41,453 bases of DNA, taken from contig SYGN01000049.1 in the NCBI GenBank assembly GCA_005799525.1, positions 1-41,453 on the forward strand, written 5' to 3'. The notes below the pieces were generated by a model. It was not told the DNA's origin. It saw only the letters and a list, made by a program, of their open reading frames with translations, and did not search any database. Made by a program: the position numbers and the translations under genes. The stretch is from Opitutaceae bacterium (GTDB lineage: Bacteria; Verrucomicrobiota; Verrucomicrobiia; Opitutales; Opitutaceae). Positions 1-41,453 of this stretch are shown here, piece after piece. Within the stretch, counting starts at the first letter, position 1, and each line of letters begins with the position of its first letter.

Positions 1-413
1 CAGCGGAGGCGATACACGCGCTGTTCGGCGCCGCCCATTTTTTGTACGACCTCGTTGACGTCGAGCTTGAGGGGATTGTTCACCAGGCCCGTCACCTCGA
101 CGGTCCACGGCTCGGTCGTCCAGCCGCGGTTGGCGAGGACCTTCGGCTCGGCCTTGTCGGTGCCGAATTCGTAGAAATTATTGTAGCTCGTGATGTGCTC
201 GTAAGCCGTAGGCTTGAGCGCGGGATCGCGATAGTCGGCGTTGACCTTCGAGGGGAAACCGGCGGTCGCGGCGAGCACCTCACGGGCCGCGAGCGCGGCG
301 CCGCCCACACCGAGGGCTTTCAAGAAATCGCGGCGCTTGGAGAGATGGTAAAGCGACTCGGGAGTCGCGGCGGATTCGGGAAGTTCCCAGTCTTTGGGGG
401 TGCGGATGAGCAT
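1..413 (-). CDS. msrP: Protein-methionine-sulfoxide reductase catalytic subunit MsrP, 5' part only
   Basis: This is the N-terminal 137 residues of MsrP (YedY), the periplasmic molybdopterin enzyme that repairs oxidised methionines in envelope proteins, usually with the membrane heme protein MsrQ. The gene starts at the ATG at 413-411 and runs off the left edge of the window. The protein opens with the family signature MLIRTPKDWELPES. A twin-arginine-like segment KRRDFLKALG (about residues 27-36) follows, then an Ala/Gly-rich export signal. Next comes the family-typical stretch SYNNFYEFGTDKAEPK (about residues 80-95), followed by the PWTVEVTGLV strand. The cofactor cysteine would lie just beyond the edge and cannot be checked. 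No msrQ is visible here. The next gene to the right is divergent, so 414-680 should hold both promoters. The family assignment is strong because order and spacing match MsrP closely. Confidence 0.9.
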   Translation of the reverse strand, partial: MLIRTPKDWELPESAATPESLYHLSKRRDFLKALGVGGAALAAREVLAATAGFPSKVNADYRDPALKPTAYEHITSYNNFYEFGTDKAEPKVLANRGWTTEPWTVEVTGLVNNPLKLDVNEVVQKMGGAEQRVYRLR

Positions 414-680
414 GGGTGGAAGTGTTGGGGTGGAAGAAGAGGAGGAGAGTTTAGGCCCGGCGAGTCGTTTGAATCAACCCAGTGGTTGGATAAAAGCAAA
501 AATCACGCGCGTCCAGCCGTGACCCGTGTCGAGGCGCGGTTGCGCCGGCTCGGGCGCTCGGCGGCCGCGTTTGGTCCCGTCGCCGCCGCTTCCGCAGTTG
601 GCAAGCGCCGCTGGGGGCTCCTCACTCAGTTATCTTCCGCACCCTTCCCCGAGTAGCCCCATGCTTTCACCCCTTTTTTT

Positions 681-2147
681 ATGAGCGCCGCCGCCTCCCG
701 ATTTTCGCCCCAGATTTGGCGCGCCGGAGTTCCGCTGGTAGTGGGCCTGCTCATCGCGGTCTGGCCGGCTCCAGCCGGGCTCGCGCCGCATGCGTGGCTC
801 TATTTCGCGCTGTTTGCAGCGGTCATTCTGGCGCTCATTACCGAACCGCTGCCGCCGGCAGCGGTCGGGCTGATCGGTGTAACGGTGATCGCTGTGTTCG
901 GCCTGCCGTTCAGTGCGGCCCAACGGCTCGACCCGACCTTTCGTATGCCGGCCGAGTCCATCAAGTGGGCCTTGGCGGGATTCTCGAACAGCACGGTCTG
1001 GCTGATCGTCGGGGCCTTCGTGTTTGCGATGGGTTACGAAAAAACCGGCCTTGGTCGCCGCATGGCCTTGGTCATGGTGCGATGGCTCGGCGGTCGCACG
1101 CTCGGGCTCGGCTATGCCATTATGCTCGCGGATTTGGTGCTCGCACCGTTCACGCCGTCGAACACCGCGCGCAGCGCCGGCACGATTTACCCCGTGATCC
1201 GCAGCATCCCGGGCCTCTACGGTTCGCTGCCTGGAGAGTCGGCGCGCAAGATCGGTGCCTACCTCATGTGGACGGGGTTCGCGACGACGTGTGTGACCAG
1301 CTCACTGTTTGTCACTGCGCTCGCACCCAATCTCCTCGCTCTGGATTTCGTGAAGAAAACGACGGGCATCACCATCACTTGGGGCGAGTGGTGCCTGGGC
1401 TTTCTCCCGATTGGCTGTCCCCTGTTGCTCGCCCTGCCGTGGTTGGTCTACAAAATTTATCCTCCGGAGATCCGCGTGAGCGCGGAAGCGCCGCGTTGGG
1501 CCGCGCAGGAACTCGCGACGCTCGGCCGGATCACGCGGCGGGAATGGATCATGGCCGCCCTCGTGGGTGCCGCGCTCGGCCTGTGGATTTTTGGAGCGAG
1601 TGTGATCGACGCCACGCTAGTCGCGTTCGTGGCGATTTCGCTGATGGTTGTCTGCCGCGTCGTCGCGTGGTCGGACATTCTCGGCAATACAGCGGCGTGG
1701 AACACGTTTGTCTGGTTCGCCACGCTGGTGAACCTCGCCGATGGCTTGAACAAGTCCGGCTTCGTCGCGTGGTTTGGCCAACACGCCGCCGCGCTGCTCG
1801 TCGGCTATTCACCGTTGTTCGTCATGGTCGTGCTCGTGGCTTTTTTCTTTTTGATCCACTACCTGTTTGCGGGCCTCACGCCGCATACGACGGCCCTTTT
1901 GCCCGTCGTGCTCGCCGCCGGGGCCGCCGTTCCGGACCTACCGGTCCGGACCTTTGCGCTGCTCCTCGCGTTTTCGCTCGGGATCATGGGCGTGCTCACG
2001 CCTTACGCCACGGGCCCGGCTCCAGTCTACTACGGTTGCGGCTTTATCACGCGCCGCGATTTCTGGCGGCTCGGGCTGACCTTCGGGCTGATTTTTCTCA
2101 GCGCGTTGCTGCTGATCGGTGTGCCCTGGCTCGGCCTCGCGAAGTGA
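681..2147 (+). CDS. DASS (SLC13)-family anion transporter, CitT/TtdT type
   Basis: A 488-residue inner-membrane protein with about twelve hydrophobic segments, the usual size for DASS (divalent anion:sodium symporter) transporters such as the citrate/succinate and tartrate/succinate antiporters and plant 2-oxoglutarate/malate translocators. Two family signatures are visible. The first half carries PFTPSNTARSAGTIYP (about residues 157-172). The second half carries GLTPHTTALLPV (about 397-408) and PYATGPAPVYYGCG (about 441-454). These paired Ser-Asn-Thr and Thr-Pro-His-Thr type loops bind the carboxylates and, in symporters, sodium. The substrate is probably a C4-C6 dicarboxylate, but the sequence does not settle which one or whether transport is exchange or sodium symport. 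It stands alone, divergent from msrP. The ATG at 681 is chosen because the hydrophobic region starts soon after it. Confidence 0.88.
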   Translation: MSAAASRFSPQIWRAGVPLVVGLLIAVWPAPAGLAPHAWLYFALFAAVILALITEPLPPAAVGLIGVTVIAVFGLPFSAAQRLDPTFRMPAESIKWALAGFSNSTVWLIVGAFVFAMGYEKTGLGRRMALVMVRWLGGRTLGLGYAIMLADLVLAPFTPSNTARSAGTIYPVIRSIPGLYGSLPGESARKIGAYLMWTGFATTCVTSSLFVTALAPNLLALDFVKKTTGITITWGEWCLGFLPIGCPLLLALPWLVYKIYPPEIRVSAEAPRWAAQELATLGRITRREWIMAALVGAALGLWIFGASVIDATLVAFVAISLMVVCRVVAWSDILGNTAAWNTFVWFATLVNLADGLNKSGFVAWFGQHAAALLVGYSPLFVMVVLVAFFFLIHYLFAGLTPHTTALLPVVLAAGAAVPDLPVRTFALLLAFSLGIMGVLTPYATGPAPVYYGCGFITRRDFWRLGLTFGLIFLSALLLIGVPWLGLAK

Positions 2148-2206
2148 ACGCGCGTCCGCGCGCGGTCACGCTCCCAAGCAACCGCCACTGCTGAGAGCGT
2201 GGCTGC

Positions 2207-2562
2207 AAGCGGGCTGGTCAGTTTACGGAAAATTTTCCCACCAACAAAATTTTCCCACCTCAAATTCCGAGGCTCGGGGCCGGGGTCTTCCAGCCGTTGA
2301 AGGTCCCTCCGCCCGGCACAGCTCAACTGTTTTCCGATTAATAAAACCGCCGGTAGAGGGTAGGAATATTTTATGGGTAGGGCACAACCATGCGCTGATT
2401 TCTTATTCGGCAAAAAAATGTGCGGTAAAAGATGGGGACTTCTGTTCTCTGCATTTTTTACTAGGAAGATTTTCCAAGCCGCAGACAGGCGGGACCAACC
2501 ACTCGGAACATGCTCTCCGGTTTCTTTCAGTCGGGGCCAAAACTTTTTTTGGGGTGGGGGCT
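2207..2562. repeat. Dispersed intergenic repeat, copy 1
   Basis: This roughly 355-base stretch between the transporter and the TonB receptor matches 13187-13536 in the same orientation along its whole length, with scattered substitutions and small indels. Conserved blocks include AAGCGGGCTGGTCA at the left end and a twin AAAATTTTCC motif with 17-base period (2229-2242 and 2246-2259). Others are CCGATTAATAAAACCGCCGG, then GGGTAGGGCACAACCAT, and GCCGCAGACAGGCGGGAC near the right end. Reading frames are not kept between the copies because of one-base indels, so it is probably non-coding. Function unknown. Confidence 0.8.
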
Positions 2563-2569
2563 CCCAAGA

Positions 2570-2592
2570 CGCGGGCTGAAGCCTCGCGCTAC
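2570..2592 (-). repeat. REP-like GTAG palindrome overlapping a stop codon
   Basis: On the minus strand a GTAG tetranucleotide (2592-2589) is followed by an imperfect palindrome, CGCGAGGC-TTCA-GCCCGCG. This is the architecture of REP elements mobilised by RAYT (TnpA-REP) transposases. The TAG of the GTAG is also the stop codon of the TonB receptor gene, so the element abuts that reading frame exactly. Confidence 0.55.
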
Positions 2593-4778
2593 CACGAGCC
2601 GCGGACACCGCCGAGCAACAGGCGCGGGGTGCCGACGTTGACGACACCGTCGGCGCTGCGGCCGGTTTCGACGCGGGCGTCGGTAAGGTTTTCGAGAGTG
2701 AAAAAGAGCGTGAGATGTTTCGTGAGCGGACGTGTGACGCCGAGGTCGGCCACGACCCCTTCGCCGAGGCGGAGGTTATTTTCGTCGTCCTCGAATTGTC
2801 GCCCGATCCAGCGCACGCGCGGCGTGAACGTGAGCTGCCCCGGTGCGCGCCAGGTGGCGCCGAGTGTGGCGCTGCGGCGCGGGACTTGGGCCACTTGTTT
2901 GCCGACGAGTGCGAGAACAACCGTCGCGCGGCGCACCGTCGCGTCGTTGAAAAGGGTGGCGGCGTTGAACGAGAAGGCGGCGGAGACGTTCCACGTGGCG
3001 GAAAGTTCGCCGCCCTGCGTGCGTGTGCGGTCGAGGTTGAGGCGCTGGCGTCCGAGTCCCCCGGCGGCCAGCGTGCCGACGATGGGGAACGTGCCGGGCC
3101 CGCGTGCGATGGTGACGTTGCCTACTGCATGATGGAGATCGTTCCAAAAGGCGGTGGCAGCGAGGGTGAGTGGTGCGGGTTGGGTGGGGGCGCCGAGCGC
3201 GGGTGGCGTCGGATGGCCGAAGGGCGTCCACTCGACGCCGATTTCGGCGGTCGTGACCGACTCGGTGCGGAGCGCGGGATTCGCCTCGGTGACATTCGCT
3301 CCCTGGCGAAACGGGCGATAGAGTTCGTTGAGCGTGGGGCGGCGGAACGCTTGTTGGGTGTTGGCGCGAAGGCGCCACGCGGCGTCAGGTTTCCACACCA
3401 AGCCGAGGCTCGGGCTGAACGCGGTGCCGTCGCGGTCGGCGTACTGGTCATCACGCGAGGCGATGCCGGTAGCGCGATCTGATTCACGTCGGTGGCCGTC
3501 GGTTTCACCCCACGAGTTGAGTCGCACACCGGCGGTGCCGCGCAGCTGCGGAGCGAGCGCTCGCTCGTGCAGCGCGAAGACGCCGAGGTCGGCCTGTTTG
3601 CCGCCGGCGACGCGGAGGCGTGTGAAGCTGCCGGCAACGAACGTGAAATATTCGCGCGTCTCGCCGCGCGTGGTGCGCGCATCCGCGCCGGCGCTCGTGC
3701 GTGAATCGCGGCCGTGTTTCCATGTGCCGGTCCACGTGGCTCCGAGCACGGTGGAGGGCACGGAGAACTGGTCGCTCGCGGGCGTCTCGGCGGTGCGGGT
3801 GGCGTTGACCGAACTGAACGTGCTCGAGAAGCCCTGATCCTGCGCGTAGGCGGTGGCTTTCCACCCAAAGGTGTCGACCGGTTGGCCCGCGAAATTTACG
3901 GCGAGGGAGCGTTCGCGCGAGCCGTTGTGCTGGTAGGGTGTGCCATTCCCGCGTTGCTCTGCAAAGCTACGAAAGGCCGCGCTCCAGGAAAGTTTTTCAC
4001 CGAGCGGTTGGCGCCAGCGGAGATTTAAGAGGGTGTGCCGGCTCCACGCCGCCACGTCGATCGGGCCGCGACGTTCCGGCGCGACGAGGGCGAAGCCATC
4101 GGTCGCGAAGACCTGCGCCCCGAGGTCAAACGTACCCAGCGCTCCGGGCTGCGTGTGAACAATTTCGGCGCTGCGGGTGCCAAAATCGCCGAACATCGCG
4201 TTGGCCCCGGTCGTCTGGTCGGAGGGCTGTTGCGTGAGAATCTGCACAACGCCGCCGAGCGCGGCGTTGCCCCACGCGGTCGCGCCGCCACCTTGGACAA
4301 CTTCGACGCGTGCGAGATTTTCGCGGGCGACCTTGGTCCACGCGACCCAGCCGCCGAAGGGATCGTTGAGCGGCACGCCGTCGAGGAGGACGAGTGAGCG
4401 GCTCGCGCCACTGGGGCCGAGGCCGCGCAGCGACACGCCTTGCGCGGTAGGGTTGGCGGACAAACTATCACTGCGGCGGAAGAGACTGAAGCCCGGCACG
4501 GAGCGGAGCGCGCCGTCGAGAGTGGCGGTGGGTGAGGCGCGGAGAGCCTCGTTGTCGAAGTCGCGCACCGAGAACGCGACCTGCTCCGCGGGCTGCGGCG
4601 TGCGCGTGGCGGTCACGACTTCGGCGGGGAGGGCGACGGTTTGCGCGTGAGCGGACCGCGCGCTCACGTTTGCAGCCACGAGCAGGACGAGGAGGAGCGC
4701 GCTTGCGCGCGCTGGAAGGGCGTGGCGGAGGCAATCGCCTGCAAGCAGGCTCGGACCGAGGCGGGGATGAGGAATCAT
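2589..4778 (-). CDS. TonB-dependent outer-membrane receptor
   Basis: An outer-membrane beta-barrel receptor of about 729 residues that would import a scarce nutrient using TonB energy. From the ATG at 4778 it has a basic N-terminus and a hydrophobic signal (ALLLVLLVAANVSA) ending near AHAQT. A TonB-box-like segment EVVTATRTP comes next. The plug domain follows, with SVRGF-type sequence (QGVSLRGLGPSGASRSLVLL), DGVPLNDPFGG and the VEVVQGGGATAWGNAALGGVV plug end. The remainder is an alternating barrel ending GVRGSW. The plug resembles BtuB/CirA-type receptors rather than SusC, and it lacks a carboxypeptidase-like N-terminal domain. No cobalamin-riboswitch core was found upstream, so the substrate is open. 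A longer frame runs up to 4925, but 4778 gives the better signal peptide. It is transcribed divergently from the gene at 5050. Confidence 0.88.
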   Translation of the reverse strand: MIPHPRLGPSLLAGDCLRHALPARASALLLVLLVAANVSARSAHAQTVALPAEVVTATRTPQPAEQVAFSVRDFDNEALRASPTATLDGALRSVPGFSLFRRSDSLSANPTAQGVSLRGLGPSGASRSLVLLDGVPLNDPFGGWVAWTKVARENLARVEVVQGGGATAWGNAALGGVVQILTQQPSDQTTGANAMFGDFGTRSAEIVHTQPGALGTFDLGAQVFATDGFALVAPERRGPIDVAAWSRHTLLNLRWRQPLGEKLSWSAAFRSFAEQRGNGTPYQHNGSRERSLAVNFAGQPVDTFGWKATAYAQDQGFSSTFSSVNATRTAETPASDQFSVPSTVLGATWTGTWKHGRDSRTSAGADARTTRGETREYFTFVAGSFTRLRVAGGKQADLGVFALHERALAPQLRGTAGVRLNSWGETDGHRRESDRATGIASRDDQYADRDGTAFSPSLGLVWKPDAAWRLRANTQQAFRRPTLNELYRPFRQGANVTEANPALRTESVTTAEIGVEWTPFGHPTPPALGAPTQPAPLTLAATAFWNDLHHAVGNVTIARGPGTFPIVGTLAAGGLGRQRLNLDRTRTQGGELSATWNVSAAFSFNAATLFNDATVRRATVVLALVGKQVAQVPRRSATLGATWRAPGQLTFTPRVRWIGRQFEDDENNLRLGEGVVADLGVTRPLTKHLTLFFTLENLTDARVETGRSADGVVNVGTPRLLLGGVRGSW

Positions 4779-5049
4779 GGTGGGTTGCAGCGGGCGGCGA
4801 TTTGGGCTGCGGTCACGGGTGGAGCAGAGCGCAATTAGGGCAGAAATGGGCTGCGGGGCGGGTTTCATGGGACCGTAAGCGCAGGGAGACGTGCGCGCGG
4901 GCGCAAGGGCGCGAGGGTTGATCAATCAAATGGCCGGCTGCGACGGCCCGCCACGCCCACCCCACGCGTGTCACGTCGCGCGATTTGGCTCGGCAATGGA
5001 GCGGGCATTTGGGATGGGTCAGGTTGAGCACGTTACCATTTCATTTTCT

Positions 5050-6825
5050 ATGTCACTCTGGGAATATAAGGTCATCACGAGCGGGAAAGGTGGCTTTGCC
5101 ACGCCCGCGATGCTGGAGAAATTTCTGAACGATCTCGGCCGCGACGAGTGGGAGATCATTCACTATCACTCCACGCCCGACAATCTGCTCGCCTTCACCG
5201 GCCTCGCGCGGCGCTCGACGCAACGCGACTGGACGCTGGCGGACGCCGCCGCGGCCGCCGCCAAGGCCGAGGCTGAGAAGCTTCGCGCGGAGTTTGCCGC
5301 GAAATTCGAGGCCGCCACGCGGCCCGCTTCCGCCGCCGGAGCCCCCGAGGCGCCGCCCGCCAGTTTCATCGAGGAAAAGTCCGCCCCGGACGATGGATTC
5401 CGCAAGCCGGTGGACACGTCCCGCGACGATGATCCCGAAGAGCCCGGCGAGCCGAAGGACGATTGGGACAATCTTACCGCCTCGGCGGAAGAGGAGTTGC
5501 CGGTGTTTTTCGACGCCATCAAACCGCACCTCCGTCGAAACCAGCGCTGTGCCGGCATGAGCGTCGGCACCGACTATCTCGCGAAGAAGTGGGACCAGGC
5601 TGAGGAGGACATCAAGGGCGCGCTCGTCGAGTGCGGTTTTGTGCTCCCCGCCGACGAGGATTCCCGCGTCGAGTATGTCGAATACGACGGCGATCTCTAT
5701 TGGCTGAACATCAATCGCCGCGGCGAACTCTGGATCAACACGAAGGAGAAGCCGCGTCCCGTTTTCCGCAATGTGAAGGCCACCCGCATCGAGCAACCGG
5801 CCGAAGAGCCCAAGCCCGAGCCATCGGCCCCGCCCGTCGCCGAGCAACCGGCCGCCCGGCCTCATTTTGAGACCCGCGCGCGCCGCGAAGCTGCGGCAGC
5901 AGAACTGGCACCCACCGCCGCGTCGACCGACGGCGCTCCGATCGCCGCACCGGCTGAATCCACCGGCGCGGTGGCACCGGCACCCGCCGCCGCGGTAGCC
6001 GCAGTGGCGGCTACGCCGCTACCCGCGAGCGGCGAGTTGTTGAACAAAATCCGTCCCCAGATGCGCCGCAATCGCCGCGGCCCCGGCGGCTCCGGCAGCA
6101 CCTCCTTCTTGGCCCGCGCGCTGCGCCGGACTGAGCCGGAACTCATCGCTGCCTTCGCCGCGATCGGTCTCATTTTGCCGGCCAATCCGAACGACAAACC
6201 TATTTTCGTGATGTTCGGCGAAGAAGTCTGGTGGGTGAACCAGGATTCGCGCGGCGGCGTGTGGATCAACGGTCGCGACAAGCAGCCCGGTGAAGTCCTC
6301 GCTCCGGCCGATCAGCCCACCACCACAGCAGTGCCGGCAGCGGACTCGGCCGCCCCGGCTCCTGCCGAGACGGCGTCAAGTCCCGTCGCGGCGACCGCAG
6401 CGGAACCGGCAACGCCCCCTCCGTCGGCGATGGTGACGCCTGCTCCGGCAGCCGACGCTGGCGCTACTCCTGTTCCGGGCAACGTTTTGGCCGCCGTGCG
6501 TCTGCTCTTGAAAGAGACCCGCACCGGTGGGTTCGCCGGCAAGCTCGACCGCGTCGCCGACGAACTGAGCAAGTCGTCCGCCGAGCTCACGGCTGCGCTC
6601 CTCAGCGCCGGGCTCCAAGTGCCCGCTAAGGCCAAGGAGAAACCGATATTCGTCGAACACGCCGGTGAAATTTTCTGGCTGAATAAGAACGCGAAAGACG
6701 AACTCTGGGTCAACGCCAAGGCTTCAAAGTTTGTGGCCGCAGCGGACGACGGCGACGAGAAGAAACCGGCGCGTCGCAGCAGCAGCAGCGGCGGTGGCGG
6801 CGGACGTTCGCGTAAGAAAGAGTAA
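5050..6825 (+). CDS. DUF4177-like protein with three copies of an unrecognised ~90-residue module
   Basis: A 591-residue, apparently cytoplasmic protein with no signal peptide. Residues 1-55 (start SLWEYKVITSGKGGFATPAM) look like a DUF4177 small domain: a tyrosine-lysine strand, a helix, then a GRDEWEII strand. A charged Ala/Lys/Glu helix follows. Then three copies of one module appear, at roughly residues 155-240, 330-415 and 475-560. Each has a helical half ending in a G-hydrophobic-LPA or VPA turn, and a beta half with the pattern G-D/E-x-aromatic-W-L/V-N-x6-L/V-W-I/V-N. Long Pro/Ala/Glu linkers join the copies. The C-terminus is basic and Gly/Ser-rich (SSSGGGGGRSRKKE). The module could be a winged-helix or nucleic-acid-binding fold, but that is a guess and no family is recognised. 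The start at 5050 is preferred over 4891 because the DUF4177-like domain begins there. The gene is convergent with the next one, with a REP pair between them. Confidence 0.8.
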   Translation: MSLWEYKVITSGKGGFATPAMLEKFLNDLGRDEWEIIHYHSTPDNLLAFTGLARRSTQRDWTLADAAAAAAKAEAEKLRAEFAAKFEAATRPASAAGAPEAPPASFIEEKSAPDDGFRKPVDTSRDDDPEEPGEPKDDWDNLTASAEEELPVFFDAIKPHLRRNQRCAGMSVGTDYLAKKWDQAEEDIKGALVECGFVLPADEDSRVEYVEYDGDLYWLNINRRGELWINTKEKPRPVFRNVKATRIEQPAEEPKPEPSAPPVAEQPAARPHFETRARREAAAAELAPTAASTDGAPIAAPAESTGAVAPAPAAAVAAVAATPLPASGELLNKIRPQMRRNRRGPGGSGSTSFLARALRRTEPELIAAFAAIGLILPANPNDKPIFVMFGEEVWWVNQDSRGGVWINGRDKQPGEVLAPADQPTTTAVPAADSAAPAPAETASSPVAATAAEPATPPPSAMVTPAPAADAGATPVPGNVLAAVRLLLKETRTGGFAGKLDRVADELSKSSAELTAALLSAGLQVPAKAKEKPIFVEHAGEIFWLNKNAKDELWVNAKASKFVAAADDGDEKKPARRSSSSGGGGGRSRKKE

Positions 6826-6845
6826 CCGCCAACTGGGGTGTTTTT

Positions 6846-6909
6846 GTAGGCCCGGCCGCTGGCCGGGCGCCGCGTCAGCGGGGGACAACCGGTCACCGCC
6901 CGGTTCTAC
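6846..6909. repeat. Inverted pair of REP-like GTAG elements (BIME-like)
   Basis: GTAG (6846-6849) precedes a perfect palindrome GCCCGGCC-GCT-GGCCGGGC (6850-6868). On the other strand GTAG (6909-6906) precedes AACCGG-n7-CCGGTT (6905-6887). Two GTAG-palindromes facing each other between convergent genes is the usual form and place of REP pairs linked to RAYT transposases. It may also end transcription of both genes. Confidence 0.6.
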
Positions 6910-6946
6910 AACGGCGGCACCTTCGCGCGGCGGCACCTGCTTGCAG

Positions 6947-8788
6947 CTACTTTTCGCCGAACGTTGCGCGGATGTAGGCGAGCACGGCCTTGCGTTGGCC
7001 GGCGGTGGTCATCGCGCCGAACGGGGGCATCCCTTTCAGCTCCACGCCTTCGGTGATGATCTTGATCAGTTCAGCGTCGGCCTTCGCGAGGCGGGTTTTG
7101 TCGTCGCGGAAATTGGCGGCGCCGCCGGGGATGCCGCGGCCGTCGGGTTGGTGGCAGGGCACGCAGTAGAGGCGGTAGATTTTTTCGCCGGCGGCAACGA
7201 GCTCGGCAGGTGAGGTGGTGGCGACGGCGGCGGCGGTTTTAGCATCGCCGGCGTTTTCGTCCGGGCGCGGAAGGCGCGTGGTGCCGCCGACGGTGCGCTC
7301 GCCGTTGAGGAGCCGGTTGGCGGTGTAGTAGCCGAGCGGGTTGGCCAGCGGTTGATTGTCGGTGGTGCGCAGGGCGGCTACGGAGAGCTCGTAGACGAAG
7401 CCGGGTTTTAGTTCGGCGAGCGCGAGTTCGGCGGAGAGACCGTCGGCACTGGGGCGCACGGCGGTGACGGCGACGCGGGCCTCGTCGACCCACGGGGAGC
7501 CGTATTTGTATTGGTAGTAATAGCGGAAGCGATTGACCTCAAAATTAGCGGCGGCGGCGAGGGTAGCCGCGCTCATCGGACGCGTGAACGTGAGACGGAA
7601 GCCGCGATCGGTGAGCTTCACATCGCGGACTTCGGGCGAGACCTCGCGATCCCAGACGACGCGTTGCAGGCCATTGGCGCCCGCGCCCCAGCCGCCGGCC
7701 GCGCCGAGGCAGAGGCTGCCGTCGGGCGCGAAGGTGCTGCGGGTGATGCCGGCGAGGAGTTTTTCACCGGAGGTGTAGGCGGCCGTCTCATTGCGGCCGA
7801 GAAACGGGAAACACACGCCTTGCCACTCGCCCGCGACTTTCTCGAGGGCCGCACGGATGATGAGCTTCGTGTAGTCGCCGGCGAACACTTGGCCGGCGAA
7901 AGGTCCGAATTTTCCGCCCGTGGTGTCCCAGAGGATCTCGCCGCCGGAGACTCCCATCGGGCCGTGAGGGAAGACGACGGCGGGGGACTTATAACGTTTC
8001 CACGCCTGCTCGGTCGTGAAGGTCTTGGCGTCGAAGCCCGGCTCCCATTTCAGGCTCGCGACGTGGCCGTGAAAATCGCCTTGGGCCACGTGCAGAAGTC
8101 CGCACGAGGGCTTGTAGTCACCTTGGTTCTCATTGACGAAGAAGTCACCGTCGGGGCTCAGGCCGACTCCGTTGGGCTGGCGGAAACCGCTCGCGAGGGG
8201 CGTGAGTTTTCCGTCGGGGGCAATCTTGACCGCCCAGCCGCGCCACGGCAGACTCGAGTATTGGCCAGTCGTTTCGAGCAGGGGCGAAGGATCGAGTCGG
8301 CCGCGCACTTCGCCGGGGGTGATCGGAAGTTTGTCACCGCTCGAGCTGTTGGAAATGACCCCGAGAAAATTGCCTGCGGAGTCGCGGCGGAGGCCGAAGA
8401 AAAACTCGTGGTAGTTGTGCGAGATACCCCACTGGCCGCCGAGGGCGTCGAAGGTGTCGGCGCGGCCGTCTCCATCGGTGTCGGTGGCTCTGAGGAGTTC
8501 GGGGCGATGGGCGATGAAGACGACTTGGTCGGACTCGACGACGAGCCCGAGGGGCTCGTTGAGGCCGCGGGCGAAGCAGCGCCAGGCGCCGGTGGTGGAG
8601 CGCATCCAGACTTCACCGTAACGCGTCGTGACCACGAGCGTGCCCGTCGGCGAAAAACCGACGCCCACGATACCCCCGCGCAGCTCGGCGGGCCGCGGGA
8701 TGTTCTCAATGCGGTAACCGGCGTGCGCGCAGGGGGCGGCGAGCGCGAGCGTTACGATGAGCAATAAGAAACGGAAAAAAGACTTCAT
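6947..8788 (-). CDS. Exported beta-propeller (PQQ/sorbosone dehydrogenase-like) protein with C-terminal cytochrome c domain
   Basis: A 613-residue exported protein of the PVC-type heme-binding group. A signal peptide (MKSFFRFLLLIVTLALA, cleavage near AHAG) is followed by a propeller-like region of about 370 residues. That region has repeated G-hydrophobic-SPDG/APDG motifs and a calcium-like DTDGDGRAD loop, typical of sugar-dehydrogenase or sorbosone-dehydrogenase-like domains. An Ig-like segment comes next, then a monoheme cytochrome c domain with C542-VP-C545-H546 and a likely distal Met at KGMPPFG (about residue 587). It may oxidise a sugar or alcohol and pass electrons to the respiratory chain, but the substrate cannot be read from the sequence. 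The start ATG at 8788 overlaps the upstream stop by four bases, so translation is probably coupled. A longer frame to 8884 would destroy the signal peptide. Confidence 0.85.
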   Translation of the reverse strand: MKSFFRFLLLIVTLALAAPCAHAGYRIENIPRPAELRGGIVGVGFSPTGTLVVTTRYGEVWMRSTTGAWRCFARGLNEPLGLVVESDQVVFIAHRPELLRATDTDGDGRADTFDALGGQWGISHNYHEFFFGLRRDSAGNFLGVISNSSSGDKLPITPGEVRGRLDPSPLLETTGQYSSLPWRGWAVKIAPDGKLTPLASGFRQPNGVGLSPDGDFFVNENQGDYKPSCGLLHVAQGDFHGHVASLKWEPGFDAKTFTTEQAWKRYKSPAVVFPHGPMGVSGGEILWDTTGGKFGPFAGQVFAGDYTKLIIRAALEKVAGEWQGVCFPFLGRNETAAYTSGEKLLAGITRSTFAPDGSLCLGAAGGWGAGANGLQRVVWDREVSPEVRDVKLTDRGFRLTFTRPMSAATLAAAANFEVNRFRYYYQYKYGSPWVDEARVAVTAVRPSADGLSAELALAELKPGFVYELSVAALRTTDNQPLANPLGYYTANRLLNGERTVGGTTRLPRPDENAGDAKTAAAVATTSPAELVAAGEKIYRLYCVPCHQPDGRGIPGGAANFRDDKTRLAKADAELIKIITEGVELKGMPPFGAMTTAGQRKAVLAYIRATFGEK

Positions 8789-9450
8789 GGTTCGGCGGAG
8801 GCAAAGGGCACGTCGAGGATGAGGCTGCCGGTGGCGTCTTTGGTGAGGGTGAGCGGGGGACGCCCATCGACGACGTAGGACCACGGGGCATCGGCACCGG
8901 CGCGGTCGAAGCGGAACGTGCGGCGCAGACCGGCGGCGTTGGGCAGCGCGGAAATGGTTTCGGCGACGGGTGCGCCGTCGACGTTGTAGCGGAGTTCTAC
9001 GGACGCGGAGCGGAGCGTGTAGCCCTTGAACTCGACGACGGGGGCGCGGTTCGCGTCGCCACGGCGGAGGGGAGACGTGCCGGTCTCGCGATAAACGACG
9101 GGGCCGAGCAGAGTGGCGGCTTTGATGAGTTTATTGACGGGGCGGACGTCGGTCAGATCGATGAAACCGCCGGTCCACGCGTAGTTGAGGCCGCCGCGCG
9201 TCGGGTCGTAGCAAAAGTTCACGCCGTCGGGCAGGCCGAAGGCGAAGCAGCCGGCGCGGGCGTCGGGCAACATGATGCGCTCGATGAGCACCTCGGCGGG
9301 TGCGAGCGCGGGTTGGGCGCGAAGCAGGAGCGGCGCACAGGTAAGTGCGAGGACGAAGAGCGTCCCACCTTTCACGAGGCGGGCTACGAGAACCGCGTGG
9401 TCCGCTGCGTGAGCAGCGGGATGAGGAACTGCGGCATGACGGGAGTTCAT
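8785..9450 (-). CDS. Exported protein of unknown function in the cytochrome/FG-GAP operon
   Basis: A 221-residue protein with a hydrophobic export segment (GGTLFVLALTCAPLLL, about residues 28-43) and a globular, strand-rich remainder. Visible landmarks are ERIMLPDARAGCFAFGLPDG, NFCYDPTRGGLNYAWTGGF and RPVNKLIKAATLLGPVVYRE. Similar segments are familiar from the N-termini of large PVC proteins that carry heme or PA14 domains, so this may be a stand-alone version of such a module. That is recollection, not a search result. Both ends overlap neighbours by ATGA (9447-9450 and 8785-8788), which places it in the middle of a three-gene operon. The two cysteines (GCF, FCY) could form a disulfide. No catalytic motif is recognised. 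Confidence 0.75.
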   Translation of the reverse strand: MNSRHAAVPHPAAHAADHAVLVARLVKGGTLFVLALTCAPLLLRAQPALAPAEVLIERIMLPDARAGCFAFGLPDGVNFCYDPTRGGLNYAWTGGFIDLTDVRPVNKLIKAATLLGPVVYRETGTSPLRRGDANRAPVVEFKGYTLRSASVELRYNVDGAPVAETISALPNAAGLRRTFRFDRAGADAPWSYVVDGRPPLTLTKDATGSLILDVPFASAEP

Positions 9451-10709
9451 TTCCTTTTTGTGAGAAAAACAAAGACGCCGAGCTTCGACGCGGTAAGGGT
9501 ATCATGGATACCGTCGCCGTTGACGTCGATCGCTTCGACTTGAGTGCCGAGGGCGGAGGCGTCGTCGATGAGTTGCGGAATAAAGCGGGCACCACCCGGC
9601 GCGCTGGCGTCGCGACGGAGGAGAAAGGCGTAGTTGACGGGCGTGGCCATCGGTTCGACGTCGCCGGTCGGGCCGTGGGCCCAGCGACGTTTGCCGGTGA
9701 TCACATCCGGCAGACCGTCGCCATCAAGGTCGGCCAGGGTGAGGGCGTGCGGCTGCGAGAAGGCGACGCCGTATTTTTTTTCCTCTTCGCGCGTGCCCAT
9801 CATTTTGTGTTCGAGGAAGGAAATCTCGCCACTTGCGGAACGGGTTTGCTCAAACCACGCGAGGCCCCAACCGTGGGCGTTGAGCGCGGTGACGATGTCG
9901 GCTTTACCGTCGCCGTTCACGTCGGTGACGAGGATTTGGGCGCCGCCGCGGTCGGAGCTGAAGGTGAACGCGTGTTTTTTCCAGAGCGTGCCCGGAGGTA
10001 AATTTTTCGGCGGCTGCTCCCACCAACCTTCGTTGAGCACGAGGTCGGCGCGGCCGTCGCCGTTGATGTCGCCGACGCCTTCACCGTGGTAGTAATGGTT
10101 GAACTCGGCCTTTGCGGTGACCGGCACAAATTTCCATGGTTTGGTGGATTCGGCCCAGTTCGGAGCATACCAACCCCACTGCTTGACCTTGTCGGCCGCC
10201 GTTTCGCCGGAGATGGAAATCAGCTCGGGCTTACCGTCGCCGTCGATGTCCGTGAAGAGCGGGGCTTCACCGAAAACGCGTTTGGCGACGAAGTGTTTTT
10301 TCCAGCGCGCGTCAGGTTTGGTGGCCTCAGCCGCGCCAGGATTTTCATACCAGAATGCCTGGTGATGCAGCACGCGGCCGAGGACGAGAATGTCGGGGCG
10401 GCCGTCGCCGTTGAAGTCGGCGATGAAGGAGAACATCGAATTTGTCGGATTTTTTTCGAGCTCTTGTTGCACGGGCTCGTAAAACGCGCGGCGGGTCTTG
10501 AAGTCGGGGCCGGCATACCAGAACGGGCCGGCGACGATATCCATCTTACCGTCGCCGTTGATGTCGGCGGCGTTCACGCCGTCGCACCAGTATTCGGAAG
10601 TGAGGGTGAGTTTTTCGAAGGAGACCGGGCGCGGCGCGGGCGCGGCGTGGGCGGCGCCGGCGCAAAGTGCGCCCAACAGAGGGAGGGCAAATAAACGGGG
10701 GATGTTCAT
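9447..10709 (-). CDS. Exported FG-GAP/VCBS repeat protein
   Basis: A 420-residue exported protein with a clear signal peptide (MNIPRLFALPLLGALCAGAAHA). It then has at least six calcium-binding loops of the form D-x-N/D-G-D-G-x-x-D, for example DINGDGKMDIV, DFNGDGRPDIL, DIDGDGKPELI, DINGDGRADLV, DVNGDGKADIV and DLDGDGLPDVI. These mark a seven-bladed FG-GAP propeller, as in integrin alpha chains and many PVC extracellular proteins. A structural or carbohydrate-binding role outside the inner membrane is likely. As first gene of the ATGA-coupled operon 10709-6947 it probably works with the cytochrome-c protein. The ATG at 10709 is chosen because it starts the signal peptide. The 113 bases to the divergent gene at 10823 must hold two promoters. 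Confidence 0.85.
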   Translation of the reverse strand: MNIPRLFALPLLGALCAGAAHAAPAPRPVSFEKLTLTSEYWCDGVNAADINGDGKMDIVAGPFWYAGPDFKTRRAFYEPVQQELEKNPTNSMFSFIADFNGDGRPDILVLGRVLHHQAFWYENPGAAEATKPDARWKKHFVAKRVFGEAPLFTDIDGDGKPELISISGETAADKVKQWGWYAPNWAESTKPWKFVPVTAKAEFNHYYHGEGVGDINGDGRADLVLNEGWWEQPPKNLPPGTLWKKHAFTFSSDRGGAQILVTDVNGDGKADIVTALNAHGWGLAWFEQTRSASGEISFLEHKMMGTREEEKKYGVAFSQPHALTLADLDGDGLPDVITGKRRWAHGPTGDVEPMATPVNYAFLLRRDASAPGGARFIPQLIDDASALGTQVEAIDVNGDGIHDTLTASKLGVFVFLTKRK

Positions 10710-10822
10710 GGAGAGAGGGGTGAGATGAATAACGCCCACCGCAGGGTGCACGGCGAGCGGATTGTTTCTCGACGCGGAGGCGGCGGGGCGCACAGTAGCG
10801 GTCGCTGCTCTCTTATTTACTT

Positions 10823-11854
10823 ATGAAAACCTCGCGTGTGGTCCCAGTGGTGTTGCAATTGTCGGCGCTCTTCGTGGCGCTCGGAACCGGCCGCTTGGCT
10901 GCCGCGCCCAACGAGGCGTTTCTCGGGCGCTGGGCGCTGACCCTGCCCAACGGCGCGGCTGGCTGGCTCGAAGTCACCAAAGAAAAGGGCTACTACGATG
11001 GCTCGATTCTCTGGGGCGGCGGCAGTGTGGTGCCGGTGTCGAGCGTGGTGATCACCGAGGACAGCCTGATCGTGACTCGCACCAAGGATGTGCAGCGCAA
11101 AGACGCGAGCGGAAAAGTTGTGCGGACGCAGCAATACACTGAAGCCATCTCCGCCAAACTGGGCGAGAGCGATACGTTGAAGCTCACCCAACTCGTGCCC
11201 AAGGTGAACGGCACGGCCTACGACAACGCGGTCTTTACGGGCCAACGCATCCCCGCCCTGCCCGCCCGCCCCGATTTGAAGAAAGTGAAATTCGGCGCAC
11301 CGGTCGCGCTTTTTAATGGCCAGGATCTGACCGGCTGGAAACTTAAGGAAGACAAGGTCGAGAGCGCCTGGAAGGTCGAGGACGGTGTCTTGTCGAACAT
11401 CGTGGCGAAACACGCACCGGGCACGCCTGCGAAGCGTACTGCAAATCTCCGTACGGATAAAGAATTTGAAGATTTCAATCTCAAGCTCGAGGTCAACGTG
11501 CCCGCCGGCAGCAACAGCGGCGTCTATCTCCGCGGCATCTACGAGATCCAAGTCTTCGACTCCTTCGGCAAGGCGCTCGACTCGCATAATATGGGCGCGC
11601 TCTACAGCCGCATCACGCCGAGCGTCGCCGCGGAGAAACCCGCCGGCGAATGGCAGACCCTCGATATCACGCTCGTCGAGCGTCACGTCACCGTCGTTCT
11701 CAATGGCAAGACGATCATCGATAACCAACCGGCGGCCGGCTGCACGGGCGGCGCGATGTGGTCCGATCAGTTTAAGCCCGGCCCGATCTATCTGCAGGGC
11801 GATCACGGCACGGTATCGTATCGGAATCTCGTGCTCCGGCCGGTGGCAAAATGA
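10823..11854 (+). CDS. DUF1080 family protein (3-keto-disaccharide hydrolase/lyase type)
   Basis: A 343-residue exported protein (signal peptide to about residue 28, LAAAP). Residues about 30-145 are a small strand-rich domain starting EAFLGRWALTLPNGAAGWLEV. Residues about 155-340 are the DUF1080 (PF06439) concanavalin-like domain, seen in PVALFNGQDLTGWK, AWKVEDGVL, FEDFNLKLEVNVPAGSNSGVYLRG and YLQGDHGTVSYRNLVLRP. Members of this family cleave 3-keto-glycosides in bacteria that first oxidise sugars at C3. Pairing with a Gfo/Idh/MocA oxidoreductase that overlaps its stop (ATGA at 11851-11854) supports that role here. The exact glycoside is unknown, and other DUF1080 proteins may only bind sugar. 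It is divergent from the FG-GAP/cytochrome operon. Confidence 0.85.
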   Translation: MKTSRVVPVVLQLSALFVALGTGRLAAAPNEAFLGRWALTLPNGAAGWLEVTKEKGYYDGSILWGGGSVVPVSSVVITEDSLIVTRTKDVQRKDASGKVVRTQQYTEAISAKLGESDTLKLTQLVPKVNGTAYDNAVFTGQRIPALPARPDLKKVKFGAPVALFNGQDLTGWKLKEDKVESAWKVEDGVLSNIVAKHAPGTPAKRTANLRTDKEFEDFNLKLEVNVPAGSNSGVYLRGIYEIQVFDSFGKALDSHNMGALYSRITPSVAAEKPAGEWQTLDITLVERHVTVVLNGKTIIDNQPAAGCTGGAMWSDQFKPGPIYLQGDHGTVSYRNLVLRPVAK

Positions 11855-12969
11855 ACAGCGCCGAGTCCGTCCCTGCCCTGACACGACGCAAATTCATCAG
11901 TCAAGCGGCCCTCGGCACTGCGGCGGTCGCCCTCGCGCCGCAGGTGGGTGCGGCGGAGTTGCCGCCGCCGAAGCTCGGCATCGCGATTCTTGGTCTCGGC
12001 GGCTACGCCTCGGGGCAACTCGCCCCGGCGCTGAAGCTGACGAAAAACGTGCAGATCACGGGTGTGATCACCGGCACACCGGAGAAAGGCCGCAACTGGT
12101 CGCAGGTCTTCGGCTTTCCCGAGAAGGCGATTTATTCTTACGACACGATGGCGCGGATCGCCGACAACCCGACGATCGATCTGGTCTACGTCGTCACGCC
12201 GAACGCGCTCCACTGTGAGCACGTGATTGCGGCCGCAAAGGCGGGCAAGCATGTGATCACGGAAAAACCGATGGGGATTTCTGTCGCGGAGTGCGACGCG
12301 ATGATCGTCGCGTGCCGGGCGGCAAAGGTGAAGTTATCGGTCGGCTATCGGTTGCACTTCGATCCGTATTTCGCCGAGGTGGCCCGCCTCGCGAAAGAAA
12401 AAGACGTCGGACCCTTCAAGAAGCTGAGCGGCGGGTTCGGCTTCACGCTCTCGCAGCCGCAGTGGCGGGCGGAAAAGAAACTCGCCGGAGGCGGGCCCTT
12501 GATGGATCTCGGGATCTACTCGATTCAGGCGGCGGGCATTGCGACGGGCGAGGCTGTGCCGGTGGCGATTACGGCGAAGGAACAGCCGAAGAAGCGACCG
12601 GAGTTTTTCAAGGACGTGGAAGAAACGATCGAGTGGATGATGGAATATGCCGACGGCACGCGGGCAGATTTCATCACGAGCTACAACGGCGGCATCAACC
12701 GGTTTCGCGGTGAGTCGGACAAAGGTTGGGTGCAAATCGAACCGGCGTTTTCCTACAACGGACTGCAGGGTGATTCGACCAAGGGGAAGATCAGTTTCGA
12801 GCCGGCGGTGAACCAGCAGGCGCGTCAGCTCGACCACATCGCGCAATGCGTGCGCGAAGGCCGTGAGTCGGACGTGCCGGGCGAAATGGGCCGGCGCGAC
12901 ATGATCATCGTCGAAGCAATCTACACATCGGCGGCCCAGGGCGGAAAGCGGATCGAGATCAAGGTTTAG
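11851..12969 (+). CDS. Tat-exported Gfo/Idh/MocA family oxidoreductase
   Basis: A 372-residue NAD(P)-dependent sugar oxidoreductase. It opens with a twin-arginine signal (TRRKFISQAALGTAAVALAP), so it probably folds with cofactor in the cytoplasm and is exported, like glucose-fructose oxidoreductase. The Rossmann fold follows (GIAILGLGGYASGQL, about residues 44-58). Then comes the family EKP motif (HVITEKPMG), whose lysine is catalytic, and a GYRLHFDP segment. The C-terminal alpha/beta domain has GGPLMDLGIYSIQ. It overlaps the DUF1080 gene by four bases, so the two are one operon. Expected role: oxidation of a glycoside or sugar at C3, or exchange between sugars, feeding the 3-keto hydrolase. 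The sugar itself cannot be named. Confidence 0.88.
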   Translation: MNSAESVPALTRRKFISQAALGTAAVALAPQVGAAELPPPKLGIAILGLGGYASGQLAPALKLTKNVQITGVITGTPEKGRNWSQVFGFPEKAIYSYDTMARIADNPTIDLVYVVTPNALHCEHVIAAAKAGKHVITEKPMGISVAECDAMIVACRAAKVKLSVGYRLHFDPYFAEVARLAKEKDVGPFKKLSGGFGFTLSQPQWRAEKKLAGGGPLMDLGIYSIQAAGIATGEAVPVAITAKEQPKKRPEFFKDVEETIEWMMEYADGTRADFITSYNGGINRFRGESDKGWVQIEPAFSYNGLQGDSTKGKISFEPAVNQQARQLDHIAQCVREGRESDVPGEMGRRDMIIVEAIYTSAAQGGKRIEIKV

Positions 12970-13110
12970 CCGTAACGATGCAGTGGACCCCGAATCGGCT
13001 CTGAACCTACAAAAGTGAACGGTGACTTTTGTCGGCGGGCCGCTTGCGGGCGCCTCCCCGAGCGCGAGCAAGCTCGCTGCCGACAGCCGACTCCTTGGAA
13101 ATAGTTCCTT

Positions 13111-13173
13111 GTTCGTAGTCCCGCCTTGAGGCGGAATCCGTTAAACGTTCCGCCTAAAGGCGGCACTACGAAC
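13111..13173. repeat. Inverted pair of REP-like GTAG elements with 26-base arms
   Basis: Two 26-base arms (13111-13136 and 13148-13173) are inverted copies with two mismatches, separated by 11 bases. Each arm contains GTAG followed by the palindrome CCGCCT-TT/TG-AGGCGG. This is the RAYT-type REP structure in a head-to-head pair, lying after the Gfo/Idh/MocA gene. It differs in sequence from the REP pair at 6846-6909. Confidence 0.75.
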
Positions 13174-13186
13174 TCCGAACTTGAAA

Positions 13187-13536
13187 AAGCGGGCTGGTCA
13201 GTCTCCAAAAAATTTTCCTACCAATAAAATTTTCCTACCCTAAATTCTGGGGCTCGGGGCCGAGTTCTTCCACCCGATCAATTCCCTCCGCCCGGCCCAG
13301 CTCAACCGTTTTTCCGATTAATAAAACCGCCGGTAGAGGCGGGAAGATTTTATGGGTAGGGCACAACCATTCGCTGACTTCTTGTTCGGCAAAAAATATG
13401 CGGTTAAAGATGGGGACTTCTGTGCTCGGCTTTTTTCTAGGAATAGTTTCGAAGCCGCAGACAGGCGGGACTACGAACTCGAAAAAGCGGGGTTTCTTCC
13501 CGTCACGGGCAAAAGTCGCTTTTGTGGGTGGGGCTG
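13187..13536. repeat. Dispersed intergenic repeat, copy 2
   Basis: Second copy of the repeat at 2207-2562, same orientation. The twin AAAATTTTCC motif is at 13209-13222 and 13226-13239, again with 17-base period. Near the right end, 13452-13474 carries a single REP-like unit on the minus strand (GTAG at 13474-13471, then CCCGCCTGTCTGCGGC). The matching place in copy 1 has lost the GTAG. The rest of 12970-13793 shows no convincing gene. Confidence 0.8.
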
Positions 13537-13793
13537 AATCGTTACGGCGAAGCAGGAAGAGAAAAATTAGGCTGTTCTGCGCGCGACGTTGAACGGGTCG
13601 TGGCAGTCGCGAATGACCTGCGTTCCGAGGCGCACGAGTGGATCGTCGGTGTTCATGCGGTGGACGGCGGACTGGGATGGCTGTGAGAGGTGGGGTGGTT
13701 GGCGGGGGCAGTTTGGTAAAATTTGGGTCGAATCCGCGGTTGAGTCCTGCGGACCTGTGTCGCAACGCGCACGACGAGGAAACATTCGGCGGG

Positions 13794-14792
13794 ATGAAGC
13801 GTCTGAGCGGGAGTATGACTACCCTTCTGTTTCCTAAAAACGTGCGCGCAGTCCGGCTGGGCGCGGCGCTGGGTTTGGTGCTCACCGCTCGTTTTCTCGC
13901 GGCGGCGGAGGCGGCTTTTCCTGCGATCCCTGACGCGCCAACCGTGCCGATGGCTCCGACGTTGCCGGATGCGGCCATCATCAGGGAGCCACTCCAGCCG
14001 GCGGCCAGCCAGGAAATCATCGAGGAGCGCCCGACGTCGCAGCACGTGTGGGTGTCGGGGCATTGGCGCTGGCAGGAAGGCCGCTATGCGTGGATCGGGG
14101 GACGATGGGATTTACCGCCGCGCGCGAATGTCTCGTGGGTGGAGCCGCGTTGGGAGAAGAAGGGTAACGGCTATGTGCTGAGCGGCGGCTACTGGCAGGA
14201 ATCTCCGGCGCAGGGCGTCGCGATGAATTCGGTGCCGGCTTCATCCCACGGTGTGCCGTCAGTCCCGTCCCAGCAGGCGCCGAGTGCGCGACAGCCCGAG
14301 GTGATCGTGATCCGCGAGGCACCTCCGCCCCCACCGCGCGAAATCATTGTCGAACGGCCGTCACACCACCACGTGTGGATCGGCGGTCACTGGGGCAGCC
14401 GAGCGGGCCGGCACGTCTGGGTCGGTGGACGTTGGGATTTGCCGCCGCGTTCGGATGTCGTGTGGATCGAGCCGCGCTGGGAACGCCGGAGCCACGGTTA
14501 CGTTTTGATCGAAGGCTACTGGCGCGAGGCGACGCCGGTGCGCGTGAATGAACGGGGCGGGCGCGAAGTGATTATCGTGCGCGAGCCGCCGCCGCCGCGG
14601 CGCGAAGTGGTGCCGGCCCGAGCCGTGCCCGGACAGATCTGGATTTCAGGCTACTGGGCTTGGCATGGGGATCGGCACATCTGGGTGGGCGGCCATTTTG
14701 AGCGACCGCCCCGTGCGCGGGCCGTGTGGGTCGAGCCGCGCTGGGAGCGGCGCAGCAGCGGCCACATCTTCATCGAGGGATTTTGGCGCTGA
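13794..14792 (+). CDS. YXWGXW-repeat exported protein
   Basis: A 332-residue exported protein, taking the ATG at 13794. The ATG at 13815, preceded by GGGAG, is an equally good start and gives a cleaner signal peptide (MTTLLFPKNVRAVRLGAALG...). After the signal come three copies of a roughly 50-residue aromatic block, at about residues 80-130, 180-230 and 280-332. Each has a V/I-W-V/I-x-G-H/Y-W start, a W-V/I-G-G-R/H centre, the phrase PPRA/S, then W-V/I-E-P-R-W-E and a final G-Y/F-W. The copies are joined by Pro/Glu linkers of the form PPPPREIIVERPS. This is the YXWGXW/BcpO-like repeat found in small envelope proteins of unknown role. The tryptophan density suggests a surface or cell-wall binding scaffold, which is an inference. 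A hairpin terminator follows. Confidence 0.8.
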   Translation: MKRLSGSMTTLLFPKNVRAVRLGAALGLVLTARFLAAAEAAFPAIPDAPTVPMAPTLPDAAIIREPLQPAASQEIIEERPTSQHVWVSGHWRWQEGRYAWIGGRWDLPPRANVSWVEPRWEKKGNGYVLSGGYWQESPAQGVAMNSVPASSHGVPSVPSQQAPSARQPEVIVIREAPPPPPREIIVERPSHHHVWIGGHWGSRAGRHVWVGGRWDLPPRSDVVWIEPRWERRSHGYVLIEGYWREATPVRVNERGGREVIIVREPPPPRREVVPARAVPGQIWISGYWAWHGDRHIWVGGHFERPPRARAVWVEPRWERRSSGHIFIEGFWR

Positions 14793-14819
14793 GATTTTTT
14801 TGATTTGATTGGGAACACG

Positions 14820-14850
14820 ACGGCGCGGAGAAATCCGCGCCGTTGTTGTG
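14820..14850 (+). terminator. Probable intrinsic terminator
   Basis: A perfect 10-base-pair stem, ACGGCGCGGA-GAAA-TCCGCGCCGT (14820-14843), is followed by a U-rich but broken tract (TGTTGTGTCC). It lies 28 bases after the YXWGXW gene stop, as expected for a rho-independent terminator. Confidence 0.65.
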
Positions 14851-14874
14851 TCCGAAATGTGGAGCCGGGCCGGG

Positions 14875-15042
14875 TCACCCGGTTTCGTTCACCATGAAAA
14901 TGAATACTTTCGTCGACCCAGTCTTGACTGGTTCCTCGCTGTTCCCAGTCGGTGAAGCAAACGGCATTTGGCCGACCGTGAACCGTTCGGAGTCGGAGCG
15001 CGCGAGAGCGGGGTCGGTGACAACCGGTCGAGTTGCGACCAC
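14875..15042 (-). other. Possible small coding remnant
   Basis: A minus-strand frame from a GTG at 15042 to a stop at 14877-14875 gives 55 residues with protein-like composition. Examples are SERFTVGQMPFASPTGNSEE and a hydrophobic end KVFIFMVNETG. There is no upstream initiation signal and the region lies among repeats. It may be the tail of a lost gene, and no family is recognised. Confidence 0.2.
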
Positions 15043-15150
15043 GCGTCCAACGGACCGGCGGCTTTCCAGCCGCCCGTCCGTCCAGCGGCATCGTTGCCCG
15101 CCGTGGGTGCCGATCCACTGAAATCAGCGGTTAAACTCCTGATCCCGTTG

Positions 15151-15249
15151 GCGGCGCTTCGTGTTCCTTGCTTCCTCTGCGGCGGATTCTCCCGTCTCTG
15201 CGGTGCCCTCTTCGTTTATTCGCTCCGAGCCTTTTGCACCGCAGAGACG
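15151..15249. repeat. Dispersed repeat with 14-base hairpin, upstream of the NOS gene
   Basis: Bases 15151-15219 match 19018-19087 in the same orientation (GGCGGCGCTTCG..., GTTCCTTGCT, TCTCTGCGGTGCCCTCT, CGTTTAT), with scattered changes. Within this copy, CGTCTCTGCGGTGC (15193-15206) pairs perfectly with GCACCGCAGAGACG (15236-15249) over a 29-base loop. The phrase built on CCGCAGAGA resembles a repeat type common in PVC genomes. No gene was found in the rest of 15043-15516. A small palindrome TCGT-n6-ACGA at 15458-15471 and two TTAACGA copies (15465-15471, 15499-15505) precede the NOS start. Confidence 0.65.
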
Positions 15250-15516
15250 AAACTGGAACGTAGAGAAAACCCTGCTTCGCAACGGTTGCCCGGATGGTGT
15301 CTAAACAATGGGGAGGGGGAATGCAGACCCGGTCCCGCCTTGATTCCCCTGACCGCTATCGGCTCCCCGCAGCGGGCTGGCTCGTCCGCCGCCACGAGGC
15401 CCGCAGACCGCCTCGGCTAGGAGCGCTCCAAAGAAGCGGAAACCCGGCAAATTTTTATCGTAGTTTAACGACAGCTGAGTTGCGTTTCCCGTGAGGACTT
15501 AACGAAAACCAATCAG

Positions 15517-18500
15517 ATGACGCATCGCACCCTTTGCCAGCCGATCACTTTAGAGGAAAAAGCCATTGCGCACCGCCGCCTCTGCCTGCTCTTCGCCGAG
15601 ACTTCGCCGGAACGGATCGATCAGGCCCTGGAGTTAACCGTCACCCGATCCTTTGATGAAGGAGCCGTGGTTTTGGTGGAGGGATCATTAGCGGATGAGC
15701 TCCTCGTGCTTTGTTCTGGTCGATTGAAAATCTACGGGCGCGACCCGACCGGCGCACTGCTCGCGATCGCCACGATCCACGAACCTGGCCAGCTGATCGG
15801 CGAGCAAGCCTTCGCAGTCGATCGCCAATTTCGTAATGGGACCGCGATCGCACTCGTGGCGACCAGAGTCGCGGTCTTACCGGGAAGTGAGTTTAAAGCT
15901 CTGCTCGCTGGGGACGCGACGGCGCGGTTGCACTTGGCCATCTCGGGCAGGAGCCAATCGCGCGAAAAACTGCTGGCCTTGTTCGGCGAGCTGGGCGAGC
16001 TCACCGAACAAGCGCCCATCGCCGCACCCATCCCACGGCAATTGACGGCGGGGACCGTGCTCTTTTCGGCGGGAGATATCGCCACCCATGCTTACTTTGT
16101 TTTATCCGGGGAAATGGGTTTGTTTCATCCCGGATGCCCCGTGTCTCACGAGACGATCGGGCCAGGTCTCCTGCTCGGCGATCGCGAGGTGCTCGAGCGC
16201 AAGCGCCGCACGCTCCAAGCAGCTGCCATCACAAACGCAGAAGTCCTCGCGATAGAGGCAGCTGAATTGAGCGCGGTCGGAGGTAAAAAAAGCTCACTCG
16301 GAACCATCCTCGAGGGGTTAGCTTACGTGCACTCGATACCCCAGTTCGGATCCGCTTATCGCTTCTTGGGCCACGTCAACGGAGAGGCCTGCGTCGTCAC
16401 GGATTACCGGCAGGCAAACGGGCTGCGACTCCGCGTTCGGCATTTTCCGCAGCAACGTCGCACCGAAGCCGCGCGCATTGAGAAGTCCCGGGAACCGACG
16501 GAGACGATCAGCTCCCCCGACGGCGGATCTTCGCTCCTTTTAGCCGCTGGCACCGGCAGCCTCTTGGGCTTGGCCGCGCCCCAACATTGGCCCCAGTTGC
16601 CCGAGGCCATGGCGCTCCTGCTCAGAGGGGGATCGCTCGCCGACTGGCAAGTCGACGCTTTCCGCGCCAACGGTGATTTGTTAATCGAAGACCCCTCGCT
16701 CCGCGCCTCCGGTGGATCTGATATTGTGTGCGGCTGCACGAATACGACCTCCGCGACCCTGCGGCGTGCGGCGGAACGTGCCACCACCGTCGATGACTTG
16801 ATTCGCCTCACGGGCGCGGGCGGCATCTGTGGCGGCTGTCGCGGTCGGCTGCCCGCATTTCTCAACCAAAGTGATTATATCCTCTGCCACCTCCAGACCG
16901 AACCGTTGACTGAAGGCGTTCTCTTGGCCCGCCTCGAGCCCATCCATCCAGCCGTCTTGCCGCCCGTAAAAATCGGCCAACACATTCGCATCGAGGCCAT
17001 GATGGACGAACGCTGGGTGGGCCGGCCGTATACGCTCACCGCCTTCTCCCCCACCCGCTACGAATTGGGCGTTAAACTCGAAGAGGGCGGCCTTTTTTCA
17101 AACTGGCTCCGCCAAGCCGCGCCGGGGACGCTCCTCCGGGTATCTGCTCCCTCTGGCGCAATTTGCCCTCAAGACGACGATATCCGCCCCCTCGTTTACT
17201 TCGTCGCCGGGATCGGCGTCACCCCGGCGATCGCCGCCGCTCGCGCGCTCCGCCAACGTCGTCTGACAATCATCTACAGCTTTCGCCATCCCACGACTGC
17301 CGCGTACCTCGCCGAGCTGCGCACCGCCGCCAACCGCGGTCGGCTGCAACTTTTCGAACACGACACCGCCCAGCAAATGCGCCTGAGCGCGGGGGACGTC
17401 GCGGCGTACGTTCGCGACTTGGGCTCATGCGAAGTCATCGTGTGCGGGCCAGCGGCCTTCAACGCCACGGTCCTCGCCGCGCTCGGAACATTTCCAGAAG
17501 TCACGGCGAGCGCCGAAAGCTTCGATCATCCTCAGCGCGGCGAGGGCGCCCAACTCGCACCCGGCGCTTGGCGACAGAAAGACTTTCAACCCACGCGCGC
17601 CTTCGGCGCTCCCGTCGAGTCACCCACGACACTCCCGGCAACCGAGCAGGCCGCCCAATTTATTCGCGAATTCTACCATGAATCAACGCCCGCCCAAGAT
17701 CCCAGCGCGCGCGTGAGCGCGGTCCAGGCCCAGCTCACGCAAACGGGCGTCTGGGTAAAAACCTTTGAGGAACTCGCCTTCGCCACCCGCGTCGCTTGGC
17801 GCAACGCCGAACGATGCGTCGGCCGGCTTTACTGGCAGGGCCTCCATTTAAGGGACTGCCGTCAGCTTCGAGAACCCGCCGAAATCGCCGAGGCCCTCTG
17901 GGACCATCTCCGCTTCGCGTTCAACGGTGGTGAGCTGCGGCCGGCGATCTCGGTCTTCGATCCCGGATCCCCGCGCGAACCCGGACCCCGCATCTGGAAT
18001 CCTCAGCTGATGCGCTACGCCGGCTACCGCTTGCGCAGCGGCAAGCAGGTCGGCGATCCCGCTCAAAATGACCTCACTCAGAGAATCATCGCCTTGGGTT
18101 GGCGCCCCCCCGGCACCGACTTTGATCTGCTCCCCGTTGTCATCGAGACCGCCGCTCACGGGCCTCGCTGGTACGAGTTGCCCAGCGATTGCCGCTGGGA
18201 AATCCCCATCACTCACTTGCAGCATCCGTGGCTCGCCACGTTAAAACTAAAATGGTACGCGATCCCCGCTGTGAGCGATATGGCCCTCGATGCGGGCGGC
18301 ATGGTGTACCGCCTCTTGCCATTTAACGGCTGGTATCTCGATACGGAAATCGCCGCGCGCAATTTAAGCGATGTGAACCGCTACAACGTTTTGCCCCGCA
18401 TCGGCGAGTGCATGGGGCTCGATATCAGTAGCGACCGCACTCTCTGGCGCGACAAGGCCCTCCTGCTGTTAAATGAAGCCGTACTCCAATCGTTTGACCG

Positions 18501-18780
18501 CTCAGGAGTAAAAATGTCCGATCATCACCATGTCGGGCATGAATTCCTCGAGTTCTGCCGCAATGAGCAAAAGTCTGGCCGCGAGCCCTACGGCAATTGG
18601 ACATGGCTCGTTCCACCCGCCGCCAGCTCCACCTCAGTCCTCTATCAGGAGCCCTTTCACGACAAAGCACTCAAGCCAGCTTACGTCTATCAGGCACCCG
18701 CCTGGACGGAACGGCCGCAGCCTTCAAATTCAAGCCCTGGCACCCGTACTCCAGCCCCCGAGAAATGTCCCTTTCATTGA
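15517..18780 (+). CDS. nos: Self-contained nitric oxide synthase: two cNMP-binding-like domains, BFD-type [2Fe-2S], FAD/NAD reductase, NOS oxygenase
   Basis: A 1087-residue protein expected to make nitric oxide and citrulline from L-arginine. Domains in order: two cyclic-nucleotide-binding-like folds (about residues 25-140 and 165-262), where the phosphate cassette keeps IGEQAF in the first but reads LGDREV in the second. Then a linker domain (270-400), followed by a BFD-like iron-sulfur motif with C405-x-C407 and C438-x-x-C441. A ferredoxin-reductase-type module follows (about 455-690): RPYTL 503-507 for FAD, GIGVTP 565-570 and CGP 643-645 for the nucleotide. The C-terminal NOS oxygenase domain (about 705-1065) has WRNAERCVGR with heme ligand C767, and arginine-binding E944 in DTEIAARN. 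Bacillus-type NOS usually lacks an attached reductase. The reductase-before-oxygenase order resembles Sorangium NOS. TTA leucine codons are far commoner than in neighbours, which hints at transfer. The protein is soluble and ends with CPFH. It has no operon partner. Confidence 0.93.
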   Translation: MTHRTLCQPITLEEKAIAHRRLCLLFAETSPERIDQALELTVTRSFDEGAVVLVEGSLADELLVLCSGRLKIYGRDPTGALLAIATIHEPGQLIGEQAFAVDRQFRNGTAIALVATRVAVLPGSEFKALLAGDATARLHLAISGRSQSREKLLALFGELGELTEQAPIAAPIPRQLTAGTVLFSAGDIATHAYFVLSGEMGLFHPGCPVSHETIGPGLLLGDREVLERKRRTLQAAAITNAEVLAIEAAELSAVGGKKSSLGTILEGLAYVHSIPQFGSAYRFLGHVNGEACVVTDYRQANGLRLRVRHFPQQRRTEAARIEKSREPTETISSPDGGSSLLLAAGTGSLLGLAAPQHWPQLPEAMALLLRGGSLADWQVDAFRANGDLLIEDPSLRASGGSDIVCGCTNTTSATLRRAAERATTVDDLIRLTGAGGICGGCRGRLPAFLNQSDYILCHLQTEPLTEGVLLARLEPIHPAVLPPVKIGQHIRIEAMMDERWVGRPYTLTAFSPTRYELGVKLEEGGLFSNWLRQAAPGTLLRVSAPSGAICPQDDDIRPLVYFVAGIGVTPAIAAARALRQRRLTIIYSFRHPTTAAYLAELRTAANRGRLQLFEHDTAQQMRLSAGDVAAYVRDLGSCEVIVCGPAAFNATVLAALGTFPEVTASAESFDHPQRGEGAQLAPGAWRQKDFQPTRAFGAPVESPTTLPATEQAAQFIREFYHESTPAQDPSARVSAVQAQLTQTGVWVKTFEELAFATRVAWRNAERCVGRLYWQGLHLRDCRQLREPAEIAEALWDHLRFAFNGGELRPAISVFDPGSPREPGPRIWNPQLMRYAGYRLRSGKQVGDPAQNDLTQRIIALGWRPPGTDFDLLPVVIETAAHGPRWYELPSDCRWEIPITHLQHPWLATLKLKWYAIPAVSDMALDAGGMVYRLLPFNGWYLDTEIAARNLSDVNRYNVLPRIGECMGLDISSDRTLWRDKALLLLNEAVLQSFDRSGVKMSDHHHVGHEFLEFCRNEQKSGREPYGNWTWLVPPAASSTSVLYQEPFHDKALKPAYVYQAPAWTERPQPSNSSPGTRTPAPEKCPFH

Positions 18781-18994
18781 AATGAGTTCGCGGAAAAATC
18801 CGCGCATCGCTCATCCGCCCAAGACGTCAGCACCCGCACTCGCCGCCACCCGTCCGAATGAGTTAACGCGGGTCATTGAACTCTCCAACTACCGCAGTGG
18901 CACCAACCGCAGCGGGGCCGAGCACGTGCAGACCGGCACCGAGAATGGGTTTGAGCCGGGGCCCTGAGCTCTCGTTGCAGCGTGTGCAGCGTGT

Positions 18995-19134
18995 GCCTCG
19001 GCAAGCGTGCGTCACTCGGCGGCGCTTCGCGTTCCTTGCTCCCTCCGCGGCGGATGCTCCCCTCTCTGCGGTGCCCTCTCCGTTTATGCGCGTCTATGCG
19101 CTCCACTCCCGTCCGTTTGCACGCTTGCCGAGGC
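18995..19134. repeat. MITE-like 140-base element with 16-base perfect inverted ends
   Basis: GCCTCGGCAAGCGTGC (18995-19010) recurs inverted as GCACGCTTGCCGAGGC (19119-19134). The interior carries the second copy of the repeat at 15151-15219. The outer right flank reads TACAC, giving GTGTA plus GCCTCGG on the minus strand, and the left flank reads GTGT, so the inverted match extends almost to 20 bases. No coding capacity is seen. The element is 214 bases after the NOS stop. The rest of 18781-19370 shows no gene. Confidence 0.65.
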
Positions 19135-19370
19135 TACACGAACGACCCGCAGTCAAAAATCCGGCCGCCCCCGACCACGATCCGCCCAATCTGAGTGTGG
19201 CGGGACGAAAACCGCCAAAAATGGGCGGCTTGAACAGGGTGGTGTCCGTAGGGATGGATCTTCCTAGAACTTCAAAAAAGATGTTTTTCTTTCTGTAGAC
19301 ACGTCGCTTGCGATGGTCGGTCACTGGTGATTTTCAAACTGCCGGTTTTTGGTGGTGTTGCCACCGCCAC

Positions 19371-19634
19371 TCACAGTTGACTGTAGTTTTGTCGCAAGCG
19401 CTGGCGATTTCGTGGCGGCAGCTGGAAACGCCGCGCCAGGCGCTCGAGACGGAAGAGCCGGTTAATGGCGCGCAGATAGGGCTCGGCGTCGCGTTCACCG
19501 GCGTCGACAGCTTTCACAAAATATCTCCGGCCGTGGCTCCAACAGCCCAAAGGCGTCACGCGGCCATCGTCACGCCCGATGGCATCCAAAGCGGCGGCAC
19601 CGTCGGTCTGCAGCAACCCGCGGTAGTTTTCCAA
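19371..19634 (-). pseudogene. IS66-family transposase remnant
   Basis: About 87 residues match the middle of IS66 TnpC-type transposases. ENYRGLLQTDGAAALDAIGR corresponds to the conserved YRG-LQ-DGY segment that includes a catalytic-region aspartate. GCWSHGRRYFVKAVDAGE matches the GCWAHxRR motif, and LYLRAINRLFRLERLARRF-like sequence follows. The fragment lacks both ends: the aldose epimerase gene begins 23 bases away on one side, and the other side reads into non-coding sequence. No inverted repeats of an intact IS were found. It marks a past insertion near the NOS locus. Confidence 0.7.
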
Positions 19635-19657
19635 GAGTTGCGCAGGTCTGCTTCACG

Positions 19658-20785
19658 TTACTTCGCGCTGAATCGATACACGGTCGTGCTCTTCAACGTC
19701 TGCCCGGGTCTAAGAATGGTGCTCGGGAAGGAGGGCTGGTTGGGGGAATCGGGATAGTGCTGCGTCTCGAGGCAAAAACCACTGCGGAACGGATAGGGCC
19801 GGCCGCTCTTGCCGGTGAGTTTTCCGTCGAGGAAATTGCCGCAGTAAAACTGCAGCCCGGGCTCAGTGGTGAGCACCTCGAGCACGCGGCCTGACGTAAG
19901 TTCCCGCACGGTGGCGGCCAGCGCCAGTTTCCCACTTTGGTTGTCGAGCACCCAGTTGTGGTCGTAGCCGCCGCCGAACGTCATCTGCTCGTCGTTGGCC
20001 TGCACGCGCTCGCCGATCTTATGTGCGGTGGTGAAGTCGAATGGCGTGCCTTTGACCGGGCGTAGCTCGCCCGTGGGAATGAGGCCGACAGTGACCGGCG
20101 TGAACGTCGCAGCCTTGAACGTCATCTCATGGCCGAGGATGTCGCCGTTACCTTCGCCTCGGAGATTGAAGTAGCTGTGTTGCGTGACGTTGACCGGCGT
20201 GGCCTTGTCCGTGGTCGCCTCGTAATCGATGCGCCATTCGTTGTCGTCGGTAAGTAGATACGTGACGCTGAGCTTGAGCGTGCCGGGGTAACCTTCCTCG
20301 CCGTCCTTGCTGGTGTAGGTGAACTTCACTCCCTGCGCTCCCTTCATCACCAGCGCTTCACCGCGCCACACGACCTTATCGAAACCCTTCAACCCGCCGT
20401 GTAACGAGCATTTGATACCGCCGGGATCGTTGTTCGTCGCCAGCGTGTACGCCTTGCCGTCGACGCTAAACTTTCCCTTCGCGATGCGGTTGCCGTAGCG
20501 ACCCACGATCGCGCCAAAGTAGGGTGTGTCTTTGACGTAGTCAGCGAGCGTGTTGTAGCCGAGCACGATGTCGGCGCTCCGGCCGTTGCGGTCCGGTGTT
20601 TCGAGGCTGAGCACAATGGCTCCATAGGTCATCGTGCGCAGCTTGATGCCATGCTGGTTGGTGAGCGTGAAGACTTCGACCGGCGTGCCATCGGGCGTCT
20701 GGCCAAACCGTTCAGCCTTGGGCGGCTCAGCGGACATGGCGTCGGTGGTCAGCGCGAGGGCAAGGATGAGGGCGTTGGTTCTCAT
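19658..20785 (-). CDS. galM: Aldose 1-epimerase (mutarotase)
   Basis: A 375-residue GalM-type mutarotase that interconverts alpha and beta anomers of aldoses. It has a signal peptide (MRTNALILALALTTDAMSA), so it probably acts in the periplasm on released sugars. Family landmarks are GYNTLADYVKDTPYFGAIVGR, YGNRIAKGKF, NNDPGGIKCSLHGG, the catalytic-base histidine region VNVTQHSYFNL, and the catalytic glutamate near the C-terminus in FCLETQHYPDSPNQP. Length and motif order match full-length GalM. The start at 20785 is chosen for the signal peptide. It lies downstream of a sulfatase on the same strand with a 144-base gap, so the two may be cotranscribed for degradation of a sulfated glycan, an inference from adjacency. 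Confidence 0.92.
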   Translation of the reverse strand: MRTNALILALALTTDAMSAEPPKAERFGQTPDGTPVEVFTLTNQHGIKLRTMTYGAIVLSLETPDRNGRSADIVLGYNTLADYVKDTPYFGAIVGRYGNRIAKGKFSVDGKAYTLATNNDPGGIKCSLHGGLKGFDKVVWRGEALVMKGAQGVKFTYTSKDGEEGYPGTLKLSVTYLLTDDNEWRIDYEATTDKATPVNVTQHSYFNLRGEGNGDILGHEMTFKAATFTPVTVGLIPTGELRPVKGTPFDFTTAHKIGERVQANDEQMTFGGGYDHNWVLDNQSGKLALAATVRELTSGRVLEVLTTEPGLQFYCGNFLDGKLTGKSGRPYPFRSGFCLETQHYPDSPNQPSFPSTILRPGQTLKSTTVYRFSAK

Positions 20786-20929
20786 GGTGGGCGGGAATGG
20801 TTCGATTTGACGGATAACCTTGGTCAACGGAATGGGGAACAAAGCAACGACGCGCGCGGCGGCCGATGTGAATCGTTTCCAAACAGCAGCGTGCAGGCGG
20901 AGAACAGCTTTGGGTCGGCGACCATCGGA

Positions 20930-22330
20930 CTACTTTTTCTTCCCCTTTTTCGCCGCAGGTCCGTCCGCCTTGGCGAGGCCGCTTGGACCCAGGTGCCGCC
21001 ACCAATCGGGGCCTTCGGCTTCGACGGCGGCGTGGTGTTTGAGGAGCTGCGCGCGCAACGCGGCGAAATGCTGCGGCTCCGTGGCCTTGAGGTCGTTGGT
21101 TTCCCGCGCGTCGGTCTTGAGATTGTACAGTTCGAACTCGGTGAGTTCCGCGTTGGCGAGAATCTTCCAATCGTCCACGCGCATCGCGACCTTCGCGTTC
21201 GGGGCCATGTTGAGCCGCCAGTAGAGCGGCTGCGGGCGGTCGAGTTTCGTCACGGTGCCGGTGAGGGCGGGCAAAATGTTCACGCCGTCGAGTATGCGGT
21301 CGACGGGTGGCTTGACGCCGGCGATGGCGAGCATCGTGGGAAACACGTCGCTGCCAATGACCGGAACCTCGCTCGTCGTGCCCGGCTTGATGTGGCCGGG
21401 CCAGCGCGCGAGTCCCGGTACGCGGATGCCGCCCTCGTGCATGGAGCGCTTGCGTTCGCGCAAGCCGCCGCTGGAACCGCGCCCGGGCGTCGTGACGCCA
21501 TCGCCTTCGGGGCCGTTGTCCGAGGTGAAAAAAACAAACGTGCTGTCGGTGAGCTTCTGCTCGTCGAGCGATTTCATCAGCAGCCCAAACGCGTGATCCA
21601 TCTGCGTGACGTTGGCGTGGTGTTCGCGCTGCACATCGTCGGTGAGATTGGGATACAGGGATTTGAATTTCGGGTCCGACTTGATCGGGTAGTGCGGTTC
21701 GTGGGTCCACACCGCGAGGAAGAACGGCTTCGTGGCGTCGCGTTTTTCCTTCAGCCATGTTATCGCCTCGCCGACGACGAGCGGCGCGGAGAAGCCCTGC
21801 AGCGGGCCGACCGGCTGGCCGTTGCGGACGAAATTGCTCGGGTTCTCGTGCGACGGGCCGGCGTTGTTCTGCGTGGCCATCCACCAGTCGTAGCCGTGAT
21901 CGCCAGGCTGCGGCTGCGCGGGATGGTTGAAGAGGCCGTTCAGATGCCACTTGCCGCTATGGCAGGTCGCGTAGCCCGCGCCCTTGAGCAGTCGCGGCAA
22001 CGTGATCTCGCTCGTGCGCAAGTGCGCGACACCGCCCTCGGCGATCCAGGTGTAGACGCCGTTGCGAAACGGCGTGCGGCCCGTGAGCAAGGCCGAGCGC
22101 GACGGACTGCACACGGCGCTGGCGGAGTAACACTGCGTGAGCCGCACGCCCTGCTGCGCGAACGCGTCGAGGTTCGGCGTTTTGATGAGGGGATGGCCGT
22201 AGCTGGCGAGGTCCCCGTAGCCGAGGTCATCCGCGAGGAAAAGGATGAGGTTCGGTTGCGCGGCGAACGAAAAACGGGGAACGAAGAAAGACGCGAAAAC
22301 GGTGAGCGCGAGGAGGAGCAGTGATTTCAT
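20930..22330 (-). CDS. Exported formylglycine-dependent sulfatase (S1 family)
   Basis: A 466-residue periplasmic sulfatase that would remove sulfate esters from a glycan. After the signal peptide (MKSLLLLALTVFASFFVPRF) it shows the metal-site motif LADDLGYGD (about residues 32-40). The sulfatase signature C74-SPSRSALLTGR follows, whose cysteine is converted to formylglycine. Then come GKWHLN, TSDNGPEG and GIRVPGLARWPG. The C-terminus is Lys-rich (KKGKKK). It is closely related to the broken sulfatase at 34731-35541, sharing long stretches such as GPSHENPSNFVRNG-type sequence, so the two are probably paralogues. The substrate cannot be named from sequence. The start at 22330 gives the signal peptide. 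Confidence 0.92.
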   Translation of the reverse strand: MKSLLLLALTVFASFFVPRFSFAAQPNLILFLADDLGYGDLASYGHPLIKTPNLDAFAQQGVRLTQCYSASAVCSPSRSALLTGRTPFRNGVYTWIAEGGVAHLRTSEITLPRLLKGAGYATCHSGKWHLNGLFNHPAQPQPGDHGYDWWMATQNNAGPSHENPSNFVRNGQPVGPLQGFSAPLVVGEAITWLKEKRDATKPFFLAVWTHEPHYPIKSDPKFKSLYPNLTDDVQREHHANVTQMDHAFGLLMKSLDEQKLTDSTFVFFTSDNGPEGDGVTTPGRGSSGGLRERKRSMHEGGIRVPGLARWPGHIKPGTTSEVPVIGSDVFPTMLAIAGVKPPVDRILDGVNILPALTGTVTKLDRPQPLYWRLNMAPNAKVAMRVDDWKILANAELTEFELYNLKTDARETNDLKATEPQHFAALRAQLLKHHAAVEAEGPDWWRHLGPSGLAKADGPAAKKGKKK

Positions 22331-22383
22331 GCGGGATGGGTCGTGGGGTCGGGAATATGAGGTGACGGGTGAGCCGAAAAGGG

Positions 22384-22400
22384 TCAACCCGCTGGTTGCT
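22384..22400 (-). repeat. Inverted partial copy of the 43-base RES-Xre flanking repeat
   Basis: TCAACCCGCTGGTTGCT (22384-22400) is the perfect reverse complement of 22603-22619 inside the left flanking repeat. Together they form a large inverted repeat of about 235 bases between the sulfatase promoter side and the toxin-antitoxin operon. Similarity fades outside these 17 bases. The rest of 22331-22729 shows no gene. Confidence 0.6.
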
Positions 22401-22590
22401 GGTGGCCCCGATGCAGATTCGCGAGGTCAAGCCTCCTGAAAATAGAACCCTAATTTGGGGTAGATGGCGGTTGGGTGTTCGGGAAGGTGCGCAGGTTGCG
22501 TCGGGGTCATCGCACGACGAATTCGCATTCGGTTTCCAGATACGCGGTATCACATCATCGGCACCGATTCGTCGGTTCGAGCCGCCCTCT

Positions 22591-22633
22591 CGCGACGACT
22601 GCAGCAACCAGCGGGTTGAGCCCTTCGGGTCGC
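22591..22633 (+). repeat. Left 43-base direct repeat flanking the RES-Xre operon
   Basis: This 43-base sequence begins CGCGACGACTGCAGCAACCA and ends with a CCCTTCGGGTCGC hairpin. It recurs at 23937-23979 in the same orientation with two mismatches. It lies 97 bases before the antitoxin start. Confidence 0.8.
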
Positions 22634-22729
22634 TGATGCGCTTGGGGCGACGCGGGAGGATCTGAAACGGGTGAGAATGGGCGTGTGATTACTGGTGGAC
22701 ATTTTGTAGATTTTCTATTGATTCAGATC

Positions 22730-23224
22730 ATGCCAACGACCATCGAACGACCAAGGAGAGTCAGCGCGATCTCAACCCACCGGGAAGATTTGAAGACGGA
22801 ACTGGATGAACTCGAGGGGAAGCTCGCCGCGTTGCAGCAGAAGATCCAGAGCATCAGGGGAGCGGAATTTCCAAGGCTGATTCTGCCGGAGCTGCACGAC
22901 CAAAAGAACGGCCGGATCGACGCTCAGAAGCTGGCGGATTTCATGGCAGTCCCGCTGAAGCGGCTGGCGGAGGGGGTGGAGCTGAACTACAAGGCGGTGC
23001 ACCGCGATCCTTCCGGCGAATCCTTTCAAGAGGCGCTCCGACCGGTCAAGCGATCGCTGGAATACCTGCACGAACTCTTCCAAAAGCCGGCGACAATCCG
23101 AGTCTGGCTGAACACGCCGCATCCGATGCTGGACGGCAAGACCTCCTTGGAGACCATCATGGCCGGCAAGGCCTTCGCGATTGAGAGGCTGCTCGGGAAT
23201 GCGTGGGATGGCGTGGTTTCCTGA
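22730..23224 (+). CDS. Xre/MbcA/ParS-type antitoxin (DUF2384)
   Basis: A 164-residue antitoxin of the RES-Xre class. The N-terminal part has a helical segment with heptad character (DLKTELDELEGKLAALQQKI, about residues 19-38). A helix-turn-helix-like middle follows (GRIDAQKLADFMAVPLKRLA, about 61-80). The C-terminal toxin-binding DUF2384 domain ends the protein (VWLNTPHPMLDGKTSLETIM, then GNAWDGVVS). The antitoxin would bind and block the downstream RES enzyme and repress its own promoter. Its stop TGA at 23222-23224 shares one base with the toxin ATG (TGATG), so translation is coupled. An in-frame ATG at 22685 would add 15 residues. The start at 22730 is preferred because MPTTIERPRR looks like a normal N-terminus. 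The flanking 43-base repeats suggest the pair behaves as an inserted cassette. Confidence 0.88.
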   Translation: MPTTIERPRRVSAISTHREDLKTELDELEGKLAALQQKIQSIRGAEFPRLILPELHDQKNGRIDAQKLADFMAVPLKRLAEGVELNYKAVHRDPSGESFQEALRPVKRSLEYLHELFQKPATIRVWLNTPHPMLDGKTSLETIMAGKAFAIERLLGNAWDGVVS

Positions 23225-23829
23225 TGCTGCCGGCGAACCGACTCAAAACCGCGCTGACGAACGCGAGGCGGATCGCGGTGCGCGGTCCGTTGTCGCGGGT
23301 CGTGGCCTTTCGCCATTTGCTCGGTGCGCCGCCGGGCATGGGTGGCCCACCGCGGCCGCTGTGGGGCGGGGCCTCGCAAATCCGTGGCGCGCGCTTCACG
23401 CCCATGGGTGGATTCGATTCGATCTATCTTGCGTGGGATTCGATGACGGCGCTGGCCGAGGTGCAGACGATTGCTTTTCTTTCCAGCGGTCGGTTGCAGG
23501 CGCGGACGCCACCCTGCGTCCTACTAAGCGTGGACGGAGTAGTGAGCGGTGTGCTTGATCTCACCGACGCAGCCACGTGGGCGACGCTCGGAGCGAATGA
23601 ACAGGAAATCAGCGGCTCATGGCAGACGGCACAACTTCCACCGACGCAATTGCTCGCGCAGGTTGCCTTCGATTCCGGCAGGATTTTCGGCATCAAATAT
23701 CCCTCGTCGAAGAATACCGGCGGAGGGATCAATCTAGTGGTCTTCCCCGACCGACTTGGGCTGAGCGCCACGAACCACCTCGAAGTCCATGACCCGCACG
23801 GGGGTTTGGCGCAGCGCATCGGCGCTTAG
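23224..23829 (+). CDS. RES-domain toxin (NAD+-degrading family)
   Basis: A 201-residue RES-domain protein. Related toxins (MbcT and others) break down cellular NAD+ and stop growth when the antitoxin is lost. The characteristic core is visible: an arginine and aromatic in GARFTPMGGFDSIYLAWDS (about residues 53-71), a tyrosine in the same stretch, and the acidic TALAEVQTI (about 74-82), matching the Arg-Tyr-Glu set of this fold. The serine expected further on may be one of those in KYPSSKNTGGGINLVVF. The protein ends HDPHGGLAQRIGA, close to the usual length. Start is the ATG at 23224, overlapping the antitoxin stop. No frameshift is seen, so the pair looks functional. Confidence 0.88.
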   Translation: MLPANRLKTALTNARRIAVRGPLSRVVAFRHLLGAPPGMGGPPRPLWGGASQIRGARFTPMGGFDSIYLAWDSMTALAEVQTIAFLSSGRLQARTPPCVLLSVDGVVSGVLDLTDAATWATLGANEQEISGSWQTAQLPPTQLLAQVAFDSGRIFGIKYPSSKNTGGGINLVVFPDRLGLSATNHLEVHDPHGGLAQRIGA

Positions 23830-23916
23830 CGGGGACGAACAATCGCTGCCTCGTTATATACCCATCCGCTGTCCGTGGGCTCAGCGCCGGTAAAGTTTTC
23901 GCACGCCCTCTGCCGG

Positions 23917-23979
23917 GCCAATCCAAAGGATTGGCTCGCGACGACTGCAGCAACCAGCGGGTGGACCCCTTCGGGTCGC
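23917..23979 (+). repeat. Right 43-base direct repeat with adjacent perfect hairpin
   Basis: Bases 23937-23979 repeat 22591-22633 with two mismatches in 43. Immediately before it is a perfect palindrome, GCCAATCC-AAA-GGATTGGC (23917-23935), which may act as a terminator for the toxin gene or be an element end. The remaining bases of 23830-24074 show no gene. Confidence 0.75.
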
Positions 23980-24074
23980 CCCTCGGTCGCGCCCGGCACA
24001 ATATGAGCGCGATTGGAGCGGCAGACGGGCGGCAAATTCGTGGCGACACGAAATGCCCCAGAGCGTGGCAAGGC

Positions 24075-25472
24075 TCAGCGCGTTTTGGAAAAACACTGCG
24101 GATCGGGTTGGCGAGGCAGTGTCGCCATCCAGGCGGCGAGGAGCGCTTGCAGGCGCTTCACTTCGGCGGGATTCTGTTCGCTGACATTGGTTTTTTCCCA
24201 TCGGTCCTGAGGAAAACGGAAAAGCTCGAGGGGCTTCGTATCCTTTCCGGCCAGCAGTTTTCCGTCGCCATCGCGCACGGCAAGGGTCGGCCAACTGTCC
24301 CCGGGTTTGCCCGGAGTCGGCCACTGCCAGAAGATCGGCTTGGCGCGTCGCGAGGTTGATTTACCCAACAGCGCCTCGCTCTGGTCGACGCCGTCAGGGG
24401 CGTAACTTCCCGGCAATGGGGCACCCGCCAACGCGCACAACGTCGGCAGCAGATCCACGGCCGTGAGGGGCGTCGTGTCGTCAACGTTGTTGGCGGCGAT
24501 CTTGCCGGGCCAGCGGGCGATGAAAGGCACGCCGATGCCGCCCTGCAGCAGGGAACGTTTTCGGCCGCGATGCCCGCCCGTGCTGCCGACGGAGGCCCAG
24601 CTGCTGAATCCGGGCCCGGTCGACTCGTCTTCGCCCATGCGGCGATCAGCTGGCCCGGTGATTTCCGGGCCGTTGTCGGAGCTGAACATCACGAGCGTGT
24701 TGGGCGCGAGACCGAGCCGATCCAGCGCGGCCAGCAGTTCGCCGATGCGGGCGTCGGCGTGGGCGATCACGGCCGCGTAAATCCTCTGGGCCTCGTCCGG
24801 CAGATCCGCGAATTTCTCCAGGTACTCCGGCTTGGGGTAGTGCGGCGTGTGGGGTTCATGGATCCAAAGGTTGAGGAAGAACGGCTTCCCGGCCGCGTGG
24901 CTTTTTTCGATGAACGCGATCGAGTTCTTCACATCGTCGTGCACGGGCATCTGCGGGCCGGGACAATTGTAGGTGCCGTAGGTGTCGTATCCGTATTCTG
25001 AGGGCAACGGGGCGTCCGGCACCATGATGTTGGTCAGGTGCCATTTTCCGTAGTGTGCCGTCGCGTAGCCGGCTTGTTGCAAGAGTCGCGGCAGCAGCAC
25101 CGCCTTCGGGTTCAGCCAGTCGGGCATCCCGCGCTGCACATGGCTCTGCACCGTGGCGAAATGCCCGTGGATGCTGAACCGCGCGGGAAACTGGCCGGTC
25201 ATGAGCGCGGTGCGACTGGGTGAGCACACGCTGCCGGCGACGGTGAATTGGCGAAAGTCGGTGCCCGCGGCGGCGAGCCGGTCGAGGTAAGGCGTTTTGA
25301 GATACGCGTGGCCGTACGATCCGAGATCGCCCCAGCCCCAGTCGTCGGCGAGGATGAACACGATGTTCGGTCGACCGGCGGTGGTGGGGGCGGGCGTGGC
25401 GGCGAAAGTGGCCGGGGCGACGACTCCGAGCAGGGCGAGTCTGAGCGAGTGGGCGATGCAGAAGTGGGGCAT
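24075..25472 (-). CDS. Exported formylglycine-dependent sulfatase (S1 family), last gene of the glycan operon
   Basis: A 465-residue exported sulfatase. After a signal segment (LRLALLGVVAPATFAA) the mature part starts near RPNIVFILADDWGWGDLGSYG, holding the Asp pair for the calcium ion. The signature C83-SPSRTALMTGQ follows, then GKWHLTNI, SSDNGPEITG and GGIGVPFIARWPGK. The protein ends QCFSKTR. It begins 30 bases after the stop of the GH127-like gene, so it is very likely cotranscribed and removes sulfate from the same glycan. It differs clearly from the sulfatase at 20930-22330 (insertions around GEDESTGPGFSSW), so they probably act on different sulfated positions. That last point is an inference. 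Confidence 0.92.
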   Translation of the reverse strand: MPHFCIAHSLRLALLGVVAPATFAATPAPTTAGRPNIVFILADDWGWGDLGSYGHAYLKTPYLDRLAAAGTDFRQFTVAGSVCSPSRTALMTGQFPARFSIHGHFATVQSHVQRGMPDWLNPKAVLLPRLLQQAGYATAHYGKWHLTNIMVPDAPLPSEYGYDTYGTYNCPGPQMPVHDDVKNSIAFIEKSHAAGKPFFLNLWIHEPHTPHYPKPEYLEKFADLPDEAQRIYAAVIAHADARIGELLAALDRLGLAPNTLVMFSSDNGPEITGPADRRMGEDESTGPGFSSWASVGSTGGHRGRKRSLLQGGIGVPFIARWPGKIAANNVDDTTPLTAVDLLPTLCALAGAPLPGSYAPDGVDQSEALLGKSTSRRAKPIFWQWPTPGKPGDSWPTLAVRDGDGKLLAGKDTKPLELFRFPQDRWEKTNVSEQNPAEVKRLQALLAAWMATLPRQPDPQCFSKTR

Positions 25473-25502
25473 AGTGGTTGCTGGGAAATTAAGACGGCAC
25501 GA

Positions 25503-27707
25503 TTACTTCTTGTCCGCAGCGGCTGCCTTTTCCGCCTCTTTCTTCATCGCCGCTGCCTGGCGCGGAGTGACCTTGGTGACCGGTTCAGGGGGCGCGGTCC
25601 AAGGGTTTCCGTCCGGTCCGTTGTCGATGACGGGGAAGGCCGAGATCCTCAAACGGGCCGCGCCCATCGGGATCAACGTGATTTCCTCGATGGGTTCGTC
25701 GGACCGCACGGGACTTTCCGCGATCAAACCCACCAGGTCGGTTTCATCCGCCTGCCACGCGGGAATCCGGCGTCCTTTGGCTTTGATTTCAACGGGAGCC
25801 TCCGTGCTGCCCCAGACATTGCTCGCCGCAGGCCACGTTTTTTTCGCGAACGTGAACGATGCCGCCAAGTCCGCCCGATCAAAAACCAACCCGTAGTTCC
25901 ACGGCGTGTTCGGAAAAATCTCGAACGCCGGCCAAGCGGCGAGTTGTGCCTTCGTCAATTCCCGGCGCCAGGCGTCGGGCAGATAGTCTTTGGTGGTGGC
26001 CTGCGCGCCGTCGAGGGGTACGTAGCGTTCGGCGATTTTCAACGAGTAGGAGAGCGGGCCGCGATCGACGGAGACGCTGTGGGCGTTTTTGGCCCAGGTC
26101 CGCACCCGCACCTCCATCGGCAAGTGGAGTTTTATGGTGTCGCCGTTTTTCCACTCCCGGTTGAGGCGGAGAAAGGTCTGCGGCCGCGATTGCACCGCGA
26201 TCGGTCGACCGTTGATCCAGAGTTCCGCCCGTTCGCACCAGCCCGGCACGCGCAGATAAAGCGGAAATTCCTGAGTGCGCGGCAGCGCTAGCGTGAGCCC
26301 GATGTCCTCGTCGAACGGATACCGCGTGGTCGCCGTGATGCGGACCTCCGTGCCGGCGCCGATTTTCGCGGTGACGATCGAGTCCGAAGGAAAGACGAGT
26401 GCGAGACCGCTGTCGGGGGTCGCCATCCAGAGGTGCTCGGCATAATACGGCCAGCCCTGGCCCATGTTGAGCTGGCAGCAGCGGTGGGCGTGCGGGTTCA
26501 TCTGATACTTGGGACCCGGGTCCTGGATTTTGGGGCTCTTGTTTTTGCTGCTGGAGACGACGAGATTGGGCGCGGTGAGATAGCGCAGCGCCCGGAAGTC
26601 GGGCGTCGTCGTGGCGGGCAGCGAGTTGAACGCGACGTCTTCGCAGCGATCCGCCCACGAGAGGCTGCCGTCGATCTTTAGAATTTCCTCGCAGGTATGC
26701 ATCATCTCAACGATGCCGCACGTCTCGACCGCCTGACGGGCCGTGACAAAACCCGGTCGGCAGTTTTCGTCGCTGCCAAACATTCCGCCCGGCACCTGCC
26801 CGTAAGTTCCCCAGACCGTCTGGTAGTTGCGCTCCGGGGCCGCGAGGTGCCGCGGATCCTTCGACTGCAGGTAATAGGTCGGTGTCCCGCGCATGGCCTG
26901 CGTGATATTTACGTTATGCCAATCCGGCACGCCCTCGGTCCAATTGGCGATCTTGTGGAAAATCTTCTTCGCCAGCTCCAGCAGCTGCTGGTCGCCCGTG
27001 CGATTATAGAGCCAGTAAACGCTAGCGATGTTATCGCCGCCGCGCTGTTTCTGCCAGAGGGGCAGAAGAAAATCCGCCTCAGGCACCGCGAGTTGCCACG
27101 CAAAATATTTTGTCATCAGGCGGATGACCCGTTCATCGCCGGAGTATTCGTGGTAGGCCTGCAGCGCGTTCAACACCGGCATGTTCGGCCAGAGGTCCGG
27201 CTTGCCGGTGCTATGGACGCGCGGCGACTTGATGTTGGCGCGCGGTCCGAACCAGCCGTCCTCCCGCTGGCTGCCGATGACGCCGTTGATCCACACCTTC
27301 GCCTCCGCGATCATCGTGGGATCACCGAGGACGTAGGCGAGGTCACCGTAGCCCTTTAACCAATACGGCACCTCTTCCCAGAATTTTTCGCCCTCGCCCA
27401 CCGGACTGAGCCACGGATTGCCCTCTTTGATGAGAAACCGGCTCAGTTCCGGCAGATGGCCGAAAAAGCCACCGGCCTGCAGCTCCAACTGCTGGCGCAA
27501 CCAGCCCTGCGGTTTGATGCTGCCGATCGGAAGTTTGACCAACGGCCCCGGCAGCAGCGGGGCGCGATTACCCACGTAAAACGGGTTGACGCGGGTCGTC
27601 GCCGGCCGCGCCACCGTCCCAATGGATTCGGCGGCGGCCAATCCGTCAACTAACAGAAGGCCGCTCGCCAAAGCGGCGACCGACGCGAGGTTCCGGGGAT
27701 AATTCAT
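25503..27707 (-). CDS. GH127-like beta-L-arabinofuranosidase family protein (DUF1680)
   Basis: A 734-residue exported glycosidase of the DUF1680/GH127-GH146 clan, an alpha/alpha toroid with beta domains. A signal peptide (to about AAAES, residue 28) is followed by the typical entry PLVKLPIGSIKPQGWLRQQL. Helical repeats then lead to the active site. The zinc-cysteine cluster of GH127 appears as E328-T-C330 and C410-C411 (in AHRCCQLN), where one of the paired cysteines is the nucleophile in the characterised enzyme. E314 (in SDENCRPG) is a candidate acid/base. The family removes L-arabinofuranose, and related members act on pectin side chains. The start overlaps the GH28 stop by ATGA (27704-27707). 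The C-terminus is an unusual Lys/Ala tail (AAAMKKEAEKAAAADKK). Exact specificity is uncertain. Confidence 0.87.
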   Translation of the reverse strand: MNYPRNLASVAALASGLLLVDGLAAAESIGTVARPATTRVNPFYVGNRAPLLPGPLVKLPIGSIKPQGWLRQQLELQAGGFFGHLPELSRFLIKEGNPWLSPVGEGEKFWEEVPYWLKGYGDLAYVLGDPTMIAEAKVWINGVIGSQREDGWFGPRANIKSPRVHSTGKPDLWPNMPVLNALQAYHEYSGDERVIRLMTKYFAWQLAVPEADFLLPLWQKQRGGDNIASVYWLYNRTGDQQLLELAKKIFHKIANWTEGVPDWHNVNITQAMRGTPTYYLQSKDPRHLAAPERNYQTVWGTYGQVPGGMFGSDENCRPGFVTARQAVETCGIVEMMHTCEEILKIDGSLSWADRCEDVAFNSLPATTTPDFRALRYLTAPNLVVSSSKNKSPKIQDPGPKYQMNPHAHRCCQLNMGQGWPYYAEHLWMATPDSGLALVFPSDSIVTAKIGAGTEVRITATTRYPFDEDIGLTLALPRTQEFPLYLRVPGWCERAELWINGRPIAVQSRPQTFLRLNREWKNGDTIKLHLPMEVRVRTWAKNAHSVSVDRGPLSYSLKIAERYVPLDGAQATTKDYLPDAWRRELTKAQLAAWPAFEIFPNTPWNYGLVFDRADLAASFTFAKKTWPAASNVWGSTEAPVEIKAKGRRIPAWQADETDLVGLIAESPVRSDEPIEEITLIPMGAARLRISAFPVIDNGPDGNPWTAPPEPVTKVTPRQAAAMKKEAEKAAAADKK

Positions 27708-29281
27708 GGGGTGTTGTGCTTGGCGGTGACGGCGTCGTTGGTGGCGCCAAGGGAAACGGTGAACAGCGTTTCGGTGTTCCTCAGATCATTGCCGGTGAGC
27801 AGGATCTCTTTACTCGCGGTTCCCTCCACCTGAACCCAGGTCGGGCTACGGCCGACCGCCCGGCTGTTGCGAATCCAAGCGCGTTGCACGTTTTGCAGGC
27901 GTATCGCGCTTTCGGATTCGGCGGAGGCTGCGACCTTGCTGTCGGAAAATTCCAGATCGCTGACATCGTCGCAGATCACGGCGGGACGGTGTTCGGGAGT
28001 GTGGGCCTCCAGTACGATGTGATTGAGCGCCAGCCCCTTCACGTGGCGCGCGTAGATGCCATAGGCGGGAACTGCTTTGCCGAATTGGGTGAATTCCGGC
28101 CGCACGCGCGCCAGCTCGGGGATCGAGCGGATCGCCCCATCGGCAACCGAACCGCCGCCCTGCGCCATGATTGCGATATTGCTGAAGGTCACGTTTTCGA
28201 TGGGGTGGCCGGGCAGTCCGGTGAGCATGATCAGGGGCTTGGCGATTTCCTTCGGGTTGGTTTTCGCGGTGATCTGAAAATTACTGAAACGGAAATTCTT
28301 CATGTTTTGCAGCGGCGCGGGCTCGGGGGGGCCATCCACATACACCGTGTAGTTGTTGAACGTCATGAAGACCGCGCTGATGACGTCTTTGAAAATCAGG
28401 TTTGAGAACTGCATGCCGTCCATTTTTCCGCCTTCGTTCATCTGGATCTTAATCGCCGCATCGTTGATGTCGTGGAAAACGCAGTTATCGACTGTGATGC
28501 CGTAAAAATCTCCGGTGGACAGCATCCCGATGCGGATCGCCGCCCGCAGGCTGGTCATGATGCAATTTGTAATGGTGAAAAGACGACACGGCGTGTCGGG
28601 GCGTGACGATTGCAGGCAGATGGAATCGTCACTCGTATCCATCACGCAGTTGCTGATGGTGACGTTTTCGCAGCCGTCGAAATCGAGACCGTCGCCGTTG
28701 CCATTCACCTTGGCGTGGATGGTGACGCCCTGAATGTTAACGCGCCGGCAATAAATCATCGCGAGCGTCCAGCTGGCCGGATTGACGAGCTCGACGTTTT
28801 CCAACGAGACGTTCGTGCAGCGCAGGAAACGGAGTAGCATGGGCCGGTCTTTTTTGGGATCGTCCGGATTCGGGAAATTGCTGCGATGGCCGCGGCCGTC
28901 GATTTTCCCTTTTCCCTCGATCCCGATATTGGCCGCGTTCTCCGCGAAGATCAGGCAGCCCTCCTTTTTGTTTCGGTCGGCGTACTGATTGCGGAAAACG
29001 TTCGGGGCATAGTCCTTGAAGTTTGTGCTGCCCGCCAGCGTGGCGCCGGCTTCGAGGTGCAAGATGACATTGCTCTTCAGGAACAGTGTTCCGGTGACGT
29101 AGTTGCCGGATGAAAACACGACCTTGCCACCGCCCGAGGCATGGCAGGCGTCGATGGCTTGCTGGAGCGCCGGCGTGTTGAGCGTCGTCCCATCGCCCAC
29201 GGCGCCATGGTCGGAAACGGTGATCGTCCGGGCGTGGCAGGCCACGGCGAGGAGCAGGAAGGCGAGCAGGAGCTTTGTCAT
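27704..29281 (-). CDS. GH28-like polygalacturonase/rhamnogalacturonase family protein
   Basis: A 525-residue exported right-handed beta-helix enzyme. Signal peptide MTKLLLAFLLLAVACHA is followed by the pectin-enzyme opening TITVSDHGAVGDGTTLNTPALQ. Active-site signatures are GNGDGLDFDG (about residue 193, in the place of NTDG) and TSDDSICLQS (about 217, the catalytic Asp pair). The classical GHG motif is replaced by a SLRAAIRIGM segment, and AIKIQM may stand for RIK. These deviations suggest a non-standard pectin or rhamnogalacturonan specificity. The upstream TonB receptor ends five bases before this ATG, and the downstream gene overlaps by four bases, so it sits firmly in the operon. A start further upstream (29296) would lengthen the leader by five residues without improving it. 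Confidence 0.85.
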   Translation of the reverse strand: MTKLLLAFLLLAVACHARTITVSDHGAVGDGTTLNTPALQQAIDACHASGGGKVVFSSGNYVTGTLFLKSNVILHLEAGATLAGSTNFKDYAPNVFRNQYADRNKKEGCLIFAENAANIGIEGKGKIDGRGHRSNFPNPDDPKKDRPMLLRFLRCTNVSLENVELVNPASWTLAMIYCRRVNIQGVTIHAKVNGNGDGLDFDGCENVTISNCVMDTSDDSICLQSSRPDTPCRLFTITNCIMTSLRAAIRIGMLSTGDFYGITVDNCVFHDINDAAIKIQMNEGGKMDGMQFSNLIFKDVISAVFMTFNNYTVYVDGPPEPAPLQNMKNFRFSNFQITAKTNPKEIAKPLIMLTGLPGHPIENVTFSNIAIMAQGGGSVADGAIRSIPELARVRPEFTQFGKAVPAYGIYARHVKGLALNHIVLEAHTPEHRPAVICDDVSDLEFSDSKVAASAESESAIRLQNVQRAWIRNSRAVGRSPTWVQVEGTASKEILLTGNDLRNTETLFTVSLGATNDAVTAKHNTP

Positions 29282-29285
29282 TGGT

Positions 29286-32200
29286 TCAGAACCCAAAGGT
29301 GGCGGTCAGGATAAAATTACGGGGCCGGCGCAATTCCCAGCGGAGGGGAACGATGGCATTCGCGGTGCCGAGAACGCCGTTGGTATCGTAGTCGCTTGAG
29401 ACCAACCGCGGTTTGCTCCAGCCGAGCGGATTTTCCACGTTGAGCTGCGTGCGCAGCGTCACGTTCCCGAAGATGCGGCGCTCGTGAGAGAGCATGGCGC
29501 CGAGCTCCCAATGGTCGGCGCCTTTTCGCGGCCGGGCCGGATCGATGACGCCATTGGGAATGCCGGCAGCGTTCGGAGTGCGCATGTAGCCGCTAGTGCT
29601 CGCGCTGCGCCAACGGAAGTTGCCGCCGACCGACCAGCCTTTCAGCCGGCCCTCTTTTGAGAGTACATGGGTGATGAGTCCGTTGAACGCATAGCGGCCG
29701 TTGCGGCTTGTCGTGATGCCCTCGATGGCGAGTTCGTCCTGGTAGGAACGTTCCGCCGTGGCGGTCTGTTGTTCGATGAGGAGGGCGTCGGCTCCAGCTT
29801 TGCTGCGGGCAGCTGGATCGGCCGGATTGAGATCGAAGGAGGCGGAGCGCTGGCCGGCCTCCACCTTGCGAAGTTCGCTGGCGAATTTTCGCCAGGTTGC
29901 GAGACCCTCGAAGGGTGCGGCGCTGTTGAGATAGCGGCCGAGCGACGTAAGGTGGGTGCCGAGCACGTTGCTGTTTTCGCTTCCCGTCAATGCGACGCGC
30001 CAGTTCCGCGAGGGATTGAACGTGACGTTCAGTTCGTAGCCGGTGGCGCGGTAGCTCCACGTATCGCTCACGTTATCCACGAGGTTCACGATGGGGAAGG
30101 CCGGCGTGTCCATTAGGATGAAGTGCGAGTCGCCAAAATCCCGGTAATTCGCGCGCAGGCGATTGAGGATGCTGTTGAGCGGGGCACGGTATTGATTGGC
30201 GAGACGCGCCTGATCGTTGGCCGCCGCCACGAAGCGGTTGAGGCCAACGGAGAGACGGCCGTCCAGCAGCGAGAAACGCACGCCGTAGTCCTCGGTTCGC
30301 CCGGTGGTATTCGGCGCCGATTCGCTCTGATAGTTTTTCCACGAGGCATCGGCCACCGGATTGAAATTGGTCGAGCGGCTGTAGTTCAACGAGAGCCACG
30401 GCAAAGCGTGGAAGACCGCGCCGAGGGTGCGGGAGATTCCGGCCGTGTCGACACTCGGGGTGGCTTTGAGCGGCACCGCAACCGACGACGTGAAGTAACG
30501 CTTGAGCGGGTCTGTGGCCGAGCCGGGAATGGCGGGATCGATGAAGCCGCGGAGAGTCTCCGGGACGTAGCTCTTCGTGCCGTCGCGGCGGTAGCCGGCC
30601 ACCGTGACGAGACGATTCTTCAACCACCACGACTGCCACCCGAAGGAGAGCGCTTCGTGGGCGAAACCCGACTTCACGGCGTTGAGATGCTGGCGGAGCG
30701 CGAAGTTGATCGGCGCGGCGTCGTTGGCACTGCCGCCGACCATGCGGCCAAAGGCATTGATTTGAGCGAGGTTCGCCGAAAAGAAATGCTGATCGGGCAG
30801 CGCCGGCACCTGACCGTTCACATAATAGGCCCGGCCGCGAAGAGTGCTGGCCGCGGCGGTCGCGTCCCCGGACCAGCCGGTGCCGGCTAGGCCGATCGTG
30901 GCGAGGTTGTAGCAGCGCATGATATTGGTGTCCGAATCATTGCGGGTCTGTTGGCCCAACGCGGCGAAGTTCTGCCGCCCCAGCCAGCGATGGATTTTTC
31001 CGAGATCAACTTCGTAGGAGAGCGTCGCGCGATATTCGTCCGATTGCGCGATTTCGTCCCGGAGCTGGCCGAGGGTGTCGCCGTAGGGCACGAGGTAGCC
31101 GGGATTGAGCGACCCGTCGGGGAGGTAGCGATTGACGTCGAGCTTGATGACGTTGAATGCGTCGGGAGCGTAGGTGCGGCGATGCCGGCCGGCATTGCCC
31201 GCGAGTTCGAGGTAGAGACCGTCGAGAATCTTTTGCTCGATGAACGCGGTGGTCCAGCGACCGTGGTCGCGCTGCTCGGGCCGGTCCCACGTGCCGCCAT
31301 TGAGATTTACGTCACGGCGTAGACCGTAGAGCTGAAACGGATCGACGGTCTGCACGCTCTGGGTGCTCGCGCCGCCGAAGGTGTCGGTCTGCATTACGCC
31401 CTGAAACCGCATGTTCACCACCGGATTCGCGAGTTTGAGGCCCGTGATGTAGACCTGCTGCTGTGCGGCATTCTGGGTGATGGCGTTGCGCGGATTAAAG
31501 TCGGCCACGGAGCGGACGAATCCGTCGGCGCTCGCGACGCCCGGGGCGACCCGGAGGCGATTGCCATTGGCATCGACGAACGTGCGGTTGGCCGTGGCCC
31601 ACGCGATTCCCTGGGGAACGAAATCAACCGTGGGGCGACCGTTCGCCAGCCATTGGATCACGCCGCTGTCGAACGCCCAGGCGAGCGGGACGATGTTCCG
31701 GTGATTGCTGTAGTTCTCGTGGTTGACGGTGATTTTGGTGTGGGCGAAGGGCCGGGCCGTCACACCCAGAGTCAGGCGGTCCTGATTGCCACCCTCGAAG
31801 CGTCGGAATTCGCGTTTTTCCGCGTGGAGCAGGTTGAGGCGGAAGGCGAGGCGGTCTTTGACGAGCGGCTGGTTGTGGTCGAGTGCGACGCGGTTCGAGG
31901 TCCAGCGGTCATACTGCGCCTGCACCTGCGTTTTCCGCTGCTGCAATTGCGCGCGCTTGGTCGTGGTGATGGCGGCGCCCTGCGGCTCGCCCACGCCGAT
32001 GAGCAGAGCGTTGGGTCCGCGCGCGAGCGTCAGGCGCTCGAGGTTGTAGTTGTCCGAGGTCTCGAAGGAATTGAAGAAGTCGTGCGAGAGCGTCTGGAGG
32101 CCGTTGTTGCCGGTGTTGGTGAAGCCGCGAATCGAATAGGCCTGGCCCGTGCCGCCGCGTAGAAACTGCCCGGTGGCGTTGCCGTCGTTGCTCGGGGTGT

Positions 32201-32804
32201 TGTCGCCCTCGACGGCATCGACACTCGGGGTGAACAGCAGCGCCTTGTCGAAGGAGTTTACCGCGAGGTCCTGCATGAACTCGGGGGTAAGAATGGTGAG
32301 CGATGCGCCGACGTCGCGCAGATTGGTGCGCATGCGCGTGCCGGCGAGTGTCTCGGTGGCGGCGTAGCCGTGGTCTTTGTCGGTGGAGACCTCGAAGGGC
32401 GTGAGGACGACGGTGTCGGCCGACGGGGCTGCAGACGAGTTCGCGGAGGTGGCTGGCGGGAGCGTGCGAGCCGCCGGGGTGGGCGTCGCGCGGCCGACGG
32501 CGAGGGCGAATGAGGCGGCATCGCGCACGAGTTGGAGATCGGTGCCCGCGAGTATCCGCGTGACGGCTTCCTCGACGGTGAAGTCGCCGCGCACGGCGGC
32601 AACGCGCACGCCCTGCACGATGGCAGCGGGGAACATGATCTCGCGGCCGGCTTGCTGGGCGGCGAGCCGGAGCGCCGTGGCGGCGTCGCCGGCAGGAAGG
32701 TCGAAGTGCTGCGGCGGGGACGGCGTGGCCAACGCACGGCAAACGATCAGCGCAGCGACGGCGGTTGCGCGGAGCCAGCGCGAGGGGCGGAGTAGTTGGG
32801 GCAT
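29286..32804 (-). CDS. TonB-dependent receptor with STN signalling domain
   Basis: A 1172-residue outer-membrane receptor with an N-terminal STN (secretin/TonB short) domain. A signal peptide (about residues 1-26) is followed by the STN domain (about 32-100: HFDLPAGDAATALRLAAQQA, then GDFTVEEAVTRILAGTDLQL), an Ala/Pro/Ser linker and a TonB-box-like stretch VVLTPFEVSTDKDHGY. The plug domain comes next (AGTRMRTNLRDVGASLTILT, RGFTNTGNNG, LARGPNALLIGVGEPQGAA). The large barrel ends in the canonical phenylalanine (ILTATFGF). STN domains contact a FecR anti-sigma protein when ligand binds, and the sigma-FecR pair lies just upstream on the same strand. Import of pectin-derived oligosaccharides fits the downstream hydrolases, but no SusD-type protein is present in the window. 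The start at 32804 gives the signal peptide. Confidence 0.92.
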   Translation of the reverse strand: MPQLLRPSRWLRATAVAALIVCRALATPSPPQHFDLPAGDAATALRLAAQQAGREIMFPAAIVQGVRVAAVRGDFTVEEAVTRILAGTDLQLVRDAASFALAVGRATPTPAARTLPPATSANSSAAPSADTVVLTPFEVSTDKDHGYAATETLAGTRMRTNLRDVGASLTILTPEFMQDLAVNSFDKALLFTPSVDAVEGDNTPSNDGNATGQFLRGGTGQAYSIRGFTNTGNNGLQTLSHDFFNSFETSDNYNLERLTLARGPNALLIGVGEPQGAAITTTKRAQLQQRKTQVQAQYDRWTSNRVALDHNQPLVKDRLAFRLNLLHAEKREFRRFEGGNQDRLTLGVTARPFAHTKITVNHENYSNHRNIVPLAWAFDSGVIQWLANGRPTVDFVPQGIAWATANRTFVDANGNRLRVAPGVASADGFVRSVADFNPRNAITQNAAQQQVYITGLKLANPVVNMRFQGVMQTDTFGGASTQSVQTVDPFQLYGLRRDVNLNGGTWDRPEQRDHGRWTTAFIEQKILDGLYLELAGNAGRHRRTYAPDAFNVIKLDVNRYLPDGSLNPGYLVPYGDTLGQLRDEIAQSDEYRATLSYEVDLGKIHRWLGRQNFAALGQQTRNDSDTNIMRCYNLATIGLAGTGWSGDATAAASTLRGRAYYVNGQVPALPDQHFFSANLAQINAFGRMVGGSANDAAPINFALRQHLNAVKSGFAHEALSFGWQSWWLKNRLVTVAGYRRDGTKSYVPETLRGFIDPAIPGSATDPLKRYFTSSVAVPLKATPSVDTAGISRTLGAVFHALPWLSLNYSRSTNFNPVADASWKNYQSESAPNTTGRTEDYGVRFSLLDGRLSVGLNRFVAAANDQARLANQYRAPLNSILNRLRANYRDFGDSHFILMDTPAFPIVNLVDNVSDTWSYRATGYELNVTFNPSRNWRVALTGSENSNVLGTHLTSLGRYLNSAAPFEGLATWRKFASELRKVEAGQRSASFDLNPADPAARSKAGADALLIEQQTATAERSYQDELAIEGITTSRNGRYAFNGLITHVLSKEGRLKGWSVGGNFRWRSASTSGYMRTPNAAGIPNGVIDPARPRKGADHWELGAMLSHERRIFGNVTLRTQLNVENPLGWSKPRLVSSDYDTNGVLGTANAIVPLRWELRRPRNFILTATFGF

Positions 32805-32850
32805 GAGGAAGCTCGATTTCTCTAAAAGACGACCTACCGCGCCGGACACA

Positions 32851-33892
32851 CTAAGGGGAATTCGCACGGCGGAGCAAAATCGTATCACTGCGGCGTTCGG
32901 CGCGGATGCCGGCGGTGGCTTCGAGGAGGCGGACGAAGCCCTCGGCGTTGTCGGACCGGAACGAGGCGATGACGGGAAGGCTCGCTAGGGATGGATCGGC
33001 GAGGGAGAGCTGGAGGGTGTTGTGGCGGTTGAACTCGGCGACGACTTGCGCGAGCGGTGCGGAGGAAAACTCGAGGAGGCGTGGCTGCCACGCGAGGGTG
33101 CGGGCGATTTCGGCGGCTGTGACGGCGCTGGGCACGATGGGAGCCAAAGTCACGTTAGCCCGAGCGGACGCGAGCGAGATGGTCACACGCTCGCCGCGGC
33201 TGACGAGGGCTGCGGTCGCGGGTGGCGCGAGCGTGTCGGACGAACGCGAATCGGGCGCGAGGGAGGGGGTGACCTGCACACGGCCCTCGGTGACGAGGAC
33301 TTCGACGGCGGCGGCGGCGAGGCGGACGTTGAAGGCGGTCCCGACGGCGCGGGTCTCGACGCCGGCGGCGCTGACGATGAACGGGCGTGCGGGATTCTTC
33401 GCGACGGTGAAGTGCACCTCGCCGCTCAGGAGACGCACGCGGCGTTCGGTTGGTGTGTAGACTACGGAGACGGAGGCGCCGCGGTTGAGTTCGAGGACTG
33501 AGCCGTCGCTGAGGAGGCGTTTTTCGCAGCCGGTGGCGACGGTCGGGGTCGCGGATACGAGGGACGAAGTCGGGCGCGTTTCGCGGTTGAGAAAGAAAGC
33601 GAGAGCCACGCACGCCGCTGCGGAGAGGGCGCCGAGTGCGAGCCAGCGCAACGGGCGGCGGGTGGCGTGGTGGAGCGAGGAGGGCGGGGTTGGGTTCCGG
33701 CGCGTGCTCCGGGCGCCAGTCGGCGAGGAGGTCGAGTTCGCGCCAGGTGGCTTGCTGGCGCGCGAGGGCATCGCCGTGGCGCGGATCGACGGCGAGCCAT
33801 TGGAAATAGTCATCCTGTTCGCCGGGCGTGAGACCGCGGTCGCGCCGGATGAGCCAGTCGGCGGCTCGTTCGTCAGATGTGGGTTGGCTCAT
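32851..33892 (-). CDS. FecR-type anti-sigma factor, frameshifted
   Basis: The gene begins at the ATG 33892-33890, overlapping the sigma-factor stop by four bases. The N-terminal FecR_N/DUF4880 domain is clear: SDERAADWLIRRDRGLTPGE, then DPRHGDALARQQATWREL. After EPNPALL the frame must shift by one base (between about 33690 and 33645) to reach the rest: a membrane segment RWLALGALSAAACVALAFFL and the FecR domain (LLSDGSVLELNRGASVSV, RVRLLSGEVHFTVAKNPARPFIV, GTAFNVRL). A C-terminal STN-like part follows (LEFSSAPLAQVVAEFNRHN). The total length is a multiple of three plus one, consistent with one extra base. If real, it would cut the cytoplasmic sigma-binding part from the periplasmic sensor. A sequencing error or programmed frameshift is also possible. 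Otherwise it is the expected partner of the sigma factor and the STN receptor. Confidence 0.8.
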
Positions 33893-34449
33893 CTGAGTCC
33901 CACTTCGCGGCGATCGCGGGCGAACGATTCCGTGCACTTGCGCACACCGATGGTGAGTTGCGCGGAGACCGTGCACGCGGAAATACCGAGGCGAGCGGCG
34001 ATCTCCTTTTGGGACACACCGTAGACTTTGCGCAAGGTCATGACCTCGCGGCAGCGTGCGGGCAGGGACTGGATGGCGATGGTCAAACGTTCGAGTTTTT
34101 CGTGGCGGTCGACGGTCTCGGGAATACCGTCGCTCCCATCCAAGACGTCCAAGGACTCGAAAGACACTAAGGAATCTTCGCCGGAAACCTGGCGGTGCCG
34201 CAGCGTGTCGAGCGCGAGATTGCGGGCCGTGGCGAAAAAAAAGGCTTTGGGCGAGCGCATGGCGGACTGGGCGGCGCGGGCGCGGAGCACGCGGGCGAAG
34301 GCCTCCTGCACGAGATCGTCGAGCTCGACGCCGTGTGGAAACTGGCTGCGCAACCAAGCCCGGAGCATCGGCTCGTGGGGAAGCACGTGGTCGCTGAACC
34401 AGCGGTCGTCGGGGGCTGGCGAAGGATCGGAGGGTTGCTCGGGAGTCAC
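33889..34449 (-). CDS. ECF RNA polymerase sigma factor, FecI/RpoE type
   Basis: A 186-residue sigma-70 family protein of ECF size. Region 2 is at about residues 20-90 (FSDHVLPHEPMLRAWLRSQF, then VELDDLVQEAFARVLRAR and SPKAFFFATARNLALD). Region 4 is at about 115-175 (LERLTIAIQSLPARCREVMT, SQKEIAARLGISACTVSAQL, GVRKC). It should direct transcription of the FecR-receptor-hydrolase operon when the STN receptor is loaded with ligand. The frame opens at a GTG (34449-34447), since no ATG precedes region 2. Its stop overlaps the FecR start by ATGA. No promoter is recognised upstream, where 34450-34630 is unassigned. Confidence 0.9.
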   Translation of the reverse strand: MTPEQPSDPSPAPDDRWFSDHVLPHEPMLRAWLRSQFPHGVELDDLVQEAFARVLRARAAQSAMRSPKAFFFATARNLALDTLRHRQVSGEDSLVSFESLDVLDGSDGIPETVDRHEKLERLTIAIQSLPARCREVMTLRKVYGVSQKEIAARLGISACTVSAQLTIGVRKCTESFARDRREVGLR

Positions 34450-34630
34450 GGGGTGAACCGTGGATTGGCGAGAAGCGCGGGTATGGGCAAGCTCCGGGTG
34501 CCGGGACGACCTCCGGCGGGCCGGCGGGGGGCGACCACGCGGAGCGCCGTGCCGTGGGCGGCGAGTTTATTTTTCGGGCTCGCGGTGATTTCGGGATGGC
34601 GGGCGTGGAAGAGAATCTCAGCAGGGCTCG

Positions 34631-34724
34631 GTAGGAGCGAAGGTCGAGACCCGGCACGCGGCCGAAGTGCTTCTTGTTGTTGGACACTACGGGCAGCCCG
34701 AAATTAAGCGCGGTGGCGGCGATT
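34631..34724 (-). pseudogene. PIN-domain (VapC-like) toxin C-terminal fragment
   Basis: About 30 residues, NDL-stop-IAATALNFGLPVVSNN, then KKHFGRVPGLDL, match the last third of VapC-type PIN ribonucleases. The acidic residue before IAATA and the N-x-K-HF segment are typical. The usual tryptophan codon (TGG) of NDLWIAATA is TGA here. No N-terminal part exists, because the fragment is joined directly to the broken sulfatase at its TSDN motif. It is not functional. Confidence 0.6.
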
Positions 34725-34730
34725 CATAGG

Positions 34731-35541
34731 TCGTTGTCCGACGTGAAGAAAAATAGCGTTTTCGCCGCGAGGTCCTTCGCGTCGAGGGCGTCCATGACTT
34801 TGCCGAGCGCATGGTCCATCTGTGTGATGTTGTCTGGGTGTTTGCTGTTGGGATGGCCGGGATAGAGATCGGAAAATCGCGGGTCGGAGGCGATGGGGGG
34901 CGTGCGGTTCATGCACCCACACCGAAAGTACGAACGGCTTTTTCGGATCGCGGATGTCGCTCAGCCAATGGACGGCGTCGGCCGCCACGCGTTGGGCGGA
35001 GTAACCCTTGGTCGGGCCCACGGGCGTGCCATTGCGGACAAAGTTGTTGGGATTCTCATGGCTCGGGGCGGCATTATTGTGCGTCGCCATCCAGTAGTCG
35101 TCACCGTGGTCGTGCGGCTGGGGAAACCCGGCGGTGTTGAACTGCGGCCGGGAGTTGAGGTGCCATTTGCGACGTGGCAGGTTTCGTAGCCGATAGCTTT
35201 CAGCAGCTTTAGGTGATCTCGGTTTTCCGCAGGTGGGCTTCTTGGTTGCCGTAGAGATGCGTCCACACGCCGTTGCGATTCGGGGTGCGCCCAGTCAGAA
35301 TCGCGGAGCGACACGGCGAGCAGACGCCGGCGGCTGAGTAAAACTGGGTAAACTTCACGCCTTGGGCGGCGAGCCGGGCGAGGTTGGGCGTTTTGATCTC
35401 GGGGTTGCCGTAGGGCGAGGTGTCGCCCCAGCCGAGATCATCGGCGAGGAAGACCGCGATGTTGGGGCGAGCGGGCTCGGCTGCAGCGTGAGTGGGCGAG
35501 AGGGAAAAGAGGAGAAGGAGCGAAATGATGGGCAGGCGCAT
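34731..35541 (-). pseudogene. Broken S1 sulfatase, frameshifted and 3'-truncated
   Basis: The start is normal: ATG at 35541, signal peptide MRLPIISLLLLFSLSPTHAA, metal motif FLADDLGWGD, and the formylglycine signature C74-SPCRSAILTGR. Compared with the intact paralogue at 20930-22330, several bases are missing after LRKTEIT (near 35212), a G is missing in the GKWHL codons (near 35174), and one C is missing in a C-run after HEPHAP (near 34900). Reading continues in three frames through NAAPSHENPNNFVRNG, DAVHWLSDIRDPKKPF and NITQMDHALGKVMDAL to FFFTSDN. There it is replaced by PIN-domain sequence, and the C-terminal third is absent. Three indels plus the truncation argue for real decay rather than one sequencing error. 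It may once have followed the sulfatase at 35586. Confidence 0.8.
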
Positions 35542-35585
35542 GGGAGCCAGGGAGCAGAACAAAGGGCGGAGCGAGAGGGCGAAAT

Positions 35586-36522
35586 TTATTTTTTCTTGAG
35601 GGCTTTGGGCGCGCCAGACGTCTGGCCGGCGGGATCTTCGTTGGGCGTGCCGCGCCAGACGGGGGCGGCGTTGGTGACGTTCCACTTTTCCCAAGCGTCG
35701 GCGAGTTCGCGGACGCGGGCGGGATATTGTGCGGCGAGGTCGCGCGACTCGCCTGGGTCAGTGGCGAGGTCGAAGAGTTGCCAGCTGCTCTGGGTCTTGG
35801 CGTCGAAATCGCGCCAGTCGGCGAGCTTCCATTTGCCGCGGCGGACGGCGCGCTGCGGGCCGAAGCGCCAAAACAAATCGGTGTGCGGTGCAGCGGCGGG
35901 CGGCGTGGCCGACGTGAGATGAGGGAGTAAGTTTACGCCGTCGAGGTCCGCGGGTACAGGTGCGCCCGCGGCGGCGAGTGTGGTTGGCAGGAGATCGAGC
36001 GCGATTATTGGGTGATCCACGGTGCGGCCAGCGGGGATGCGGCTGGGCCACGCAGCGAAGAAGGGGACGCGAATGCCGCCTTCGAGCACCTGGCCCTTGT
36101 CGCCGCGGAACGGCGCGTTCACACCAGTGTTGTAGGCGAAGAACGGCTTGCGACCCGCGCCGCCGTTGTCGCTGAAGAATACGATTAGCGTTTCCTTGGT
36201 ACGGTTGGTTTTTTCTAAGTGTGCGCGGAGGCGGCCGATGGAGTCGTCGAGGCCGATGAGCAGCGCGAGGTAACCTCGGCGCGCGGGATCGGTGATGGCA
36301 GCTGGCGCGCGTGCGGCGACGGAGGGATCGATTTCTAGGGGCGTGTGCACGGCGTTGTAGGCGAGGTAGAGAAACCACGGTCTCGCCGCGTGGCGCTCGG
36401 TGAAGGCGATGGCCTCGTCGGTGAACACGGTGGTCGCAAAGCCGTCGAGCGGTTGCACCTCCCGCCCACGGTAGATTAGATTTTGCGAATTGGCAGTGCC
36501 GAACTTGGACGCGGCGTCGCGG
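35586..36522 (-). pseudogene. C-terminal portion of a second S1 sulfatase, N-terminus lost
   Basis: About 310 residues of a sulfatase, starting around SKFGTANSQNLIYRGREVQP and running intact to the stop at 35586. Visible are AFTERHAARPWFLYLAYNAV with HTPLE, VFFSDNGGAGRKPFF, APFRGDKGQVLEGGIRVPFF, and a Lys-rich end (APKALKKK). The N-terminal half, including the formylglycine cysteine and the first metal motif, is missing. In its place is the start of an SDR gene in a different frame (36529-36771). An open frame runs upstream to an ATG at 36698, but that part is out-of-frame SDR sequence, so the product could not be active. It was probably created by a deletion that removed an SDR 3' end and this gene's 5' end together. 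Confidence 0.78.
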
Positions 36523-36528
36523 CGGAGC

Positions 36529-36771
36529 GCGCTCGACCCGCTCGGCCAAGGCAGGCGCGAGATCGAGGCGATTGACATCATACACGGCGTAGGCCGCCGC
36601 GGCGCCGAGTTCCTTGGCCGCCGCCGCCAGTTCGGCCTCGCGGCGACCGACGAGCACGACCTTGGCGCCAGCCGCGTGCATGGACTGCGCCATGGCAAAC
36701 CCGATGCCCGTGCCGCCTCCGGTGATCAGCACGGTCTCGCCGCGCAAAGAGAACGCGTCGGGAAAGTTCAT
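36529..36771 (-). pseudogene. N-terminal 81 residues of an SDR oxidoreductase (probable fructuronate/mannonate reductase)
   Basis: The frame from ATG 36771 gives a typical SDR start: RGETVLITGGGTGIGFAMAQ (the TGxxxGIG cofactor loop), then AAGAKVVLVGRREAELAAAA and YAVYDVNRLDLA. After ALAERVER (36529) the frame runs into sulfatase sequence and no SDR catalytic Tyr-x-x-x-Lys follows. The start overlaps the uxuA stop by ATGA, the usual place of an SDR-type D-mannonate oxidoreductase partner. Its loss would break the step before UxuA unless another copy exists elsewhere. Confidence 0.75.
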
Positions 36772-37850
36772 TTTTTACCGAGGGATTGGAGGCCGGCCTT
36801 GAGGTATCCCAGTGCAAAGGCCATGCCGGCGTGCCACGGCGCGGCGCAGCTCATCTGGGGCGCGTGGTCGGGGATGATCACTCCTTCGAACTTGTTTTGG
36901 TCGAGGATCGCCAGCACGCGCAGCACATCGATTTCGCCGTCGTCGATGAAGGTCTCCTTGTAGTGCGGCACCTTGTCGCGGACGTTGCGGAGATGGATAT
37001 AGCCGAGGCGGTGCTGCCGGGAATAGCGGTCCACCGTGTCGTAGATGTCTCCCTCGGTCATCTCGGCGAGCGAGCCGATGCAAAACTCGAGCTGGTTGGC
37101 TGGACTCGGATTGAGGTTGATGACGCGCTGATACATCGACGGCTGGTAAACGAGGCGCGGCTGGCCGCGGACGGTCGGCATCGGCGGATCGTCCGGGTGC
37201 AGCGCGAGCCGCACGCCGGCTACTTCGGCGACGGGCAGAACATCGTCAAGGAAACGCTGGAGGCGCGACCAAAGTTGGTCGTGCGTAGCAGGCGGGATGG
37301 TGCCGGTGTCGCGCGACGGGGCGGTCGGATCGACGACCATATTCCACACGAGACCGTTCGGCATCGGCAGGTCGTAAGGCCCCTCCATGCCGACGGAAGT
37401 GGCGCCGCCGCGGGCGTAGTTGCCCTTGGTGCGCCCGGCGACGCCGGCGATGGAAAAATTATAGCCCATGATCGGGATGCCCGCCTCGCCTAGGCGGCGC
37501 ACGATGGTCTTAACATTTTCGATGTGCTGAGCACGCCTTGGGCCGTCGAGTAGAATGTCGCCCCAGTGCGCCGGGTCGAAATTTTCGATCGCCTCGAGCT
37601 TGAGGCCGGCGGCTTCGGTCGCTGCCCGCACGCCTTGCAACTCGGCGAGCGTCCACAGTTTTTCCGGATCGCCGGCGAGGCCCCAGCCCCAATCGGTGCC
37701 GAGAGGCTGGTCGTCGCCGGCGGAGTGGCCCGCCCCGCCGCGGAAGTAATCAACAAGATGCGCGACAATATGGGTGGCGCCGGCCTGCTTCGCGAAGGCG
37801 AAGTTCTCCAGCGTGAGCATATGGCGGTAGAGACCAAGACCGAGTTTCAT
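36768..37850 (-). CDS. uxuA: Mannonate dehydratase
   Basis: A 360-residue UxuA-type TIM-barrel enzyme that dehydrates D-mannonate to 2-keto-3-deoxygluconate in glucuronate breakdown. Motifs are in order: LEAIENFDPAHWGDILLDGP, GIPIMGYNFSIAGVAGR, RLALHPDDPPMP, LEFCIGSLAEM, YIHLRNVRDKVPHYKETFID, then IPDHAPQM and WHAGMAFALGYLKAGL. The histidines, the cysteine and the arginine known to line the active site of this family are all present. Length is close to the family norm (about 350-395). It ends overlapping a truncated SDR start, and a zinc dehydrogenase remnant lies 63 bases upstream on the same strand, so it is the intact survivor of a damaged hexuronate operon. The protein is cytoplasmic. Confidence 0.92.
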   Translation of the reverse strand: MKLGLGLYRHMLTLENFAFAKQAGATHIVAHLVDYFRGGAGHSAGDDQPLGTDWGWGLAGDPEKLWTLAELQGVRAATEAAGLKLEAIENFDPAHWGDILLDGPRRAQHIENVKTIVRRLGEAGIPIMGYNFSIAGVAGRTKGNYARGGATSVGMEGPYDLPMPNGLVWNMVVDPTAPSRDTGTIPPATHDQLWSRLQRFLDDVLPVAEVAGVRLALHPDDPPMPTVRGQPRLVYQPSMYQRVINLNPSPANQLEFCIGSLAEMTEGDIYDTVDRYSRQHRLGYIHLRNVRDKVPHYKETFIDDGEIDVLRVLAILDQNKFEGVIIPDHAPQMSCAAPWHAGMAFALGYLKAGLQSLGKK

Positions 37851-37913
37851 CAGATCACCGTAGACTAGCAGCGATCTCGACGGAAAGTTTTCTCGTCGCG
37901 GTAGTAGCTTCGG

Positions 37914-38768
37914 TCAGCCGATCTCCAAGTGCACTTTGAGCGCGGTCGTTTTCTCCCCGGCGAGCCGCAGGGCGTCGCTGACTTCGGCCAAGGGCAACAC
38001 GCCAGTGATGAGCGCACGCACATCGACGCGCCGTGTTTGCACCATACGGATCGCCTCGTCAAAGACGTTCCCGTAGCGCATCGAGCCGACGAAATTGATT
38101 TCGCGCACCATGAGCTGATTGACCGGCAGCGGAATGTCCTCTGTGCCGAGCGTGCCGATCTGCACAATCGTCCCGCCGGGGCGCACCAGATCGAAGGCTT
38201 GGCGCAGCGCCGCGCGGGCGCCTGCGGCTTCGAACACGACGTCAAAGCCGTCCCCCGTCAGTGCGCGGACTTCGTCGGCCAGCGTCGGCGACGCCGGATT
38301 CACGGTGGCCTCGACGCCGAGTTTGCGGGCGGCTTCGCGGCGCGTGGCCAGAATATCGCTGAGGGCCACGGGCACAGCGCCGAAGGCTTTCGCGGTCATG
38401 GCTGCGAGCAGCCCAACCGGGCCACCGCCAGTCACGAGCACGCGTTTGCCCGCGACGACTCCGGCGCGTTTCACCGCGTGCAGCGCGACCGCCAGCGGCT
38501 CGAGCATCGCGTCGGTGGCGTCGTCCATGTCCGGGGGCAGCACATGGCATTGATCGGCGCGGACGGTGACGAATTCTGCGAACGCGCCATCGGTCGGCGG
38601 CGTGGTGCTGGCACTGCCTAGTATGATGGTGGCACGGCAGAGATTGCCGCGCCCGCTCTTGCAGTAATCGCAGACGCCGCAGGCGCGGGCCGGGTTGGCG
38701 GTTACGCGCGCACCGACCGTCACGTCTTTCACGCCGTCGCCGACGGCGGCGACCTCGGCTGTGAACTC
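37914..38768 (-). pseudogene. Zinc-dependent alcohol dehydrogenase (L-idonate 5-dehydrogenase-like), 5' end missing
   Basis: About 285 residues of an MDR-type dehydrogenase remain: EFTAEVAAVGDGVKDVTVGA, the structural-zinc loop CGVCDYCKSGRGNLC, GAFAEFVTVRADQCHVLP, MLEPLAVALHAVK, the Rossmann loop VLVTGGGPVGLLAAMTAKA, and VFEAAGARAALRQAF. The usual first 55-60 residues, including the catalytic-zinc Cys and the His of the GHE motif, are absent. Homology stops at 38768, where GHE should precede FTAEV, and the next bases hold a small palindrome (38781-38799). A GTG at 38843 could start an odd N-terminus, but a catalytic zinc could not be bound. It was probably part of the uxuA operon, acting on idonate or gulonate. 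Confidence 0.75.
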
Positions 38769-38870
38769 GGAAGGGCAAACAGGGTCACGTATTGACCCTT
38801 GACACCACGGCCTTGAACGAATCTGCAATCGCCCCGCCGACACCGTCGGAACCGCCGCACAAACTGACTG

Positions 38871-38894
38871 GGTTCGATCCGGCGAGATAGGTGA
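38871..38894. repeat. 24-base direct repeat, copy 1
   Basis: GGTTCGATCCGGCGAGATAG plus GTGA is identical at 38871-38894 and 39793-39816. This copy lies near the truncation point of the dehydrogenase gene. The stretch 38779-39210 otherwise shows a 7-bp palindrome (AGGGTCA-CGTAT-TGACCCT, 38781-38799) and no convincing gene. Confidence 0.7.
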
Positions 38895-39210
38895 TACTTA
38901 ATCGGGGGAGAGAGGACGGCAAAAGGAGTCAAACTGTGCACTTTGCACTGGGTGATTCGCTGTGAAGCAGCTGCGCAGGACACCCCCAGCTGCGAGCCGC
39001 TATCATCAGACGGGTGGAGAGGGATACCTCGATCCACCGGAGGGTCCGAAATCACGCGACGAGGGCGTCGCGTCTCCAGCGTGGACGTGGCTTCGCCAGC
39101 GGCGGCGATGCGGTTCAGAACGTGCCCTTGAGGCCCACGGTCCGGAGGGAGCCGAATTCGGCGCGTTGGCGGAATTGGGCGGCGGCGGGCATAGCGACCA
39201 AAAGAAAAAC

Positions 39211-39511
39211 TCAGTTCGTCAGGCGATGCCGCCAGTAACTTGGCGGCTGCTTAAAGTGCATCGCCGCGAGCACCCAGACGTGACCGGGTTTGACGACGTA
39301 GATGACGGCTTAAGGAAACGGTCGCCGGAAGTGCCGCCGGGCCCGCGGCGGACGGTAGATGCGCAGTAGCGTGGGCGCGTTCGATCTCGGCGACCAGTTC
39401 GTCGGTATGTCGGTAAAACGCCTGACCGAGGTCGGGGCGCTCGGTCGCGTAGCGCGCTGCCGCTGTCTTGAAGTCGGCCCGTGCCTCCGGGTGAAAACGG
39501 GCGCCAATCAC
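39211..39511 (-). pseudogene. ParE/RelE-type toxin, one frameshift and one nonsense codon
   Basis: Starts at a GTG (39511) overlapping the antitoxin stop by GTGA. The first 45 residues are typical ParE: IGARFHPEARADFKTAAARY, then FYRHTDELVAEIERA. One base then has to be skipped to read PTLLRIYRPPRARRHFRRPF. The expected FPYAVIY reads FP-stop-AVIY (TAA). Translation past it gives VVKPGHVWVLAAMHFKQPPS and YWRHRLTN, the normal family end. Total length is a multiple of three plus one, agreeing with a single indel. With both lesions no active toxin is expected. Confidence 0.78.
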
Positions 39512-39729
39512 AAGCCGACGATCTTGCGCACTTCCGCCATGACCTGCGCGGCGGGGATACTTTTGACCTGGCCGCTCGCCAGTTCGGCGAGCCGCCGGTC
39601 GATTTCACGGCCCCATGCCTCCTCAAGCGCCGGGTCGGGTGCGCTGAATGTATCGATCAACAGCTCGGCCGCTTGCTCGCGGGGCAGTTGGCGTGTCTCG
39701 GCGTAGGGTTCTTTCAGGGTCAGGATCAT
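39508..39729 (-). CDS. Addiction-module antitoxin (RelB-like, TIGR02574 type)
   Basis: A 73-residue protein with the pattern of the small addiction-module component family: LPREQAAELLIDTFSAPDPA, then AWGREIDRRLAELASGQVKS and IPAAQVMAEVRKIVGL. The C-terminal half would wrap the ParE-type toxin encoded next, whose GTG start overlaps this stop. The ATG at 39729 is the likely start. A TTG three codons earlier is possible. The frame is intact although its toxin partner is destroyed, as happens when a toxin decays first. Confidence 0.82.
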   Translation of the reverse strand: MILTLKEPYAETRQLPREQAAELLIDTFSAPDPALEEAWGREIDRRLAELASGQVKSIPAAQVMAEVRKIVGL

Positions 39730-39792
39730 GGACGGCAAGATAGGTCGGTGCGTGCACCGTTCAACTCTCGCGTTCGTGCGAGTGGCACTCCC

Positions 39793-39816
39793 GGTTCGAT
39801 CCGGCGAGATAGGTGA
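39793..39816. repeat. 24-base direct repeat, copy 2
   Basis: Identical to 38871-38894, 922 bases away. The pair encloses the toxin-antitoxin remnant, and this copy touches the end of an IstB-like fragment. Confidence 0.7.
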
Positions 39817-39834
39817 CCTTCATGTTTCCTGACC

Positions 39835-39931
39835 CTTCGGGTAGGCGGCGCAGATAGTCGACGTGGGTCCAGCCTTTGGCGGCGGCGTCGGTGGCGAGCG
39901 CTTCGCACTAGGCGGTGATCGCGGTGAGTTT
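39835..39931 (-). pseudogene. Possible IS21 helper (IstB-like) fragment
   Basis: A short minus-strand frame reads KLTAITA-stop-CEALATDAAAK, then GWTHVDYLRRLPEG. The phrase A-x-G-W-x-H-x-x-Y-L-x-x-L resembles the N-terminal helix region of IstB ATPases of IS21 elements. An in-frame TAG (39910-39908) and truncation after PEG show it is dead. The match is short, so the family call is tentative. The rest of 39730-40053 shows no gene. Confidence 0.35.
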
Positions 39932-40053
39932 ACACCCGTGACCCTTCCTATCAACCCCTCCCGGATCCCATTCTCCCGAGAATCCAGCTTCCTTTCAGCC
40001 GCCGCCCCAGAATCGGATTCTGGCCGTGACAGCAAGAAACCGCTGGCGCGCGG

Positions 40054-40348
40054 TCGCGGATTGGCTCACTTCCAGACCTCTCTGAGCCCCAAAATCCCGT
40101 TCGTTTCCGAGCATTCCTCAACCCCTGGTTGGCCTCCTCTCCAAAATGTCCGATCGCAGATCATGAACACTCTGCAGAAGCTGTTTCTTAGGAGCGTGCG
40201 ATCGCAAATTGGCTCACTTCCGTCTCGCTAGCCGCTCCCGAATGCCCGTTTGTTTCTGAGTATTCCTCTTCTGCCTAGTTGGCTCTTTTTTTAGAACGAC
40301 CGATCGTTATTCATGAACACTTTTCAAATGCTGACTCTTGGGAGTTGG
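40054..40348 (+). repeat. Imperfect tandem duplication (~150-base unit) before the AraC gene
   Basis: Unit 1 (about 40054-40200) and unit 2 (about 40202-40348) align over their length. Shared blocks are TTGGCTCACTTCC (40061 and 40209), CCCGTT-GTTTC-GAG-ATTCCTC, CCGATCG, and TCATGAACAC (40161 and 40311). The offset drifts from 148 to 150 bases. Each unit ends with a small ORF beginning MNT. Confidence 0.75.
40163..40231 (+). CDS. Putative mini-ORF 1 (22 residues)
   Basis: MNTLQKLFLRSVRSQIGSLP plus SR. It shares the pattern M-N-T-x-Q-x-L-x-L-x-S-x-x-S-x-I-G with mini-ORF 2, with both starts in the same place of the duplicated unit. No ribosome-binding site is evident. It could be a leader peptide or simply a by-product of the duplication. 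Confidence 0.35.
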   Translation: MNTLQKLFLRSVRSQIGSLPSR

Positions 40349-40390
40349 GTCAGCTCGATCGGCCTAGCACCGCAGCCCCCGAACACGTGA
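40313..40390 (+). CDS. Putative mini-ORF 2 (25 residues), overlapping the AraC start
   Basis: MNTFQMLTLGSWVSSIGLAP plus QPPNT. Its TGA (40388-40390) overlaps the GTG start of the AraC gene (40387-40389), the same four-base coupling used by several gene pairs in this window. It is in a different frame from AraC. This makes it a candidate upstream peptide controlling AraC translation. Confidence 0.4.
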   Translation: MNTFQMLTLGSWVSSIGLAPQPPNT

Positions 40391-41196
40391 CGCCCGATTC
40401 CACCCTTTCGGCACCCAAAGTCGCCGTCCTTGCGGCGGCCGGCATCGACCGCGCGCTGCTGGAGGAGCTGTTCGATCACACGCCAGACATAGCCTTTTTC
40501 ATTAAAGACGCCGCCGGCCGCTACACCACCGTGAACCACTCGTTGGTGGAACGCCACGGTCTGCACGGCAAGGCGGAGATGATTGGGCGACGTCCCGCCG
40601 ACGTGTGCGTGGGCAGCTTCGGACGCATCCCGACCGAACAGGATGCAGCCGTGCTGCGCACCGGGCGCCCCATCGTCGAGCACCTCGAGCTCCACTGGCT
40701 GCAGCCCCACCGCCCGGTCTGGTGTCTTACGACCAAACTGCCGCTGCGCGATGCGGCGGGAAAGATCTGCGGCCTGATCGGCCTCTCCAAAGACGTGCGC
40801 GCGCCGATTTCTCCGCGGGAGATCCAGCCGGAAATCGCCGCGGCCCTATTGTACTTGGAAACCAACTACGCGGAGCCCATCTCGCCTTCCGCCCTCGCCC
40901 GCCTCGCGCGGGTGCCGCCGGCGAGGTTCGGACGCGCCGTCAAGCGGATCTTCGGCCTCACTCCCGTCCAGTTAATCGCCAAGACGCGCATCGCCGCCGC
41001 CTCGCTGGCCCTCCGCGATACTCCGCGCGCGGTCGCCGAAATCGCGCACGCGTGCGGCTTCTCCGATCACAGCGCCTTCACGCGGGCGTTCCGCGCGGCC
41101 ACGGGAGTCACGCCGACCGAGTTTCGCCAGATGCACCGCACAGCCCAAGCCCGCGGCAAGCCGGAAGCAGTCCGCAAGACCGCGCGGCGGCGTTGA
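40387..41196 (+). CDS. AraC-family transcriptional regulator with N-terminal PAS domain
   Basis: A 269-residue regulator if started at the GTG 40387. Residues about 20-140 form a PAS sensor domain (LLEELFDHTPDIAFFIKDAA, then GRYTTVNHSLVERHGL and GLIGLSKDV). Residues about 155-250 form the AraC double helix-turn-helix: first helix set SALARLARVPPARFGRAVKR, then the classical second-helix signature VAEIAHACGFSDHSAFTRAF with ATGVTPTEFRQ. The C-terminus is basic (KPEAVRKTARRR). The regulated genes are unknown, because neighbours on the left are decayed. A TTG at 40279 would extend the frame upstream by 36 residues of low-quality sequence, while the GTG overlaps a mini-ORF stop, which favours coupling. 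Confidence 0.88.
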   Translation: MTPDSTLSAPKVAVLAAAGIDRALLEELFDHTPDIAFFIKDAAGRYTTVNHSLVERHGLHGKAEMIGRRPADVCVGSFGRIPTEQDAAVLRTGRPIVEHLELHWLQPHRPVWCLTTKLPLRDAAGKICGLIGLSKDVRAPISPREIQPEIAAALLYLETNYAEPISPSALARLARVPPARFGRAVKRIFGLTPVQLIAKTRIAAASLALRDTPRAVAEIAHACGFSDHSAFTRAFRAATGVTPTEFRQMHRTAQARGKPEAVRKTARRR

Positions 41197-41325
41197 CGTG
41201 CGCCGCCCGCTCCGGCTTGGGCGCGAGCGGGTGCGCCCTGGCGGCGGTTGTGCCGACTTCGCCAATTTCGTGCGTTTCCCAGTCAAGATGCTGCGACGCG
41301 AACCGGTTAGACTTGAGCCGTTCCA

Positions 41326-41453
41326 ATGTCACCCCTTCCCATTCCGATGAACCTAGGAACAGGCCGCCGGTCCACTGGCGAGCCCAGCTTCCGTGCGAAA
41401 ATGCACGAGGGCGTGCGGCGCGCCGGGTATGACCGCGGGCACATGGCCGCTGC
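41326..41453 (+). CDS. Probable DNA/RNA non-specific endonuclease (NUC1), 5' part
   Basis: A frame opening at the ATG 41326 runs off the right edge. After MSPLPIPMNLGTGRRSTGEP it reads SFRAKMHEGVRRAGYDRGHM with AA at the edge. The DRGHM motif holds the catalytic histidine of NUC1-type endonucleases (normally DRGHMAP), and an aromatic before DRGH is usual. The distance from the start to this motif is short for the family, so the true start may differ or the gene may be 5'-truncated. The frame has a stop at 41314-41316 upstream. Confidence 0.5.
   Translation, partial: MSPLPIPMNLGTGRRSTGEPSFRAKMHEGVRRAGYDRGHMAA

Follow-up and report, generated by a model that had tools for sequence, protein, structure and literature searches.

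Within the window, that is, the whole stretch of 41,453 nucleotides analyzed here, one forward-strand frame with an ATG start encodes a protein of 1087 aa plus stop, which joins two cNMP-binding (CNB) domains, a middle domain, a BFD-type [2Fe-2S] domain, an FAD/NAD(P)H reductase module (FNR), and a nitric oxide synthase (NOS) oxygenase domain (Table 1). Both content and order of these domains are established: cNMP_binding, Fer2_BFD, FAD_binding_6, and NO_synthase (4/4) exceed their own curated Pfam cut-offs in the window protein, and cNMP_binding, Fer2_BFD, and NO_synthase do so again in all five relatives scanned, FAD_binding_6 in three of the five. The original prediction had placed two cNMP-binding-like domains, a BFD-type motif, an FAD/NAD reductase, and a NOS oxygenase in this order in one 1087-residue frame; the domain calls and their order are borne out, and the quoted motifs were located at residues 761–770 (WRNAERCVGR), 942–949 (DTEIAARN), 503–507 (RPYTL), 565–570 (GIGVTP), and 643–645 (CGP). 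What it had missed is a conserved domain of about 145 residues and no known family between CNB2 and the BFD domain.

Table 1. Features of the fused NOS gene in the window (residue numbers refer to the encoded protein).
Feature	Position	Strand	Basis
Whole fused gene, 1087 aa, CNB1-CNB2-middle-BFD-FNR-NOS	15517..18780	+	Frame, Pfam, same chain elsewhere
CNB1, cNMP_binding domain (residues 44–131)	15646..15909	+	Pfam; phmmer to CNB proteins of known structure
CNB1 phosphate-binding-cassette-like stretch LIGEQAFAVDRQFRNGT (residues 93–109), Glu96, Arg106	15793..15843	+	Alignment
CNB2, second cNMP_binding stretch (about residues 173–248)	16033..16260	+	Pfam; phmmer coordinates
CNB2 diverged phosphate-binding cassette LLLGDREVLERKRRT (residues 218–232), Asp222 and Arg231 kept	16168..16212	+	Alignment
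Middle domain (residues 256–402), no known family, possibly Reductase_C/Rubredoxin_C-like	16282..16722	+	Aligned in 8/8 fusions
BFD-like [2Fe-2S] domain (residues 403–448), Cys405, Cys407, Cys438, Cys441	16723..16860	+	Pfam; aligned Cys
FAD/NAD(P)H reductase module (about residues 455–670), flavohemoglobin/phthalate-dioxygenase-reductase type	16879..17526	+	Pfam, phmmer
NOS oxygenase domain (residues 709–1063); heme Cys767, Val919, Arg-site Glu944, pterin Trp1030	17641..18705	+	Pfam, alignment
C-terminal EKCPFH (residues 1082–1087)	18760..18777	+	Sequence

The same chain, or as much of it as the respective contig covers, is found in 11 further genomes (12 including the window) belonging to Opitutae, Planctomycetota, and Alphaproteobacteria, and hence to three phyla. 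Because it is present in other assemblies, namely separate MAGs, a chimera or assembly artefact is ruled out and the fused architecture is real, far beyond chance. The suspected Verrucomicrobial host agrees with the genus mates that carry the same gene (Opitutae/Opitutus MAGs); the search for the same domain order across genomes thus confirmed Verrucomicrobial hosts but not a restriction to Verrucomicrobiota, given the planctomycetal and alphaproteobacterial carriers. Among the sampled proteins, a single branch (98/91) has all the fusion NOS domains on the same side, and proteins from the genus that consist of NOS alone are placed elsewhere in the NOS tree. Neither viral nor plasmid carriage was retained: none of the 84 pattern matches in a scan of viral contigs was a relative, and of the 35 plasmid records returned by tblastn, none matched at least 80 % of the query in a single place. 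The NOS on a Nostoc plasmid is annotated as oxygenase only.

In the catalytic part, Fer2_BFD (PF04324; E 6.8e-10, 39.6 bits versus a cut-off of 26) contributes the C-x-C...C-x-x-C cysteines, which are invariant in 8/8 aligned fusions. It is followed by FAD_binding_6 (residues 484–549, E 1.1e-6), while the NAD half received no Pfam call in the window protein; NAD_binding_1, which the prediction had also expected, shows up in two of the five relatives, there below its own cut-off. In phmmer searches, the FAD/NAD stretch nevertheless matches reductases of known structure, flavohemoglobin among them. NO_synthase (PF02898; E 1.7e-131, 438.9 bits versus a cut-off of 22.7) is matched at near full length (positions 6–361 of 362), and structural alignments give 42–43 % identity to Bacillus/Geobacillus NOS. 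At the aligned sites of these enzymes Cys767, Glu944, and Trp1030 are identical, residues that we take to be the heme ligand, the Arg site, and the pterin site, respectively; the predicted NOS domain thus retains its heme ligand residue. Val919 occupies the site of Ile218 in Bacillus NOS (4d3v) and is shared with mammalian NOS; Val at this site is linked to efficient NO release in the available portion of PMC9500659. Only 24 residues remain after the NOS domain, and no flavodoxin family is among the Pfam matches up to E 1 in the window protein, which, unlike mammalian and SyNOS-type NOS, lacks an FMN flavodoxin domain and a C-terminal diflavin reductase.

On balance, we consider it slightly more probable than not that the protein is a self-sufficient NOS (NAD(P)H > FAD > [2Fe-2S] > heme) gated by its CNB module, plausibly in response to cAMP or cGMP. 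NAD(P)H would reduce the FAD in the FNR module, from which electrons may pass via the BFD-type [2Fe-2S] cluster to the NOS heme; there, L-arginine and O2 would be converted into citrulline and NO with the aid of reduced pterin or folate. The catalytic half of this proposal is supported by a precedent, the NOS of Sorangium cellulosum (scNOS), which is described in the accessible text of PMC3701330 as carrying N-terminal 2Fe2S, FAD, and NAD parts ahead of the oxygenase, and likewise as self-sufficient with a C-terminal oxygenase (see also the available parts of PMC6104048 and PMC9311577). The window chain shows the same order (BFD, FNR, NOS). Oxygenase-only NOS, as in Bacillus and Verrucomicrobiota, share the oxygenase domain but have neither reductase nor CNB domains. 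A comparable design is described in PMC12922734 and PMC6104048 for the NOS of Synechococcus PCC 7335 (SyNOS, PDB 9q05), which likewise shares its chain with a reductase and has a C2 domain that responds to Ca2+ as its regulatory module. The reductase of SyNOS is, however, of the flavodoxin-FNR diflavin type, and the chain includes globin modules, whereas in the window FNR and [2Fe-2S] are N-terminal and Pfam yields no flavodoxin or globin match.

The resemblance to scNOS leads to an alternative that comes close to an even call, namely that the protein is an ordinary Sorangium-type self-sufficient NOS and that the two CNB domains have simply gone unnoticed in the known type (scNOS and its proposed cyanobacterial look-alikes), so that only the hosts would be new. 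Besides the shared order of parts, the proteins similar to scNOS that are proposed in Microcoleus and Crinalium (available portion of PMC3701330) speak for it, and since members of the fusion group come from three phyla as it is, finding one in a myxobacterium would be unsurprising. On the other hand, the Crinalium protein was aligned with SyNOS-type sequences (PMC4648414, accessible part), which clouds the cyanobacterial look-alikes, and the term “cyclic nucleotide” does not occur in the main text of the NOS papers searched for it, which are secondary sources. A literature search within freely accessible papers, judged mostly by title and the start of the abstract, likewise gave no CNB–NOS fusion. 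The comparison of the window protein with scNOS is by description, and the CNB domains, the middle domain, and the BFD type of the cluster are stated here for the window protein. The catalytic half follows the order already described for scNOS, and the CNB front end may be new, a novelty limited mainly by the fact that scNOS is known here by description and not by sequence. The Sorangium-type alternative is compatible with a CNB-gated enzyme, and the two do not exclude each other.

The front end itself is supported by PF00027 (E 6.5e-27, 93.8 bits versus a cut-off of 27.5), which matches two stretches, the best at residues 44–131, and by phmmer matches to known structures, in line with the cNMP-binding folds predicted for the N-terminal 260 residues. 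CNB1 of the window keeps the Glu and Arg of the phosphate-binding cassette (G95 E96 ... R106 N G T), presumably the expected ligand-site residues, whereas in CNB2 the small residues that normally follow the key Arg have been lost. Scored with our own pattern, exactly one canonical cassette per protein was found in 7/8 aligned fusions, two of the eight being 97 % identical; the exception (P0009) has no canonical cassette and Asp for Glu in CNB1. The canonical copy sits in CNB1 in Opitutae and Planctomycetia and in CNB2 in Alphaproteobacteria. The CNB domains and the middle domain, placed ahead of the electron chain, would most likely gate electron flow, the most likely signal being a cyclic nucleotide on the one CNB with a canonical-looking cassette (CNB1 in this lineage). 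Class III cyclases (PF00211) are encoded in 9/11 carrier genomes, and together with the one canonical-looking cassette per lineage they make the sensory front end of the original prediction plausible, with the two CNB domains as the sensor; ligand binding and the regulation that it had proposed are putative.

Among bacterial CNB domains there are many that do not bind a cNMP. It is quite conceivable, if leaning towards doubtful, that the CNB domains are ligand-free and serve dimerization, docking, or redox/oxygen sensing, the enzyme being constitutive or otherwise regulated. The cassettes diverged in CNB2 of Opitutae and CNB1 of Alphaproteobacteria point this way, as does the search for PF00211, which covers class III only and found no cyclase in two of the 11 carriers (G398 and G394, genome completeness not established). 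Each lineage nevertheless keeps one near-canonical cassette, with canonical PRAATV in 3/3 alphaproteobacterial CNB2 domains. Against the gated reading, CNB2 is better conserved between the window and Planctomycetia (58 % identity) than the canonical-looking CNB1 (35 %), a poor fit with simple use of CNB1 alone. G398 has no PF00211 match although its CNB2 is fully canonical. That the product feeds a specific oxidation or nitration step of some biosynthetic route, rather than signalling, is very unlikely: on plasmids, other bacterial NOS genes do lie next to radical SAM genes (L064, L065), but by eye no common pathway neighbor was seen around the fusion genes at five loci (L036, L041, L043, L044, L045). 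HNOB, sought as an H-NOX partner for NO reception, was found in only 1/11 carriers.

To our knowledge, most bacterial NOS are devoid of any regulatory part, and the switching of these enzymes is therefore little understood. Tentatively, and judging from sequence comparison, the fusions could form a widespread class of single origin in which a cAMP/cGMP-gated NOS is combined with a new electron-transfer or regulatory domain exclusive to the class. If true, NO synthesis would be under the control of cAMP or cGMP, inverting the order known from animals, where NO leads to cGMP, and provided that CNB gating holds, a further regulatory solution would stand beside calmodulin (animals) and C2 (SyNOS). 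Because the probable sensor and the oxygenase share their chain with a complete electron path, NOS switching becomes directly testable in one purified protein, for which the relatives in three phyla offer natural variants for structure–function work.

The middle domain, found in these fusions only, is a candidate new family. Pfam gave no match for the window member and, across the eight, five families in one member each, at chance level (best E 0.019); NCBIfam gave PID_CTERM in 2/8 members (best E 0.075) and one other family in 1/8. The PDB profile search (best E 1.3, no significant match), phmmer (no match up to E 1), and a viral fold library (no match at E 0.001 or better) added no relative. 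In a fold search, 46 of the 50 PDB matches listed were flavoproteins of the AIF/BphA4/toluene-dioxygenase-reductase/MDHAR type (best E 0.03), many of them repeat entries of the same few proteins. NirB nitrite reductase offers a possible parallel, with a small domain (Rubredoxin_C) ahead of its BFD cluster. Order and register are suggestive, but hhalign against four NirB sequences gave no significant profile match (E 0.15, probability 0.4 %), and a Rubredoxin_C-like identity is tentative. For the whole chain, AlphaFold2 returned a poor model (pLDDT 65.7, pTM 0.34), from which domain contacts cannot be derived, and the whole-chain fold search, with NOS entries only among the 50 matches listed, is uninformative on the front end. 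At its other end, the protein closes on CPFH, which is also the chain end in the Erken relative.

All domains foreseen in the original prediction lie in one frame, namely a pair of cyclic-nucleotide-binding (CNB) domains, a BFD-type [2Fe-2S] domain, an FAD-binding reductase and a nitric oxide synthase (NOS) oxygenase, each matched above its curated Pfam cut-off. By phmmer against solved structures, residues 1-266 match 11 distinct CNB sequences (E <= 0.001), CRP-family regulators and cGMP- or cAMP-dependent kinases among them, which together with the Pfam match bears out the expected CNB fold of the N-terminus. The reductase stretch resembles cytochrome b5 reductase, flavohemoglobins, phthalate dioxygenase reductase and P450-fused reductases (7 sequences), and the C-terminal third resembles Bacillus, Geobacillus and mammalian NOS. 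The five Pfam matches to the protein (E <= 1) include no flavodoxin, globin or calmodulin-related family, and no operon partner is evident among the flanking frames read in the window.

Features of the fused gene and its surroundings (nucleotide positions in the window unless residues are stated)
Feature	Position	Strand	Basis
Whole fused frame, 1087 residues	15517-18780	+	reading frame
cNMP_binding, two stretches	best, residues 44-131		Pfam, above curated cut-off
Fer2_BFD	residues 403-448		Pfam, above curated cut-off
FAD_binding_6	residues 484-549		Pfam, above curated cut-off
NO_synthase (E 1.7e-131)	residues 709-1063		Pfam, above curated cut-off
Last long upstream frame	ends 14792	+	reading
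150-aa frame of no known meaning, between last long upstream frame and fused gene	14968-15420		
Downstream frame taken as gene; overlapped by + frames	19658-20842	-	reading
Downstream frame taken as gene, sulfatase-like; overlapped by + frames	20930-22387	-	reading
Sulfatase-like frame	24075-25472	-	reading

Alignment with structural NOS sequences places Cys767, Glu944 and Trp1030 at what we take to be the heme ligand, Arg-site and pterin-site positions, respectively. The BFD cysteines 405, 407, 438 and 441 are invariant in all eight aligned fusions. A CPFH/CPIH motif, possibly capable of binding metal or heme, closes the Opitutae fusions, and in verrucomicrobial NOS-only proteins, i.e., oxygenases devoid of a reductase, it lies close to the N-terminus (window 18760-18777; L051, from the Erken Opitutae genome; L031, L033). 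Val919 aligns with Bacillus Ile218 (PAVSDM vs PIISDM) and is Val in every fusion NOS read that extends to it, while the NOS-only proteins read have Val, Ile or Leu, several loci giving no reading by motif pattern. For mammalian NOS, the accessible part of one paper links Val here to efficient NO release (PMC9500659).

Judging from the domain families, electrons would pass from NAD(P)H via FAD and the [2Fe-2S] cluster to the heme and, more tentatively, the CNB pair might gate this flow upon a cyclic nucleotide signal, a role comparable to that of calmodulin in animal NOS or of the Ca2+-sensitive C2 domain of Synechococcus PCC 7335 NOS (PMC12922734, in its accessible part). As described in the accessible portions of three papers, the catalytic layout of Sorangium cellulosum NOS (scNOS) matches that of the window protein (PMC3701330, PMC9311577, PMC6104048), which we rate as a variant of this known self-sufficient layout, the two being set side by side by description only. 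The term 'cyclic nucleotide' is absent from the available text of the NOS papers checked for it, as is 'cyclic' from that of PMC4648414; no description of a NOS with CNB domains was found in the partly accessible literature searched, which does not establish absence in print, and scNOS itself may prove to share the CNB front end.

In the window protein, the CNB1 cassette (GEQAFAVDRQFRNGTA) is near the canonical phosphate-binding cassette, and that of CNB2 (GDREVLERKRRTLQA) retains an acid and the Arg but has lost the small residues. The three alphaproteobacterial fusions present the reverse case, with GE(L/V)GVL...PRAATV in CNB2 and an eroded CNB1. By a pattern written after the sequences had been seen, exactly one canonical cassette is present in seven of the eight aligned proteins; the eighth, P0009, has none because Asp replaces Glu. 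The planctomycete G569 fails the pattern in both domains owing to spacing and frame; by eye, RNASA in CNB1 and, beyond a frame change, RAASV in CNB2 are discernible. This distribution of cassettes suggests that one putative ligand site has been retained per lineage. Domain identities within the Alphaproteobacteria fit this reading (CNB2 61-62%, far above CNB1 at 29-33%), whereas those between the window and Planctomycetia count against it (CNB2 58%, CNB1 35%). Class III cyclases are present in 9 of the 11 carrier genomes searched, none being found in G394 (Erken) and G398. Another protein with CNB-like repeats is encoded in the window's genome (L024 3387-5672, contig G000:C8, also L002; a 762-aa frame, E 3.0e-4); by reading, it seems to contain membrane segments as well as EF-hand-like stretches.

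Between CNB2 and the BFD domain, residues 256-402 of the window protein have no Pfam match; the other aligned rows gave single-member Pfam matches only, at chance level, NCBIfam a weak PID_CTERM in 2 of 8 plus one other family, and a PDB profile search a best E of 1.3. In four genome draws that include the query genomes, with at most 15 to 28 candidates scored per genome, the profile of this middle domain matched 1/250 Alphaproteobacteria, 2/255 Planctomycetota, 1/145 genomes of the window's phylum and 1/140 of the order of G397 (Devosia), always within a NOS fusion, G569 being the sole independent match (E 5.6e-8). The AlphaFold2 model is compact (mean pLDDT 79.8, core blocks mostly 82-94), and 46 of the best 50 PDB fold matches are AIF, BphA4-like ferredoxin reductases or MDHAR, at a best E of only 0.03. 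The BFD cluster of NirB has a Rubredoxin_C domain in front of it, and hhalign gave a plausible, not significant register with NirB; kinship to Rubredoxin_C/ferredoxin-reductase-type domains is a lead only.

The same domain order was recovered, as far as contigs reach, in 12 genomes of three phyla (the window, ten named loci and G569). The original expectation of a verrucomicrobial host holds for the window's genus and Opitutae MAGs, but the layout extends to Planctomycetota and Alphaproteobacteria. All but one of the nine genomes in the window's genus match the fused protein, five with the fusion (the window, three at 97-98% identity and one at 59%) and three with an oxygenase alone (41-44%). 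From 72 pattern matches, a genome contig scan yielded 10 relatives, each of which joins reductase and oxygenase in a single frame: six are Opitutae MAGs, and the other four are a member of Planctomycetia, one of Rhodospirillales, a Devosia and a further alphaproteobacterium. Judged by contig number and match position, L036, L037, L038 and L042 belong to genomes G393, G391, G389 and G160, respectively. As the scan reaches only proteins containing IWNPQLM or GLFHP[GN]CP, no conclusion follows from the lack of relatives in other organisms, Sorangium among them. L037, L038, L039 and L042 end at contig edges; L037 begins inside CNB1, and the CNB part of L039 is not visible because the locus starts at residue 368. 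A PF02898 survey found NOS in 18/387 genomes of the window's phylum (with a long frame only in the window's own genome and in G160, of the same genus), in 4/392 Planctomycetota (fusions in G395 and G569, no fusion in G668, too short a fragment in G463) and in 1/385 Alphaproteobacteria, a fusion in the very genome on which the draw was centred. In G569 (L057), most of the CNB pair lies in one frame and the remainder in another, the change falling inside CNB2 and reflecting either a sequencing error or a real break. Beside its fusion, G160 carries a partial, probably broken second NOS (L023 about 3088-3885, - strand; also L021, L034; profile positions 188-299, 29% identity over query 894-1075), and the Erken Opitutae genome (G394, L051) has, in addition to the fusion, a second NOS without reductase.

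A single branch separates the 11 fusion rows from the rest of a maximum-likelihood tree of 40 NOS domains (ultrafast bootstrap 98, SH-aLRT 91; recovered in 98% of 200 bootstrap trees). Inside the fusion group, G569 branches off apart from the split between Alphaproteobacteria and Opitutae plus Planctomycetia; oxygenases without reductase from the same Opitutae genus fall elsewhere. The sample held no myxobacterial or cyanobacterial fusion. As the tree was rooted at its midpoint purely for display, a single origin is the most economical interpretation and not proven; across three phyla, it would imply transfer or very old ancestry. On two alphaproteobacterial plasmids (L064 1367-4194, L065 1400-4200), an annotated radical SAM gene lies directly upstream of a NOS-only gene with a few-base overlap, and in the planctomycete G668 (L058 1869-4756) a radical-SAM-like frame adjoins the NOS frame by reading. 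The radical SAM-NOS pair is possibly an NO-using biosynthetic cassette, and the three NOS cluster at 100/100 in the tree.
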